From Candidatus Bipolaricaulota bacterium (GTDB taxonomy: Bacteria; Bipolaricaulota; Bipolaricaulia; UBA7950; UBA9294), in NCBI GenBank assembly GCA_030606565.1, contig JAUWGE010000003.1:1-64000 (forward strand): a DNA stretch of 64,000 nucleotides, read 5' to 3'. Positions 1 to 64,000 of this stretch are shown piece by piece. The position numbers and the translations under genes were made by a program. Below the pieces are notes generated by a model. It was not told the DNA's origin, ran no database searches, and saw only the letters and a program-made list of their open reading frames with translations. Every line of letters begins with the position of its first letter. The stretch's first letter is position 1.

Positions 1-183
1 ATCCCCTAGTTCGGCAAGAAAGACTAAAGTAAATGCAGAAAGAGCGATTTTAAGCATCCCTGATCCCCCCTTAGCAAGCGGCATTGTATCGCAAAACTGG
101 CAAAAAGGGCAATTGAAAGTGATCGAGGAGGGCTTGTCCCCTTGCAGCTATAAATTGTACACTTCTCCTGGAAGGAGGATTAA

Positions 184-699
184 ATGTCGCGCAAGACCTA
201 TTACCAGTACTACACAAACGTGACCTACCTCACCTGTAAAGAGTGCCTCTCCTGGCACGGTAAGATCTCCAAAGACCCGGAGAGTTTCCCTAAACGGCAG
301 AACGGCTGTGAGCGTAAAATCCTCGCGTTCAGTCACAAGGAGCTCGACTACCATCGAGAAAAACAGCGGCAGATGCGAGCCCTCGCCAAGGCCGAGCTAA
401 GGCGTCGGGAGTTGGTCACCAAAGCTAAGGAAGCCCTGGGCGTGGATACTGAGAAGGCAGTCGACCTCCTCTCACAGGCGGCGCAGATTGACCTATACAT
501 CCCTGAGGTGGAGCGTTTGGCCAAAGAGAAGGAAGCGTTCTTCAAGGAGGATGCGACTCTGCGGGAGAGGTTGAGGAAGCTGTTTGCTCGCGCCTATTCG
601 GACAAATTCGGTTGGCCCCGCTACGAGCGCCTCCCCGAGCTAATGCGGATCGCGCGCGAGCAGGCCGGAATTAAGAGAATCAACGAACTGTTCGCATGA
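184..699 (+). CDS. conserved hypothetical protein (Cys-containing N-terminus, charged helical C-terminus)
   Basis: 171-aa ORF with aaggagg RBS just upstream; stop overlaps next ORF start. Confidence 0.75.
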   Translation: MSRKTYYQYYTNVTYLTCKECLSWHGKISKDPESFPKRQNGCERKILAFSHKELDYHREKQRQMRALAKAELRRRELVTKAKEALGVDTEKAVDLLSQAAQIDLYIPEVERLAKEKEAFFKEDATLRERLRKLFARAYSDKFGWPRYERLPELMRIAREQAGIKRINELFA

Positions 700-1082
700 A
701 CCCGCGTCTTTCTCCGGCACAAGAGCGGGGGTTGATCGTGCTTGTCGCAATTGGTCTTGTGGCAAGCGGTCTTGCCCTCTTCCTCCCTACCATCAGGTCC
801 CGTCCGCTTACACTCCTTGAACCGATTGACATCACCGGTGTCCGTGTCCTTCTCCCCACCTTCCTCGATGCCGAAGAAGAGGATGATATGGTAAACCTGA
901 ACACCGCTTCGGCAGAGGAGCTCACCTCCCTTCCTGGAATCGGGGAGGTCCTGGCGGCACGGATCGTCGCCTACAGAGAGGAGCACGGTCCCTTCCAAAC
1001 ACTCGATGATTTAATGCAGGTGAGCGGAATTGGAAGTAAGGTGGTCGAAGAGATACGCGATCGTGCCACACTAAAAGATTGA
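696..1082 (+). CDS. ComEA-like helix-hairpin-helix protein with N-terminal TM segment
   Basis: LNTASAEELTSLPGIGEVLAARIVAYREEHGPF...GIGSKVVEEIR is a classic ComEA HhH pattern. Confidence 0.9.
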   Translation: MNPRLSPAQERGLIVLVAIGLVASGLALFLPTIRSRPLTLLEPIDITGVRVLLPTFLDAEEEDDMVNLNTASAEELTSLPGIGEVLAARIVAYREEHGPFQTLDDLMQVSGIGSKVVEEIRDRATLKD

Positions 1083-1176
1083 TGCAAGTCTCTTTTAAGC
1101 TCCTGTGAGATGAGACCGATTTGCCTTTCTGGTAGACAAGGATGCTACAATGGCAGATTCAAGTTAAGGGAGGTGA

Positions 1177-1416
1177 GTGAAGATGCGGTGGATTAGCGGA
1201 CTCATCGCGGGTGGAGGCATCGGTGCGTTCTTCTTTTTCAGCTGGGTAATCCAGATGTTGTGGAACAACATCGTGGTGGGGCACTTAGGGCTATTCAAAG
1301 CCCTAAACTACTGGCAAGCAGCCGGACTGTGGTTCTTAATCATCCTGCTGTCAGCCTGGACCGGCATCGGTGCCAACAAGCGATTACTGTCGCGCAAGTG
1401 GCGCTCTAACGACTGA
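1177..1416 (+). CDS. small two-TM membrane protein, paralog of the N-terminus of 2403..2867
   Basis: GGGIGAFFFFSWVIQMLWNNI...AAGLWFLIILL matches the 2403 ORF N-terminus; similar at DNA level. Confidence 0.75.
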   Translation: MKMRWISGLIAGGGIGAFFFFSWVIQMLWNNIVVGHLGLFKALNYWQAAGLWFLIILLSAWTGIGANKRLLSRKWRSND

Positions 1417-1438
1417 GACGCTCTAACGTTCGTAACCA

Positions 1439-1465
1439 GTGGGAAGGCGCTATGCGCCTTCCCAC
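1439..1465. terminator. hairpin between convergent genes (11-bp stem, 5-nt loop), candidate bidirectional terminator
   Basis: GTGGGAAGGCG-CTATG-CGCCTTCCCAC between convergent ORFs. Confidence 0.6.
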
Positions 1466-1467
1466 CC

Positions 1468-2289
1468 TTAACGCACTAAAACGGTGATAGTAAAGGTCCT
1501 CTCTGGAGGTGCCGCCTCCCAAGGGCGGCGGTAGGCCAGGGTTAATTCACCCTGTCCGGCAGCGATCGCTTCGTAGCGGAAATAGAAGGTTCCTCCAGCA
1601 CCGATGAGCGTGGAAGAGGGGCGATAGCCAGGTCCGTCGATCCTCTGCAGGATGCCGCCGTGCGGTTCCGCCTCGACCTCCCATTCGTAACCGGTGGTCG
1701 CATTCCCGGAAAGGGCGATCATCAGTCTTTCCCCTTCGTTAAGAGTAATCTGTCCGCCATCGTCTTTATCATCGGCCAATCGGTAGACGGTTAATCCGGC
1801 TCCACAGACCAGGGCCTTCGAGGAAACACGTCCCATTTGGCTTTTCATCCCTGGCGTAACCACCTGAATGCAGGTGCGAAACTCGCCGATGCTAGTGTCT
1901 GCAACAACGCTATAGGTCCCCTCTGGGACCGGTTCTCCAAACTGGTCAACAAAGCCCCAACAGCCTGTCCACTCCTTAAAGGCCACGGGAAAAATCGTCC
2001 CGCCGTCCACTTCCCCGGATGTAAAGACAGTATTTCCCTCACAATCCAGAACGCGCATACCGGTGACAAACAAAGGTTCGCATAAGCAGGGGCACGGCTC
2101 CTCTCGCTCGATTTCAAGGGCAAGGGCACTGCCCTGCTCAAAGACGAATATCCCGATCATCGCGCGGACCGGCTCACCCGAGGAGGCATAACTTGACGCA
2201 CTGCCACTGGCCTGCGCGAAGCCCGCACCGCAAAGAAGGTTTACTACAAATCCAACAAAGACCACACCGACCGATACCGTCATTCGCAT
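1468..2289 (-). CDS. secreted protein with C-terminal chagasin-like (I42) protease-inhibitor domain
   Basis: signal peptide; GNATTGYEWEVE ... GAGGTFYFRYEAIAAGQGELTLAYRRPWE fits chagasin motifs. Confidence 0.75.
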   Translation of the reverse strand: MRMTVSVGVVFVGFVVNLLCGAGFAQASGSASSYASSGEPVRAMIGIFVFEQGSALALEIEREEPCPCLCEPLFVTGMRVLDCEGNTVFTSGEVDGGTIFPVAFKEWTGCWGFVDQFGEPVPEGTYSVVADTSIGEFRTCIQVVTPGMKSQMGRVSSKALVCGAGLTVYRLADDKDDGGQITLNEGERLMIALSGNATTGYEWEVEAEPHGGILQRIDGPGYRPSSTLIGAGGTFYFRYEAIAAGQGELTLAYRRPWEAAPPERTFTITVLVR

Positions 2290-2402
2290 TCATCATCACC
2301 CCGGGGTACCTACACTCCTGAAAGACCCCGGTTTCATGATTGCCTCCTTAGGAGGGAGAGGTGTTATAATAGGCTCATTCAACGTTCGGAGGTGTTTTAA
2401 AA

Positions 2403-2867
2403 ATGAGGTTGTTTACCAAACTCATCACCGGTGGAGGCATCGCTGCGTTCTTCTTTTTCAGTTGGGTGATCATGCGCCTGTGGAACCACATCTTAACGTG
2501 GCATTTAGGACTGCTTCCACCGCTTAGCTACCTACAGGCGGCCGGGCTGTGGTTCCTTATTATTCTACTCTTTGCGTGGGTGGGTATTGGAGCAAACCGC
2601 GGCATTTCGCTTTGGTGGCGAAAGAAGCGTGATTGGGATGAGATCGGCGAGAAGATCGAGTCCAAGATCAAGCACGGCCTCTCCCGTTGGGCCAAAGAGA
2701 AGGACGATGAAGACTGGGACGAGCTGGGCGAGAAGATTGAAGCCAAAGTCAAGCGCGGCATCACCAAGTGGGTTGGCGGAGATCCGGACATGGACTGGGA
2801 CGACCTCGGTGAGAGAATAGAAGAGAAGATCAAGCACAAGATCCGCGACTGGGCAAAGGAGGACTGA
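2403..2867 (+). CDS. membrane protein with three tandem amphipathic DWDELGEKIExKIKxGxxxW repeats
   Basis: TM N-terminus shared with 1177 ORF; three approx. 27-aa repeats in C-terminal half. Confidence 0.75.
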   Translation: MRLFTKLITGGGIAAFFFFSWVIMRLWNHILTWHLGLLPPLSYLQAAGLWFLIILLFAWVGIGANRGISLWWRKKRDWDEIGEKIESKIKHGLSRWAKEKDDEDWDELGEKIEAKVKRGITKWVGGDPDMDWDDLGERIEEKIKHKIRDWAKED

Positions 2868-2916
2868 CCAGCCGAAGCGATCATCTTGCCTCATCGACGA
2901 AAGCTAAAATGTAATC

Positions 2917-3360
2917 TTGTCGCCGTCACAAAAGGAGGTGCCAGAGGTGGATGCTGAAACGATCGTCGGGATCATCCCCGACCTGAAGCACAAGAAGGGA
3001 TTTCTGAAATACGAAGCGTGCAACGTGATCGTCACCAACAATCGACTCATCGTTGCCCGCATGACAAAACAGATGCAAAAGGCCTTAGCCGACACGTCGC
3101 CTGAGAAGAAGTATCGTGGCATGGCGATCGAAGACATCCTTTCTGAGACAGAGGGTAACTTTGCCGTCAATGCATCGGAGATCAAACGCCTCCGCGTGGA
3201 AAGGGGTGCTGGCGGCGACATCGAAGTGTCCGGCGGGCCGGATCGGCTGATCGTCAAGACGACATCCGGCAAGCACCTGTTCACCTTCGGTACAAAGAGC
3301 ATCTCGGCCAAGGAGGCAAAGGCACTCTTGAAAGAGGCGTTTGGAGAGGTCGTGAAGTAG
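2917..3360 (+). CDS. hypothetical protein, possibly PH-like fold
   Basis: 147-aa ORF with upstream GGAGG; fold assignment is a guess from strand pattern. Confidence 0.6.
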   Translation: MSPSQKEVPEVDAETIVGIIPDLKHKKGFLKYEACNVIVTNNRLIVARMTKQMQKALADTSPEKKYRGMAIEDILSETEGNFAVNASEIKRLRVERGAGGDIEVSGGPDRLIVKTTSGKHLFTFGTKSISAKEAKALLKEAFGEVVK

Positions 3361-3600
3361 GCCAAAGGCGGTACGCCTGGCTTACCAACACAAGAGCCGG
3401 GAGTTTAACGGTTTTTGTAATCCTCATGGCGTTTATCGGGATGAATAAGAGCACAAGTGCAAATTCTCTTGCCGCTCTTGTCTGCGGACTATCTAAGGGA
3501 GTGTATGGTGATGACACCTTGCGCTACGTAGTAGGGGGTTAGCAATGATTCGGTTTGCCGATTTTTTACGGGCGTGTATACTTGGCTTCGGAGGTAGACG

Positions 3601-3843
3601 ATGAAGATCAAATACGGCCCACAGGAAGTAAAAGCTGACCCAGTTGAGATCGTAAAAGCTGACGAGCCGTGGTGCGAGTATGTACTGGCAGATGGGACCA
3701 AGATACGCATCAAGCATGTACTTGGGGCGATTTTCCGCGCTTGTGATGTCTACAACGATAGCGGGGAGCCACTATACATCACACGATCTCAAAATGTGGT
3801 GATTGCCTCCGAAATACCGGATGATCTCAAGCGGGAGGGCTGA
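3601..3843 (+). CDS. hypothetical protein
   Basis: 80-aa ORF preceded by cggaggtag RBS. Confidence 0.5.
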   Translation: MKIKYGPQEVKADPVEIVKADEPWCEYVLADGTKIRIKHVLGAIFRACDVYNDSGEPLYITRSQNVVIASEIPDDLKREG

Positions 3844-3942
3844 CAAATGGCCGTTTGCTTCCGAACCCCTGCCAGGGCATCAACGCTTTCTGTGGTGCAA
3901 GGTTTCAGTGTCCTTCAATGGGTCTTTCAGGAGGCGACTGAG

Positions 3943-4149
3943 ATGACGTCTGATGATACAAGAACAAGCTTCACCAAGCAGGAACAGCCGATATATTCGG
4001 CTGTTGAGTTAATGAAGCTGCCGCTCAAGGAACGATTGAAAATTCTTGCGTGTACAGCAGCCGAAGCCGAAGTGCTTTACACAAACGACAAGAGGCTAAC
4101 GGATTTTGAAGCGTTCGGTGAAGATGACCTCTACGACACGACCCCGTAG
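3943..4149 (+). CDS. putative antitoxin partner of the adjacent MazF-like toxin
   Basis: small ORF (ATG 3943) overlapping the toxin start by about 26 nt. Confidence 0.6.
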   Translation: MTSDDTRTSFTKQEQPIYSAVELMKLPLKERLKILACTAAEAEVLYTNDKRLTDFEAFGEDDLYDTTP

Positions 4150-4486
4150 AGGAGAGATCTGGATAGTTAGTTTCGACCCGACTCTGGGGGCAGAGATAAC
4201 GAAAGAACGACCCGCAGTAGTGGTTGATGTTCCAGAAGTAGGGAAGCTCCCTTTGCATATCGTTGTCCCCATCACGGAATGGAATGCCGGATATGCCACG
4301 CTCCCCTGGCATACGAAGCTAGAGCCATCTTCATTAAATGGCTTGAGTAAAGATTCGAGTGCAGATTCATTTCAAGTCAAATCCGTCTCCGTAACGCGCT
4401 TTAAGAGTAAGGTCGGCGAGGTGTCGCCAGAAGAACTGGAGAACATCACTGCTGGAATCGCTCTTTGTGTGGGTTATGATGGTTAG
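4124..4486 (+). CDS. PemK/MazF-family toxin endoribonuclease
   Basis: RRGEIWIVSFDPTLGAEITKERPAVVV...VVPIT...SFQVKSVSVTRF is typical MazF. Confidence 0.9.
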   Translation: MTSTTRPRRGEIWIVSFDPTLGAEITKERPAVVVDVPEVGKLPLHIVVPITEWNAGYATLPWHTKLEPSSLNGLSKDSSADSFQVKSVSVTRFKSKVGEVSPEELENITAGIALCVGYDG

Positions 4487-4666
4487 TAGGCTTCAAAACT
4501 TGTTGGAACTAGATCCATAAGCAGCTCCTTCTCCCTGCGATGCGAATACCTGGGCGCAAATTCATCAAGATAAGATTGTAAGTATTCCGCACTACAAGCC
4601 GATAAATATAATCCTCATCACACTGGGGGGCTTGGCAATTCTCACTACCAAGGGGTATAAACTCAA

Positions 4667-7600
4667 GTGATGAAGGATAAAGCAATATTCCGAAGCTACC
4701 TGAAAACTCTGCATAAGATCATGATGCAGGGCGATGCGCGAGAAGAGAGTTTCTATTCTGCTCTTGAAGCCCTGATCGACGCATATGCAAACGCAAGCGA
4801 TAAGAGGGATATCCACGTAACCACGCTTCCAAAGAAGACCGAAGCGGGATACCCGGATTTCCGGATTTGGGATGGCAAGCAACACAGCGTCGGCTACATC
4901 GAAGCCAAGCACCCCAACGAAAGGAACTTACAGCTCGTTTCGGAGACCGAGCAGCTTAAACGTTATCGACATACCTTTCCCAATCTGATCCTCACTAACT
5001 TCTTCGAGTTTCGCCTCTACCGAGACGGCGATCTCGTTGATACCGTGCAGATCGCACGTCCGCTGATCTCGACAAGGCTTGAAAAGGTGCCACCCCTGGA
5101 GAAGGTAGATGAATTCATAGGGCTTCTAGAGAAGTTCTTCGCATTCTTGCTTCCCAAGAGCTATTCTGCTGAGTCGCTTGCTACCGAACTCGCCAAGCGA
5201 ACCCGATTTCTACGCGACGAAGTAATAAGTCAACAGCTTGCAGAGGAAAAGGAGCTTGGCACCGGTGACCTTCTTGGCTTCTACGAGGCTTTTCAGACCT
5301 ATCTGATCGGTGGTCTGACCCACGAGGATTTTGCAGACCTTTACTCTCAGACCATCACCTACGGCCTGTTCGCCGCCCGCGTGCGTGTAGGTGACGGGTT
5401 CAACAGGCGTGCCGCGTTCGACGCCATCCCTCATACGATCGGGATTCTGCGGGATCTGTTCCGGTTCATCTCCTTGGGGGATCTTCCCAAGCCTCTGGAA
5501 TGTAATGTTGATGACATTGCCGAGGTACTAGCCGTGGCCGATGTACAAGGGATTCTGCACCGCTACTTCCACTCGGGGGGTGAAGTAGAGAAGCTTACTA
5601 CACCCCCCAAGGGCAAGGGTGCCGACCCGATCGTTCATTTCTATGAGACCTTCTTAAAACACTACGACCCCGAGGAGCGCGAGCGCCGCGGGGTGTACTA
5701 CACCCCTGAGCCTGTGGTCTCCTATATCGTACGTTTGCTTCATGCGATCCTGAAAGAGAAGTTCGGAAAACCGGACGGTCTCGCCTCAGAAGGCGTGACG
5801 CTTCTCGACCCGGCCGCCGGAACTATGACCTTTGTCGCCAAGGCCGCGCAAGTCGCGGTGGACGAATTCGTGGGAAAATACGGAGAAGGCAGCCGCGAAA
5901 GCTTCATTCGCGATCATATCTTAGAGAACTTCTACGCCTTTGAGCTGATGATGGCCCCGTACGCAGTGGGGCACCTCAAGATGGCCTTCTTCCTTGAGGA
6001 GCTTGGCTACAGGTTGAAGCCAGAGGAACGTGTCAAGTTCTACCTCACAAACACCCTGGAGACGGAGGAATTGGCCGAAGCCAAGCTTCCCGGGCTTTCC
6101 TCACTGGCTGAGGAGTCTCACAAGGCGGGCAAGGTCAAGAAGGACACGCCGATCCTCGTCATCCTCGGCAATCCACCCTACTCGGTCAGTTCGACCAACA
6201 AATCTGGGTTCATCGAACGCGAAATGGAAGCCTACAAAGAAGCGGTCCGAGACGAACGAAATCTCATGCCCCTTTCCGACGACTACGTCAAGTTCATCCG
6301 CTTTGCCGAGTGGAAGATCGCTCAGGCCGGCGAGGGCGTTGTCGGCATGATCACCAATCACTCCTATCTGGATAGTCCCACCTTCCGTGGCATGCGTCAG
6401 CACCTGATGAACACGTTTGATGAGATCTACGTGCTCGATCTTCACGGGAATTCCTTGAAGAAGGAACGCTGTCCCGATGGTTCTAAGGACGAAAACGTAT
6501 TTGACATTCGACAAGGCGTGGCCATTGCGTTCTTCATCAAACGTAGCGTCGGGACTCGTCCCCGACGTTCGGCTCCCCGTGTCTTCCACGCCGAACGCTT
6601 CGGCTTGCGAGCTGCAAAGTACGAGTGGCTCGAAGGGCATGATTGGACCTTAACCAATTGGGAAGAGATCCATCCACACTCGGAGTTCTATCTCTTTGTT
6701 CCTCGAGATGAGGCGGTCCTCGAACACTACGACAAGTTCGTTAAGGTAACAGACATCTTCCCGGTCAACAGCACAGGGATCAAAACGCATCGCGACCATT
6801 TTGTAATTGATTTCGACCGAAACACGCTCAAACGCCGAATCCAAACGTTTTTAGACCCCAGTCTTCCTGATGATATCGTGCGAACGAGCTTCAAGCTGAG
6901 AGATAACCGCGACTGGAAGATGGCTGACAAACGAAAGTCAATCCAGAACGACAAGGCATGGGGTAGCAAAATAGTGCCTTGTTTCTATCGCCCCTTCGAT
7001 ATTCGTTGGCTTTTCTATCATTACGATGCCGTTGACTTTGGTCGCGAGAATGTCATGCGCCACGTACTACATGAGAATATTGCCTTAGTCACTTGCCGCC
7101 AGCAAAAGGGAGTCGGATTTAGACACGCCTTTGTTACGGACTTCGTCGGAGATGGAAACGCAATTTCTCTTCACACCCGAGAGTACAATTGCTATTTCCC
7201 TCTTTACCTCTACATCACCCCAGAAGACACGACCGGTGAGCTCTCTCCTGCCTCTGAACTTCTTCAAAAAACAAACCTCGCTCGGGAACTCACTGCGATA
7301 ATTAATAGGGAGTTAACCTCTGAGGGCAGGATCACCTCAGAAAAGGCCAGTGATATTGATCCAAAAGAAATTTTTTACTTCATCTACGCCGTGCTGTACT
7401 CCACCCTCTACCGTGAAAAATACGCCGAGTTCCTCCGCATCGACTTCCCCCGCATCCCGTTCACAAAGGATTACGGGCTCTTCCAGAAGCTTGCTGCGCT
7501 CGGTGAGAGGTTGGTTGATCTCCACCTCCTCCGCTCTTCTGAGCTCGATCCGCCGATCGCCCGCTTCCAGGGTGAAGGCGACAGCAGGGTCCAAACCGGG

Positions 7601-7879
7601 AAGAAAGGGCTCCGATACGAACCGAAAAGCCAGTGGGTGTACATCAACGAAGCGCAGTACTTCGAGGGCGTTCCGCCTGGGGTGTGGGAATACTACATCG
7701 GTGGCTATCAGGTCTGCCATAAGTGGTTAAAGGACCGAAAAGACAGATGCCTGACGCTTGATGAGATCAAGACCTACTGCCGTATCGTCACTGCGCTAGC
7801 TAAGACGATTAAGATCCAAGCCGAAATCGACACGCTCTATCCTGAAGTGGAAGAGACGCTGCTGCCGATCAACCTGTAG
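4667..7879 (+). CDS. single-polypeptide restriction-modification enzyme (type ISP/IIG-like N6-adenine methyltransferase with N-terminal nuclease region)
   Basis: GVYYTPEPVVSYIVR, DPAAGTMTF and ILGNPPYSV methylase motifs; 1070 aa. Confidence 0.9.
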   Translation: MMKDKAIFRSYLKTLHKIMMQGDAREESFYSALEALIDAYANASDKRDIHVTTLPKKTEAGYPDFRIWDGKQHSVGYIEAKHPNERNLQLVSETEQLKRYRHTFPNLILTNFFEFRLYRDGDLVDTVQIARPLISTRLEKVPPLEKVDEFIGLLEKFFAFLLPKSYSAESLATELAKRTRFLRDEVISQQLAEEKELGTGDLLGFYEAFQTYLIGGLTHEDFADLYSQTITYGLFAARVRVGDGFNRRAAFDAIPHTIGILRDLFRFISLGDLPKPLECNVDDIAEVLAVADVQGILHRYFHSGGEVEKLTTPPKGKGADPIVHFYETFLKHYDPEERERRGVYYTPEPVVSYIVRLLHAILKEKFGKPDGLASEGVTLLDPAAGTMTFVAKAAQVAVDEFVGKYGEGSRESFIRDHILENFYAFELMMAPYAVGHLKMAFFLEELGYRLKPEERVKFYLTNTLETEELAEAKLPGLSSLAEESHKAGKVKKDTPILVILGNPPYSVSSTNKSGFIEREMEAYKEAVRDERNLMPLSDDYVKFIRFAEWKIAQAGEGVVGMITNHSYLDSPTFRGMRQHLMNTFDEIYVLDLHGNSLKKERCPDGSKDENVFDIRQGVAIAFFIKRSVGTRPRRSAPRVFHAERFGLRAAKYEWLEGHDWTLTNWEEIHPHSEFYLFVPRDEAVLEHYDKFVKVTDIFPVNSTGIKTHRDHFVIDFDRNTLKRRIQTFLDPSLPDDIVRTSFKLRDNRDWKMADKRKSIQNDKAWGSKIVPCFYRPFDIRWLFYHYDAVDFGRENVMRHVLHENIALVTCRQQKGVGFRHAFVTDFVGDGNAISLHTREYNCYFPLYLYITPEDTTGELSPASELLQKTNLARELTAIINRELTSEGRITSEKASDIDPKEIFYFIYAVLYSTLYREKYAEFLRIDFPRIPFTKDYGLFQKLAALGERLVDLHLLRSSELDPPIARFQGEGDSRVQTGKKGLRYEPKSQWVYINEAQYFEGVPPGVWEYYIGGYQVCHKWLKDRKDRCLTLDEIKTYCRIVTALAKTIKIQAEIDTLYPEVEETLLPINL
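6543..6569 (+). repeat. 27-nt hairpin element, copy inside the RM ORF
   Basis: GTAGCGTCGGGACTCGTCCCCGACGTT; same flanks and loop as 11174-11200 and the reverse complement of 44194-44220. Confidence 0.7.
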
Positions 7880-7901
7880 AACGTCATGACTGGCAAATCC
7901 G

Positions 7902-7928
7902 AGACATCGCTCGCAACGAGCGACGCTA
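7902..7928 (-). repeat. 27-nt hairpin element (minus orientation)
   Basis: reverse complement ATAGCGTCGCTCGTTGCGAGCGATGTC: 8-bp stem, 5-nt loop. Confidence 0.55.
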
Positions 7929-7932
7929 TGGG

Positions 7933-7959
7933 TGTAGCGTTGGGCTTCATGCCCAACGA
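7933..7959 (+). repeat. 27-nt hairpin element (plus orientation)
   Basis: GTAGCGTTGGGCTTCATGCCCAACGAA: GTAGCGT flank, 8-bp stem, 5-nt loop. Confidence 0.6.
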
Positions 7960-7990
7960 ACCCGGAAGGCTGCATTTGAAAACTCACGGC

Positions 7991-8091
7991 GTCGCACACC
8001 TGTCTGCCTCGCCTGCCTGCCCCGCTGGGGCGGTAGGCAGGTTCGCACGCAGGACAGGTGGACGCGACAGGCAGGCAGGGTACGACGCTAC
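7991..8091 (-). repeat. 27-nt hairpin element split by an approx. 75-bp palindrome-rich insertion
   Basis: gtcgcacac[ctgtctgcc...caggcaggc]agggtacgacgctac. Confidence 0.65.
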
Positions 8092-8184
8092 CTGTGTTCC
8101 ATCAGGAGTTGGCCTGTTGGTTGACTTCTGCCACGAAAGCATGTGAAATAGCGGGACCCGTTTTGGGAAGTGAAGGAGGCAGCA

Positions 8185-9306
8185 ATGTGGAAAATACTTG
8201 TTGGTGTTGGATTAGCAGTGGTCTTGGCGATTTGGCTCTTACCTCTAGGTGAGCAGGAACCCCTTCGGTTCCTAGGCTCCTACGCCATCCCCGCGGGAGA
8301 ATGGACCTACGATAGCGTATCGGTGGGAGAGATCTCAGGTCTCGCGTACGATCCTGTGATCAATGTCTACTATGGCATCAGTGATGACCGTGGGGATGTC
8401 GGTCCCGCTGGCCGTCTTTACATCCTGGATATCCCGCTTGACAGCTCGGGCATTCATGATGTGACGGTCTACGATATGACCCTGCTCGACAGCGATCCAG
8501 ACACAGGAGGGGTGCAGACGTACGCCAGGAAGGCCATCGATGCGGAAGAGATCGTGTTCACACCCAGCCGCACGTTTTTCGTCGCCTCCGAGCGCGATCT
8601 TGGAGACCAACCATGGATTCGCGAGTTTACCGAAACGGGACTCTTGTTGCGGGAGATCTCTCTGCCCGAGAAGTTCATGCCCGCAGAGGGCGTAGGTGTG
8701 CGCGGGAACCTATCGTTTGAGGCGATGACGCTCACCCCGGATGGCAAGACCCTGTACGTGACAAACGAGCAGGCCCTAGAGCAGGATGGCCCCACCTCCA
8801 CAGTGGCCCATGGAACAACGGTACGCATCATCCAGTACGATCTGAAGCTCATGACATCTACAGTGACGTCTGAATACGCCTATGTTACCGAGCCGATCTT
8901 TGCGGCCCCAACGGATGGCGATTATGCGGACAATGGAGTGCCGGCGATGCTTTACATAAAGCACATCCTCCCTGCATACGACTTGTTGACGGTTGAGCGC
9001 GCTTACTCCAGCGGAGTGGGAAACGACATCAAGATCTTCGGGGTGGGGTTCAAGGGGGCCGATGACGTCAAGGACATGGAGGCCCTTCCCTTCCCATTCA
9101 CTTTAGATGCCGTAAAGAAGGAGCTTCTGGTGCGGATCTCCGCAATAGAGGAGCTATCAGATATCCCCATCCAGCCGGACAACATCGAGGCAATCGCCCT
9201 TGGCCCTAAACTGCCAAACGGGCACCATACGTTGCTTTTGGCAAGCGACAACAACTTTAACGACTCCCAAAGGAATCTCTTCCTGGTGTTTGAGATCGTT
9301 CCATAG
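8185..9306 (+). CDS. secreted esterase-like/phytase-like beta-propeller protein
   Basis: signal peptide; GEISGLAYDP...YYGISDD, DAEEIVF, FEAMTLTPDGKTLYVTNEQ, NIEAIALGP motifs. Confidence 0.8.
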   Translation: MWKILVGVGLAVVLAIWLLPLGEQEPLRFLGSYAIPAGEWTYDSVSVGEISGLAYDPVINVYYGISDDRGDVGPAGRLYILDIPLDSSGIHDVTVYDMTLLDSDPDTGGVQTYARKAIDAEEIVFTPSRTFFVASERDLGDQPWIREFTETGLLLREISLPEKFMPAEGVGVRGNLSFEAMTLTPDGKTLYVTNEQALEQDGPTSTVAHGTTVRIIQYDLKLMTSTVTSEYAYVTEPIFAAPTDGDYADNGVPAMLYIKHILPAYDLLTVERAYSSGVGNDIKIFGVGFKGADDVKDMEALPFPFTLDAVKKELLVRISAIEELSDIPIQPDNIEAIALGPKLPNGHHTLLLASDNNFNDSQRNLFLVFEIVP

Positions 9307-9385
9307 TTTCAAGCCACTGTTGGCCTTGCGTGATAGGAGGAAGGATAACTAGCGAATGGTCTAAAAGCGGCTCTTCGCTATCTGG

Positions 9386-9422
9386 CCTGCCTGTCCGACT
9401 GGCTAGGCGGGCTGCAGGCAGG
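9386..9422. repeat. CCTGCCTG...CAGGCAGG mini-palindrome
   Basis: inverted terminal octamers; same termini as 9558-9578 and 23054-23083. Confidence 0.6.
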
Positions 9423-9440
9423 TGTGGGTAATCAGCCAGG

Positions 9441-9553
9441 GGGCATCAGAACTGGCCTGCTCTCGTGAATCAAGCCCTTCTCCCCCTGAGGAAACCAGGA
9501 AAGCAGGAAAAAGCCCGGTTTCTTGTGTGATAAAACCCCCGAGGCCCGTTCTC
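9441..9553 (-). repeat. approx. 112-bp dispersed repeat, inverted copy of 13989-14100
   Basis: reverse complement shares cacaagaaaccggg..ttcctgctttcctg..ttcctcagggagagaag..acgagagcaggccagtt. Confidence 0.7.
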
Positions 9554-9557
9554 ATGA

Positions 9558-9578
9558 CCTGTCTGCCGGCCAGGCAGG
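9558..9578. repeat. CCTGtCTGCCGGCcAGGCAGG mini-palindrome
   Basis: near-perfect 21-bp palindrome. Confidence 0.6.
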
Positions 9579-9586
9579 GAAACCCC

Positions 9587-9958
9587 TTTCTCTCGCCCGT
9601 TCGTTTCACTCACTCAAGACGCTACGATCGTCAAGGATTTATCAGCTCTCAGCCGTCAGCAATCAGCTTAGAACATCAACTCCACTTGCTCTTTCTCATT
9701 ACTCTTCACTGATTACCCATTACTGTGGTTCAGCTTTTCTTCGCGTTCCCTGCGGCTCTGCGAGAGGCATAAGCTTTTTCTCTCGCCCGTTCGTTTCACT
9801 CACTCAAGACGCTACGATCGCCAAGGATTTATCAGCTCTCAGCCGTCAGCAATCAGCTTAGAACATCAACTCCACCTGCTCTTTCTCATTACTCTTCACT
9901 GATTACCCATTACTGTGGTTCAGCTTTTCTTCGCGTTCCCTGCGGCTCTGCGAGAGGC
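9587..9958. repeat. tandem direct duplication (period 190 bp) of a palindromic intergenic element
   Basis: tttctctcgcccgttcgtttcactcactcaagacgctacgatcg... repeats at 9777 with few substitutions; outer arms match the ctctcgcaaagacgc family. Confidence 0.9.
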
Positions 9959-10232
9959 TTACCGTTTCAACCTTTCTCTCTAGTTACCCACTAGAAACAG
10001 CGAGGAACCCTAAAAGCTAAAACTCCTCATTCCCCTGGTAATGCGCGAGCTCCGGTACAGAAGACCAGTCGCGGTGGGCTTCACTCCCGAAATTGAAACA
10101 GCTTGACAGGGAGTTAAAGCCATACTACCCTAGACCGAAAAATATGGTAAAATGTGAAATGTGTTTGCCCATGGTATCCTAGTAGCTTACTGGGCACCGT
10201 GGAGAAACAGCTTTAACAAGGAGGTTTTTGCG

Positions 10233-11039
10233 ATGAGGGAGAAAACGCTCGTACTATGTCTTGTACTGTTAGCATTGGGGCTGGTTCTTTCATTGACAGC
10301 TTGCGGACCCAAGAAGGAGCAACCCCCCGCCGAGCTACCTCAAGAAGAAACAGTAACCACCCCCACAGAGGAACCGGCACCGGAGACACCTACGCCAGAG
10401 ACACCACCAACGACAGCACCGATAACGGAGGCACCGCCAGAAGAGATTTTTGCTGGGTCCTCTGCAGCCCTACAAGGGCTTAAAAGCTATCGATATCTCA
10501 GTCTTTTCAAGTTCGAAACTGAGGAGGAGGCAAAGATCACCGCTGGCTCCATCGAAATCGAGGGAGAGTATGTACCCCCCGATAGAGAGCACGTCACATG
10601 GACGGATTTGAGCACTGGGGAAAAGTTTGAGGTAACCCGCATTGGTGATGAGGCCTGGATGAAAGAGGACGATGAATGGACGGAGGTACCAGTCCAGGTT
10701 GCCGAGAGCATGATGCAAATGGTCTCTATTTTCTCTCCCGCCCATAGCTGGGGCACACTCTACGAAGGATTACCCGATGCCTCTAACCTTGTCGACAAGG
10801 AAGTTGTAAATGACATTTCCTGTTTTCACTATGCCTCAAGCTATAACCAGTGGGGAGCAACTTTTAGTGAGGAGATCACTGAGGCAAAAGGTGATATCTG
10901 GATTGCTGAGGAGGGTTTTCCCGTAAAGTATCTCTTCCAAGCCTCGGGGACGGATTCTGAGGGCAATAGCGGCTCCGTCGAATGGTCGATGGAGCTTAAG
11001 GACGTCAACCAACCTATCTCCATTGAACCACCGATGTAA
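10233..11039 (+). CDS. lipoprotein with Pro/Thr/Glu-rich linker and outer-membrane-lipoprotein-like domain
   Basis: lipobox LSLTACGPKKE; aaggagg RBS; ATG 10233. Confidence 0.8.
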   Translation: MREKTLVLCLVLLALGLVLSLTACGPKKEQPPAELPQEETVTTPTEEPAPETPTPETPPTTAPITEAPPEEIFAGSSAALQGLKSYRYLSLFKFETEEEAKITAGSIEIEGEYVPPDREHVTWTDLSTGEKFEVTRIGDEAWMKEDDEWTEVPVQVAESMMQMVSIFSPAHSWGTLYEGLPDASNLVDKEVVNDISCFHYASSYNQWGATFSEEITEAKGDIWIAEEGFPVKYLFQASGTDSEGNSGSVEWSMELKDVNQPISIEPPM

Positions 11040-11078
11040 GGCCGGTCTCTCTCGTTGCGAGACCCTGATATAGGCCGT

Positions 11079-11163
11079 AACGTCGCACACCTGTCTGCCT
11101 TGCCTGCCTGTGCGTCGCACGCAGACAGGTGGACGCGACAGGCCAGGCAAGGTGCGACGCTAC
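11079..11163 (-). repeat. 27-nt hairpin element with 58-bp insertion in its loop region
   Basis: aacgtcgcacac[58 nt]aaggtgcgacgctac; intact version at 44194-44220. Confidence 0.75.
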
Positions 11164-11173
11164 AAAGACGGAG

Positions 11174-11200
11174 GTAGCGTCGGAGCTTGTCTCCGACGTT
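11174..11200 (+). repeat. 27-nt hairpin element
   Basis: GTAGCGTCGGAG-CTTGT-CTCCGACGTT. Confidence 0.75.
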
Positions 11201-11319
11201 GAGAGGTTTGTTCCTGACAGAGTTCATGTAGCTCGTACAAACAACAAGCAGGTTCGCCTGTGGCGAATCTCCGCTTTCCTTCCCCCAGAAAGCTTTAGGG
11301 TATCCAGCGGAGGCTCTTT

Positions 11320-11514
11320 ATGAAAACGGTAAGATTCTATATTTACTCGGTCTTGCTCGGAATCGGGGCAGCCCTCGTTGGATTGGTGATCGGCTTCCTG
11401 ATTGACACCCCATCTGCAGCGGTCGCCTCAATTCTTATCGTCATTGGTCTCTTGTTTGTTGCAGGGGCAATCCTGCTTGCACGGCGGTTTAAAAAGCATA
11501 TCCTCAATGAATAA
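11320..11514 (+). CDS. small two-TM membrane protein
   Basis: 64 aa, two hydrophobic segments. Confidence 0.6.
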   Translation: MKTVRFYIYSVLLGIGAALVGLVIGFLIDTPSAAVASILIVIGLLFVAGAILLARRFKKHILNE

Positions 11515-11661
11515 GTATCAACCTCAGTTGGCAAGGCCCTCGCCTAACTTCCGCCGTTGATCCATGGCGAAAAAAAGAGGGTTTTACCTTCGACATATTC
11601 ATGCCTGAAGTGAAGGCGGCAACACTTCTCCCTAGTCAAAAGCCTGCCGATCCTCAACCCC

Positions 11662-11856
11662 TCAAGGGTGATCGCCTTCATAGGTTCCCGGCGCGGCCTC
11701 TATTCGGTCACCGGGGGTTGCGGCGTCGATAGCCGCCTGGATTGTGGAAAAATCCTGGGGTACAGTGATCACCTGCTTCTCCTGGGCCACCGTGGAAAGA
11801 CCGACAAAAATTATGAGGAGTAAAACAACTTGTAGCCGCAATAGCCGAGTTCTCAC
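11662..11856 (-). pseudogene. N-terminal fragment of a secreted right-handed beta-helix (pectin-lyase-like) protein
   Basis: signal peptide then VPQDFSTIQAAIDAATPGDRIEAAPGTYEGDHP, then stop; only the first repeat remains. Confidence 0.6.
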
Positions 11857-12105
11857 CTTGCCTCCCTTATCTGAAAGCCCGTCACTTCTCTACATTCGCA
11901 CAAAGCTACAAACAGCATCTCTCCAAGGGTCTGCTGAGGTGCCCTGATATGGCCAAGAAGGAAAATTCTGATAAGATCTATTCCGTGGTAAAAAGGAGGA
12001 GAGACCTGTACAGCACTTAATCAAATTCGCGGGAAAGAGGGACCGCTTGGCTAGTTTCTTCATTGGCGAAGCGTTCCTTCAGTACCTCGAATAGAAGGGG
12101 GAACG

Positions 12106-12969
12106 ATGACCAGAAGGCTATTCTTAATTGTCATTGTTGTGCTGATGGTGGGTAGCACGGTGGTTGCCCAACCGTGCTCGGTGCACTGCTACTTCGTCTC
12201 GCCGGACGTAGATGGGGTCATTGAAACGGCGATCATCCAAGCCATTGATGGGGCGAGAAAGAGCCTCGATATCGCATTGTTTTCTTTTACCGATGACCAG
12301 CTTGGAGATGCCGTGGTTCGCGCAATCCGGCGCGGGATAGCCGTGCGTTTAATCCTTGGCGCGGGACAGGACAAGGTGTTTGGGGGGGAGTATGAAAAGC
12401 TGGTCTCCGCTGGCATCCCGGGGGTCGTGGCACACCCCCCAGGGTTCTTCCATCACAAGTTTGCCATAATCGATGGGAACCTTGTAATCACTGGATCCTA
12501 CGATTGGTCGGATACGGCCGACAAGGAGAACTACGAGAACGCGGTGTTCATTTACTGTCCAGTACTGACAGCGGGACAGACACCTCCAGAACAGTATACC
12601 AGGGAGTTCAACCGGCTGTGGGAAGAACTTCGCGAGGTAACGGGAAGCGTTTCCGGAGAACCCGTTCTCTCTGCTGCAGTTTATCCGGTCATCATCTATG
12701 TAGTAGACCGGGTGGGCGAGTGTATACAGCTCTTGAACGTCTCCACTGCCCCCGTGGATATTGGAGGCTGGAGGCTGAGTGACTTAGAAGGAAGCTACTC
12801 TTTCCCGCCGGATACACTCATCAATCCGGATGAGCCGTATCAAGTGTGCATTGACACCTATAACCCAACGTACGACCCGGAAGGACTCTACCTAAACGAC
12901 GAACACGATGAGGTCTTCTTGGTCACTCCGGAAGGGACTATCATCGATGAACGGGTATGGGGAGAATGA
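12106..12969 (+). CDS. secreted phospholipase D-like nuclease with C-terminal lamin-tail domain
   Basis: HHKFAIIDGNLVITGSYDWSDTADKENYEN (HKD); C-terminal VGECIQLLNVSTAPVDIGGWRLSD...GLYLNDEHDEVFLVTPEG. Confidence 0.85.
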   Translation: MTRRLFLIVIVVLMVGSTVVAQPCSVHCYFVSPDVDGVIETAIIQAIDGARKSLDIALFSFTDDQLGDAVVRAIRRGIAVRLILGAGQDKVFGGEYEKLVSAGIPGVVAHPPGFFHHKFAIIDGNLVITGSYDWSDTADKENYENAVFIYCPVLTAGQTPPEQYTREFNRLWEELREVTGSVSGEPVLSAAVYPVIIYVVDRVGECIQLLNVSTAPVDIGGWRLSDLEGSYSFPPDTLINPDEPYQVCIDTYNPTYDPEGLYLNDEHDEVFLVTPEGTIIDERVWGE

Positions 12970-12986
12970 CAACCCCCACAGCCTAT

Positions 12987-13410
12987 CCTCTCGCAAAGGC
13001 GCAGAGAACGCAGAGAGTGAAAATCTAGAATCCTTGGCGATCTTAGCGTCTTGGCGAGAGAAAGGCTTGTGCCTCTCGCAGAGACACAGAGAAGGCAGAG
13101 AGTGAAAATCGATAATTCTTGGCGATCTTAGCGTCTTGGCGAGAGGGGATGAAAAGCATTTCTCGCAGAGGCGCAAAGACGCCAAGAACAGCAGAAAATA
13201 AGGGAAAGAGGAGAGCGAAAGAAATCACAGCATCATAGAGATAGAAACGAGATCTTCTCTGCGATCTTAGCGTCTTGGCGAGAGAAAAGCTTGTGCCTCT
13301 CGCAGAGCCAAAAAGACGCAAAGAATCGTGAAAAAGAGGACAAGAAGAGAGATGCTAAGCAGTACTTGGCGATCGTAGCGGCTTTAGTGAGGGAAACGAA
13401 CGGGCGAGAG
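12987..13410. repeat. cluster of four palindromic repeat units (12987-13060, 13071-13145, 13159-13284, 13295-13410)
   Basis: each: ctctcgca(a/g)agRcgc... loop ...cttggcgatcttagcgtcttggcgagag. Confidence 0.85.
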
Positions 13411-13420
13411 AAAAAAGATC

Positions 13421-13888
13421 GTCTCTCGCAAAGGCGCAAAGACGCAAAGAAGAGCGGAAGACAGGAAAAATGACTGAAAACGAGATAGGAAAGATTGTTG
13501 TTGACGCCGCGGTGTCGGTTCACCGAGATCTCGGCCCTGGTTTACTGGAAACGGTCTATGAGGTGGTGTTAGCCCATGTGCTTAGACAACGTGGCTTGGC
13601 AGTGGAGCGTCAGGTTCCTGTTCCCATCGAATATTGTGGAATTAGGTTCGACGAGGGTTTCCGAGCGGACATCATTGTCGAAGGCAAGGTTATCCTGGAG
13701 CTCAAGTCGGTACAGACGGTAAGCAATGCCCACAAGAAGCAGCTGCTCACGTACCTGCGGCTGACTGGACTCAAGCTTGGGTATTTGCTCAACTTTGGTG
13801 AGGCCCTCATGAAGGACGGAATAACACGAACGGTGAACAAGCTGGATGAAGACCAGTAATCCTTGGCGTCTTAGCGTCTTGGCAAGAG
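13421..13888. repeat. repeat unit whose two arms flank the GxxExxY gene
   Basis: left arm gtctctcgcaaaggcgcaaagacgcaaag (13421-), right arm ccttggcgtcttagcgtcttggcaagaga (to about 13888). Confidence 0.75.
13470..13859 (+). CDS. GxxExxY family protein (PD-(D/E)XK-like)
   Basis: VHRDLGPGLLETVYEVVLAHVLRQRGLAVERQVPVPIEYCG...RADIIVEGKVILELKSV. Confidence 0.93.
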   Translation: MTENEIGKIVVDAAVSVHRDLGPGLLETVYEVVLAHVLRQRGLAVERQVPVPIEYCGIRFDEGFRADIIVEGKVILELKSVQTVSNAHKKQLLTYLRLTGLKLGYLLNFGEALMKDGITRTVNKLDEDQ

Positions 13889-13898
13889 AAAGGCTTCA

Positions 13899-13974
13899 GC
13901 CTCTCGCAGAGACGCAGAGAACGCAGAGAGTGAAAATCTAGAATCCTTGGCGATCTTAGCGTCTTGGCGAGAGA
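13899..13974. repeat. palindromic repeat unit, nearly identical to 12987-13060
   Basis: shared gagaacgcagagagtgaaaatctagaatccttggcgatcttagcgtcttggcgagag. Confidence 0.85.
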
Positions 13975-13988
13975 ACGGGGCTTTTCAC

Positions 13989-14100
13989 GAGAATGGGGGC
14001 TTGGCGGTTGTCGCACAAGAAACCGGGATTCTTCCTGCTTTCCTGCCTTCCTCAGGGAGAGAAGATCTTGATTTACGAGAGCAGGCCAGTTCCGATGCCC
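13989..14100 (+). repeat. approx. 112-bp dispersed repeat, inverted copy of 9441-9553
   Basis: see 9441-9553. Confidence 0.7.
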
Positions 14101-14243
14101 AACCCCTTACCGTACCCGGGGCGTGAGGAACCATTATGAGGAACCTATGCGGAACCCAGGAATGGAGGGATGAGGATAGGACCGGAAGATCAGGAACTGA
14201 CTTCGTGTTCTTGGCGCAGGGACTAGGTTGAGGCGATCCGCTA

Positions 14244-14272
14244 TTGACAAGAAGCCCGGATTCTTATATACT
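14244..14272 (+). promoter_or_regulatory. sigma70-like promoter TTGACA-N17-TATACT
   Basis: TTGACA 14244-14249, 17-nt spacer, TATACT 14267-14272; directly upstream of riboswitch. Confidence 0.8.
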
Positions 14273-14317
14273 GATCGGTGTTTCGAGCATAAGCATATAA
14301 ATAATGGGGTAGATCCT

Positions 14318-14396
14318 GAAAAAGGTAAACCTGCCGGGAGGTAGGGGCACAAAGCCACGGGTCTCACGAGATAGCCGGGCTGCCAGGGTTGGGGGA
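14318..14396 (+). ncRNA. c-di-GMP-I (GEMM) riboswitch aptamer
   Basis: AAAGGUAAACC-UGCC-GGGA-GGUA-GGGGCACAAAGCC-ACGGGUCUCACGAGAUAGCCGGGCUGCC aligns with GEMM-I core (GGCAAACC, GNRA loop, GACGCAAAGCC, GGUAGCcgGGuUGCC). Confidence 0.92.
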
Positions 14397-14449
14397 GGCA
14401 AGAATTAGCGGCTGTAGTGGGGTTGCATGCGGATATTTTTTTAAAAAAT

Positions 14450-14484
14450 GCTCTTCGAGTGCTCGAAGGGCGTTTTGCTTTTTC
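14450..14484 (+). terminator. Rho-independent terminator, probable riboswitch expression platform
   Basis: GCTCTTCGAG-TG-CTCGAAGGGC followed by gttttgctttttc. Confidence 0.85.
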
Positions 14485-14553
14485 AGGAACGCTCTAAGGA
14501 ACCGCTGCAGGAAGGTGAGATTGCAGACGCATAAGCAAAAAGGGAGGGCGAGA

Positions 14554-15867
14554 ATGCCAAGGAGGGCCTTCTGCGGGATCTGGTCCTTGATAGTGCTGGT
14601 GATCGTCGTGGGGAGTACGGCATTCGCGCAGCTCTCTGGACGGTTCGGCTTGGACATCGTGGCCCGACGGATCCCGACTACATTAACAGGCGAGATCAAG
14701 CTAGATACGCCGAGTGAGTTTGTCATGCTGGAGTTCGCTATTGCATCGAACCTCATCCTGGACGTCAACTTTGGCTTCGCTCACTTGAACATAGATGCAG
14801 TGGTGAACACGGCTGGGCCAGAGCATCTGGTGATCAAGACCCCCATGGATTTCGGCTGCCTTCCCATCTACGAAATCACGCTCGACAAGCTAAGCATCGT
14901 TCCGGAGATGTGGTTTGCGGTTCCGTTCGAGGCAGTCACGGATGTGAACAACCTTCCGAACTCAGTGATCATCCCACCGGCGGACGTCTTGTTTGTCAAG
15001 GCTCGTGTAACATTTTCAACTTCTATGGCTGGATTCAACATAAAGCACCTCGCGATGCTTGAAGACATAAACTTCCCCAATCCGGGATCGTCGTTTAAGC
15101 CGTTGTACTATCCAGTGCAGTCTCAGAGCTTCGCCATTGGGGGATTAACATCCGCAAGCTGGCGTGCGCAAGTGGGTGTATCGGTGAATGCGAGCCTCGG
15201 AATAAACGCGTCCTCATCAGGCAAGAGTATCAAGGGCTACTCTGCTACTGGCAGTGTGGTGCCTGACAACTACTTCGCCCGGTTTGGCATAAGCGGCATC
15301 AAGCTGGCCGATATCAACCTCTACGGCACGAGCTTCCAGTCGGTGATGCTAGGCACGAGCTTCACTTTCACAAAGACGGCCACACAGACGGCTGGAACGA
15401 CGAGTTTCAACACCACGATCAACCTCTCAGGCAAACTGTGGGATAAGGCGAGCATCAGCGGCTCAGTAACACTTGCTCCGTTCCCGCCCAAGTTCGGTGG
15501 GGTCACGATCTCGTTTAGCATGGAGCCGTTCCGGTTTGCGTTTGCTCTGGACACCATGGAGCTTAAATCGATGTCGTTTAGCTTCAGTACGGGGCTCAAC
15601 CTGGGGGCGATGACAGGGAGGTTCTCCACCACAGCCTCCGGTCTGGAGAGAGGAATGACCGGGCTGTCGATGCGGCTGTCGCTATCGCAGGGGATCTTCT
15701 CCGCAGGGACGAATGTGTCGTTTGCAGAGAGAGCGGAGAAGTTCGGGTTTGCCAGCCTGGGAAGCACGCTGACCTTCCGGCTCAGTCCCGCTGTGGTAAC
15801 AGTGCGAGCGACATTCGGTAGGTACGGGTTAACGCGCGCGGCGGTCACCGCCGGCGTGGTGTTTTAG
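14554..15867 (+). CDS. secreted, candidate outer-membrane beta-structured protein under riboswitch control
   Basis: signal peptide after ATG 14554; alternating beta-rich sequence with internal similarities (FSMEPFRFAFALDTMELKSMSFSFSTG...). Confidence 0.7.
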   Translation: MPRRAFCGIWSLIVLVIVVGSTAFAQLSGRFGLDIVARRIPTTLTGEIKLDTPSEFVMLEFAIASNLILDVNFGFAHLNIDAVVNTAGPEHLVIKTPMDFGCLPIYEITLDKLSIVPEMWFAVPFEAVTDVNNLPNSVIIPPADVLFVKARVTFSTSMAGFNIKHLAMLEDINFPNPGSSFKPLYYPVQSQSFAIGGLTSASWRAQVGVSVNASLGINASSSGKSIKGYSATGSVVPDNYFARFGISGIKLADINLYGTSFQSVMLGTSFTFTKTATQTAGTTSFNTTINLSGKLWDKASISGSVTLAPFPPKFGGVTISFSMEPFRFAFALDTMELKSMSFSFSTGLNLGAMTGRFSTTASGLERGMTGLSMRLSLSQGIFSAGTNVSFAERAEKFGFASLGSTLTFRLSPAVVTVRATFGRYGLTRAAVTAGVVF

Positions 15868-15871
15868 GGGG

Positions 15872-18800
15872 ATGGAAAAGATGACAGATCATGCGATGCG
15901 TACCGCTTTGGAGGTGGGAGGTATGACGATAGGGTCCAGGAGTAGAGTTGTTATCGCAACGATTCTCGCGCTCGTGATAGCACTTATGGCGGGCTCCTTC
16001 GGTGTAATGGCGTGCAACACAGAGATCAACATTTCCTATTCCGCCTCCCCCGTCATAGGCCAGGCAGTGACCATAACGTGGGAGCTTAACACTCAGACCT
16101 GTCCTAGCGTGACGTTCGCCGGAACCCTGACCCGATGCGTCAAATCTCCCGGCTCGGGCACCTGCGACGTCCTAACTGGCGGCGTTGAGACGAGCGGAGG
16201 GAAACCGTTCATTTCAGAGTACCTATTCTCCCCCTCAACAGCAGGAATCTACACAATTGAAGGATCCTATGAGGGCTGCACAACCTGCGATCCACAGCTC
16301 AACTCCTGCAGCGCAGGTCCGGTCAGCATGCCGGTGAGCCAGGCCGGCACGACGACGTCGGTGGTCTCCGACAATAACCCTTCGACAACCGGTGAGAACG
16401 TAACGTTCACCGCAACGGTTACGTCTTCCTGGGTTGGCGGGCCAGCAATTGGCGGGACGGTGACCTTCTCCGCTAACAAGGCCGTCACTTGGGTAGGGTC
16501 AAACACTGTCGCCGTGAGTGGCGGAACGGCCAGCGTGCAGGCATCTTTTGACGCCAACGACAGCCCGATAACGATCACCGCCACCTATGATGAGACGAGT
16601 GATGCCAATTACGCTACAAGCAGCGGTAACCTCTCGCAAATAGTGCTCACGGGCACGACAACCGTGGTAACTTCCAACAAGAACACAATCTCCACCTATC
16701 CCGGCACCTGTGAGAACGTGATGTTCACTGCAACCGTTACGCCTGTAGCAGGTTCTGGCACACCCACGGGAACAGTGGACTTCTACAAAGGCGGGACTAC
16801 TCTTATTGGATCTGGTACGCTCGAGAGCGCGTGGCCCTTTGATGAGGTCTCCATCTCCACCACGTTTTATGCAGTGGAGAGTGGCGTGTCGATCACCGCC
16901 ACCTATAACGGGGACGCCGATTACGCAGGCAGTGACGGCAGCCTCGATCCCGATCAAACAGTGGTCCCTGCGAACACAACAACCTCCATTACCAGTGATG
17001 CCCCCGATCCATCTGTTCTGGGACAACCGTACCTCGTAACGGGAACGGTGATAGGAAGCCATGGGGGTTGCCGTCCCACGACGGGAACCGTCACGGTGAC
17101 AGACGGTCAGGGCAACGGTTGTGCCGGAGACGTAGATCTCAATGGAGACTGGAGCTGCAGCATCACTTCAGACCCGACAACTCCCGCGGTCACATACAAC
17201 CTTACCGCAAGATACAATGGAGAAGACCCAAACTTCGCCGCAAGCGGTTGGTCGGCTTCGGAACTACACACGTACACGAACCCGACGACCCGCACCGAGG
17301 TGATGGGGGCGGACACTCCGTTGATTGTGAACAACACCGCAACATTCACCGTGGTGGTTGTCGATACCTCGGCGATACCTACGATCCCTACTGGAACAGT
17401 AGATTTGTCGGTTTCTCCGTACGGGAAAGGAACTCTGTTGGGGGTAGTAACATCGATCACCCCGACAACCCGCACTCTCGACGCGGCAGGCCGATGCACC
17501 TTCACCTACACTCCGACGAGCGCAGACCCAACGCCGCATGCGGTTACCGCTGTGTACGTGCCCGGCTCCCATGCTGCAAGTACTGGTACCTTTGCTCAAG
17601 AGATCGTGAAGCGCGCTGCCGATATACAGCTCGCGCTCACCCCGACAACTGCCTATATTTACGAGCCGGTCACCCTGCAGATACACGTCGAAGACGATAC
17701 CACCGAGGGGACTCCGGGCAGTCTGGCCGGAGAGCCGGTAACCCTCTCGACGACGAGCGTCACCGGTTGGTTTGATGCTGCTGCTCCAGGGGCGGACTAC
17801 ACTGCCATCCTGAATGCAACCGGTGACTGCACGGTGACCTACACCCCGGGACCGGGGGAAGCAGGCACCACGACGATCACGGCGACGTTCGACGAATCTG
17901 GCGTGTACACGGAAAAGTCCACTTCTGAGAACCTTGTTGTGAACCTGCGTCCCACGGAGACAAGAGTGATCTGTTCGATGGAGACGCTTCTGGTAAACGA
18001 GACAGAATTCGGCTGTACGATCACGGTAAAAGACGTTGCGGGTGTGGGAACGGCCACCGCCCCCGGAGGTAGCATTAGCTCCCTCACGACCGATCTGTCC
18101 GGCACAAGCGCGGTTTACAACTTGTCTGGTCCTACAACACCGTCTGGAACCGACGATTCCAAATGGACGTTCGACTATCTGTGCACCGGCCTCGATGACA
18201 TAGCTGGGTTCGACATCATTCAAGCCGACTATACCGCATCGGACGGAATACATGCCGACAGTGCCGGCGTCTTCGTTCAAGGGATCCAGAGACGGCCGAC
18301 TATTACCACGCTCTCCGGATGTTTCAGCACACCGGACGGCGTCACGTGCACCGCGACCGTTGAGGAGGATTCCGGAAACGCTGGCGTTCCTGTTACTCTC
18401 GAAGGTGATTTTGTGCTTGTAGGTAATCCAGACGAAGATATCACAGGGTGCACTGGTCTTTCCGGAGCATCCGCTAGCTGTGTTGATTTTGACGTGGATT
18501 CGGGTGCTCTGGTCACCAATGTGACCGTGCGGTTCGAGCCGACTGATAACGTTCATCGTCCGTCGATGGCCTCGGAGAATGTTGATCGATCGGACCAGTT
18601 CTCGACGGGAGGCGGCGACGACAGCGACGGCTCCAACTGCGACGATGGCTGCGGAACCGAGGGGGTGAACATCACCGAGATGCTCCAGAACCTCAGGGAG
18701 CTTAACATCGCCGTTTCCGCGATAAAGTTGGGTCTGTCGCAGTACTCGATTCTCCTCAGTCTCTGGCCGGAGCCTATCATAGGTACAGGGACCTTCGTTA

Positions 18801-21800
18801 TCTTTGGTACTACGATTCCGGTTAAAGACATCGCCGCTGCTATAGTCAATCAGGCGCAGATCGCCTTCTCCATTTATCAGATGGTTATCACGACGGACAT
18901 CGACGGCGATGGACTTCCCGATATAGTGGAAAGACACGTCACCGAGACTGAATACAACGATAGGGACAGCGACGATGACGTCATGTCAGACGGGCTTGAG
19001 ATATTGGTCGCAGGCGGCTACTACGGGGGCAGCCGCCGCCCTGATCCAAATGATCCAGACAGTGATAACGACGGTCTGACGGATGGCGAGGAATATACTA
19101 CCTACGACACAAACCCGTGCGTCGCGGACACGGATTGCGATGGCGTAAACGACGGCGATGAAGTGGACACGTGGGGCTGTAGCGATCCCCGCGACCACGC
19201 CGACCCTCTGGTGGTTGACACCGATGGGGACGGCCTGGACGACGACATCGAGTTCAGTGCCTACCCGTGTGCCTCTTGCCCGTACGTCAACGACGACGAT
19301 TCGGACGATGACGGATTGCAGGACGGCTACGAGGACGCAAACCAGGATGGGACGATCACGAACACCATCGGGGACAACACATCGCACGGAAGCGGGGAGA
19401 CGGACTTCTGCAACTCTGATACTGACGCCGACGGTCTCCTTGATGGAGAAGAGGAGGGCCTGTTCGGCCTGGAGGTCACGCCTGAGGGAGTCTCCGGGAC
19501 GGTCGGAAGTCCGGGAGGTACGATATCACTAGGAGGCTCTGTCACGACGGTCCCCGCACTAGACAGCGACATGGACAACGACTACCTCACCGATTACGAA
19601 GAGGTCAACATCTATCAGACCGATCCCATGGACGCCGATACCGACGACGATACGTTGATGGATAGCATCGAGGTGGCGACGTGGGATGCAACCATTGCTG
19701 CGCGGCTTGTGGCTGCCGGTGTATCGCTGCCGTTTGGTGGATCGACCACGGCCTCTTCCGATGCCCGCGATCACTCGAATCCACGGATGCAGGACACCGA
19801 CGGCGACGGTCTGACCGACGACCTCGAGATCGCATATGGTTGTACGTATGTGAACGACGACGATTCCGATGACGATGGCCTGCAGGACGGCTGGGAGGAT
19901 CGTAATCGTGACGGCGATTGGGACTACACGACGCTGGACAAAACCAGCACCGGTCACGGCATCGGCGAGACGGATCCCTGTGATCCGGACACCGACGATG
20001 ACGGTCTCCTCGATGGAGAAGAGGAGGGCCTGTTCGGCCAAGGATTGGTTGGCGTGGTTCACCCGCTCGGCTCGACGAACCTTGATCCGGCGCTCGACGA
20101 CGACTCGGATAATGACGGGCTGTCGGACTACGAAGAGGTCAACATCACGGGCACAAACCCGCTCCATTGGGACACCGATGGAGACGGGATTTCCGATGCC
20201 GATGAGTTGATTACCACCGGAGGGATATGGCCGAAGCGGACGTTCATTCAGGAATCGGACCCGCTCGATCCGGATACAGACGATGACTACCTTTCAGATG
20301 GAATCGAGTGGACGGTCGGCCACACCTACGCGGGGACCGGTCTTGGAGATTCGACGGCCTCGAGCGTCTTTCGCAAGCTCGGCGGGATCCCTGACACGAT
20401 CTGTCCATACGTCAACGATGATGACTCCGACGACGACGGCCTCCAGGACGGGACGGAGGATGCCAATCACGACGGAACGTGGGGAGTTAACGGTGCGGGG
20501 ATCACGGTTGGGTCGTTCTCAACTCAGGCAACCATGGACGGGACCGTTACCTACTGGGAATGCGATCTCTGCAACCCGGACACGGATGGGGACGGCTTGC
20601 TGGACGGCGAAGAGGTTGCTTTGATCGGCGGCGGGCCGATCCTGGGTCGGCCAAGACCTGTACCGGGTTTCTATACCGTCACCCCGGAGGAGGTCTCCAC
20701 GGTATTGCCACTGGGGACAGGTCCCGCAGGGTCTCCTCCAGGAACTGGGAACAGCCAACTTGGTCCGTATACCTTCATACCCATAGCTGGCGTCCTTATG
20801 ACTGGGGACAAGACCGTCCCGGCGCTCGACGTGGATTCCGATAACGATGGTCTGTCCGACTACGAAGAGGTGAACATCACCGGGACCGATCCGCTCGATC
20901 AAGACTCTGACAATGACACGTTGATGGATTCAGACGAGCTGATTGCCACCGGTGGGACAGTGGATATACCGGGAAATCCTGGGACCGGGCCGCGACGGAC
21001 GTTCGACCAAGAGAGTGACCCACTCGACATCAACACCGATGACGATCACCTGTTCGATCCGCAGGAGTACGCAGGAAGCAGCCTCAGTGGGAAGTCGGGT
21101 GGATTGAGCACTCTCTTGGGTGTGGATCGCGACACGGATTGCCCGTTCGTCAACGACGATGACTCTGATGACGATGGACTTCAGGATGGTTTGGTTGTCT
21201 ACGTTGACCCGCAGACGAGCCTTGGCTATGACTATTCCTATACCCACTACGAAGACTTCGTGGATATTCAGGCGTACAGCGGCCTCGGCGTCGACTCGCC
21301 GGGCTACGCCAAGGTCACGGTTAGTCCCGCAACGGACTACGAGCAATACGACGACACGCTCCAGAACGTGTGCGACTGTGACTCCGACGGCGACGGCCTC
21401 TACGACGGTGAAGAAGTGGCGATCGGGACAGATCCCGACGACTGGGACACCGACGACGATGGCCGCAGTGACTGGCACGAGCACACTGGTGGTGGACCGA
21501 TCCCGACCGACCCGTTCGATCCGGACACCGACGATGACGGCCTGACCGACTCGGTGGAAGTTTTCGGACTCAACCCGACCAATCCAGTCAACGCCGATAC
21601 CGACGGCGATGGCCTGTGCGACGGCGGAACGGGAACCCCGTGGATGATAAGCGGAGATGCTCGCGTCATCGTAAACCCAATCTGCAAGTCCTGCAGCGAC
21701 CCTGGGCTGACATCGTGTGGTACCCTCACACGTGGTGGGAGCGTCGACGGAATCGGGGATCACCCGAATCCACACGGCTACGGCGAGGACAAGGACGGAG

Positions 21801-22993
21801 ACGGGACGTGGGACGGCACAATCGGGCAGCTCTGGCAGTCTGGAGACCCAGGAACGCCTGAGACCGATCCTAATCAATACGATACCGACGGCGATGCGCT
21901 TGCCGACGGCATCGAGGTCCTTGGCTTCTCGACCTCTCGTCAGGGCTGGATCCCAACGACCGATCTCTTCGGTCGCACGATAAACGTGACCTATCCCGCA
22001 TGCGGATGCTTGGAGCCTCTCATCGCCGATACGGATGGAGATGGCCTTGAGGACGGCTACGAGGATAACAACCACGACGGGAACTTCGACTTCTTGCCGA
22101 GTGACTTCGACTACGCGCCCGATCCCCTCCCCGGACCTCCCCAGCCAAACCCGGCGGAGACCAACCCCTGCGATCCCGATACAGACGACGACGATCTGAC
22201 CGACTACGAGGAGCGGTACCAGTCACAGGTTTTCGTGCACTATGATGACCTTACGCGACCATTCAACCCGACCAACCCTCTCGACCACGACACCGACAAC
22301 GATTGGCTGCTCGACGGGTTCGAGGTTAAGTATGTGTGTGTCGCCGTCACTTACTCGCAACTGGACAACGACGGAGATGGCCTCATCGATGAAGACCCGA
22401 TCGATGGGCTCGACAACGACGGGGACGGCCTGATCGACGAGGACCCGGTTGACTTCTTCGTCCGCTTCGTGCCGATGCTCGATCCGACGTGCCGCGATTC
22501 CGACTCTGACGGGTGGATCGATGGATTGGATGACGATCCATGCAACTCCGAGTTGATTCCCCTGCTTCAGCCGGTGCAGATCGAGCCGATAGATAGTGAT
22601 GGTGACGGCTTTGCCGACGCTGACGAGATTGTTGCGGGAACACACCCCAACGATCCAGAGGACTACCCCGTTGCTTACTATGCGATCGACCTTGACTTCG
22701 ATCAGGCGATTGACGACCGGCTGTGGCTGGAGAGAAGTGCTTGGAGCGGCATCGCCAACTCAGTTGTGATCGATATCGACTGTAACGTGCTGATCGATGC
22801 GCGTGTGCAGATCGTCGCCCCGCGCGATGTGAAGCAGGGCGACTTCGACGGCGACGGTGCCGAGGACGACTACCGCTACGTTGTCGAGTACGCATTCAGC
22901 AACTACCGTGTGCTGCAACCGCGGATCGTGTTGACGATCTACGACTACAACGGCGATCTTGTCATCGATCACGCGGAAGTAGTGAGAAAGTAA
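15872..22993 (+). CDS. giant (2373 aa) secreted surface protein: N-terminal Ig-like repeats, C-terminal DxDxDG calcium-binding repeat region
   Basis: signal sequence; repeated TTTVVTSNxxP...GTVTFY..YNGDADYAGS Ig-like units; many DTDGDGLxDGEE / NDDDSDDDGLQDG repeats. Confidence 0.92.
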   Translation: MEKMTDHAMRTALEVGGMTIGSRSRVVIATILALVIALMAGSFGVMACNTEINISYSASPVIGQAVTITWELNTQTCPSVTFAGTLTRCVKSPGSGTCDVLTGGVETSGGKPFISEYLFSPSTAGIYTIEGSYEGCTTCDPQLNSCSAGPVSMPVSQAGTTTSVVSDNNPSTTGENVTFTATVTSSWVGGPAIGGTVTFSANKAVTWVGSNTVAVSGGTASVQASFDANDSPITITATYDETSDANYATSSGNLSQIVLTGTTTVVTSNKNTISTYPGTCENVMFTATVTPVAGSGTPTGTVDFYKGGTTLIGSGTLESAWPFDEVSISTTFYAVESGVSITATYNGDADYAGSDGSLDPDQTVVPANTTTSITSDAPDPSVLGQPYLVTGTVIGSHGGCRPTTGTVTVTDGQGNGCAGDVDLNGDWSCSITSDPTTPAVTYNLTARYNGEDPNFAASGWSASELHTYTNPTTRTEVMGADTPLIVNNTATFTVVVVDTSAIPTIPTGTVDLSVSPYGKGTLLGVVTSITPTTRTLDAAGRCTFTYTPTSADPTPHAVTAVYVPGSHAASTGTFAQEIVKRAADIQLALTPTTAYIYEPVTLQIHVEDDTTEGTPGSLAGEPVTLSTTSVTGWFDAAAPGADYTAILNATGDCTVTYTPGPGEAGTTTITATFDESGVYTEKSTSENLVVNLRPTETRVICSMETLLVNETEFGCTITVKDVAGVGTATAPGGSISSLTTDLSGTSAVYNLSGPTTPSGTDDSKWTFDYLCTGLDDIAGFDIIQADYTASDGIHADSAGVFVQGIQRRPTITTLSGCFSTPDGVTCTATVEEDSGNAGVPVTLEGDFVLVGNPDEDITGCTGLSGASASCVDFDVDSGALVTNVTVRFEPTDNVHRPSMASENVDRSDQFSTGGGDDSDGSNCDDGCGTEGVNITEMLQNLRELNIAVSAIKLGLSQYSILLSLWPEPIIGTGTFVIFGTTIPVKDIAAAIVNQAQIAFSIYQMVITTDIDGDGLPDIVERHVTETEYNDRDSDDDVMSDGLEILVAGGYYGGSRRPDPNDPDSDNDGLTDGEEYTTYDTNPCVADTDCDGVNDGDEVDTWGCSDPRDHADPLVVDTDGDGLDDDIEFSAYPCASCPYVNDDDSDDDGLQDGYEDANQDGTITNTIGDNTSHGSGETDFCNSDTDADGLLDGEEEGLFGLEVTPEGVSGTVGSPGGTISLGGSVTTVPALDSDMDNDYLTDYEEVNIYQTDPMDADTDDDTLMDSIEVATWDATIAARLVAAGVSLPFGGSTTASSDARDHSNPRMQDTDGDGLTDDLEIAYGCTYVNDDDSDDDGLQDGWEDRNRDGDWDYTTLDKTSTGHGIGETDPCDPDTDDDGLLDGEEEGLFGQGLVGVVHPLGSTNLDPALDDDSDNDGLSDYEEVNITGTNPLHWDTDGDGISDADELITTGGIWPKRTFIQESDPLDPDTDDDYLSDGIEWTVGHTYAGTGLGDSTASSVFRKLGGIPDTICPYVNDDDSDDDGLQDGTEDANHDGTWGVNGAGITVGSFSTQATMDGTVTYWECDLCNPDTDGDGLLDGEEVALIGGGPILGRPRPVPGFYTVTPEEVSTVLPLGTGPAGSPPGTGNSQLGPYTFIPIAGVLMTGDKTVPALDVDSDNDGLSDYEEVNITGTDPLDQDSDNDTLMDSDELIATGGTVDIPGNPGTGPRRTFDQESDPLDINTDDDHLFDPQEYAGSSLSGKSGGLSTLLGVDRDTDCPFVNDDDSDDDGLQDGLVVYVDPQTSLGYDYSYTHYEDFVDIQAYSGLGVDSPGYAKVTVSPATDYEQYDDTLQNVCDCDSDGDGLYDGEEVAIGTDPDDWDTDDDGRSDWHEHTGGGPIPTDPFDPDTDDDGLTDSVEVFGLNPTNPVNADTDGDGLCDGGTGTPWMISGDARVIVNPICKSCSDPGLTSCGTLTRGGSVDGIGDHPNPHGYGEDKDGDGTWDGTIGQLWQSGDPGTPETDPNQYDTDGDALADGIEVLGFSTSRQGWIPTTDLFGRTINVTYPACGCLEPLIADTDGDGLEDGYEDNNHDGNFDFLPSDFDYAPDPLPGPPQPNPAETNPCDPDTDDDDLTDYEERYQSQVFVHYDDLTRPFNPTNPLDHDTDNDWLLDGFEVKYVCVAVTYSQLDNDGDGLIDEDPIDGLDNDGDGLIDEDPVDFFVRFVPMLDPTCRDSDSDGWIDGLDDDPCNSELIPLLQPVQIEPIDSDGDGFADADEIVAGTHPNDPEDYPVAYYAIDLDFDQAIDDRLWLERSAWSGIANSVVIDIDCNVLIDARVQIVAPRDVKQGDFDGDGAEDDYRYVVEYAFSNYRVLQPRIVLTIYDYNGDLVIDHAEVVRK

Positions 22994-23041
22994 GGCTTTT
23001 CCAAGCCGAGGCAACTCACAGAAAAGCGAGAAAAAGGCAGA

Positions 23042-23210
23042 TCTCTCGCAGAGACCTGCCTGCCGTTATGTTCTGACAGGCAGGCGCAAAGAACAGCGGA
23101 AGACAGGGCCTGAGAAGCGAAGTGTGGGACAAACCAAGAACAAGAGTGATGTTGATCTGTACCCCTTGGCGATCTTTGCGGCTTGAGCGAGCATAGCGAG
23201 CGGGCGAGAG
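23042..23210. repeat. ctctcgcagagac-family palindromic unit with a nested mini-palindrome
   Basis: ctctcgcagagac ... ccttggcgatctttgcggcttgagcgag..cgggcgagag. Confidence 0.75.
23054..23083. repeat. CCTGCCTG...CAGGCAGG mini-palindrome nested in the larger repeat
   Basis: cctgcctgccgttatgttctgacaggcagg between gaga and cgcaaag of the host repeat arm. Confidence 0.7.
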
Positions 23211-23220
23211 AAAAAAGCTT

Positions 23221-23340
23221 GTGCCTCTCGCAAAGACGCCGAGAACGCAAAGGAAAGCGTTACATAGGGGAAAGAACTAGAACCGAAGGTATCTCTTAGC
23301 GACCTTTGCGGCTTGAGTGAGTGACACGAACGGGCGAGAG
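23221..23340. repeat. ctctcgcaaagacgc-family palindromic unit
   Basis: gcctctcgcaaagacgccgagaacgcaaag ... gacctttgcggcttgagtgag..cgggcgagag. Confidence 0.75.
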
Positions 23341-23783
23341 AAGAAGTTTCAACCCATACATTTCTTTTTCCCACCATCTGTTGGATTTCTCATGGCTTCA
23401 TGGCTTCCTTATAAAATTGCAAATAAACATCGGCTTTAAGACTACCCACGTGAAACAGCGAGGAACCGTTTAACAACGTAGTGAGCACTGCGACACCTTT
23501 GTTCTCTCTGGCACAGCCGCAAGTGCTGTCAACGCGACTCAAAAAGCATGATCTGACCTCGATTTTCACGTTCAGAGATGTCCCCGGAATTCTATTACTC
23601 CCGATTACTCCATGTTGGGCGCCACAGGATACATAAAATTTGCGTCATTGCCCAGCAGCGGGTATACTTAGCACTTGTATCCGCTAGCAATTGGTTCGCA
23701 ACGTAGTCCCAAAAGCAAATTGCAAAAAAAAAATATCGAGCTGAGAGTGCGACTTGGCTCAACGGAGCCAAGGAGTGTTTTTA

Positions 23784-25028
23784 GTGAGATTTGAACAGTT
23801 TTCTCTCGACCGGCGCATCGTCGCCGGCGTCAAACAAGCAGGCTACACCACGCTCACCCCGATCCAGCAGCAAGCCATCCCTGTCGTGCTCGAAGGCCGC
23901 GACGTATTGGGGTTGGCGCAGACCGGCACCGGCAAGACCGCGGCCTTCATGTTGCCCATTTTGCACCGGCTGACACAAGGCGCATCGCGTCAGGTGCGTG
24001 CCCTCATCATCGCGCCAACGCGCGAACTCGCCGAACAGATCCACCAGGCGAGTGTCAATCTGGGCAAGAATACAAAGGTACGCAGCGTCACCATCTATGG
24101 GGGCGTGAGCAAGGGTCCCCAGCTCGCGGCATTGCGACGCGGTGTGGAGATCGTCGTCGGGTGTCCGGGCCGTCTGCTCGACCATATCGACGCCGGCAGC
24201 ATCGATCTGTCGCGTGTTGAGGTATTGGTGTTGGACGAAGCTGACCGCATGTGCGATATGGGCTTTTTGCCCGACATTCGCCGCATCCTCAAAACTCTGC
24301 CGGCGAAACGCCAGACCCTCTTCTTCGCTGCCACCATGCCAAGGGATATCCGAACGCTGGCAGACACGATCCTCAACAACCCGGTCACCGTGCAGATTGG
24401 CACGATTGCACCGGCAAAGACCGTTTCACATGCACTCTATCCGGTCCCCGACGGTCTCAAGACGAATCTTCTGTTGGCGATGCTGGAACGGACGGCGACG
24501 GGCCGTGTGCTCGTCTTCACGCGGACCAAGCATCGTGCTCGCAGCCTTGCCCTCCACCTCAAGAAGCAGGGCCATCGTGTTTCGGCGCTTCAAGGCAACA
24601 TGTCGCAGAATCAGCGGCAGAACGCGATCAACGGCTTTCGCAACGGCAAATATGATATTCTCGTTGCCACCGACGTTGCTGCGCGCGGCATCGACGTGTC
24701 GGAAATCTCACACGTGATCAACTACCACATGCCCAACACGGTCGACGCCTACACCCACCGCATCGGCCGCACCGGCCGCGCCCACCGGACGGGCGAAGCC
24801 TTCACGTTGGCAACGCGGGGGGATGGGCTGATGGTGAGGGGCATTGAAAGAGTGCTGGGCGCCCCGATCGAACGGCGACGGTTGCCAGATTTTGACTACG
24901 GCGCCTTCACGCCGGAGAGCCAATTCCCGCAGAGCCGCCCGAACCAGTCGCGCCTGCCGCGATCATTCCGCAACCGCCGCTCCTACACAGGCCGGCGCCG
25001 CCTCGCGCCAACGATGAAGAGAGCGTGA
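23784..25028 (+). CDS. DEAD-box ATP-dependent RNA helicase
   Basis: AQTGTGKTAAF, PTRELAEQ, VLDEADRM, SAT-like FAATMP, HRIGRTGRA; GTG start 23784. Confidence 0.97.
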   Translation: MRFEQFSLDRRIVAGVKQAGYTTLTPIQQQAIPVVLEGRDVLGLAQTGTGKTAAFMLPILHRLTQGASRQVRALIIAPTRELAEQIHQASVNLGKNTKVRSVTIYGGVSKGPQLAALRRGVEIVVGCPGRLLDHIDAGSIDLSRVEVLVLDEADRMCDMGFLPDIRRILKTLPAKRQTLFFAATMPRDIRTLADTILNNPVTVQIGTIAPAKTVSHALYPVPDGLKTNLLLAMLERTATGRVLVFTRTKHRARSLALHLKKQGHRVSALQGNMSQNQRQNAINGFRNGKYDILVATDVAARGIDVSEISHVINYHMPNTVDAYTHRIGRTGRAHRTGEAFTLATRGDGLMVRGIERVLGAPIERRRLPDFDYGAFTPESQFPQSRPNQSRLPRSFRNRRSYTGRRRLAPTMKRA

Positions 25029-25243
25029 CCGCCGGCTTATCGCGCTGCCTACGACAAACGAGTGAACTGTGCCAGCTATGATTCAGCGGATAGGAGGGAA
25101 TCATTCCGCTCTTGGTCGAGCGGAAAGTGCTAGAGGTAGCTACATTCGAGTGTTTGAATACGAGACGCGACCCCGATCTACCCTGAGCTGCGTGCGGCAA
25201 GCTGACCGTCAGCTCCATCGCATTGTTGGACAGCTCGTACTCA

Positions 25244-25426
25244 TCATACACTAGTTGCCTCACGCGTAGTGTTCGCGAAACGCCACAGACGACGGATTTC
25301 GTCGAATTCGGAGTCTGGGCCGAAGACCGCGAGAAGAGAACGCCATGACTCCCATCCCGGGCCGGAAAAGGTGTCTCGACGCTCAATGGCCGCAATGAGT
25401 ACCGCAAATACCACACTGAGAATCAT
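25244..25426 (-). pseudogene. possible phage terminase large-subunit N-terminal remnant
   Basis: LIAAIERRDTFSGPGWESWRSLLAVFGPDSEFDEIRRLWRFANTT resembles terminase openings (FxGPSWxxWRxxLxAxFG); recognised from memory only. Confidence 0.3.
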
Positions 25427-25574
25427 ACACGCTCAGATATTGGCATCACTATTGTTGCCTGGCATGACGTCGGTATGAAGCTTCTCGATCAGGCGCGGCA
25501 AGCATGTCGAGCCAAGCACTACTCACCGAGGACCGAGAAATAGTACGCTCGTTGGATTGCAGGCAGAGACTATG

Positions 25575-25772
25575 CTAGCTGTCTTTCGCTCTGATCGTCG
25601 TCAGGACTTTCTCGGGAGTGAAAGGAGTCTTCGTTAACTTGACCCCAACCGCATCGTAAATGGCATTAGCGATAGTGGGGATGGGGGCATTGATCCCAAC
25701 CTCAGCAACCGATTTTACTCCCATGGGACCGGTCGGCTCGTAGAATTCGACAAGGATGACCTCAAGCGGCGG
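25575..25772 (-). pseudogene. C-terminal remnant of a xanthine dehydrogenase Mo-binding subunit
   Basis: minus-strand translation PPLEVILVEFYEPTGPMGVKSVAEVGINAPIPTIANAIYDAVGVKLTKTPFTPEKVLTTIRAKDS* parallels the C-terminus of 27029..29359. Confidence 0.9.
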
Positions 25773-25775
25773 ATT

Positions 25776-26915
25776 TCACCCAAGGGCGGCGTACTGTTGG
25801 ATCCAGATCCTATAAAAACGATCAGAAATCAGGAACGAACCGTCACTGCGATCGATGATGTCCTTTTCCAGAAGTGCATCCACCACCCCCTGAGCGGTGG
25901 ACGCAGAACCGAGCTGGTGTCGTTGTAGAAAGGCGGCGGAGAACACCTGAACGCCATCGGCCTCGGTGGCCAATCCGCGCAGGAACCGCCGTTGCATCCT
26001 CGTCAAGGATTCCCACAGCGTGGTGTACGCGTAGTTCTCCCGCTCTAGCAGAAGATTCACCGCGTCATCAATCGTCTCCTCGCCGGCGGAAGCTCCCAGC
26101 TCACACAGCTCCCATACTGAGTGACACAGGTGTTGCGTGTAGAACGGATGGCCTTCTGTGATCCGACAGATCGAGCGAACGTAATCGTCACTGATCTGCT
26201 TCCCGGATCGTTCGAACCGCTCCCGAACAAAGGGGACCCAATCCTCAGTAGAGATCGGGTTAAGAGGGTAGTGCCCCCCAGCGCGATAGAGTGGGCTCGA
26301 CCGGTCGAGTACCATGCGCTGGATCAGATGCTTCCGACTCCCAAGGAAAACATAGGAGACGTCTTCCTGGTCCTGAATTAGGCTGCGTAAGGTCCGTTCA
26401 ACAAGGTCGTTGGGGTATTCCAGGATGCGTTGGAACTCGTCGAACGCGACCACCACGCGGCGCTTACGTCGAGCGGCGATCCGAGCGGGAGCAGACAGAA
26501 CCTCCTCCAAGTCCGGTAGCCTCACTTCGAGCTCGCGCAACTCGAACCGGATCTGCGGGTTTCCTTGGGAGTCGGTCGTCAGCGTCGCGGTGAGCCGACT
26601 AAAGAAGTCTCGCGTTGCCTGGAGCATCCGGTCTGCCGTTGTCGCCAAGGACTCCGTGATCGCCTTGGCAGTCACCGCGACAAACGATTCCGCACCATCG
26701 GTGGGCCAGAGATCGACATAGACGGGGATGTAATCACGTTGTGGCAGTCGACTCAGCACGAGGCGCACGAGCGAGGTCTTACCGAGGCGCCGTTCGGAAT
26801 AAAGGAAGAGGCGTTCGCCGTTCTCCATCGCCCGCAGGAGATCCGCCAGTTCTTGTTTTCGGTTGCAGAAGGCTTCCTCACCGACCACGCCACCGTAGCG
26901 AAATGGGTTCGTCAT
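25776..26915 (-). CDS. AAA-type ATPase (STAND/archaeal ATPase-like) with C-terminal winged-helix region
   Basis: NPFRYGGVVGEEAFCNRKQELADL...LYSERRLGKTSLVRLVL (Walker A), RRVVVAFDEFQRI; probable ATG at 26915 with GAGGAG RBS. Confidence 0.85.
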   Translation of the reverse strand: MTNPFRYGGVVGEEAFCNRKQELADLLRAMENGERLFLYSERRLGKTSLVRLVLSRLPQRDYIPVYVDLWPTDGAESFVAVTAKAITESLATTADRMLQATRDFFSRLTATLTTDSQGNPQIRFELRELEVRLPDLEEVLSAPARIAARRKRRVVVAFDEFQRILEYPNDLVERTLRSLIQDQEDVSYVFLGSRKHLIQRMVLDRSSPLYRAGGHYPLNPISTEDWVPFVRERFERSGKQISDDYVRSICRITEGHPFYTQHLCHSVWELCELGASAGEETIDDAVNLLLERENYAYTTLWESLTRMQRRFLRGLATEADGVQVFSAAFLQRHQLGSASTAQGVVDALLEKDIIDRSDGSFLISDRFYRIWIQQYAALG

Positions 26916-27001
26916 ATTACGCTCCTCGCGTAACGCATTATACGTAATTCTTGCAATCCAATCAAGAAGGTAATTATCCAAATTACGTTCTTCACGTAAC
27001 G
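26916..27001. repeat. 20-bp direct repeat pair attacgYtcYtcRcgtaacg (26916-26935 and 26982-27001)
   Basis: read directly; proximal copy spans the ATPase RBS. Confidence 0.75.
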
Positions 27002-27028
27002 AAGTCTTCGTAATCTGATTGCGGCTGT

Positions 27029-29359
27029 CTACGCCCGCGCCGCGTGCATCGCGTTGAACACCCGCTCGGGGGTGAAAGGCGTCTTGGTCAGTCTGACACC
27101 CACGGCATCGTGGATGGCATTGGCGATGGTAGGGACCGGCGCGTTAATCGCAACCTCGCCCACTGATTTTGCTCCCATAGGACCGGTCGGCTCGTAGGAC
27201 TCGACCAAAATCACCTCGATCGGCGGGATATCGCGTGCGCCTAGGATCTTGTAGTCAAACAGACTGGGGTTTCGCACCCGCCCCTTAGAGCTTATGAGCA
27301 TCTCCTCGGTAAGAGCATATCCAATCCCGTTTACGATCGATCCCTCAACCTGCCCCTGCGCCATCTTGGGGTTGATCGCCACCCCGCAATCGACCGCAGC
27401 TATGTAGTTCAAAACCTTCACAAAGCCGGTTTCGGTGTCGACCGCCACCTCGGCAAAGCTCGCCATGAACGGTGGGGGCGACTCCTCGGGAACGCATGAA
27501 GCGGAGGCAATGATCTGGAACTGATCCGACTGATACATCGCGTGCTGGCAGACCTCGGCAAGGGTCACGCTTTGTCCACTGGATGCCTTCACCCGTTCCT
27601 CCGCGAGCGCGAGGGAGTCCTCATCTTCTTCAAGCAACCCAGCGGCGACCTTCACGATCTGCTCGCGAACCTTGTTGGCCGCCCGCTGCACTGCCATCCC
27701 GGACACGTAGGTTGTGGAAGAGGCATACGCCCCCACATCAAACGGCGTCACATCCGTATCCGAGGACGTAACGATGATCTTCGCAAGTGGCACGCAGAGA
27801 ACCTCGGCGGCGATCTGCCCAAGGATCGTGTCCGAGCCGGTTCCAAGGTCGGTTGCACCGACAAGAAGGTTAAACGAGCCGTCCTCGTTCATCTTGATCG
27901 TCGCCGCTCCCATGTCGATCAGCGGAATTCCTGAGCCCTGCATGTGGATCGACATCCCGACACCATGTACCCAGGTGCCAGCGCGCATGCGTTTTCCGCG
28001 CTTCTTAGCCCAACCGATCCGCTGCGCACCGATCTCGATACAACGGTCAAGCTCGCAGCTTTTGATCGTCTGTGCCACTCCTTCGCGCCCCTCACCAAGC
28101 TTCTCAAAGATGGGCGATGACTCGCCAGAGCGAATGTGGTTGCGTCGACGAAGCTCGATCGGGTCAAGCTTGAGTCGCTCTGCCAGTTCGTCCATCGCCA
28201 CCTCTAGTGGAAAATAGCCCTGCGTTGCCCCGTACCCCCGGTAAGCGCCGGCAACTGGGAGATTCGTGTACACGGCTTTGCCGAAGAAATGCACATTTTG
28301 TGCCTTGTTGTAGATAGGAAGGGTCTTTGAGCCAACGTTTGATAACACAGTCAGGCCGTGGCTGCCGTAGGCTCCAGTGTTAGAGAGGGCCTCCATCTCG
28401 ATCGCGTTAAGTGTCCCATCGCGCTTTGCACCGAGCTTAACGCGAATGCGCATCGGATGTCGTGTACGAGCGGCGATGAACTCCTCCTTGCGCGAGAGCC
28501 CAATCAGCGCAGGTCGTCCCGTGCGCAGGGTGATAAGTCCGGCAAGATCCTCAAGGAGGATCTCTTGCTTGGTCCCAAACCCTCCACCGATCCGTGGCTT
28601 TATCACGCGGATCTTGTGAAGGGGTAGCCCGAGCACCTGCGAGACGATCCGGCGGACGTGGAATGGCACCTGAGTGCTTGTGCGCAGGATTAGCCGTCCA
28701 TCCTCATCGAGGTAGCTCAATGTCACGTGCGGCTCTATCGGGGTGTGCTGAGCGTACTGGGTCGTACACGTCGTCTCCACAACGACGTCCGACTCGGCAA
28801 ACCCCTGTATGAGGTCGCCAGCGGTAATGTCAATATCGGCTGCGGTGTTTCGCGATGCGTCGTAGATCCCCGTTGCATCACTCTCATCGTGGATTACCGG
28901 AGCGCCATTGACAAGTGCTTCATCGATCGAGAGAACCAGCGGGAGTTCCTCATAGCGCACTTTAACCAGCTTTAACGCTTCCACGGCAATTGCCTCGGTC
29001 TCCGCAGCAACAGCGGCGACGCGGTCCCCGACAAAGCGAACCTTGGTATCGAACATCCGCGTGTCGTAGGGGGAGGGCTCGGGGTACCCCTGGCCAGCGG
29101 TAGTGTAACGCGCAGGTGGGGTATTCTTGTGGGTGAGCACACAGGCAACACCGGGTAGAGCTTCAGCCCTGGAGGTATCGATCTCGATGATCCGCGCATG
29201 AGCATGGGGACTTCCGAGGATCTTTACATGGAGAGTCGCGGGTAAATCGAGGTCGGCGACGAACTTGGGCTTTCCGGTGACCAGTGCGATCCCGTCAACC
29301 TTCCGCTCACTTTGGCCAACGACGACGAATCCCTTTTTCTGCGCATCAGTCATCGGCAC
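27029..29359 (-). CDS. xanthine dehydrogenase family protein, molybdopterin-binding subunit
   Basis: IGGGFGTKQEI, GAYRGYGATQ, EPTGPMGAKSVGEVAIN. Confidence 0.95.
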   Translation of the reverse strand: MPMTDAQKKGFVVVGQSERKVDGIALVTGKPKFVADLDLPATLHVKILGSPHAHARIIEIDTSRAEALPGVACVLTHKNTPPARYTTAGQGYPEPSPYDTRMFDTKVRFVGDRVAAVAAETEAIAVEALKLVKVRYEELPLVLSIDEALVNGAPVIHDESDATGIYDASRNTAADIDITAGDLIQGFAESDVVVETTCTTQYAQHTPIEPHVTLSYLDEDGRLILRTSTQVPFHVRRIVSQVLGLPLHKIRVIKPRIGGGFGTKQEILLEDLAGLITLRTGRPALIGLSRKEEFIAARTRHPMRIRVKLGAKRDGTLNAIEMEALSNTGAYGSHGLTVLSNVGSKTLPIYNKAQNVHFFGKAVYTNLPVAGAYRGYGATQGYFPLEVAMDELAERLKLDPIELRRRNHIRSGESSPIFEKLGEGREGVAQTIKSCELDRCIEIGAQRIGWAKKRGKRMRAGTWVHGVGMSIHMQGSGIPLIDMGAATIKMNEDGSFNLLVGATDLGTGSDTILGQIAAEVLCVPLAKIIVTSSDTDVTPFDVGAYASSTTYVSGMAVQRAANKVREQIVKVAAGLLEEDEDSLALAEERVKASSGQSVTLAEVCQHAMYQSDQFQIIASASCVPEESPPPFMASFAEVAVDTETGFVKVLNYIAAVDCGVAINPKMAQGQVEGSIVNGIGYALTEEMLISSKGRVRNPSLFDYKILGARDIPPIEVILVESYEPTGPMGAKSVGEVAINAPVPTIANAIHDAVGVRLTKTPFTPERVFNAMHAARA

Positions 29360-29819
29360 CTTCTCCCATCCTTCGCGCCGCGGTCTTGATCGCCTCGATC
29401 TGCTTCACATAGCCGGTGCACCGGCAGAGATTCCCTGAGATACCCTCCTTGATCTCATCTTCACCCGGGTCGGGGTTGTGCGTAAGGAGGTCTACCGCAG
29501 CGATCACCATTCCTGGTGTGCAGTAGCCACACTGGATCGCCCCTTCCTCCAGGAAGGCCTGTTGAACCGGGTGCAGTCCTTCATCATTCTCGAGTCCCTC
29601 CACGGTGATGACCTTCCGGCCGTCGACCTTGGCGGCAAGAACGAGGCAGGAGTTCACCGCGCGCCCATCGAGGAGGACCGCACACGCCCCACAGTCCCCA
29701 GAACCACAGCCCTTTTTCACTCCTTTGTATCCCTCTCGTCGCAACAGCTCAAGGAGCGTTTCCCCGGGCTCGATCTCCAGTTCGCGCTTTACTTCATTCA
29801 CGGTCAGTGTGATCCTCAT
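29346..29819 (-). CDS. (2Fe-2S)-binding subunit of xanthine dehydrogenase-type enzyme
   Basis: GVKKGCGSGDCGACAVLLDG...CGYCTPGMV...GNLCRCTGY. Confidence 0.96.
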   Translation of the reverse strand: MRITLTVNEVKRELEIEPGETLLELLRREGYKGVKKGCGSGDCGACAVLLDGRAVNSCLVLAAKVDGRKVITVEGLENDEGLHPVQQAFLEEGAIQCGYCTPGMVIAAVDLLTHNPDPGEDEIKEGISGNLCRCTGYVKQIEAIKTAARRMGEGADD

Positions 29820-30673
29820 CCTTCACCCTCCGCCAGCCGATCCCTGATCTCCTGCAAACAGCGCTTTACACCAACGTAGATCAGCTGTTTTCTGTACTGC
29901 GCGCTTACCCGCCGATCATCACGCGTGTCGGCAGATTCACGCGCGACGTGTGCCACCTGCTCGATCGCCTCATCGGTCAGCTCCATCCCCATAAGGGCCT
30001 CCTCCGCCGCGGGGAGCGCCGCTCCCAACCGTGGTGTCCCACCAGCAACAATCCGCACCAAGCTACAGCGGCCAGCGTCGACCTTGACAAGGCAGACGCA
30101 ATTGAGCAGAGCTACATCGAAACCGGTACGGCTGAACTGGTGAAATGAAGCCGCAGTCCTAGGAGCAGGAACGGGAAGAAGGACTTCGGTGAGGATCGAC
30201 CCGGAAAGGTGCGAACGTGTGGGATAAAGGTCCGAAAGCGGGGTGGTGCAATACTTCCCATCAAATAGGGTGACCTTCGCATCGAGGGCAAGGAAGAGGG
30301 GAATCACATCTGACCATGGATTGGCGCTAACGAGACTCCCCCCGATCGTCGCCAGATTGCGCAAGAGAGGCGAGGCAACCTGGTGGAGCATCCCCACGAT
30401 CACCCCGTCAAGGTATTGGGCTACCGTTGGATGCTCGATGATCTGCGTCAACGTCGTTGTTGCCCCAATGGCGAGGCCAGCCTCGTTTTCCTTGATATAG
30501 ATGAGAGAAAGCTCGGAAAGGTCGATCAGTGTGGTAACATCGGGAGGCGAAAATAGAACAAGCTCGATCCCCCCACCTATCACTCGGGCACCCTTGCCCC
30601 CCTCACGCAGAGAAGTCAGTGCCTCTTCAAGGCTCGTCGGCCGCAGGTACTCCTTCAGCTGGGTAAGGGCCAC
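29816..30673 (-). CDS. FAD-binding subunit of xanthine dehydrogenase-type enzyme
   Basis: IGATTTLTQIIEHP...SPLLRNLATIGGSLVSANPWSDV. Confidence 0.93.
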   Translation of the reverse strand: MALTQLKEYLRPTSLEEALTSLREGGKGARVIGGGIELVLFSPPDVTTLIDLSELSLIYIKENEAGLAIGATTTLTQIIEHPTVAQYLDGVIVGMLHQVASPLLRNLATIGGSLVSANPWSDVIPLFLALDAKVTLFDGKYCTTPLSDLYPTRSHLSGSILTEVLLPVPAPRTAASFHQFSRTGFDVALLNCVCLVKVDAGRCSLVRIVAGGTPRLGAALPAAEEALMGMELTDEAIEQVAHVARESADTRDDRRVSAQYRKQLIYVGVKRCLQEIRDRLAEGEG

Positions 30674-30685
30674 TTTCCCTCCTTT

Positions 30686-32494
30686 TCAGCCATTATCTGC
30701 CTCCGCGAAGAGCGGAACAAGGGTGTGCGATTCCACATCGATCAAGCCAAGATCAGAGAGACGAAGCTCGGGAATCACCGGAAGGGCGAGTAACGAGAAG
30801 GTCATAAACGCGTTGTTGAGCGAGCAGCCACACGCCATCAAAGCTCGATTAAGTCCCTCTGCTTGCTCAGCCACCGTCTCTACCGGCTCCTCAGACATTA
30901 ACCCCGCGATCGGAAGCGGTATTAAAGCCTCCACTTTGTCGTCCTTTACCAGGCATACGCCGCCGCCCATCTCGGCGATGCAGTTTCCCGCCCTGGCCAT
31001 CGCCTCTTGGTCGGTCCCCATGATGAGAAGGTTGTGAGAGTCGTGCGCCACCGTGCTTGCCAGGGCGCAGCGGCCGTTCAAACCGAACCCCCTTACAAAC
31101 CCGTGGCTTATCCTTCCGCTTCCGCGGTGCCGCTCCACCACGGAAACAAACGCGACATCGTGGGCCAAATCAGGACACACCATCCCCTTCCTCACTGGAA
31201 GCTCAGCAAAAATCGCGCGGTTTACGACCTGGTTTTCGATAACCTCCATCACCCGTGCTCGAAAGACGCCTTCTTCAACCGGTGTGGTAACCGCAAAGTC
31301 GCTAGACTCAAGCGCCCGAGCCAGCCGGACGCTTCCCCTCACCTCCTTGGGATAGGGGTAGGGAGCAATATCGACTGCCAGCTCTCCGCCTTGCGCAACC
31401 ACCTCCCCTGCGGCAAAGACGACGTCGATAGTGAATCGTTCAAGGTCACTTAAGATGAGGATATCGGCATAGCGGCCAGGAGCGATACAGCCCACGTCTC
31501 CAGTCACTCCGAAGTGTTCTGCCGTGTTTAAGGTTGCCATCTGGATGGCGGTGAGCGGGGAGATTCCTCGAGCGATAGTAAGTCGGACAACGTCATCCAT
31601 ATGGCCATCCCTGAGAAGCGTCCCGGAATGACGATCGTCAGTGCATAACAAAACATGCCTCGGATCGACTCCCTGTTCAGTAATAGCAGGGAGTTGAGCG
31701 ACAACGTCATGCCAGGCCGACCCTTGACGGAGCATCGCGTACATCCCCTGCCTGACCCGTGCGATCGTGTCCTCCTGACGCGTCCCTTCGTGGTCATCGC
31801 TAGGTCCGCCGACGTCGTAGGCGTGGAAGAGCGGACCAAGATCGGGAGAGGAGTAGTGGCCGCCGACAACTTTTCCCGCTTTTAGTGTCTCCGCGATCTC
31901 AGCGTGCAATGTTTCATCCCCAGCGATCACTCCTGGGTAGTTCATCACCTCTCCCAGGCCGATAACCCCGGGCCAGGTCATGGCCTCGGCTATCTCGGAG
32001 GCTGTGAATTGCGCTCCGGCACTCTCCAGCCCAGGAGCCGATGGCACACAAGAGGGAACCTGAACATAGATTTGCATGGGAGTGGTTGTTGCTTCCTGTG
32101 CCATTAGTCTGACACCCTCAAGTCCAAGAACGTTGGCGATCTCATGAGGATCGATGAACGCTCCAGTCGTCCCATGGGGAAGGACAGCGCGGGCGAACTG
32201 GCTGATGGTGAGCATAGAGCTTTCTACATGCATGTGGGCATCGAGCAGGCCAGGAACCAGGTAACGGCCCTCAGCTTCAATTATCTTCGTCTTCTCACCG
32301 ATCATAGAATTGGCATCGGGACCACAGTAGGCAATCCTGCTTCCCAGGATGGCGATATCTGTGTGCTCGATGATCTCACCAGAGCAGACGTTCACCCAGC
32401 GGCCATCACGAATGACGACATCCGCAGGACGTCTTCCCATCGCAACAGCGACAAGATCGCGTGTCATCTCATACCAGGGCTTTCGTTGGTTCAT
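30686..32494 (-). CDS. ade: adenine deaminase
   Basis: GRYLVPGLLDAHMHVESSMLTISQFARAVLPHGTTGAFIDPHEIANVLG; GTDQEAMARAGNCIAEMGGG. Confidence 0.95.
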   Translation of the reverse strand: MNQRKPWYEMTRDLVAVAMGRRPADVVIRDGRWVNVCSGEIIEHTDIAILGSRIAYCGPDANSMIGEKTKIIEAEGRYLVPGLLDAHMHVESSMLTISQFARAVLPHGTTGAFIDPHEIANVLGLEGVRLMAQEATTTPMQIYVQVPSCVPSAPGLESAGAQFTASEIAEAMTWPGVIGLGEVMNYPGVIAGDETLHAEIAETLKAGKVVGGHYSSPDLGPLFHAYDVGGPSDDHEGTRQEDTIARVRQGMYAMLRQGSAWHDVVAQLPAITEQGVDPRHVLLCTDDRHSGTLLRDGHMDDVVRLTIARGISPLTAIQMATLNTAEHFGVTGDVGCIAPGRYADILILSDLERFTIDVVFAAGEVVAQGGELAVDIAPYPYPKEVRGSVRLARALESSDFAVTTPVEEGVFRARVMEVIENQVVNRAIFAELPVRKGMVCPDLAHDVAFVSVVERHRGSGRISHGFVRGFGLNGRCALASTVAHDSHNLLIMGTDQEAMARAGNCIAEMGGGVCLVKDDKVEALIPLPIAGLMSEEPVETVAEQAEGLNRALMACGCSLNNAFMTFSLLALPVIPELRLSDLGLIDVESHTLVPLFAEADNG

Positions 32495-32510
32495 AGCTTG
32501 CTATTAAAAA

Positions 32511-32545
32511 GGGCGGCCGCCCTCTCTTAGCGAAGGCCGCCGCCC
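32511..32545 (-). terminator. GC-rich hairpin followed by T-run on minus strand
   Basis: minus strand GGGCGGCGGCC...GGCGGCCGCCCTTTTT. Confidence 0.7.
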
Positions 32546-32559
32546 GGACTTAACGCTCC

Positions 32560-32814
32560 TTACGGTTCACCCGGCCATGGGCCGACGATGCCCTCCGCTG
32601 CCCACTCCATGGTGGTCAGCTCAAACTCGGACATGCGCGAGGCCTCAGGGACACGCATCAGGGTCGTCTTGCCCGCTCCGTTCTCCCCAAGGAGGCAGTG
32701 AATCTCACCGCGCTTTATATCGAGGTCGATTCCGTCGTTGGCTACAACGCCGGGGAACCGCTTGACGATCCCTCGCAGCTGTACAACATAATCCGCTGGA
32801 GTAGCCAGAGTCAC
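32560..32814 (-). pseudogene. ABC transporter ATPase N-terminus fused to an unrelated C-terminal tail
   Basis: [38 protein letters not shown] then non-[34 protein letters not shown]. Confidence 0.75.
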
Positions 32815-32991
32815 TCCTTTAATCCGATGTGGTCCCCGATGCGGCTATTCTATTGAGTTTATTATTGTAAAAACGAAACACGAAACTGTCAAGTGACAAT
32901 TGAATTTCTCCGTTAAAGATGCTATTGGTGAGTGACCAGTACTCTTGTACGCTCGTCCACACGTCCGATCGCTCCATGAAGAGGGGGGCTC

Positions 32992-33020
32992 TTGCTGGGA
33001 AATGGTCGATTCGCTATAGT
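32992..33020 (+). promoter_or_regulatory. candidate promoter TTGCTG-N17-TATAGT upstream of ssnA
   Basis: 17-nt spacing; 30 nt before ATG 33051. Confidence 0.55.
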
Positions 33021-33050
33021 GACTCACAAAACGAAGAGTCAGGAGGTGCT

Positions 33051-34391
33051 ATGAAACGGCTTATCGAAGGGATAAGAATCTGGGACGGGGCCGATCGCCT
33101 GGTCGAGGACGGAGCAATCCTGATCGACGGAGATACCATTGAGGCGGTCCTCACACGTGAGGCACTCTCTTCCTATGAGTTACCCCCCTCTGGTGAGCGA
33201 ATCGACACGTCAGGGAAGCTTGCCATTCCAGGGTTCATCAATGCACACACACACCTTTACAGCAGCCTCGCCCGCGGGATGGCGCTTCCCGGTTATTCGC
33301 CACAGACGTTCACGCAGATCCTGGAGCAGCTGTGGTGGCGGCTGGATAAGGCTCTGGACGCAGAAATGGTCCGTGTAAGCGCCCTTGTGGGAGCGATGGA
33401 GGCGGCACGTTGCGGGGTAACGACATTGATCGACCATCATGCAAGCCCGCACGCCATTCCGGGAAGCCTCGCCTCGCTACGCCAAGCGGTCTGCAAGGAG
33501 GTAGGGTTGCGCGGCGCGTTCTGTTACGAGGTCTCCGACCGCGACGGAGCGAAGATCAGCGAGCAAGGGATCACCGAGAATCTCGGCTTCCTCGCTACAA
33601 AGGACTCTCAGGATTTGTTAAGCACTGGCCTTTTCGGATTGCACGCCTCATTCACCCTCTGTGATGACACCCTCGACAAGGTTGCCCGCAATCTCCCCAA
33701 TGACGTAGGGGTACACATCCACGTTGCCGAAGGACCCGAAGACGAAACGCAGTGCGTCGCAGAGCATGGCCTCCGCATCGTCGAAAGGCTGGAGCGGTTC
33801 GGTCTGATGCGTCCCACCTCGATCCTCGCCCACTGCCTACACTTAAACAATGAGGAGAAGGACCTGGTCGCGGACCGAGAGGCGATGGTGGTCCACAACC
33901 CGCGCTCAAACATGAACAACGCCGTCGGCACCTTCGATCTCAACGGATTCCTGAACAAAGACGTATTGACGGGATTAGGAACTGATGGCCTGGGGGCGAA
34001 CATGCTCTCAGAGCTGTTCACTGCTGCGCTCTTGCAGAAGGCGAGCAGCCGTGATCCGCTTGCCGCCCCGTTCTCCGCCCTTAATACGCTTCTCTTCCGC
34101 AACAACCCACTCGTTGGCGAACGACTATTCGGAATCAAGCTCGGACGGATCGCACCCGGGTACCCAGCTGACATCGTCCTGCTCGACTATCAACCGCCAA
34201 CGCCGCTATCCGCCGAGACAATCCTTGGGCACCTGCTGTTCGGGATCTCTGTTCACACCCTGCGGGTCTCAGGTCTCTTCGTCGCTGGGCGACCGATATT
34301 AAGGGACGGACGGTTCCTTGATCTCGACGAAGAAGGGATCTACGCTCATGCTCGGGAACAAGCGGCAAAGCTATGGGAAAGAGCAGCGTGA
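33051..34391 (+). CDS. ssnA: SsnA-type amidohydrolase (aminohydrolase of the purine cluster)
   Basis: GKLAIPGFINAHTHLYSSLARGM, HAEGPEDE, LGTDGLGANM; RBS aggagg; followed by ygfK. Confidence 0.88.
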   Translation: MKRLIEGIRIWDGADRLVEDGAILIDGDTIEAVLTREALSSYELPPSGERIDTSGKLAIPGFINAHTHLYSSLARGMALPGYSPQTFTQILEQLWWRLDKALDAEMVRVSALVGAMEAARCGVTTLIDHHASPHAIPGSLASLRQAVCKEVGLRGAFCYEVSDRDGAKISEQGITENLGFLATKDSQDLLSTGLFGLHASFTLCDDTLDKVARNLPNDVGVHIHVAEGPEDETQCVAEHGLRIVERLERFGLMRPTSILAHCLHLNNEEKDLVADREAMVVHNPRSNMNNAVGTFDLNGFLNKDVLTGLGTDGLGANMLSELFTAALLQKASSRDPLAAPFSALNTLLFRNNPLVGERLFGIKLGRIAPGYPADIVLLDYQPPTPLSAETILGHLLFGISVHTLRVSGLFVAGRPILRDGRFLDLDEEGIYAHAREQAAKLWERAA

Positions 34392-34706
34392 AATCGGTCG
34401 TAGCTACGCAGGAAGCGCACGCCGATCTGTTTCGATTTCGTGCTTGAGTTCTGCTATAAGGAAACCATGACAAGAGATGGAGGCGTAAGGGACAATATGG
34501 CAGTGAATCTGGCATTTTCCTGCTTTCTTGGCTTCCTCATGAATTTTATAAAGAGGCCAGGAAACCATGAAAGAGAGAGAAACGGTGCGATGTGCCTACA
34601 AAATTAATCTTTTCCTGGCGTTCTCGTAGTTTTTATATTGTCTGCAGCGACGAGAACCAACCTTTGCCGCGGCAGGATACTACGGCGCTGCTAAGGAGGA
34701 TAAGGC

Positions 34707-37700
34707 ATGTCTGATGCGATGAAGGTTCAACCTTTTGACGTTTTGCTAAAGAGTATTTTGAACGAGTTTGCACATAACCAGTCAATCTTCGGCATCCACC
34801 GTTCTTTATTCTACACACCCAGAAAGGACAGTCCTTACGCCACTTCGAATCTCTTTGGACATTACCTGGCTACTCCGATCGGCCCGGCAGCGGGGCCACA
34901 TACTCAACTTACTCAGAACATCATCTGTGCCTGGCTCTCCGGAGGTCGGTTCATTGAACTAAAGACTGTTCAGATCATGGACGAGCTAGAGATTCCTCGA
35001 CCGTGCATTGACATGGAAGATGAGGGCTATAACGTCGAGTGGTCCCAGGAACTCAAATTGGATCAGTCTTTAAACGAGTACATAAAGGCGTGGGCGCTGA
35101 TTCATATCCTGCCCCGGCTCCTTAACTTTGAGGGTGAGGTCCCCTTTGGCACCATCTTTAACATGAGTATCGGTTACGACCTAGAGGGGATCAAGAGCCC
35201 ACCCATGACCCGGTTCATGGACCGATTGGACGATGCTTCTGCAAAGATCAATGAGATCAAAAGGATCCTGCAACGACAATTCCCTCAGTTTGCCGATATC
35301 AAGATCCCGCCCCGGCTCACAAACAGCGTCACCCTTTCCACCATGCACGGCTGCCCACCGGCCGAGATCGAGCGGATTGCCCGCTATCTGTTGGAAGAGA
35401 GGGGGCTTAACACCATTGTCAAGCTGAATCCCACCCTGCTCGGCAAAGAGGCGGTAATGCGCATCCTCCATGACGACCTCGGATTCACCGAGATTCAGAT
35501 CCCTGATGCCGTGTTTGCGCATGATTTGCAGTACGACCGAGCAGTAGAGTTGATCAAGACGCTTAAAAGGACGGCCGCGAAGCGCGGTCTTTACTTCGGG
35601 GTCAAGTTGAGCAACACCCTGGCGATGGCAAACGACAAGAAAACTCTCCCCGGCGAGGAGATGTACATGTCGGGACGCGCCCTCTACCCGATCACCATCA
35701 ACCTGTTTTACAAACTGGCACACCAGTTCGATGGCGACTTGAACGTCTCTTACTCGGGTGGGGCGGACGCGCTCAATGTGACCACCATCCTGGCAGCCGG
35801 TGCCCGGCCGGTCACAGCCGCCTCTGACCTGCTCAAACCGGGAGGCTATTCTAGGCTCCTGCAGTATCTGGAGAACCTAGAAGGTGAGATGCGCGCACGC
35901 GGCGTATCGAGCTTGGACGAACTTGCGCGCGATCGCCTCGCCAATCTGGAACGGGCGGCCGCTGATGCACTGAAAGATCGTCGCTACAAGAAGAGCTACC
36001 ATCCCTATGGCCTGCCTAAGGTTGAATCGGGGCTAGAACTGTTTGACTGCATCAGCGCGCCGTGTGTGGAGCAGTGCGCAGTGCTCCAGGATGTGCCCGA
36101 ATATGCCTGGCTGATCGCGCAAAGAGAATACGATCGGGCGCTTGCGGTAATCCTCGCCCGCAACCCTTTACCCGGGGTAACCGGGTACATCTGCACTCAC
36201 CTCTGTCAGACCCGTTGCACCCGCAACAACTACGACGAGCCGGTAGCGATCCGCGCACTCAAGCGATTTGCTACCACGACAGGCAAAGCCGATCAAATCG
36301 TAAATCGTAAATCGCAAATCTTAAATCGCAGGGTGGCGGTCATCGGCAGCGGTCCCTCCGGGCTGGCTGCAGCCTACTACCTTTTTCTAAACGGTGTTTC
36401 GGTAACGATCTACGAAGCCAAGGACGTGGCAGGCGGGATGCTCGCTATCGCTCCTACATTTCGGCTTCCTCCAACCGTCGTGCAAGAAGATATCGACCGG
36501 ATCACTGGGATGGGAGTCAACATCAAGCTTTCTCATCCCATCACCGCACCGCCGGAGGAACTGACAAGCGAAGGCTTTGACGCGGTTTACGTGGCGTGTG
36601 GATTTCAAAAGGACGCGAAGCTTTCGATCGAAGGGATAGAGGGCGAAGGCGTCTTCACCGCCCTTGATTTCTTGGAGCGGATAGCGCGGGACGAAGAACC
36701 GGACTTGGGTCCCAAGGTGCTTGTGATCGGTGGCGGGAACACAGCGATCGATGCAGCGAGAACGGCAAAGCGGCTCACGGGCAGGCCGGTCACTGTTCTC
36801 TACCGGCGGACTCAACACGAGATGCCCGCGGAGGAGGAAGAGCTGAGGAATCTGTTCGATGAGAGTAACTGCCTAGAAGAGCTCGTATCTCCCAAGAGTG
36901 TCATCCTGCAAGACGGCCGGGTAGCTGCATTAAAGTGCGTGCGGAACAAGCTCGGTGAGCATGGAGAGGACGGGCGAAGAAAGCCAATCCCCATTGAGGG
37001 AAGCGAGTTTGAGATTGCGGCAGATTCCATCATTGTTGCGATCGGCCAAGCCCCGGACATCGCCTTCCTCGACGGGAGCACTGTCTCTCTGCGGGCGGAC
37101 GGGACGATTGCAGTCGACCCTGACACCGGAGCCGCGGGCACAAGTCGTGTGTACGCGGGGGGGGATGCGGCGCGAGGACCAGCGATCATCATCCAGGCAT
37201 GCGCCGATGGCCGACGGGCAGCAGAAGCGATCTGCGCGAAACTTAATATCCAGTTTGAGCAATTGGCCTACAGCCCGACGGTGCTTTCCAAAGAAGAGAT
37301 AAGGCGAGTAAAACAGGCTCGAGCTAGAAAAGAAGCGCAGTGCTCGCCAAAGATGCTCCCGGTTGCTAAGCGCAGTGGCTTTGACCTCATCGAGCAGACC
37401 CTAACAGAGGAGGAGGCGCGTGGCGAGGCCGACCGCTGTCTGCAGTGCTCCACCTTGTGCGACAAGTGCGTTGAGGTCTGTCCCAACCGGGCCAATTACA
37501 CCTACTTCGTCACACCGGTAAACCTGACGCTTCCCCAACTCTCCTGTCAAAATGGCGGGCTAGCAGTCACAGGAGAAGAGCCCTTTGAGGTCAAGCAAAA
37601 ACGGCAGATCATCCACATGGACGATTTCTGCAACGAGTGCGGCAACTGCGCCACGTTCTGCGTCCACAACGGCAAGCCCTACCTGGAGAAGCCTCGGCTC

Positions 37701-37982
37701 TTCCTCCAGGAAGCCGATTTTCGATTAGAAGACGACAATGCCTTCTACATCGTGGAGGACACCATCAGGCGACGGGAAGGCGGGAGGGAGTCGCAGCTTT
37801 CGGTCGTAAACGGCATTATCACGTTTGAGAACGCGCAAGTTCGCATTGACCTCTCGCCCGATTTTAAAATTAAGGGGATGACGCTGAAAGAGGCATTTGC
37901 GGGAACGTTCTCGCTAAGAGGAGCGGCCGAGATGACACTGATACTTAATGGGGTCACCACCTCTCTACCTTTTTTACTTTAA
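34707..37982 (+). CDS. ygfK: YgfK-type oxidoreductase (putative selenate reductase subunit; DPD/GltD-like with Fe-S motifs)
   Basis: FGIHRSLFYTPRKDSPYATSNLFGHYLATPIGPAAGPHTQLTQNI; NAD(P)/FAD motifs; CLQCSTLCDKCVEVCPNRAN, CNECGNCATFC. Confidence 0.93.
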   Translation: MSDAMKVQPFDVLLKSILNEFAHNQSIFGIHRSLFYTPRKDSPYATSNLFGHYLATPIGPAAGPHTQLTQNIICAWLSGGRFIELKTVQIMDELEIPRPCIDMEDEGYNVEWSQELKLDQSLNEYIKAWALIHILPRLLNFEGEVPFGTIFNMSIGYDLEGIKSPPMTRFMDRLDDASAKINEIKRILQRQFPQFADIKIPPRLTNSVTLSTMHGCPPAEIERIARYLLEERGLNTIVKLNPTLLGKEAVMRILHDDLGFTEIQIPDAVFAHDLQYDRAVELIKTLKRTAAKRGLYFGVKLSNTLAMANDKKTLPGEEMYMSGRALYPITINLFYKLAHQFDGDLNVSYSGGADALNVTTILAAGARPVTAASDLLKPGGYSRLLQYLENLEGEMRARGVSSLDELARDRLANLERAAADALKDRRYKKSYHPYGLPKVESGLELFDCISAPCVEQCAVLQDVPEYAWLIAQREYDRALAVILARNPLPGVTGYICTHLCQTRCTRNNYDEPVAIRALKRFATTTGKADQIVNRKSQILNRRVAVIGSGPSGLAAAYYLFLNGVSVTIYEAKDVAGGMLAIAPTFRLPPTVVQEDIDRITGMGVNIKLSHPITAPPEELTSEGFDAVYVACGFQKDAKLSIEGIEGEGVFTALDFLERIARDEEPDLGPKVLVIGGGNTAIDAARTAKRLTGRPVTVLYRRTQHEMPAEEEELRNLFDESNCLEELVSPKSVILQDGRVAALKCVRNKLGEHGEDGRRKPIPIEGSEFEIAADSIIVAIGQAPDIAFLDGSTVSLRADGTIAVDPDTGAAGTSRVYAGGDAARGPAIIIQACADGRRAAEAICAKLNIQFEQLAYSPTVLSKEEIRRVKQARARKEAQCSPKMLPVAKRSGFDLIEQTLTEEEARGEADRCLQCSTLCDKCVEVCPNRANYTYFVTPVNLTLPQLSCQNGGLAVTGEEPFEVKQKRQIIHMDDFCNECGNCATFCVHNGKPYLEKPRLFLQEADFRLEDDNAFYIVEDTIRRREGGRESQLSVVNGIITFENAQVRIDLSPDFKIKGMTLKEAFAGTFSLRGAAEMTLILNGVTTSLPFLL

Positions 37983-37990
37983 GGTGAACG

Positions 37991-39229
37991 ATGGGAAAGA
38001 TTAACGTGCTACGTTGTGTCTCCTGCAAGAGAGAATTCTCACCTGATGAGATCGAATACACCTGCCCTAGTTGTGGTCCACGCCGCGGCACGCTTGAGGT
38101 CCTCTACGATTACGATGCGTTAAAGCGAACGCTGACACACGATTACTTCCGATCGCTCGAGGAGCGCACAATGTGGCGATACCTTCCACTCCTTCCGATC
38201 GCGAACCGCCGATTCATCCAGCCGCTTCGCGTCGGGTTCACCCCTGTTTATTCCTTCCCCAATCTCGCCCGTAAGTACAGCCTCAAGAAACTATTAATCA
38301 AAGACGATGGTCAAAATCCAACCGCCTCCTACAAGGATAGGGCAAGCGCGGTAGTGGTGATCAAGGCACAGGAGAAAGGGAAGTCTGTCATCACCTGTGC
38401 CTCGACCGGGAACGCAGCGAGCTCGCTCGCTGGCTTCTCCGCTGCAACCGCCCTACAAACAATTATCTTTGTCCCGCGGACCGCACCAGAGGCAAAGATC
38501 TCCCAACTCCTCATCTACGGGGCAAAGGTCTTCCTCGTCAATGGCTCCTACGACGTCGCGTACGACCTGGCGGCAGAGGCGATTGAGACCTTCGGCTGGT
38601 ACAACCGCTCGGCTGCGGTCAACCCTTACCTCGTCGAGGGGAAGAAGACCGGCGCCCTCGAACTCGCCGAGCAGCTTGACTGGGAGATCCCGGATGTGGT
38701 TCTAGTGGGGGTGGGAGACGGCTCGGTGATAAGCGGAATCTGTAAGGGGTTCGACGAGTTGCTGCGCCTTGACCTGATCGAGCGGGTTCCGCAGGTGATC
38801 GGGGTACAGGCGCAGGGTTCGGCCCCGATCGCAACGGCGTTCGAACGCTACAATGGCAACGAAGTTGTAATTAAAGACGTTGAAGCGCGGACCGTTGCTG
38901 ACAGCATCTGTGTGGGGAAGCCACGCGACATCGTCAAGGCGGTCACCTACGTGGCGAGAAACGGCGGACACTTCGTTAGAGTGAGCGATGCAGAGATCAC
39001 AGAAGCGATCTTAACTATGGCCAAGCAAACTGGGGTCTTTGCCGAGCCGGCCGGAGCCGCCCCATTCGCTGGTTTGGTCAAGCTTGCCGCAACCGGAGAG
39101 CTATCAGGCAAGAGTACGGCGGTGATGGTAACGGGAAATGGCCTCAAAGACGTTGCTGCCGTGCGCAAGATTGTGGAGGCCCCGATCGAGATTGAACCAT
39201 CGCTTCACGCCGTGAGGGAGCACCTATGA
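37991..39229 (+). CDS. threonine synthase-like fold-type II PLP enzyme
   Basis: N-terminal zinc-ribbon-like CVSCKREFSPDEIEYTCPSCG; KDDGQNPTASYKDRAS; CASTGNAASS. Confidence 0.9.
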   Translation: MGKINVLRCVSCKREFSPDEIEYTCPSCGPRRGTLEVLYDYDALKRTLTHDYFRSLEERTMWRYLPLLPIANRRFIQPLRVGFTPVYSFPNLARKYSLKKLLIKDDGQNPTASYKDRASAVVVIKAQEKGKSVITCASTGNAASSLAGFSAATALQTIIFVPRTAPEAKISQLLIYGAKVFLVNGSYDVAYDLAAEAIETFGWYNRSAAVNPYLVEGKKTGALELAEQLDWEIPDVVLVGVGDGSVISGICKGFDELLRLDLIERVPQVIGVQAQGSAPIATAFERYNGNEVVIKDVEARTVADSICVGKPRDIVKAVTYVARNGGHFVRVSDAEITEAILTMAKQTGVFAEPAGAAPFAGLVKLAATGELSGKSTAVMVTGNGLKDVAAVRKIVEAPIEIEPSLHAVREHL

Positions 39230-39738
39230 GGATTCAATTTATCGTTAACGGGAGACAGGTAGAGCGCGAGACCAACGCAGAGACACGCCTACTCGACCTG
39301 CTGCGTGAAGACCTTCACCTTACTGGGACAAAGGAGGGGTGTGGCGAGGGGGAGTGCGGAGCGTGCACCGTACTCCTCAACGGGCGGGCGGTCAACTCCT
39401 GTCTCGTGCTTGCCCCCCAAGTCGATGGGAAAAAGGTGCTTACGATCGAAGGGCTCGCCCCGTTGAGTAAGTCCCATTCTCGTCACTCCACGGGGCGAGC
39501 CAAGGGTGATGAGCTACACCCAATCCAGCGGGCGTTTGTGGAGAAAGGGGCGGTGCAATGTGGCTTCTGCACCCCTGGGTTTATCATGTCAACCTACGCC
39601 CTTCTACGAAAAAACCCATCTCCAAATGATGAAGAGATCCTTTCCGCCCTGGAGGGAAACCTCTGTCGCTGCACCGGCTACACCAAGATCATCGAGGCAG
39701 TGCGCTACGCAGCCAAGTTGATGCGGGAGGAGCGATGA
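39226..39738 (+). CDS. (2Fe-2S)-binding subunit, second xanthine dehydrogenase-type set
   Basis: [20 protein letters not shown]...[10 protein letters not shown]...GNLCRCTGY. Confidence 0.96.
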
Positions 39739-40340
39739 TCGAAGCGATCGTCCTCGCTGCTGGCAAAGGGGAACGCCTGGGAGTCATCAAGCCACTGATT
39801 ATGATCGACGGCGAGACAGCTCTGGCACGGGTGATCCGCACTCTGAAGAAAGCACAAATCGAACGGATCATAATCGTCCTCGGTTACGCTGCTAAAACAA
39901 TTTTACGCGATGTAACCCTCACTGGGTGCAAGGTCGTGATAAACCAAAACTACAAGAAGGGAATGGCAAGTTCGCTTGCCCGGGGGATCGAGTCGCTCTC
40001 GGCGAAGGCGCAGGGCTTCCTCATCCTGCACGCTGACATGCCCTACCTCAAAGAAGAAACGATCCGCGCGGTGCTCATCCAAGCAAAGAAGGGTGCACAA
40101 ATCGCGGCTCCAACCTACCAGGGACAACGAGGGTTCCCGGTCTATCTGCGCCGCTCCTGCATCAAGGACCTTCTACCGACCCTGGTGGGAGAGATCGGGG
40201 CGCGGCAGTACATCGCCCAGCATCAACATAAGCTCGCCCTGGTAAAGGTGGATGACCCGGGCGCGGTTCGGGACATCGACCGGCTGGAAGATCTCAAGAT
40301 GGTGGAGGAGAAACGTGGGCCGACAATACTTGAAGGTTAA
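39735..40340 (+). CDS. molybdenum cofactor nucleotidyltransferase (MocA/YgfJ-like)
   Basis: IVLAAGKGERLGVIKPL; HADMPYL; operon context. Confidence 0.88.
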   Translation: MIEAIVLAAGKGERLGVIKPLIMIDGETALARVIRTLKKAQIERIIIVLGYAAKTILRDVTLTGCKVVINQNYKKGMASSLARGIESLSAKAQGFLILHADMPYLKEETIRAVLIQAKKGAQIAAPTYQGQRGFPVYLRRSCIKDLLPTLVGEIGARQYIAQHQHKLALVKVDDPGAVRDIDRLEDLKMVEEKRGPTILEG

Positions 40341-41160
40341 CTCAATCGAAGAGCTGCTCACAAACTTAGGTAAACCCGGAGGGATGATTCTCTGTGGGGG
40401 AACCGACCTTGTCGTAAAGATGCGTAGCGGACTCCTTTCCCCAGAACTCCTTCTTGATATCTCCGATCTTCCGGAGCTGCGTGAGATCAGAAAGACCGGT
40501 GCACAAATCGAAATTGGCGCTGCGGTGACCCAGAGTGAGCTTCTCGCCTCGGAGATAGTAAGAGAACACCTCCCCCTTCTAATAACGGTCCTTTCTCAGC
40601 TTGGCTGCGTTCAAATCCGAAACAGCGGAACCCTAGGAGGAAACTTGGTCAACGCCTCACCAGCAGCGGATAGCGCTGTCCCTCTTCTCCTGCTCGACGC
40701 CGAGGTGATCCTCACAGGCTCGCAAGGCGAGCGCCGGATAGCAGTCAAAGATTTCTTCCGCGGCCCAGGAAAGACCGCTCTTTCAAAGGGAGAGTTCCTT
40801 CGTGCGGTCTCAATCCCTCTCCCCAACCCAGAGCTTTCCCCTTTCTTCCACAAGATTGGACGGCGCAAAGCGCTCACCATCGCCATCGCCTCCCTGGGAG
40901 CACTGCTTCATGTTGAGGGCGACCTGATCCAAGAAGTGCGATTGGCCGCCGGCTCGGTCGCCCCAACACCGATTCGCCTGCGGCGGGTGGAGGAGAGGGC
41001 AAATGGGAAACGAGTAACTGCTTCCCTGATTGAAGAAGCGAGAAAACTCGCCCTACAATCGGTCTCACCGATTGACGACATTCGGGCGAGCGCTGACTAC
41101 CGACGGACTGTTATTGCCGATCTCGTCGCCCATCTATTTGAAGGGGTTCTTCATGTTTGA
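40315..41160 (+). CDS. FAD-binding subunit, second xanthine dehydrogenase-type set
   Basis: GTG 40315 after GGAGGAG; IGAAVTQSELLAS...LGCVQIRNSGTLGGNLVNASPAADSAVPLLLLDAEV. Confidence 0.92.
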   Translation: MGRQYLKVNSIEELLTNLGKPGGMILCGGTDLVVKMRSGLLSPELLLDISDLPELREIRKTGAQIEIGAAVTQSELLASEIVREHLPLLITVLSQLGCVQIRNSGTLGGNLVNASPAADSAVPLLLLDAEVILTGSQGERRIAVKDFFRGPGKTALSKGEFLRAVSIPLPNPELSPFFHKIGRRKALTIAIASLGALLHVEGDLIQEVRLAAGSVAPTPIRLRRVEERANGKRVTASLIEEARKLALQSVSPIDDIRASADYRRTVIADLVAHLFEGVLHV

Positions 41161-42508
41161 TCTCGTGATCAAAGGCGGAACGGTCGTTACTCCTGAGGGA
41201 GTAAGCAAGATGGACGTTGGAATCGAGGGAGAAAAAATCGTCACTATGGGCTCAGGGCTCTCCAGCCGCCGCGAGGTCGATGCGAGCAATTTAATCGTTC
41301 TCCCCGGTGCGATCGACGCCCATACCCACATGGAGCTTCCCGTGAGAGGAGATCGCTCTAGCGACGACTTCCTCTCCGGGACGATCGCCGCTGCCTGTGG
41401 GGGAGTAACGATGATCTCGGACTTCTCCGTCGGATCTGCCGAAACCTCACTCCCCGAGGAGATCGAAGCACGCAAGCAGACGGCAAAAAAAGCGGTAATC
41501 GACTACACCATGCATGGAGAGGTAATCGGTTGGCACCCGGGACATGAGTCGGAGTTTGACGAGGCGATCGGCCTTGGCGTACGCACGTTTAAATTCTATC
41601 TCGCCTACTCCCGCTCAGGAAGGATGAGCGATGATGGCGTCCTCTACTGCGCATTCACGGCCCTGGCGCATTATGGTGGGAGAGCAATGGTGCACGCGGA
41701 AAATGACGCTCTCATCAATGCCCTTACCGATGTCTTGAAGACGAATGGGGAGCTTGGCATTCTCTCCCTACCTCGTTCGCGACCCGCCCTCTGCGAGGAG
41801 GAGGCAATCACCCGCGCCGCCACTATCGCCCGCCACACCGGGTGCACACTGCGGATCGCTCATATCTCCTCCGAGCTCGGACTGAAAGCGGCCCTCACCG
41901 CCCGCACTGCCGGAGTGACGATCATTACCGAGACCTGCCCACAGTACCTCCTGCTCGATGAACGCGTCTATGCCGAGCGCAATGGCCACCTGTACGCGAC
42001 CACGCCACCGCTTCGCACCGAAGTCGACCGCCGCGCCCTGTGGAAAGGGATCACCTCTGGTGCAATCAACCTCGTCGCTACTGACCACTGTCCGTTCACC
42101 CGCGAGCAGAAGCGCTGGACAGGGTCGTTCCTCGACCTCCCCTACGGTCTTCCCGGCGTGGAGACCCTCCTTCCCCTGTTGTATAGCGAGGGGGTAGGGA
42201 AGGGGCGATTCTCCCTCGAGCGACTGGTCGAACTGTTGAGTTCTGGTCCGGCTAAGGCGCTTGGGATCTATCCGCGCAAGGGGGCGATCATGATCGGCTC
42301 TGATGCTGACCTAGTTCTAATAGACCCAAAGCGTGAGTTCACGATCACCACTGAAAAGTTACACATGTGCACCGATTTCAATCCCTACGCGGGCCGCCGC
42401 GTCGTTGGCTACCCGGTGATGACTCTCGCGCGCGGGCGTGTCGTGTTCGATGATGATAATTTCCTCGGGGAAGAGGGGTGGGGGAGATTCGTCCCTCAGG
42501 CTGGCTAG
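41153..42508 (+). CDS. hyuA: dihydropyrimidinase/hydantoinase
   Basis: ATG 41153 overlaps previous stop; GAIDAHTHMELPVRGDRSSDDFLSGTIAAACGGVTMI, CPQYLLLDE. Confidence 0.9.
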   Translation: MFDLVIKGGTVVTPEGVSKMDVGIEGEKIVTMGSGLSSRREVDASNLIVLPGAIDAHTHMELPVRGDRSSDDFLSGTIAAACGGVTMISDFSVGSAETSLPEEIEARKQTAKKAVIDYTMHGEVIGWHPGHESEFDEAIGLGVRTFKFYLAYSRSGRMSDDGVLYCAFTALAHYGGRAMVHAENDALINALTDVLKTNGELGILSLPRSRPALCEEEAITRAATIARHTGCTLRIAHISSELGLKAALTARTAGVTIITETCPQYLLLDERVYAERNGHLYATTPPLRTEVDRRALWKGITSGAINLVATDHCPFTREQKRWTGSFLDLPYGLPGVETLLPLLYSEGVGKGRFSLERLVELLSSGPAKALGIYPRKGAIMIGSDADLVLIDPKREFTITTEKLHMCTDFNPYAGRRVVGYPVMTLARGRVVFDDDNFLGEEGWGRFVPQAG

Positions 42509-42562
42509 ACTCGACAACCGCCTTGATTCATGTTATGGTGAGAATAAAGAAGGGGGGGTGTT

Positions 42563-42964
42563 ATGAGAAGAATACGGAAGGTCGGTCTCGGACTCTTACT
42601 CCTTTTGGCCTTCGCTGTAGGAGGATGCTTCCTGTTCCCCAACCGTCCGCCGGTAGCGGAGTTTGCGATTGGCTACAACACGGTTGCTGATGAACCGCTC
42701 CTGGTCGTCCTGGACGCCTCGGCCTCTAACGACCCGGATGGCGATGAGATTATCCTCTACATGTGGACCTTCGGCGAGGATGTGGACATCATCACCCCGC
42801 TGGACTTCACAAAAGCGGTTGCCGTACCGATCATCACCGTCAAGTACCCGGTTGAAGGGGAATACACAGTTACCCTCATGGTGAGAGACAAAAGGGGAAA
42901 GAACTCTACGCAAGTCAGCGACCAGGTCTTAGTCCCCAGTGAGGAGCTAGGGCCAACTGTGTAA
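42563..42964 (+). CDS. PKD-domain lipoprotein
   Basis: lipobox AFAVGGCF; DASASNDPDGDEIILYMWTFGE...YPVEGEYTVTLMVRDKRG. Confidence 0.85.
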   Translation: MRRIRKVGLGLLLLLAFAVGGCFLFPNRPPVAEFAIGYNTVADEPLLVVLDASASNDPDGDEIILYMWTFGEDVDIITPLDFTKAVAVPIITVKYPVEGEYTVTLMVRDKRGKNSTQVSDQVLVPSEELGPTV

Positions 42965-43021
42965 GCGAATGGGCCTGACATAAAATAGAGCCTTATTCAC
43001 TGCTTGGAAAGGAGGATCAGC

Positions 43022-44188
43022 ATGCGAAGAATACTGTGGATTGTAGTGGTCGTTGCGCTTTTTATCGGTCTCCCGTTTGCTGGACTGGCAAACGGCGATG
43101 ACTCAAAGAAGCAGATAACGGGGTTTGGCTTCGGAGGGCCGATGATCGGCCTGTTCACCTTGGATCTGGCCGAGATAAACGAGGTACTTGAAAACAATGA
43201 CTATGCCCCACTTGCCGAGCAACTTATCACGTTCGGCGGGGGTGGAGGCGGGGGTGTAATCGGCGGATTCTCGCTTGGAGGAACCGGATGGGGCGGATCG
43301 CTGACTTCTCACCAGGAGGGCAAGAAGGCGGAACTCTCACTTGGATTTGGCGGGATAAACATCGCTTACGTAGTCGGCGGAAATGAGCGCTCGCTTCTGT
43401 CGATCGGTGTAGTCCTCGGTGGCGGTGAAGTTGACCTAAAGCTGCGTGATCATTTTCCGGTAAGTTTCGAGGATGCAGTGGCCAACCCGACCACCACAAC
43501 ACTCAGTCGCGGCTTCTTTGCCGCCGAGCCTTACATCCGCTTTCAGGTGCAACCGCTCATGTGGCTGGGGTTCGAACTCCATCTCGGGTACGTGTTCACC
43601 CTCCCCGGGGAATGGGAAGAGGGAGGCCAGGAGATCTCTGGGCCGTCCCTTAATCTGACGGGCCCATTCGTGGGTATCTCGATCGCCTTCGGGGGAATCG
43701 GAACCGCCGAGGTGGAGGAGATGGTGGAGGACATCCTGGAAGAAGCCCTGGGCGCGACGGAGTTCGACGAGGCTGCCTGTGCCGCCATCAAGGCGTTCTA
43801 CGAAAAACGTTGCCGCGGTGAGCTTGAACCGAGCGCTGAAGGGGAGGCCAACGCCACACTTGTACAGGACACCTTGTTGGCAATGAGTGCTGGGGATCTC
43901 GATACCCTCGCGCCACTCCTTGCTGAGGATGTCTCCTGGGTTTCCCCGGAGGGACTCCTCCCCTGGAGTGGAACATGGGTAGGAAAGGACGCTTTTCTCG
44001 CTGGGCTGGCCGCTGCAAGTAAGATGGAAGCCTCGTTAAAGATCGATCGTGTCTTCACCTCTGAAGATGAAGTCAGTGTAAAGTGGCACCTTAGTCCCGC
44101 AGAGGAAGGCGGAGAAATCGTTTACGGAGTGACTGTTTGCCACTTAGAAAAGGGGAAAATCCTCTCCGGCCGAGATTACGGGAACTGA
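43022..44188 (+). CDS. secreted Gly-rich protein with C-terminal SnoaL-like domain
   Basis: signal peptide; FGGGGGGGVIGGFSLGG; C-terminal VQDTLLAMSAGDLDTLAPLLAEDVSWVSPEG..W.GKDAFL. Confidence 0.75.
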   Translation: MRRILWIVVVVALFIGLPFAGLANGDDSKKQITGFGFGGPMIGLFTLDLAEINEVLENNDYAPLAEQLITFGGGGGGGVIGGFSLGGTGWGGSLTSHQEGKKAELSLGFGGINIAYVVGGNERSLLSIGVVLGGGEVDLKLRDHFPVSFEDAVANPTTTTLSRGFFAAEPYIRFQVQPLMWLGFELHLGYVFTLPGEWEEGGQEISGPSLNLTGPFVGISIAFGGIGTAEVEEMVEDILEEALGATEFDEAACAAIKAFYEKRCRGELEPSAEGEANATLVQDTLLAMSAGDLDTLAPLLAEDVSWVSPEGLLPWSGTWVGKDAFLAGLAAASKMEASLKIDRVFTSEDEVSVKWHLSPAEEGGEIVYGVTVCHLEKGKILSGRDYGN

Positions 44189-44193
44189 GAAGA

Positions 44194-44220
44194 AACGTCG
44201 CACACAAGGTGCGACGCTAC
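44194..44220 (-). repeat. 27-nt hairpin element (intact)
   Basis: AACGTCGCACACAAGGTGCGACGCTAC. Confidence 0.75.
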
Positions 44221-44285
44221 AGGGGCCTGCCCGTTGGTTCCACAAGACAGACCCTCCGACGTTTAACCGGCAAAGCACATAAGGG

Positions 44286-44765
44286 CTATATCCGCTTCCG
44301 CATAAAGACCTGCGCCCCCAGTCGCTCGAAGCCGAGGCGCCTGTATAGACTGAGGGCCGGATTGTCTTCGGCGACGTCGAGGAGGAGTCCTGTTCTTCCC
44401 CACTCCCGCGCTAGCTCCTCAGATGCGTGGATGAGCGCTCGGGCGATCCCCTGTCCTCGAAAGGCCTCATCCACCGCCAGGTAGAGAAGGTAGAGTGTCT
44501 CCCGCGCCTGCGGGAAGACGAACCTACTTGGATCCTTTTCCATATCTTTGCAAAGGGCGAACCCCACGACCTCGGACTCGACCTCGGCGACGAACCCTGC
44601 CCAGCCCTGAAGACTAATATGCTCCCTTACCCAGGCGGACACATCTTCGGCTTCAATCCCTCGAAAGAGGGTTGTTGAGACCGGCTCGAACAGCTGGCAA
44701 AGCTGTGCTACTGCCTCCGCATCGGAAAGCGTTATCTCTCGGATTTTGTAGCGGTCCTTCATCAT
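44286..44765 (-). CDS. GNAT family N-acetyltransferase
   Basis: LYLLYLAVDEAFRGQGIARALIHASEELAREWG. Confidence 0.92.
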   Translation of the reverse strand: MMKDRYKIREITLSDAEAVAQLCQLFEPVSTTLFRGIEAEDVSAWVREHISLQGWAGFVAEVESEVVGFALCKDMEKDPSRFVFPQARETLYLLYLAVDEAFRGQGIARALIHASEELAREWGRTGLLLDVAEDNPALSLYRRLGFERLGAQVFMRKRI

Positions 44766-44842
44766 GCGCTTCGCAACCTCCTAAACGCCTTTACCAGCCC
44801 AGGGCCCATCACATTAGATAAATAAGCGCCCTACGAAGTCAA

Positions 44843-45376
44843 CTACTTAATGCGCAAAAAGCCTTCATCGACGTAGACAGTAAGGATCTCCCCCATAACG
44901 ATCATGTGGTAGTCGTCCATGTCATAGTATTGCTCCAGAACTTCCGTAGAAGCGAAATCTCCTGCCTCCAGCTGCTTTCTCGCCAGGATAAGGCACTCAT
45001 AGTGAAGAGCACACTCCTCAATGATCGAGGAGCTCACCTCCCTGGCGGCAACTAAGGTCAGTCCGCAAGCTGCAGCCTTGTTAAGATCCCTTCCCGATTC
45101 GGTGCCACAGAAGAGGAGCTCCTCCTTCAATTGCCCAGTCGGAGGGACATTCACTGTGAAGCTGTCAGCGGTGAGCAGGCAGTCATAGGTGTAACGCGAA
45201 CGCCGCACAAGGACTGTGAACACCGGCCGGCTCCAGACGATCCCCACCTCGCCCCAGCCGATCGTCATCGGGTTCGCTTTGCCACTCCTGTCCAACACAA
45301 CCAGGAACACCCCTCCTCCAGCGAGGGCCCGCTTCAAGTGGTCGACATGATCGCTCCAGGTAATCTCTTCCTTCAT
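44843..45376 (-). CDS. flavin reductase family protein
   Basis: GKANPMTIGWGEVGIVWSRPVFTVLVRRSRYTYDCL...FTVNVP. Confidence 0.9.
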   Translation of the reverse strand: MKEEITWSDHVDHLKRALAGGGVFLVVLDRSGKANPMTIGWGEVGIVWSRPVFTVLVRRSRYTYDCLLTADSFTVNVPPTGQLKEELLFCGTESGRDLNKAAACGLTLVAAREVSSSIIEECALHYECLILARKQLEAGDFASTEVLEQYYDMDDYHMIVMGEILTVYVDEGFLRIK

Positions 45377-45879
45377 TCTCCCCCCTTGCAGCCAGAGAAT
45401 CGGCCGTCAGACAGTGGACGGTCTCCCTCGCGGACCCGCCCAGAGAGCCAGCCGATCCTACCAGCACCCGGATCCTCAAATACAGGGACGTACGGCTTGA
45501 TGTCGAGCAGCGGTGTCCCATCGAGGATGTCGAGATCGACGATGTACAAGGTTGCCCCATCGATTCCCATAAGCCGCACCGTGGAGATTCCGAGCGGATT
45601 TGGCCGCCGCGGTGCCCGCGTGGCGAACAGGCCCCTCTCCCGCTCCTCGAGGTACGGCTTCACCTTGAGAGTATAGCCCCTCGAGCGATGAAAGTGATAG
45701 ATGAGAGTGATATGGCTGAACCCATCAAGATCTGCAAGGCTCTCTGCGTACTCGGGGAAGACCTCCACCGTCCCTTCAATCCCCCGGCCGAAACGAGGTT
45801 GAATCGGAACCCCGCTGAGTTCAGTGAACGGTGAGTGGATGATCCCAATCGGTCGATAGAGAATCGGTTCGGCCTTCAT
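45373..45879 (-). CDS. trmO: TsaA/TrmO-like tRNA (N6-threonylcarbamoyladenosine) methyltransferase
   Basis: YRPIGIIHSPF...GFSHITLIYHFHRS...RAPRRPNPLGISTVRL. Confidence 0.92.
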   Translation of the reverse strand: MKAEPILYRPIGIIHSPFTELSGVPIQPRFGRGIEGTVEVFPEYAESLADLDGFSHITLIYHFHRSRGYTLKVKPYLEERERGLFATRAPRRPNPLGISTVRLMGIDGATLYIVDLDILDGTPLLDIKPYVPVFEDPGAGRIGWLSGRVREGDRPLSDGRFSGCKGGE

Positions 45880-45987
45880 CTTGACGCCATCATATCACAT
45901 ATGTGGACAACAGTAGGTAATCACAACCTTCAGCTCTCAGCCATCAGCGCATCCCCCCATAGCGTCGGATTCAGGTCCAGCGTTCGT

Positions 45988-46422
45988 TTATACCTCGTCG
46001 TCCTTGCGTCTGGTGTAGTAGCGAACATCAGGATAGTAACGATAACCGAGGTGTTCGAAGACCGTCCTGGAGTCGTTGTTCCAATCCTCGATTAGACAGG
46101 CGACGATCTCAATGCCCATCCCGGAGAGTCGCCCCTCAACTGCTGCAACTAAAGCAGCGGCGATACCTTGACGTCGATACCTTGGGGAGACGGCGAGCCG
46201 GTTGATCCACCCCTTGCGCCCGTCGTGTGTCCCAAGGACCGCACCGACGATGTGCCTCTCGATCTCAGCGACAAGGAAGATCGAGCACGGGCCCGCGACC
46301 TCGCGGGCGATTCGCTCCCGCTGATCACGCCCGTTCGGCCTGTAAGGAAGACCAGCCTCCTTCCACAACGCAACAAGCGCATCATAATCGTTGACCGTCA
46401 ACTCACGAATTAAGAACATCAC
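45988..46422 (-). CDS. GNAT family N-acetyltransferase
   Basis: INRLAVSPRYRRQGIAAALVAAVEGRL. Confidence 0.9.
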   Translation of the reverse strand: MMFLIRELTVNDYDALVALWKEAGLPYRPNGRDQRERIAREVAGPCSIFLVAEIERHIVGAVLGTHDGRKGWINRLAVSPRYRRQGIAAALVAAVEGRLSGMGIEIVACLIEDWNNDSRTVFEHLGYRYYPDVRYYTRRKDDEV

Positions 46423-46669
46423 TTACTCTCTTCCCCAAAAGAAATAACAAAGATTACGATGATAGACCGCTATAACCAAGGTCAAGTAGCATCTTGCATA
46501 CACTCTTCACTTTTCAACCGATTTCTATGATATAATACCTTGAGACAATGCGTGACGGCAATTATGGAAGTCGTAAAGACTCTACAGCGTTTACACGAAA
46601 AAGCGGACTAAAGGATATACTAAGAAAAGGACGGCGAGTAACCGAGTAACAAGGTAAGCAGTAAGCTTA

Positions 46670-48523
46670 GTGATGCGAAAGAAAACAGCGGATGAAGGAA
46701 GGCAAGATAAAGGGATGAATGACCAATTGAAACAGGAACTGGAATGGCTGCGTCAGCGCGTAGCAGAACTCGAGCAAGCCAAGAACGAGTGGGAGCAAGT
46801 GAAGGAAGCGCTGCGGGAGAGCGAGGAACGACTCCGGACTATCTACGAGACGGCCCAAGACTCCATTTTCATCAAGGATCGCACTCTAAAATACACCCGG
46901 GTTAACCCGGCCATGGAGAAGCTTTTTGGCCTCCCTGCATCAAAACTGGTCGGACTGACGGATGACGACCTTTTCGGGAAGGAAGCGGGGGCGCACATCA
47001 GGGAGATGGATTCTAGGGTCCTTAAAGGCGAGATCGTCGAGGAGGAACACACCAAGCCCGTGAAAGGAGTTCCGACCACGTTCCACATCATCAAGGTGCC
47101 GATGCGCGACAATTCCGGTGAGATCATCGGACTCTGTGGAATTGCACGAGACATCACCGTGCGCAAGCGGGCGGAGGAGGCGCTGCGTGAGAGCGAAAAC
47201 CGCTACCGCAACATCTTCGAGTCCACTACTGATGCGCTGCTTATCTTCAATCTGGATGGAGTCATCGTTGCAGCGAACCCCACCGCCTACAAAATGTACG
47301 GCTACCAAGAGGATGAACTAATCGGCCTTCACGCCAAAAAGATCGTACATCCGGGTTACTTTCATGGTTTCTCTAACTTTAGACGGAACGTCAACGAGCA
47401 CGGCCGCTTCTACATTGATTCTATCAACCTCCGCAAGGATGGAACCCCGTTCCACATCGATATGCATGGAACCAGCTTTACTTATCACGGCAAGCAACAC
47501 CTCCTGTCCGTTATTCGCGATGTCACAGAGCGAGTGAAAGCTGAAAATGCACTGCGAGACTCGAAATTGAAGATAGAAAACCTGCATAAGACAGCTCGAC
47601 TCCTGGAAGCATGCGATAGCGAGGAGGAGGTCTATCGATTGACGGTGAAGGCAGCGGAAGAGATCCTCGAGTTGTCCATGTGTACACTGGATGTCGTGGA
47701 AGGGGACAAGTTGGTAGTTAAGGCAACTTCATCCAACTTACCCGCTGAAGCGAGCAAGTCCATTGACCTGGATATAGGGTTAGCCGGGAAGACCTATCGT
47801 ACCGGAAAGACCACCGTCTTTGGCCGCATGGACGAAGTCCCCGGAGCCAGGCCCACACGGGAAGACTTCAAGTCGGGGATCAGCGCTCCCATCGGCGGTA
47901 TCGGGGTGTTCCAGGTGGTATCTACAAAGCAGGATGCTTTCACCGAAGAGGATGCGCGTTTGCTTGAGCTTCTGCTCGGACATACTGCAGAAGCGGTCAA
48001 AAGGATCTGCCTCCAGAACAAGCTCAAGGAGCAGGCCATCCGTGATCCTATGACCGGCGTCTATAATCGTTACTATCTCAACGAGTTGCTTGCACAAGAG
48101 AGTGCTCGCTCCAAGCGGTATGACTGTCCCATCGCCTTCTTAATGATTGACATCGACCGGTTCAAGGAGATCAACGATCGATTTGGGCATCAAATGGGGG
48201 ACCGCGTACTGCGGGAAACAGCCAAACTTCTAGAGGAACAGGTGCGTGACTCGGACATTGTAGTCCGCTACGGAGGAGATGAGTTCTTAATCATTCTCCC
48301 TGAGACCATCAATGAGATAGACGCACTAAAGGAGCGCATCCACAAGGAAGCCGCCTGCCACCGTGAGGTTCTTAAAACGCTGGGCTTTCCGATAACGCTG
48401 TCCATCGGCAGTGCGCATTGGAACCCTGGCGACTCGGACGCTTTGGAAGCAATTCTAGCAGAAGCCGACCGGCGAATGTACAAGGCTAAACGGCGGCAAG
48501 AACAGGGGAATCAGTTAAGATAA
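46670..48523 (+). CDS. PAS-PAS-GAF-GGDEF diguanylate cyclase
   Basis: two PAS/PAC segments, GAF-like region, DPMTGVYNRYYLNELLAQE...RYGGDEFLIILPE. Confidence 0.93.
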   Translation: MMRKKTADEGRQDKGMNDQLKQELEWLRQRVAELEQAKNEWEQVKEALRESEERLRTIYETAQDSIFIKDRTLKYTRVNPAMEKLFGLPASKLVGLTDDDLFGKEAGAHIREMDSRVLKGEIVEEEHTKPVKGVPTTFHIIKVPMRDNSGEIIGLCGIARDITVRKRAEEALRESENRYRNIFESTTDALLIFNLDGVIVAANPTAYKMYGYQEDELIGLHAKKIVHPGYFHGFSNFRRNVNEHGRFYIDSINLRKDGTPFHIDMHGTSFTYHGKQHLLSVIRDVTERVKAENALRDSKLKIENLHKTARLLEACDSEEEVYRLTVKAAEEILELSMCTLDVVEGDKLVVKATSSNLPAEASKSIDLDIGLAGKTYRTGKTTVFGRMDEVPGARPTREDFKSGISAPIGGIGVFQVVSTKQDAFTEEDARLLELLLGHTAEAVKRICLQNKLKEQAIRDPMTGVYNRYYLNELLAQESARSKRYDCPIAFLMIDIDRFKEINDRFGHQMGDRVLRETAKLLEEQVRDSDIVVRYGGDEFLIILPETINEIDALKERIHKEAACHREVLKTLGFPITLSIGSAHWNPGDSDALEAILAEADRRMYKAKRRQEQGNQLR

Positions 48524-48552
48524 GCGTCTATCAGGTTGGCTGAAGCGGACAC

Positions 48553-49887
48553 TCATCCCACACCATCATCTGCCTCCGGGGAGGAAAGCGAACGTGTTCG
48601 CCGGTTCACCGGACTTAGCTCCGGCAGGTCCTTGGTCGACGCGTTCAGCTCTTTGAATCGCCTCGCCGAAGGAAGGAGCCGCAGCTCCAAGGACCCGACC
48701 GCGTTGTCGTACGCCTCGACCGCCTGTTCCAGACCCTTTCCCGTCTTCTGGAACAGATCGAGGAACTTGATCACGCGTTCGTAAAGCTCCTGTCCCTGTT
48801 TAGCAATCTCACGTACGTTCTCGGTGATCTGCTGCTGCTGCCAGCCGTAGGCAACGGCTCGCAATAGGGCGAGCAGGGTAAGGGGTGTGGTGATAAGGAC
48901 GTGTTTTCCCACCCCGAACTCCAACAGATCCGGATCCTGCTCGAAGGCGGCGGAGAGGCAGGCCTCGCTCGGTACGAACATGATCACCATTTCCGGAGCC
49001 CGCTCAAACTGATCCCAGTACTGTTTGCGCCCGAGCTCTTGGATCCGATTGCGCATCGCTTGGGCGTGGGCCACAAGCTTTGCCCGCTGTTCCTTCTCGT
49101 CGGCTTCGATCGCGGCGAGATAGGCCGTCATGGGGGTCTTTGCGTCCACTGGCAGGATCCCCTGGTTGGGGAGGTGAACGATCACGTCGGGACGCCCCTC
49201 GTCTGTGGTCACCTGTTCGTCAAAGTCTACATGGGAGGTCATCCCCGCCAGTTCCAGCACCCGGCGCAGTTGAAGCTCGCCCCAACGACCACGCACTGTG
49301 GGGGACTTGAGTGCCTGCGCGAGGGTGACGGTGGTGTCGCGAAGTTGAGTCTGGGCCTGACCGAGTTGGCCTAAGTGCTTCTCTAAACTTTGGTATGCAC
49401 CCTCTCGTTTTTGCTCAAGTTCTCGCACCTGCTTGTCCATAGCCTCCAATGTCTTTCCGAGAGGCTGGACAAGGTTTTTTAGCTCCTCCTTGTGAGTGCC
49501 CCAGTCACCCCGAACCTGAGTGAGAAGTGAGGTTAGCTGGTCACGAGCGCGCTTGAGGAACTGGTCGGCGTTTGACGCAAGCGCCTGGCTAGCAAGAGCC
49601 TCGAACGCCTCGCGTAACTTCTCCTGGGCTCCCTCGACCCACTGCAGCTTCTCTTTATTGGCCTTGCGTTCCTCTTCTAGTCGAGCGATCTGAACCTTGA
49701 GTTGCTCGTTCTCACCGCGTAGGGAATCGGTCTCCTGAAGTGACTTCTCAGTAGCGACGAGGCGCTCTTTCTGGGTTTTAAGCTCGGCTTGCATGACCGC
49801 CGTGCGCTCACTCCACCGCAGTCGTGCAATGAGGAACCCCACGACCACACCCAGTACCAGACCCACAGCTAACCCAACCCACTGCAT
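48553..49887 (-). CDS. rmuC: RmuC family DNA recombination protein
   Basis: GRWGELQLRRVLELAGMTSHVDFDEQ...RPDVIVHLPNQGILPVDAKTPMTAYLAA. Confidence 0.95.
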   Translation of the reverse strand: MQWVGLAVGLVLGVVVGFLIARLRWSERTAVMQAELKTQKERLVATEKSLQETDSLRGENEQLKVQIARLEEERKANKEKLQWVEGAQEKLREAFEALASQALASNADQFLKRARDQLTSLLTQVRGDWGTHKEELKNLVQPLGKTLEAMDKQVRELEQKREGAYQSLEKHLGQLGQAQTQLRDTTVTLAQALKSPTVRGRWGELQLRRVLELAGMTSHVDFDEQVTTDEGRPDVIVHLPNQGILPVDAKTPMTAYLAAIEADEKEQRAKLVAHAQAMRNRIQELGRKQYWDQFERAPEMVIMFVPSEACLSAAFEQDPDLLEFGVGKHVLITTPLTLLALLRAVAYGWQQQQITENVREIAKQGQELYERVIKFLDLFQKTGKGLEQAVEAYDNAVGSLELRLLPSARRFKELNASTKDLPELSPVNRRTRSLSSPEADDGVG

Positions 49888-49996
49888 CGGTCAAACCTCC
49901 TCTCTCATACTATCACGGTTGCCGCTTGTGCGCTACGCCTGGTTGGTCATTCCTTGTTCATCGGGGAAGAGCAGGATCACTGTTACAACACTAAGA

Positions 49997-50545
49997 TCAG
50001 GCTGGATGGGAAACAGGGGCATCTGGCTCAACGGAAAGGATCTCATGGTGCGTGATGGAGAAGGTCTTAACCACTGCATCAACGAACGAAGAACGGATGA
50101 GAAGGATAGGGAGGGCTCTTGAGTGAAGGAGAGCACGCAAGGCTGGGGCATACCCCCTGCCAGAGAGCTCCAGGCGACCTACCTCATCGACGAACACGGC
50201 CTGAGCTATCCTAGACGCGCGCGCGATCGCACTGCGAGCAAATGCAAGTCCCTGTTCCGAGATGAAGTACTTCCCCACTGTTACCCCGGGGGGATTAAGA
50301 GAGGCGAATGGCTGCTCTACCCCACTTGCCAGATCGCGGACCGTATAGCCGATCGTCTTTCCCCCTCGAACAACCCGCGGAGAAAGGATTCCCCCAACCG
50401 TAAATCCTCTTGCCGTAAGAGCCGCCGCGAGCCGTTCGCCCGTACGCGTTTTACCGGCGCCGATCCCGCCGCTTAAAATGACGCAGGATTTCTTCCTTTT
50501 CTCCTCTAGATGAACCAGGAGGCGAGGAAGAAGATCACTAGGCAT
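49997..50545 (-). CDS. nucleoside-triphosphatase (THEP1-like P-loop NTPase)
   Basis: CVILSGGIGAGKTRTGERLAAALTARGFTVGGILSPRV...AVFVDEVGRLELSGRG; likely start at internal ATG 50545. Confidence 0.75.
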   Translation of the reverse strand: MPSDLLPRLLVHLEEKRKKSCVILSGGIGAGKTRTGERLAAALTARGFTVGGILSPRVVRGGKTIGYTVRDLASGVEQPFASLNPPGVTVGKYFISEQGLAFARSAIARASRIAQAVFVDEVGRLELSGRGYAPALRALLHSRALPILLIRSSFVDAVVKTFSITHHEILSVEPDAPVSHPA

Positions 50546-51216
50546 AGAGCAGTTCCCGCTAGAAGGAATGCAGGGCGATAGGATATCCGTGTTCGTAGCG
50601 GGGCAAATCCCACTGCAAGCGCGGCGATCCCGGCGGCTAATGCCGAGTAGGGAATAGAAACGCTCAGAAAATGCCCGATGCCACCCGCGGAGAGAACCCA
50701 GTAGGGAAACTTCGTCCCTAACTCCTGGAGGACCACCAAAGGGGGATAAAGCCACAGGCCAGGACCACGGACCATCCCGACATGCAAGAGCGATTGCAAA
50801 ACGCCGGCACTCGCTCCAACGAGACCGAAGCGAAGCGGTACACCCAGAGGTAAACGATAAATGACAACGGCGAAGAGCGCGACCGCAGCCCCTTGTGCAA
50901 GGATAGAGAAGACGGGGTTAAGCACTGCTGGAGCGCAGACAGGAAGAGCAAACACGACCGCTGAGAACAGCTTAAGCGGCGCAGCGATCAAAGCCATCCC
51001 CAAAGGGACCCAGGGCCTCCCAGTACGGCGGACAGCAAAGGCCATCAACCCCATCGCCAACGCGATCATGATCTTCCCTGGATAGGTTGGAGGAAGAATA
51101 CTGTGAAGCAGCCCACCTAAAAGCGCCTCTACCGCGCCCCACAACGCACCGAACCAAAGGATAGTAAGCAAAACGATCCCGACCTTGCTTCTCTTCGTTG
51201 ACACTCTTCTCATCAC
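50506..51216 (-). CDS. multi-TM membrane protein (ECF-type substrate-component-like)
   Basis: six or so hydrophobic segments; overlaps NTPase start. Confidence 0.6.
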   Translation of the reverse strand: MMRRVSTKRSKVGIVLLTILWFGALWGAVEALLGGLLHSILPPTYPGKIMIALAMGLMAFAVRRTGRPWVPLGMALIAAPLKLFSAVVFALPVCAPAVLNPVFSILAQGAAVALFAVVIYRLPLGVPLRFGLVGASAGVLQSLLHVGMVRGPGLWLYPPLVVLQELGTKFPYWVLSAGGIGHFLSVSIPYSALAAGIAALAVGFAPLRTRISYRPAFLLAGTALCLVIFFLASWFI

Positions 51217-51282
51217 CTATCACCTCGCAAGAGTCTCGTCCCATCGAGCATAGTCGGTGGAGTAGTGTCGCGCAAGTCGCTC

Positions 51283-52422
51283 TTACAAGATGTAACGGCG
51301 CTCGCTTCTATACAACAACGGAAGGAGGAGTTCCCACATCTCACGGTCAATCTTCCTGCCTTCCTCGCACGCTGACAGATCCCTTCCTACCAATGTCACC
51401 TGAGTTCCGGACTTAATACCCTCGATACCTGTAACATCGATCATCGTCTGAGCCAGGCAAATCTTACCCACAATCGGAGCTCGCTTTCCGTTGACTAAAA
51501 CTTCACCGCAGTTGCTGAGGTCGCGGTGAAGCCCATGAGAGTATCCGATGGGAAGCACAGCAATGCGGCTGTCACGCTGGATGTGAAACATCTGGTCGTA
51601 ACTGATCGATCGTCCTGCAGGTAGGTCCCTCACAGTGAGTATCTTCGCCCCCACCTCGGCAATCGGCACAGGATCACAGTCCCAATCACACAAACGCTCC
51701 TCGTAGCCGAAGAACAAGGTTCCAATTCGTAACGTATTGTAGTATCCGCTGGCAACTAACTGGGGAAAAGCTAAAAAAGCAGGTGAATTTCCGATATGCA
51801 CCATTTTGGGTAACCACCCAGCTTTGTCTACATCGGTGAGAAGATTGTTGAAGATTTTCACCTGCTGTGCGTTATAGCGATCGCTTTCTGGATCGTCTCG
51901 ATAGGTGGTGCTGAGGTGACTGAAGATTCCCGCCACAATGATATTGGGAAGCTCCTGTAGCTTTTTCAGTGCGTCCAGAACGCGGCCTGGTTCCATCCCG
52001 AACCGCCCCATGCCAGTGTCCACATTTAAGTGCACGCGAGCGCGTCGCCCAAGGAGGCCAGCAGTGTGAGAGAGCACTTCAGCGAACCCTAAATCGGAGA
52101 TCGCTGCGGTCAGCTCGTGAGCAACCACCTCTTCGACACGCTCGCGAGGTGTATCAGCAAGAAGGAGAGTAGGAGACCTTAAACCAGCGGTCCGCAATGC
52201 CAGGGCCTCATCAACATCTGAAACCGCAAGATAAGAGATACCGCATTCAGTAAGGACGCGAGCGATCTGTGCGGCTCCATGCCCGTAGCCATCTGCCTTC
52301 ACAACACCCATCACCTGCACGCCTGGAGGAACGTGCTCCAATACGAGCTTGATGTTCTCCCGCAGACGACCAAGGTGGATCTCTGCCACCAGATTGCTAC
52401 ATTGAGTTCGCTGCTGGTCCAC
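51283..52422 (-). CDS. alr: alanine racemase family protein
   Basis: VMGVVKADGYGHGAAQIARVL; RVHLNVDTGMGRFGM. Confidence 0.93.
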   Translation of the reverse strand: MDQQRTQCSNLVAEIHLGRLRENIKLVLEHVPPGVQVMGVVKADGYGHGAAQIARVLTECGISYLAVSDVDEALALRTAGLRSPTLLLADTPRERVEEVVAHELTAAISDLGFAEVLSHTAGLLGRRARVHLNVDTGMGRFGMEPGRVLDALKKLQELPNIIVAGIFSHLSTTYRDDPESDRYNAQQVKIFNNLLTDVDKAGWLPKMVHIGNSPAFLAFPQLVASGYYNTLRIGTLFFGYEERLCDWDCDPVPIAEVGAKILTVRDLPAGRSISYDQMFHIQRDSRIAVLPIGYSHGLHRDLSNCGEVLVNGKRAPIVGKICLAQTMIDVTGIEGIKSGTQVTLVGRDLSACEEGRKIDREMWELLLPLLYRSERRYIL

Positions 52423-53895
52423 CTAAAGCTCCTTCAATAACCCGACCTCGTTGTTAAACGCCTCGATCAATTCGTCGATCGTTCTAACCTGCCTGTGAAT
52501 ACTATCCCAATATTCGGGCCAGTCATACCACTGGGCCTGGAGTTCCTCGGCCGATTTGCCCATCTGCTCTACCCACGTGTAGTACTTCAGGTTGTGGATT
52601 CGTCGCCGATCCCAATATGTCAGTTCATTCATGTAGTCGGTGGCGATTGCCATCAGGTGGCGGTGATAGTCGATCGCCGCTTGTAGCTCGCCATAGGGAC
52701 CCTCTCTCTCCTCCAACTCCTTCAAGCGGGTCTGATAGAGCTCCATCGAGTCGGTGAAAGTAGTAAGGACGATATCCCTCTCGGTCAGCTCGTAGTACTT
52801 GGCAAACTTAATGGCTCCAAGGAGGTTTCCCACACTGGAGATGCCAAGGAGAGAAAGTTTATCGATGAAGTCAAGCGGCACTCCTTGTTTTTGTAGATAT
52901 TCACGCCCTGCTGGCTCGTTGAACAGACGAATAAGCTTCATGCACGGCTCGTCGTCGATCGCGATCACCATGTCCGTGTTTTTTACGTTGTGGATCCAGG
53001 GGACGTGCTTGTCGCCGATTCCCTCGATCCGGTGCCCGCCAAATCCGTTCAACAGGAGAGTGGGACACTGCAGCGCCTCTCCCACAGCAATCTTGCTTAA
53101 AGGATAGGCCTCCTTTAAGTAATCTCCACAACCCAGCGTTCCCGACGATCCACTGGTCAATACGACCCCTGCGTAGCGACCATTCTCCCCGAGTTCCTGT
53201 TGCAGGACCTCTTGCATGGCGTGCCCGGTTACATCATAGTGCCACAGGTGGTTTCCGAACTCGTCGAACTGGTTGAAGGTCATGATATTGTTGCGAGTTG
53301 CCTGGAGTTCCTTGCACTTCTGAAAGATCTCCCACACGTTTGACTCACACCCTGGGGTGGCAATCACCTCGCCGGCGACCTGTGCCAACCAGTCAAACCG
53401 CTCGCGGGACATCTCCTCAGGGAGGATGGCGATCGATTTACAGGCGAGCAGGTGAGCGTCGTAGGCTCCACCGCGGCAGTAATTTCCAGTCGACGGCCAG
53501 ACCGCCTGGTGAAAAGTCGGATCGAACTGCCCGGTGACCAACCGCGGCACGAGACACCCAAAGGTCGCTCCTACCTTATGCGATCCGGTGGGAAACCACT
53601 TTCCGACAAGCGAGATAATCCGTGCCCTGACCCCGGTGAGCTCGTGCGGAATTTCTAAGTAGTTCACGCCGTCATAGCCACCACCGTGCTTCACCGGCTC
53701 ATTCTTCCAGGTAATGCGAAACAGGTTCAATGGGTGCAGGTCCCAAAGGCCGATCTCGCTTAGCAGTTCCTTGATCTTCGCCGAAATCTTCCCGGGCTCC
53801 TTCATCTGTGTAAATGTAGGGACGATAATTCCCCGTTCGTGCGCCCGCTGTGCCGTCCGTTTCAGCTGCTCTTCATTAACTCTTAAATCGATCAT
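52423..53895 (-). CDS. fold-type II PLP-dependent enzyme, 490 aa, specificity unknown
   Basis: FPTGSHKVGATFGCLVPRLVTGQFDP (PLP Lys motif), SGSSGTLGCGDYLKE; one-base gap to alr. Confidence 0.85.
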   Translation of the reverse strand: MIDLRVNEEQLKRTAQRAHERGIIVPTFTQMKEPGKISAKIKELLSEIGLWDLHPLNLFRITWKNEPVKHGGGYDGVNYLEIPHELTGVRARIISLVGKWFPTGSHKVGATFGCLVPRLVTGQFDPTFHQAVWPSTGNYCRGGAYDAHLLACKSIAILPEEMSRERFDWLAQVAGEVIATPGCESNVWEIFQKCKELQATRNNIMTFNQFDEFGNHLWHYDVTGHAMQEVLQQELGENGRYAGVVLTSGSSGTLGCGDYLKEAYPLSKIAVGEALQCPTLLLNGFGGHRIEGIGDKHVPWIHNVKNTDMVIAIDDEPCMKLIRLFNEPAGREYLQKQGVPLDFIDKLSLLGISSVGNLLGAIKFAKYYELTERDIVLTTFTDSMELYQTRLKELEEREGPYGELQAAIDYHRHLMAIATDYMNELTYWDRRRIHNLKYYTWVEQMGKSAEELQAQWYDWPEYWDSIHRQVRTIDELIEAFNNEVGLLKEL

Positions 53896-53956
53896 CCTAT
53901 CCTCCTGGTTCCGTTCGTTCTTATCAGCACTTCCTCGATCTTACTTCTTAATAGAT

Positions 53957-53985
53957 TTGTCAACCGACACCCGTAATGCTATCAT
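53957..53985 (+). promoter_or_regulatory. promoter TTGTCA-N17-TATCAT upstream of gntR gene; possible leaderless mRNA
   Basis: -10 ends 13 nt before ATG 53999. Confidence 0.65.
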
Positions 53986-53998
53986 ACAACTTGGCTAA

Positions 53999-54736
53999 AT
54001 GACAAGCAGACAAAAAGAGACCGATCATAGGGAGTTTCAAAAGGTGCGCCCACAAAAGGTCTCTGCAATCGTTGCCGAACAGATTGTCGCGGCGATTCAA
54101 CGTGGAGTCTTCCAGGTAGGGAGCAAACTCCCATCAGAGTTCGACCTTGCTGAGCAGATGGGAGTCAGCCGCCCCTCGATTCGGGAGGCGCTCTCCGCGC
54201 TACAGGCGGTCAAGCTGATCGAGGCAAAACCAGGGAGTGGGAACTACGTGCTCAAAACCCCGACCTCTGAGGAAGAGAAGGAGGCACCGCACCTGATCGA
54301 ATCCGAGGCCGGTTGCCTGGAGGTGATGGAAGCACGGGAGGCGTTGGAACCGCCTCTCGCTAGACTCGCAGCTCTCAATCGTACCTCCAAGGAGGTCACC
54401 AAACTCCAAGAAATCATCGGGAAGATGCGGACCCTCGCTCGTAACGGTGACTTCGACTCCTATTTCGATGCCGACAAGGAGTTTCACATTACCCTGGCTG
54501 AAACAGTGAAGAATCGCCTGATTTCGGCTGCTCTTATCCCACTGATCAATACGATGGATCAGAAACTCTATCGTGAATTCACTCACCACTACTACTTGAA
54601 AAACGTGACCGATCTTGAACACGTCGTCGACCTTCATGAAGAGATCCTGGAGGTGATTGCGCGCGGAGAGCCGGAGATGGCCTTTGAACGAATGTGCGAG
54701 CACTGGCGGAGAATGCGGGAGATCTGGGAAGCATAA
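53999..54736 (+). CDS. GntR/FadR-family (FCD) transcriptional regulator
   Basis: GVFQVGSKLPSEFDLAEQMGVSRPSIREALSALQAVKLIEAKPGSGNYV. Confidence 0.95.
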   Translation: MTSRQKETDHREFQKVRPQKVSAIVAEQIVAAIQRGVFQVGSKLPSEFDLAEQMGVSRPSIREALSALQAVKLIEAKPGSGNYVLKTPTSEEEKEAPHLIESEAGCLEVMEAREALEPPLARLAALNRTSKEVTKLQEIIGKMRTLARNGDFDSYFDADKEFHITLAETVKNRLISAALIPLINTMDQKLYREFTHHYYLKNVTDLEHVVDLHEEILEVIARGEPEMAFERMCEHWRRMREIWEA

Positions 54737-54861
54737 ATCACTGCTGCTATCACCTTTAGGCTGAGACTACTATCCTGCCATTCTCCCTGCTGAGGGACGT
54801 GCTCCGAGCTCGCTTGGATCCGAAATCCAGAAGACTCATGTAGGAAGGAGAATGAGAATCG

Positions 54862-55166
54862 TTGTTAACCGTCGATGGGAAAGCAAAGCAGGAAACTGTA
54901 GAACCGCTTCAGAGGCTTATCCAAATTCAAAGCGTTAATCCGTCGGGTAATGAGAATAAAATTGCAGCTTTCATCAAGGTGTTCCTCGCCCAAAACGGCA
55001 TTGACACGATGCTTGTTCCACTGCAAGAAGGACGTAGCTCAGCGTGGCACGGATCCCGGGAAGGGAGTTAGAGTCGATCGCCCAGGCGCATCAGCTCGAT
55101 GAGTTCCTGGAGCTTTCGTCCCTGTATGAGGCGCTGGACGTCTTCGCTCGGTTCCTACAAGGCTAG
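54862..55166 (+). pseudogene. M20 peptidase (YgeY-like) remnant: N-terminus plus short C-terminus in another frame
   Basis: VEPLQRLIQIQSVNPSGNENKIAAFIKVFLAQNGIDT then, shifted frame, RIPGRELESIAQAHQLDEFLELSSLYEALDVFARFLQG*. Confidence 0.75.
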
Positions 55167-55279
55167 TGAAAGCTCGGGATGAAAGAGGCAAGTATTTAGG
55201 TGGCGGAATCGAGTATCATTCTGCAGTCGTCAATAGAAGAGATGAGCTCTGCTCACACAACTAAAGAAAGGGTGATCCA

Positions 55280-56236
55280 ATGATCAGTGAAAAAAAGGTA
55301 ACGGTCATCGCCCTGGGTGGAAACGCGATCTTAAAGCCTGGGCAGCGCGGGACGTTCGACGAGCAGATGGCAAACGTCAAGACAACCTGTGAGCAGCTCG
55401 CGCAGATGGTGGAATCAGGGCGCTACAAGATCGTGATCACACACGGGAACGGGCCGCAGGTAGGAAACATCCTCCTGCAGAACGAGACGAGCAAAGAGGT
55501 CGCCGCCCCAATGCCGCTGTACGTCTGTGGGGCACAGAGCCAGGGGCTGATTGGGTACATGATGCAGCAGACTCTGCACAACCTCCTCACAAAGAAAGGC
55601 AAGGGGGACATTCCCATCGCCACTGTGGTGACACAGGTAGTCGTCGATAGAAGTGATCAGGCGTTTAAGAACCCGTCAAAGCCGGTCGGCCCGTTTTACG
55701 CCGAGGAAGAGGCGAGCAAGCTCGAGGAGGAAAAGGGGTACCACGTGCGGGAAGACGCTGGCCGCGGCTGGCGGCGGGTCGTGCCTTCGCCGGACCCGAT
55801 TGAGATCTTCGAGAAGGAGGCCATCCGCCAGCTGGTCGAGGCGCGCTCGATCGTCATCGCCTCCGGTGGAGGAGGGATCCCGGTCGTCAAGGAAGATGGC
55901 GGTCTTTTCGGAGTCGATGCGGTGATCGATAAAGACCTCGCTGGCGAGCGGCTCGCCGTGGATGTCGAGGCGAAGATCTTCCTCATCCTCACAGACGTTG
56001 AGCAAGTGAAGCTGAATTACAAGACGCCGCAGGAGAAAGGGCTTTCGCACGTCACCCTCGAAGAGGCAAAGCGTTATCACGCAGAGGGGCACTTCGCCAA
56101 AGGGTCGATGGAGCCAAAGGTGCGTGCGGCGATTCGGTTCATCGAGTCAGGCGGCGAGAGGGCGGTCATCACCTCACTCGATCGCGCCGTAGACGCCCTT
56201 GAAGGGAAAGCAGGAACAACGATCACAAAGGACTAA
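55280..56236 (+). CDS. arcC: carbamate kinase
   Basis: VIALGGNAILKPGQRGTFDEQ...ITHGNGPQVGNILLQNE; PVVKEDGGLFGVDAVIDKDLA. Confidence 0.95.
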   Translation: MISEKKVTVIALGGNAILKPGQRGTFDEQMANVKTTCEQLAQMVESGRYKIVITHGNGPQVGNILLQNETSKEVAAPMPLYVCGAQSQGLIGYMMQQTLHNLLTKKGKGDIPIATVVTQVVVDRSDQAFKNPSKPVGPFYAEEEASKLEEEKGYHVREDAGRGWRRVVPSPDPIEIFEKEAIRQLVEARSIVIASGGGGIPVVKEDGGLFGVDAVIDKDLAGERLAVDVEAKIFLILTDVEQVKLNYKTPQEKGLSHVTLEEAKRYHAEGHFAKGSMEPKVRAAIRFIESGGERAVITSLDRAVDALEGKAGTTITKD

Positions 56237-56246
56237 GGAGACGAAT

Positions 56247-57284
56247 ATGTCTAACACCAGTTTACGCGGACGGGATTTCCTCACCTGGCTTGACTTTACA
56301 CGCGATGAGATTGAGGCGATGCTTGAAACCGCGCACGATCTAAAGCTAAAGCAAATCCGGCGCGAGAAGCACCACATCCTGGACGATATGACGCTTCACA
56401 TGTTGTTCTACAACGTCTCGCTTCGTACGCGGAACTCGTTCGAGGCGGGGATGACTCAGCTCGGTGGTCATGCGCACTTCCTTCAACCCGGTGCGGTCTA
56501 CACCCCGGCACTCAAAGGGGAGGAAAAGGCGTACTCGACCGAACGGATCTCGGACGTCGCCCGCGTGCTCGCTGAGATGGGGGACGGGATTGCCATCCGC
56601 ATCTACGGGAAGCACACCGGTTGGGAGTACGGCAAGGGACACTTGATCATCCGCGAGTTTGCCAAATGGTCGCGCGTTCCTGTAATCAACATGGAAGATG
56701 ATATGTACCATCCCTGCCAGGCGCTCGCGGATGTGATGACGATGCAGGAGAAGCTCGGGCACAACTTGCAGGGCAAGAAGTTCGTCATGAGTTGGGCCTA
56801 TTCTGGATCGGTGGAGAAACCTCTCGCCGTTCCACAGAGCGCGATCATCTCCGCGGCGATGATGGGGATGCACGTCACCCTTGCTCATCCGAAAGGCCTT
56901 GAACTTGACCCGAAAATCCTTTCCGCAACCAAGAACCTTGCCAAGAAGCACGGTGGAGCGTTTAGGATCGTCCACGATATGGACGAGGCGTTCAAAGGGG
57001 CGGATGTCGTCTATCCGAAGGCGTGGACCGTCCAGCCGACCGACGGCTCTGGGGTGATGGATGAAGAGAAGGCGAAGGCTATCTTCGAGGCGAACAAGGA
57101 CTGGATCTGCACCCAAGACAAGATGGCCCTGACAAAAGACGCCATCTACATGCACTGCCTTCCAGCCGACCGCGATATGGAGGTAACCGACGAGGTGATC
57201 GACGGCCCGAATTCGGTCATCATCGAGGAAGCAGCAAACCGTTTGCACGGCCAGAAGGGTATGATGGCCCTTCTTTTGGGGTAG
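56247..57284 (+). CDS. ygeW: knotted carbamoyltransferase YgeW
   Basis: LRTRNSFEAGMTQLGGHAHFL; MEDDMYHPCQALADVMTMQEKLG; HCLPADRD; cluster context. Confidence 0.9.
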   Translation: MSNTSLRGRDFLTWLDFTRDEIEAMLETAHDLKLKQIRREKHHILDDMTLHMLFYNVSLRTRNSFEAGMTQLGGHAHFLQPGAVYTPALKGEEKAYSTERISDVARVLAEMGDGIAIRIYGKHTGWEYGKGHLIIREFAKWSRVPVINMEDDMYHPCQALADVMTMQEKLGHNLQGKKFVMSWAYSGSVEKPLAVPQSAIISAAMMGMHVTLAHPKGLELDPKILSATKNLAKKHGGAFRIVHDMDEAFKGADVVYPKAWTVQPTDGSGVMDEEKAKAIFEANKDWICTQDKMALTKDAIYMHCLPADRDMEVTDEVIDGPNSVIIEEAANRLHGQKGMMALLLG

Positions 57285-57312
57285 TAAAGCGCGAGCAAAG
57301 CAGGAGGTGAAA

Positions 57313-58335
57313 ATGAGTTGGTTCGATTTGAAAGACCGCGACCTAATCAGTGAGCTTGACTGGACGCGTGAGGAGTATGACATCGCAATGAAGGTCACCG
57401 ATCAGTTAAAGGGACTCTACTACAGCGGCAAAGCCCATCCGTACCTCGAGTACAAGACCTTCGCCATGCTATTCTTCGCCGGATCGACGCGGACGCGCAT
57501 GTCGTTTGAGACCGCGATGACGCAGCTTGGGGGACACTCGCAGTTCCTCAATCCAAGTACGATGCGCCTGTCTCTTGAGGACAAACCGGGGGCAGGCGAG
57601 ACGGTAAAGGATACGGCCAGGGCGATGTCCCGGTTCTGCGACGGGATTGGGATCCGCCTTCTCGATGATCAGATCAGCTACTACGGTCAGGGCGATGAGG
57701 TCATGCGCAAGTTCGCCGAGTGCGCCGAGGTCCCGATCATCAACATGGCATCGGATATCAACCATCCCTGTCAGTCCCTCACCGATATTTACACCATGCA
57801 GGAGAAGCTCGGTGACGTGAAGGGAAAGAAGATCGTGGTCACTTGGGCCTACACTCCGTGGAGCCGCGGTCGCTGTTCGGTGCAGGGGACGGCTCTCATC
57901 TCGTCCTTGTACGGGATGGACGTCGTCGTCGCCAACCCGCCCGAGTTCGACCTCGACCCAAACGTGATGCAGACGTGCAAGGATCTTGCCAGTAAGTCCG
58001 GTGGGTCATTCGAGATCGCTCACGACATGGAGGTGGCGCTCGATGGGGCGACGGTTGTCTTTCCGCGCAACTGGTACACCGCTCGCCGCTACGACATCGG
58101 GAAAGAGGAAGAGCTAAAAATCGCCAACAGATACAAGGATTGGCGCTACACCGTGGAGAGGCAGAAGAAGCTCACTAACCCTGGGCATCTGCTGCAATGC
58201 ATGCCGATCGACCGCGGCAATGAGGCTGATCCCGAGGTGTGCGACAACGAGCTCTCCTGGATCTACGACCAGGCCGAAAACCGCTTGCACACGCAGAAGG
58301 CAATCCTTACACTCACCATGGGAGGCCGAGTGTAG
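57313..58335 (+). CDS. second aspartate/ornithine carbamoyltransferase-family protein (YgeW paralog)
   Basis: STRTRMSFETAMTQLGGHSQFL; NHPCQSLTDIYTMQEKLG; LLQCMPIDRG; RBS caggagg. Confidence 0.9.
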   Translation: MSWFDLKDRDLISELDWTREEYDIAMKVTDQLKGLYYSGKAHPYLEYKTFAMLFFAGSTRTRMSFETAMTQLGGHSQFLNPSTMRLSLEDKPGAGETVKDTARAMSRFCDGIGIRLLDDQISYYGQGDEVMRKFAECAEVPIINMASDINHPCQSLTDIYTMQEKLGDVKGKKIVVTWAYTPWSRGRCSVQGTALISSLYGMDVVVANPPEFDLDPNVMQTCKDLASKSGGSFEIAHDMEVALDGATVVFPRNWYTARRYDIGKEEELKIANRYKDWRYTVERQKKLTNPGHLLQCMPIDRGNEADPEVCDNELSWIYDQAENRLHTQKAILTLTMGGRV

Positions 58336-58337
58336 GG

Positions 58338-60611
58338 GTGAACGAGAGAGCGAACGATGGGATGATCGGTGCCGCCGTCCCCCGTCCAGACGCACTCGAT
58401 AAGGTCCGTGGGGAGGCGAGGTTCGTTGATGACCTTGCCTTCCCTGGAATGCTACATGCCGCAGTGATCCGCAGCACCGTCCCTCATGCAAAGATCTGCA
58501 AGCTCGATCTTACAAGTGTTTCGAAGCATCCCCGGGTCACCTGCACCCTCACCGCGAACGAGGTCCCTGGAGAGAACGTGGTGCACGTCATCTACGACTA
58601 CCAACCGGCCCTCGCCGATGAGATTGTTCGCTATGTCGGCGAGCCGATCGCGCTTCTGGCTGCCGAGGACCGCGCAAGTGCCCGCAGTGCAGCAGCACAC
58701 GCCACGATTGACTACGAGGAGCTCCCAGCGGTCTTCGATCCACTTTCAGCCCTTTCACCGGATGCACCCACAGTCGCCGTCCCCGCGGCAACGGAAAAAG
58801 CGCCAAACCTGTTTAACGCCATGCGCATTCGCAAAGGAAACGTTGCCCAAGGGTTCGCACAGGCCGACGTTATCGTCGAGGGGGAGTATCGCACCGGCTA
58901 CCAGGAACACGCCTATCTAGAAACGCAAGGAGCGATCGCCGTTCCCGAGTTAAACGGAGCGATCGCGATCTACGGGACGATGCAGTGCCCGTTCTACGTC
59001 CAGGCCGCTGTGGCCAAGGTCCTCGGCCTGCCTCTGTCGAAGGTGCGTGTGATACAAACAGCAACCGGAGGAGCATTCGGCGGCAAGGAGGACGTTCCTT
59101 CCCTTGTATCGTCGTTGGCCGCTCTTCTTGCGTGGAAGGTACGCCGACCGGTGAAGCTCGTGTTCGACCGTGAGGAAGACATCCTGACATCGAGCAAGCG
59201 ACACCCATCGATCGTCCGCTACAAGAGTGGGGCGAAGGCCGATGGAACCCTCACCGCGATTGAGGTTGATTTCGTCTACAACGCCGGCTCCTATCAGACT
59301 CTCTCCTCGGCAGTCCTGTGGCGGGGGCTGATGACCGCGGCCGGGCCGTACCGGATCCCCCATGTGAAGATCGATGGCCGCTCGGTCGCGACGAACACCG
59401 TCCCTTGCGGCGCGTTTCGCGGGTTTGGGAGTCCACAGGTGATCTTCGCCCATGAGTCGCAGATGGACCGCCTCGCCGAGCGGTTGGGGATCGACCGGCT
59501 GGAGATCCGCCGTCGAAACGCCCTGCAAATAGGTGATGAGACCGCCACGAAACAGCGGCTGGGCGAGAGCGTGGGTGTGCTTCAGACGATTGAGGAGGCG
59601 GGCCGGCTGGCTCACTGGGAGGAGCGGCTGCGAAAGGTGGAGGCGTTCAACGCGGCATCGCGAGATCGTCGCCGCGGCCTGGGGATTTCTTCTGTCATCT
59701 ACGGGGTTGGACTAGGAGGAAAAGCCCCGTTCCTGGATAAGGCTGGCGCGTACATGAAGCTTGAAGCCGACGGCTCGATCGGCATCGCTGTGGGGACGGT
59801 CGAGATGGGACAGGGGTTGACGACCGCCCTCACTCAGATCGCTTCGGAAGCCTTAAGCGTCCCGTTTGACCGTATTCACCTCGCTCCGGTGGACAGCTCA
59901 CGCGTTCCGGACTCCGGACCGACGGTCGCCTCGCGGGGAACGATGATGAGCGGACTTGCCATCCTCGACGCGGCGGCGAAGCTCAAGGAGCGAATTCGTG
60001 CCGCAGCCAAAGACCTTCATATCCCTGAGGAGGAGATCCCCTCCCGCTTGCAGGAGATCGCGCAGGCCTTCTGGATGAGAAACCTCGATCCTGCGGTCGA
60101 GGGGTGGGCGAAGGGCGCGCCGGTCGATTGGGACGAAGAGACTGGCCTGGGGAACGCCTACTTCGTCTACTCCTACGCTACTCACATCGCTCAAGTTGAG
60201 GTCGATCTTACAACCGGGGAGGTCTCGGTAGAGGATTTCGTTGCCGTACATGACTCAGGGAGAATAGTCAATCATCAACTGGCCTCTGGCCAAGTGGAGG
60301 GCGGGATCGCACAGGGACTGGGGTTTGCGTTGATGGAAGAGATCTCGCAAAAAGACGGCCACTTGATGACGACAGGCTTCACCACCTATCGCATCCCGAC
60401 AATCCGTGACATCGCGGCGGACACCAAAGTAGCGTTTGTTGAAGCCCTCTATCCAGCTGGCCCGTTCGGGGCGAAGGGTCTGGGAGAGGTCCCATTGATG
60501 GCCTCCCACACCGCTGTCTCCCGCGCGGTGGCCCACGCACTCGGTGCGGCGGTCAATGCCTACCCACTCTCCCCCGAGCGGGTAAAGACCACGCTTCCTT
60601 CCAGGGCTTAA
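58338..60611 (+). CDS. xanthine dehydrogenase family molybdopterin-binding subunit (second copy)
   Basis: GTG 58338; GGAFGGKEDVPSLVSSLAALLAWKVRRPVKLVFDREED; GAFRGFGSPQ; GAKGLGEVP. Confidence 0.94.
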   Translation: MNERANDGMIGAAVPRPDALDKVRGEARFVDDLAFPGMLHAAVIRSTVPHAKICKLDLTSVSKHPRVTCTLTANEVPGENVVHVIYDYQPALADEIVRYVGEPIALLAAEDRASARSAAAHATIDYEELPAVFDPLSALSPDAPTVAVPAATEKAPNLFNAMRIRKGNVAQGFAQADVIVEGEYRTGYQEHAYLETQGAIAVPELNGAIAIYGTMQCPFYVQAAVAKVLGLPLSKVRVIQTATGGAFGGKEDVPSLVSSLAALLAWKVRRPVKLVFDREEDILTSSKRHPSIVRYKSGAKADGTLTAIEVDFVYNAGSYQTLSSAVLWRGLMTAAGPYRIPHVKIDGRSVATNTVPCGAFRGFGSPQVIFAHESQMDRLAERLGIDRLEIRRRNALQIGDETATKQRLGESVGVLQTIEEAGRLAHWEERLRKVEAFNAASRDRRRGLGISSVIYGVGLGGKAPFLDKAGAYMKLEADGSIGIAVGTVEMGQGLTTALTQIASEALSVPFDRIHLAPVDSSRVPDSGPTVASRGTMMSGLAILDAAAKLKERIRAAAKDLHIPEEEIPSRLQEIAQAFWMRNLDPAVEGWAKGAPVDWDEETGLGNAYFVYSYATHIAQVEVDLTTGEVSVEDFVAVHDSGRIVNHQLASGQVEGGIAQGLGFALMEEISQKDGHLMTTGFTTYRIPTIRDIAADTKVAFVEALYPAGPFGAKGLGEVPLMASHTAVSRAVAHALGAAVNAYPLSPERVKTTLPSRA

Positions 60612-60664
60612 TTCTCGCCCGCACGGCAGAAAACGGGAACCGCCCACATTCCTCATGAAATGCC

Positions 60665-60693
60665 TTGACATCAATTGATTTTAGTGCTATGAT
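60665..60693 (+). promoter_or_regulatory. near-consensus promoter TTGACA-N17-TATGAT
   Basis: 60665-60670, 17-nt spacer, 60688-60693. Confidence 0.8.
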
Positions 60694-60879
60694 TGTATGG
60701 AGGTTGCCTGGTGCTGAGTATCACGGGTTCAAGAAAGGCCGGGCAGAGAAGAAAGCGCAAGTAGTACAGGTTTCCTGACGATACGATACGTCGCATGCAT
60801 CGATAAGATTAGTTCCTTCCCCGCTCGCGCCGCCGGGTAGCAGAAGATGATTATCACTCAAGTTCAAGGGGGTAATATC

Positions 60880-62253
60880 ATGCGCAGAGGCATCCGATCA
60901 ATTGTAGTTCCACTATTGTTGCTCACTCTTCTAGTGGGTATCGTGGGGGTAGATGGCTCTCAGACTCCGGTGACAGTGACCTTCTGGACAACGGAGACCA
61001 AGCCTAACCGGGTAGCTATCCAAGAAGAGATTGCGTCAGATTTCATGGCCCTTCATCCGGACATCAAGGTCGAGGTTGTCCCGGTACTCGAGTCGGAGAT
61101 GCCAGCAAAGGTGGCAGCAGCCTCTTCTGCTGGCGACCTCCCGGATGTGATGATCGTGCCAGATGAATACGTGATCAGTTGGGCCAAGGACGAAATCTTA
61201 GATATCGACGCAAACAGTACCCTTCTAGAGAAGCTAGGAGTAAACACCTTTGCCACTACGCCTCGCGATGTGGCTAAGGTGGAGGGTGACTATGTGGCTA
61301 TCCCGCTGGACGGATGGGCGATGTTATTTCTGGGCCGTAAGGACATGACCAAGCATCATCTCTTCCACGCGGAGGGCAACTGGCGCACAATACTGCTCGT
61401 TGCTGTGACTCTTAACGAGGCGACGAGCCTGTACGGGCTTGAGGTAGGCACAGACTGTGCCGAGAGGTTCATGCAACAGGTATTCGAGCAGTTTGCCCTG
61501 TCCAACGGGGCCCGGCTAGTAGATATGAAAGGCAACATCAACCTCAAGACCGTAGAGTTCGCTGATACCCTCAAAGTCTACAAGCTCCTGGCTTCCACAT
61601 TCACCCCATCGGGGAAGATCAAGCAGGAGCAGATCCGGGATGACTATTTCGCTGGCAGGGCAGCGATGATTCTCTGGCCGTCGCTGATTCTGGATGAGCT
61701 AGCCGGGCTGGAGAACAGCGTGCCCGTTACGAAGTTCCCTGCGGGCACACCTGCACTGCATGAACGCACATTCATCGGCACCGGCTTTAGCGGCCCGCTG
61801 GGCTCCAGGGTCCAGTATGGCCAGGTGAATTATCTTGGAATTACCAAAGATGCCGATACCGAGGCGGCCCAGGCCTTCGCAGAGTACCTGCTCAGCGATG
61901 GCTATACTAAGTGGCTATCAATGGACCCGCTAGGCAAGTTGCCGATGCGGCCAGGTTACATTGACGTATGGAAGGAACTCGACTTCGGTGTTGACCGTAA
62001 GGCTAAGATTTCCGCTGTCTACGGAGCGGAAGTGCTCTCCGCGATTGCCTCCGGCGTGAATAATATCGACCGCTGGGGGATCGGCACTGGTCGTGGCCAA
62101 TGTGTGAGATCTATCTATGATAAGCTAACAATTGTCAAAATCCTGAGAGACTACATCGACGGGAAATTCGCCACCGCTGAGTTAGCAGCTGCAGAGATGG
62201 ACAGGAGGGTGAGAGCGTTGCCCGGTTGCGAGGACAGACAGGTGAAACCTTAG
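60880..62253 (+). CDS. ABC transporter extracellular solute-binding protein (family 1)
   Basis: signal peptide; VTVTFWTTETKPNRVAIQEEIASDFMALHPDIKVEVVPV; no adjacent permease genes. Confidence 0.85.
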   Translation: MRRGIRSIVVPLLLLTLLVGIVGVDGSQTPVTVTFWTTETKPNRVAIQEEIASDFMALHPDIKVEVVPVLESEMPAKVAAASSAGDLPDVMIVPDEYVISWAKDEILDIDANSTLLEKLGVNTFATTPRDVAKVEGDYVAIPLDGWAMLFLGRKDMTKHHLFHAEGNWRTILLVAVTLNEATSLYGLEVGTDCAERFMQQVFEQFALSNGARLVDMKGNINLKTVEFADTLKVYKLLASTFTPSGKIKQEQIRDDYFAGRAAMILWPSLILDELAGLENSVPVTKFPAGTPALHERTFIGTGFSGPLGSRVQYGQVNYLGITKDADTEAAQAFAEYLLSDGYTKWLSMDPLGKLPMRPGYIDVWKELDFGVDRKAKISAVYGAEVLSAIASGVNNIDRWGIGTGRGQCVRSIYDKLTIVKILRDYIDGKFATAELAAAEMDRRVRALPGCEDRQVKP

Positions 62254-62652
62254 CTAAGCTCGCCCGAAAAGAATGAAAAGCAAGGCTAGGGGGCAAACCT
62301 TGTCTTTTGCCTCTTTTAACCTCTACGACTGGGCTGGGAAGAGCAAATACTGTCCTCCACTGGTCGGCTCAAAGGGAAGCTTCGGTGAATCTATGGAGCT
62401 GGTCATTGCCTTGGAAGACTGAAGGGTCGTTCTTCCCTTCCCCCGTGGAGACACGTACTCTTGGTGGAACGCTGTGGTCCTCCCGTGTGGAGGGAACTGT
62501 TCGGCTTTCTTCAACCCCAAGGCTTTGGAGGAGCATAAGAACTGACGTGTGCAAGTTGGCACGTGTGCATGTAAAGGCTTTGAGAAGTGACAAGCGGCTC
62601 TGTGGGACCATAAGTTGCCTGGGGCAGACCTTTTTTGTAGACTATATCGAAG

Positions 62653-62967
62653 ATGGCTGATAAGTTCTTGGATATCGCTCAGGTCAAAGTTCGCCAAGAC
62701 GCATTCGAACTCTCTGAGCATGCGCAACAGGAAGCTGCCGCTGAACAGATCAGCGTTGATGATGTCAAGCATGCTATTCTCGTAGGACAGGCGCTTGAGC
62801 CCTATCCCGACGATCCACGAGGTCCCAGTTGCCTGATGGTCGGTCAAGATGAGAGCAGCAGGTGGATTCACATGCTCTGCGGGAATTTCGATCGAGAGAA
62901 TCTATTGATTATCACGGTCTACCTGCCACGGCCGCCGAAGTGGGAGGACCCATTTACCAGGGGGTGA
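62653..62967 (+). CDS. DUF4258-like small protein
   Basis: FELSEHAQQEAAAEQISVDDVKHAILVGQALEPYPDDPRGPSCLMVG. Confidence 0.75.
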   Translation: MADKFLDIAQVKVRQDAFELSEHAQQEAAAEQISVDDVKHAILVGQALEPYPDDPRGPSCLMVGQDESSRWIHMLCGNFDRENLLIITVYLPRPPKWEDPFTRG

Positions 62968-62971
62968 AACC

Positions 62972-63250
62972 ATGAGTATGAGTTCGCTGAGAAAGACCGG
63001 GTCAAAGGACCAGCCCAAAGCCGGCGAGACTTGCTATTTCTGTGGTCGCGGGATCTTGGAGGAGAAGCGCGTGACGGTGGACTTCCGTTGGGGTGATAAG
63101 CTTGTGATCATCGAGAACGTCGCGGCCAAAGTCTGCAATGAATGCGGAGAACGCTACTATGCCGCCAAGGTCGTGCGGGAGATGGAGCGGATCGCTAAGG
63201 AAGAGCACAAGGAAAGGGAGCTTCGAGTTCCGGTCGTGGCATTGGAATAG
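62972..63250 (+). CDS. YgiT-type zinc-finger protein (antitoxin-like)
   Basis: CYFCGRGILEEKRVTVDFRWGDKLVIIENVAAKVCNECGERYY. Confidence 0.85.
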   Translation: MSMSSLRKTGSKDQPKAGETCYFCGRGILEEKRVTVDFRWGDKLVIIENVAAKVCNECGERYYAAKVVREMERIAKEEHKERELRVPVVALE

Positions 63251-63339
63251 CCAGGCCTCTTATTGAACTGCAGCGAGCTGCCGTTGGATGGCACATGTAC
63301 ACGTTTACACGGAAAGGCTTTGAATCACTGTAAGTTGTT

Positions 63340-64000
63340 ATGCTGACGTATAAATCCCAGAGGAAAGGAGAGGGAAACATATCTAAAGAGTTTTCCGTTA
63401 GAAGGTTCGGCCTAAGATGGCAGGTTACCCTGTTCCTTATAAACCTATTCTTGCTCTGCCTATTCATCCAGGCCACTGGCACACAACCCAACTACCTAAC
63501 GAACCCCAACACCTATCGGGCCACCTACTCGGTCACCATCACAAATATCAGCGCCAGGATGGATACCTTAGAGATCTGGATCCCACGGCCGGTCGAATGG
63601 GACTCACAGAAGGATGTGACGATCGAAGAGGTAACCCCATCACCGACTCGGGCTTACTCCGATCCCGTCCATCAAAACGGCATCTACTACTGGAAGTTCC
63701 AGAATAAGCCCAAAAAAGGCGCCAGCATGACGGTCCAAGAGCAATTCACCTTCACCGCCTATGACATCATCTACGATATCGATCCTGGCTCAGTTGGCCA
63801 ATACGATACGGGTAGCCAGCTATACCAAACATACACCAGGAGCGAGGAGCTCATCGAAGCTAATGACCCGGCGATCAGGGCGAAGGCCCGAGAGATCGTG
63901 GGGGACGAAACCAACCCCTACAAGAAAGCCAGGCTGATCTACGATTGGGTGCTCAACCACATGCGCTATCAACTAATCGAGGGGTTGGGCGGGGCCAGGT
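63340..64000 (+). CDS. secreted transglutaminase-like protein, truncated by window end
   Basis: frame from ATG 63340: signal segment, YSVTITNISARMDTLEIWIPRPVEWDSQ...ARLIYDWVLNHMRYQL. Confidence 0.65.
   Translation, partial: MLTYKSQRKGEGNISKEFSVRRFGLRWQVTLFLINLFLLCLFIQATGTQPNYLTNPNTYRATYSVTITNISARMDTLEIWIPRPVEWDSQKDVTIEEVTPSPTRAYSDPVHQNGIYYWKFQNKPKKGASMTVQEQFTFTAYDIIYDIDPGSVGQYDTGSQLYQTYTRSEELIEANDPAIRAKAREIVGDETNPYKKARLIYDWVLNHMRYQLIEGLGGAR

Follow-up and report, generated by a model that had tools for sequence, protein, structure and literature searches.

A predicted class-I c-di-GMP riboswitch ahead of a barrel gene and a giant repeat-protein gene in the candidate phylum Bipolaricaulota

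A compact leader in a genome of the candidate phylum Bipolaricaulota, in which a promoter, a riboswitch aptamer and a terminator follow one another ahead of two genes for secreted proteins, raises the question of whether a second messenger governs the expression of that pair, and by what means. The window, as we term the whole 64,000-nt stretch analysed here, comes from a 1.8-Mb draft genome that is 91% complete. The reading we prefer, to which we assign a probability of roughly 0.8, is that a class-I c-di-GMP riboswitch occupies the leader, between about 14279 and 14553, and controls an operon of a predicted barrel with its giant partner, transcription attenuation being the most likely mechanism. 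The features concerned are as follows.

14244 to 14272, + strand: sigma-70-type promoter, TTGACA-N17-TATACT; 11 of 12 consensus bases, with comparable sites at the equivalent position of five homologous leaders
14312 to 14390, + strand: GEMM-I (c-di-GMP-I) aptamer, P1 included; RF03167 and RF01051 scores, paired changes in four genomes, and G20, A47 and C92
14391 to 14444, + strand: expression-platform linker of 54 nt between P1 and the terminator; equilibrium folding without consistent ligand-dependent refolding
14410 to 14420, + strand: conserved linker motif GGCTGTAGTGG; identical in four genomes and specific to this cassette among 159 loci
14445 to 14483, + strand: intrinsic terminator, a 14-bp stem then GCTTTTT; hairpin folding, homologous hairpins and stem covariation
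14486 to 14510, + strand: candidate post-terminator segment that pairs with the linker motif around the terminator; RNAalifold consensus of three leaders
14554 to 15867, + strand: gene 1, a 437-aa predicted outer-membrane beta-barrel; AlphaFold2 model and Foldseek matches at low TM-score
15872 to 22993, + strand: gene 2, a giant secreted protein of 2373 aa; matches to Big_3_5 (four, Ig-like) and to TSP3_bac (nine)
46670 to 48523, + strand: PAS-PAS-GAF-GGDEF protein outside the cassette, a candidate source of c-di-GMP; domain matches

Judged by its sequence, the RNA is a member of a well-known riboswitch class. The GEMM-I aptamer of the original prediction, for which a search with Rfam RF01051 had been proposed, is recovered above the gathering cut-offs of two covariance models, RF03167 at 14315-14388 (69.4 bits, E=2.4e-14, cut-off 59) and RF01051 over the same aptamer (63.4 bits, cut-off 35), and is the sole Rfam match at gathering threshold within the window. 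Its P1 pairs 14312-14318 with 14384-14390. Like Vc2 of Vibrio cholerae, the type example of RF01051, it displays three stems, a GNRA-type P2 loop and, as read from the structure line of the model and the alignment, canonical residues at Vc2 positions G20, A47 and C92; it differs from that family in its higher score on the sister model RF03167, in its short P3, and in that its ligand is a predicted one. These three residues are named as important in c-di-GMP contact (PMC11218506), and binding of cGAMP has been reported for a G20A mutant (PMC7288161). With all three canonical, the predicted ligand is c-di-GMP. The equivalent of position 20 had been singled out for inspection as the residue separating c-di-GMP from cGAMP preference; it is G, where a cGAMP (GEMM-Ib) riboswitch would have A. 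Among 70 aptamers of the phylum, a sample taken mostly from the top RF01051 matches and thus biased toward canonical residues, G20 is found in 68 (one has A, one C), while A47 and C92 are found in all 70. Two aptamers from relatives (L118:156-241 and L135:157-247) carry A or C, not G, at position 20, and the one with A20 may prefer cGAMP.

RF03167 (c-di-GMP-I-GGC) is the best-scoring family for this aptamer, and sites above its cut-off occur in 86 of 100 genomes of the class; both observations could be taken to mean that the aptamer belongs to this variant class, its preferred ligand being something else than plain c-di-GMP. We consider this quite improbable. The consensus of RF03167 has G at Vc2 position 47, which, to judge from that consensus, would be the middle G of the "GGC" in its name and the residue that defines the family, whereas the window has A at that position, as do all 70 aligned aptamers. 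Because of this A, the GGC label was not adopted and the aptamer is filed under c-di-GMP-I, its higher GGC score being read as overall likeness. The GGDEF protein of the window also argues against the variant class, in that it looks like a plain diguanylate cyclase. The presence of a GGDEF protein at 46670-48523 had been correctly anticipated: it has a PAS-PAS-GAF-GGDEF architecture, with the GGDEF motif and an RxxD I-site, and an Asp at the position where we take cGAMP-making enzymes to have Ser. A domain search of the whole source genome detected two GGDEF proteins and two HD_5 (HD-GYP-type) proteins, and no EAL protein.

The cassette recurs among relatives. Of 100 genomes sampled from the phylum, 30 encode a homologue of gene 1; most of the named relatives with this gene bear the label Candidatus Bipolaricaulota, Bipolaricaulis or Acetothermia, some are listed simply as "bacterium", and a few have other MAG labels, such as Fraserbacteria, Atribacteria or Thermotoga. 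A GEMM-I aptamer lies upstream of the barrel gene in six of 20 homologous loci (G087, G084, G090, G078, G069 and G094); loci L074, L075, L076, L078 and L085, with identical scores, are apparently five of the same genomes under their public names and were counted once. In G087, G084, G090, G078 and G069 the order of promoter-like site, aptamer, terminator and barrel gene is kept, with terminator hairpins at the same place and of different sequence, so that at the sequence level the arrangement is conserved in six genomes, the window's included. G094 has a weaker aptamer (41.6 bits), and no terminator was found there. Over the four genomes compared in detail (the window, G087, G084 and G090), 92.9% of stem cells are paired, and the aptamer and terminator stems together contain 8 pairs changed on both sides, against 4.1 in shuffles, a control weakened by relatedness, and 0-2 when partners were slid, a control that preserves relatedness. 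Conservation of the cassette in five other genomes, together with these paired changes in the closest ones, excludes a chance match.

On the other hand, no aptamer was found at 14 of the 20 homologous barrel loci, within flanks of at most ~1.5 kb; riboswitch control would therefore be a trait of part of the barrel-gene group, and not essential to the system. The absence of an aptamer from most homologous barrel loci, and the lack of an in vivo response of the Bc1 riboswitch to c-di-GMP under the conditions used (PMC11218506), are in keeping with the view that the aptamer is a relic, decayed or unresponsive, which leaves the promoter and terminator by themselves to set expression of the operon. 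That view is very improbable given contact residues that are intact and stems that stay paired, by way of paired changes, in close relatives. At one further locus (L087:4774-4848, - strand) a GEMM-I aptamer is situated just upstream of a barrel-gene homologue on the opposite strand, and would for that reason serve a divergent gene.

In the riboswitch model that we favour, transcription would start just downstream of the promoter at 14244-14272, and the aptamer would fold first and bind c-di-GMP that the GGDEF enzymes of the cell supply; whether the aptamer is bound or free would alter the pairing options of the linker (14391-14444), linker pairing would set how often the terminator (14445-14483) forms, and read-through would yield both proteins. 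The promoter predicted upstream of the aptamer (TTGACA at 14244-14249, a 17-nt spacer, TATACT at 14267-14272) matches 11 of 12 consensus bases; a scan returns 1 site against 0.6 in shuffles, which is weak evidence by the site alone, and promoter-like sites matching 9 to 11 of 12 bases occupy the equivalent position in five homologous leaders. An intrinsic terminator is likewise present, near the predicted 14450-14484 but properly delimited at 14445-14483: a stem of 14 bp (14445-14458 with 14463-14476) with the tail GCTTTTT, at -17.8 kcal/mol. Its 5' arm contains, at 14449-14455, the sequence GCTCTT, invariant in four genomes; it matches the core of boxA antitermination sites, and is here probably just stem sequence.

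The means by which the aptamer would act on this terminator differs from that originally envisaged. P1 and the 5' arm of the terminator had been proposed to be mutually exclusive; because P1 (14312-14318 and 14384-14390) and that arm (14445-14458) have zero bases in common, direct exclusion is ruled out. Of the broader proposal that c-di-GMP controls a surface-protein pair, this part falls, while a riboswitch placed before such a pair stands, on the covariance matches, the canonical residues, the barrel model and the Ig-like and TSP3 repeats. Control of the terminator by the aptamer is something we infer. In equilibrium folding the terminator forms in all four genomes whether the aptamer is enforced or free; in the same run, holding the aptamer folded leads the linker to pair more with the 5' arm of the terminator. 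With a shorter leader, and measured against shuffled linkers, the pairing of the linker is notable in G087 only (2/150), and the linker was rejected as an antiterminator on that comparison; overall, equilibrium folding with shuffled controls revealed no consistent ligand-dependent switch in the four genomes. The leader segment 14283-14291 (TTCGAGCAT) was also rejected as an antiterminator, its complementarity to the terminator arm being broken in G084 and absent in G090. Counting against the favoured reading are the lack of bases shared by P1 and terminator, the presence of the terminator in both modelled states, linker pairing that exceeds shuffled linkers in G087 only, and the 14 of 20 barrel loci without an aptamer.

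A terminator that persists in both computed states would also be expected if control acted mainly on translation or mRNA stability, with the hairpin at 14445-14476 a fixed attenuator unmoved by ligand. The linker motif bears on this. GGCTGTAGTGG (14410-14420) is identical in four genomes and, among 159 loci, occurs in this cassette only; RNAalifold, applied to three leaders, places it in a 15-pair consensus helix with 14486-14510, in which two pairs are changed on both sides and which encloses the terminator. Such a helix favours a fixed attenuator, as does the dual transcription-translation control reported for Bc1, another riboswitch with a long platform (PMC11218506). The enclosing helix is weak against shuffles, with ~3-10% of single-sequence shuffles matching its energy, and is absent in G090, G078 and G069, for which reasons we treat pairing of the motif with sequence beyond the terminator, with the terminator inside the helix, as a lead. 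The retention of aptamer and terminator together in six genomes further counts against a hairpin indifferent to ligand, and we judge control of this kind unlikely.

Returning to attenuation by the riboswitch, the sign of control is similarly inferred: activation of the operon by c-di-GMP is slightly favoured over repression, solely by analogy with the adhesin switch Vc1-gbpA of Vibrio cholerae (PMC4744006). Vc1, like the RNA described here, is a class-I c-di-GMP switch upstream of a surface gene, in that instance one for attachment; c-di-GMP binding and increased expression have been demonstrated for it (PMC4744006), whereas the switch in the window is predicted, and its target would be a barrel and a giant repeat protein. 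A likeness may also be drawn to Bc1 of Bacillus thuringiensis, which likewise joins a c-di-GMP-I aptamer to a long platform with intrinsic termination, but which has two terminators and precedes a chemoreceptor gene (PMC11218506), in place of one terminator and a surface-protein pair.

The first gene of that pair most likely starts at ATG 14554, after the Shine-Dalgarno sequence GGGAGGG, and ends at 15867 (437 aa); an in-frame GTG at 14515 was rejected as a start, being unconserved and followed shortly downstream by stop codons in G087 and G084. Neither Pfam nor NCBIfam yielded a match to its product, nor did a sequence search against solved structures. An AlphaFold2 model built from 16 sequences is all-beta, with more than 20 strands following a signal-peptide-like helix (pLDDT 76, pTM 0.64), and the Foldseek matches listed for it are outer-membrane barrels (ushers, porins, AlgE and TonB-type receptors). 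Because these come at low TM-scores, the fold class is supported and no family is assigned: gene 1, put forward from the start as a candidate outer-membrane protein, is predicted from the model to encode an outer-membrane beta-barrel. The protein has a hydrophobic N-terminal helix, and its last residue is Phe, a common C-terminus among outer-membrane barrels.

Gene 2 (15872-22993) begins after a gap of 4 nt, and its 2373-aa product is, as predicted, a secreted repeat protein, with four Big_3_5 Ig-like domains and nine TSP3_bac matches, repeats that are compatible with, and not diagnostic of, a surface layer or adhesin. Its residues are ~14% Asp, concentrated after residue 1000, and include 26 DxDxDG motifs, a composition that suggests calcium binding; at the DNA level, no tandem repeats reached threshold in 13500-23500. 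Among relatives for which enough sequence is available, most have a long ORF that starts within a few bases of the end of the barrel gene, and of eight such giant ORFs scanned, seven encode Big_3_5 domains, five of them with TSP3 repeats as well. Since relatives keep a giant ORF adjoining the barrel gene, barrel and giant protein would thus constitute a conserved two-gene surface system, in which we presume that the barrel exports or anchors its partner.

The physiology of Bipolaricaulota is little known; the first closed genome came from a digester, and the cells bear bipolar stalks (PMC6092417). Against this background, the distribution of the aptamer is of interest beyond the one locus. Among the 100 genomes sampled from the phylum, 94 contain GEMM-I aptamers, as do all 38 of the better ones; a single genome has up to 16, and none of 14 control genomes has any. 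These are sites that Rfam's own scans would find; in the literature, as far as our partial coverage extends, we found nothing joining a riboswitch with Bipolaricaulota or Acetothermia, and heavy riboswitch use across this little-studied phylum seems to be undescribed. In the source genome there are five such aptamers: besides the one described here, one each precedes a subtilase gene, an ORF of 156 aa, a gene of 110 aa and a secreted operon (DUF11, SdrD_B, PKD). Among 47 first genes scanned after aptamers, chosen by a simple ORF rule under which individual assignments may be wrong, 8 encode subtilases and 6 CitMHS/ArsB-type transporters, while many of the remainder encode small proteins with a hydrophobic N-terminus and without a Pfam family. 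At some sites in the phylum a start codon lies within ~25 nt of the aptamer, which suggests translational control.

The main interest of these findings lies, in our view, in what appears from sequence to be a riboswitch regulon that spans the phylum and in which secreted and envelope proteins are abundant. If the switches work, c-di-GMP would be a general controller of cell-surface content in Bipolaricaulota, and the regulon would provide a list of genes to look at: secreted subtilases, transporters, an operon for surface proteins, and the barrel together with its giant partner. In vitro work on the RNAs is possible without culturing the organism. A more far-reaching proposal, which we regard as rather unlikely, is that c-di-GMP-I riboswitches form a main regulatory layer of the envelope in this phylum, and that the cassette has an unusual platform in which the linker motif pairs beyond the terminator, leaving the terminator in the loop of a long helix, with control at more than one level over a barrel and giant-protein system that has so far been seen in this phylum only.

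Two arrangements elsewhere deserve mention. In a relative of the same family (G095, L111:159-434), a tandem pair of GEMM-I aptamers precedes a gene of 110 aa; a long terminator hairpin takes its 5' arm from the 3' half of the second aptamer, so that this aptamer and the terminator are directly exclusive, and the tandem arrangement is likely an ON switch. On contig C21 of the source genome (L013:6281-14094), ~720 nt separate two GEMM-I aptamers; the first precedes a 110-aa gene, and the second is followed by a hairpin that could hide the Shine-Dalgarno sequence of the secreted operon noted above. The 110-aa protein (L013:6426-6758 and L111:468-797) has no Pfam match, and may resemble an MshEN-type c-di-GMP-binding domain.
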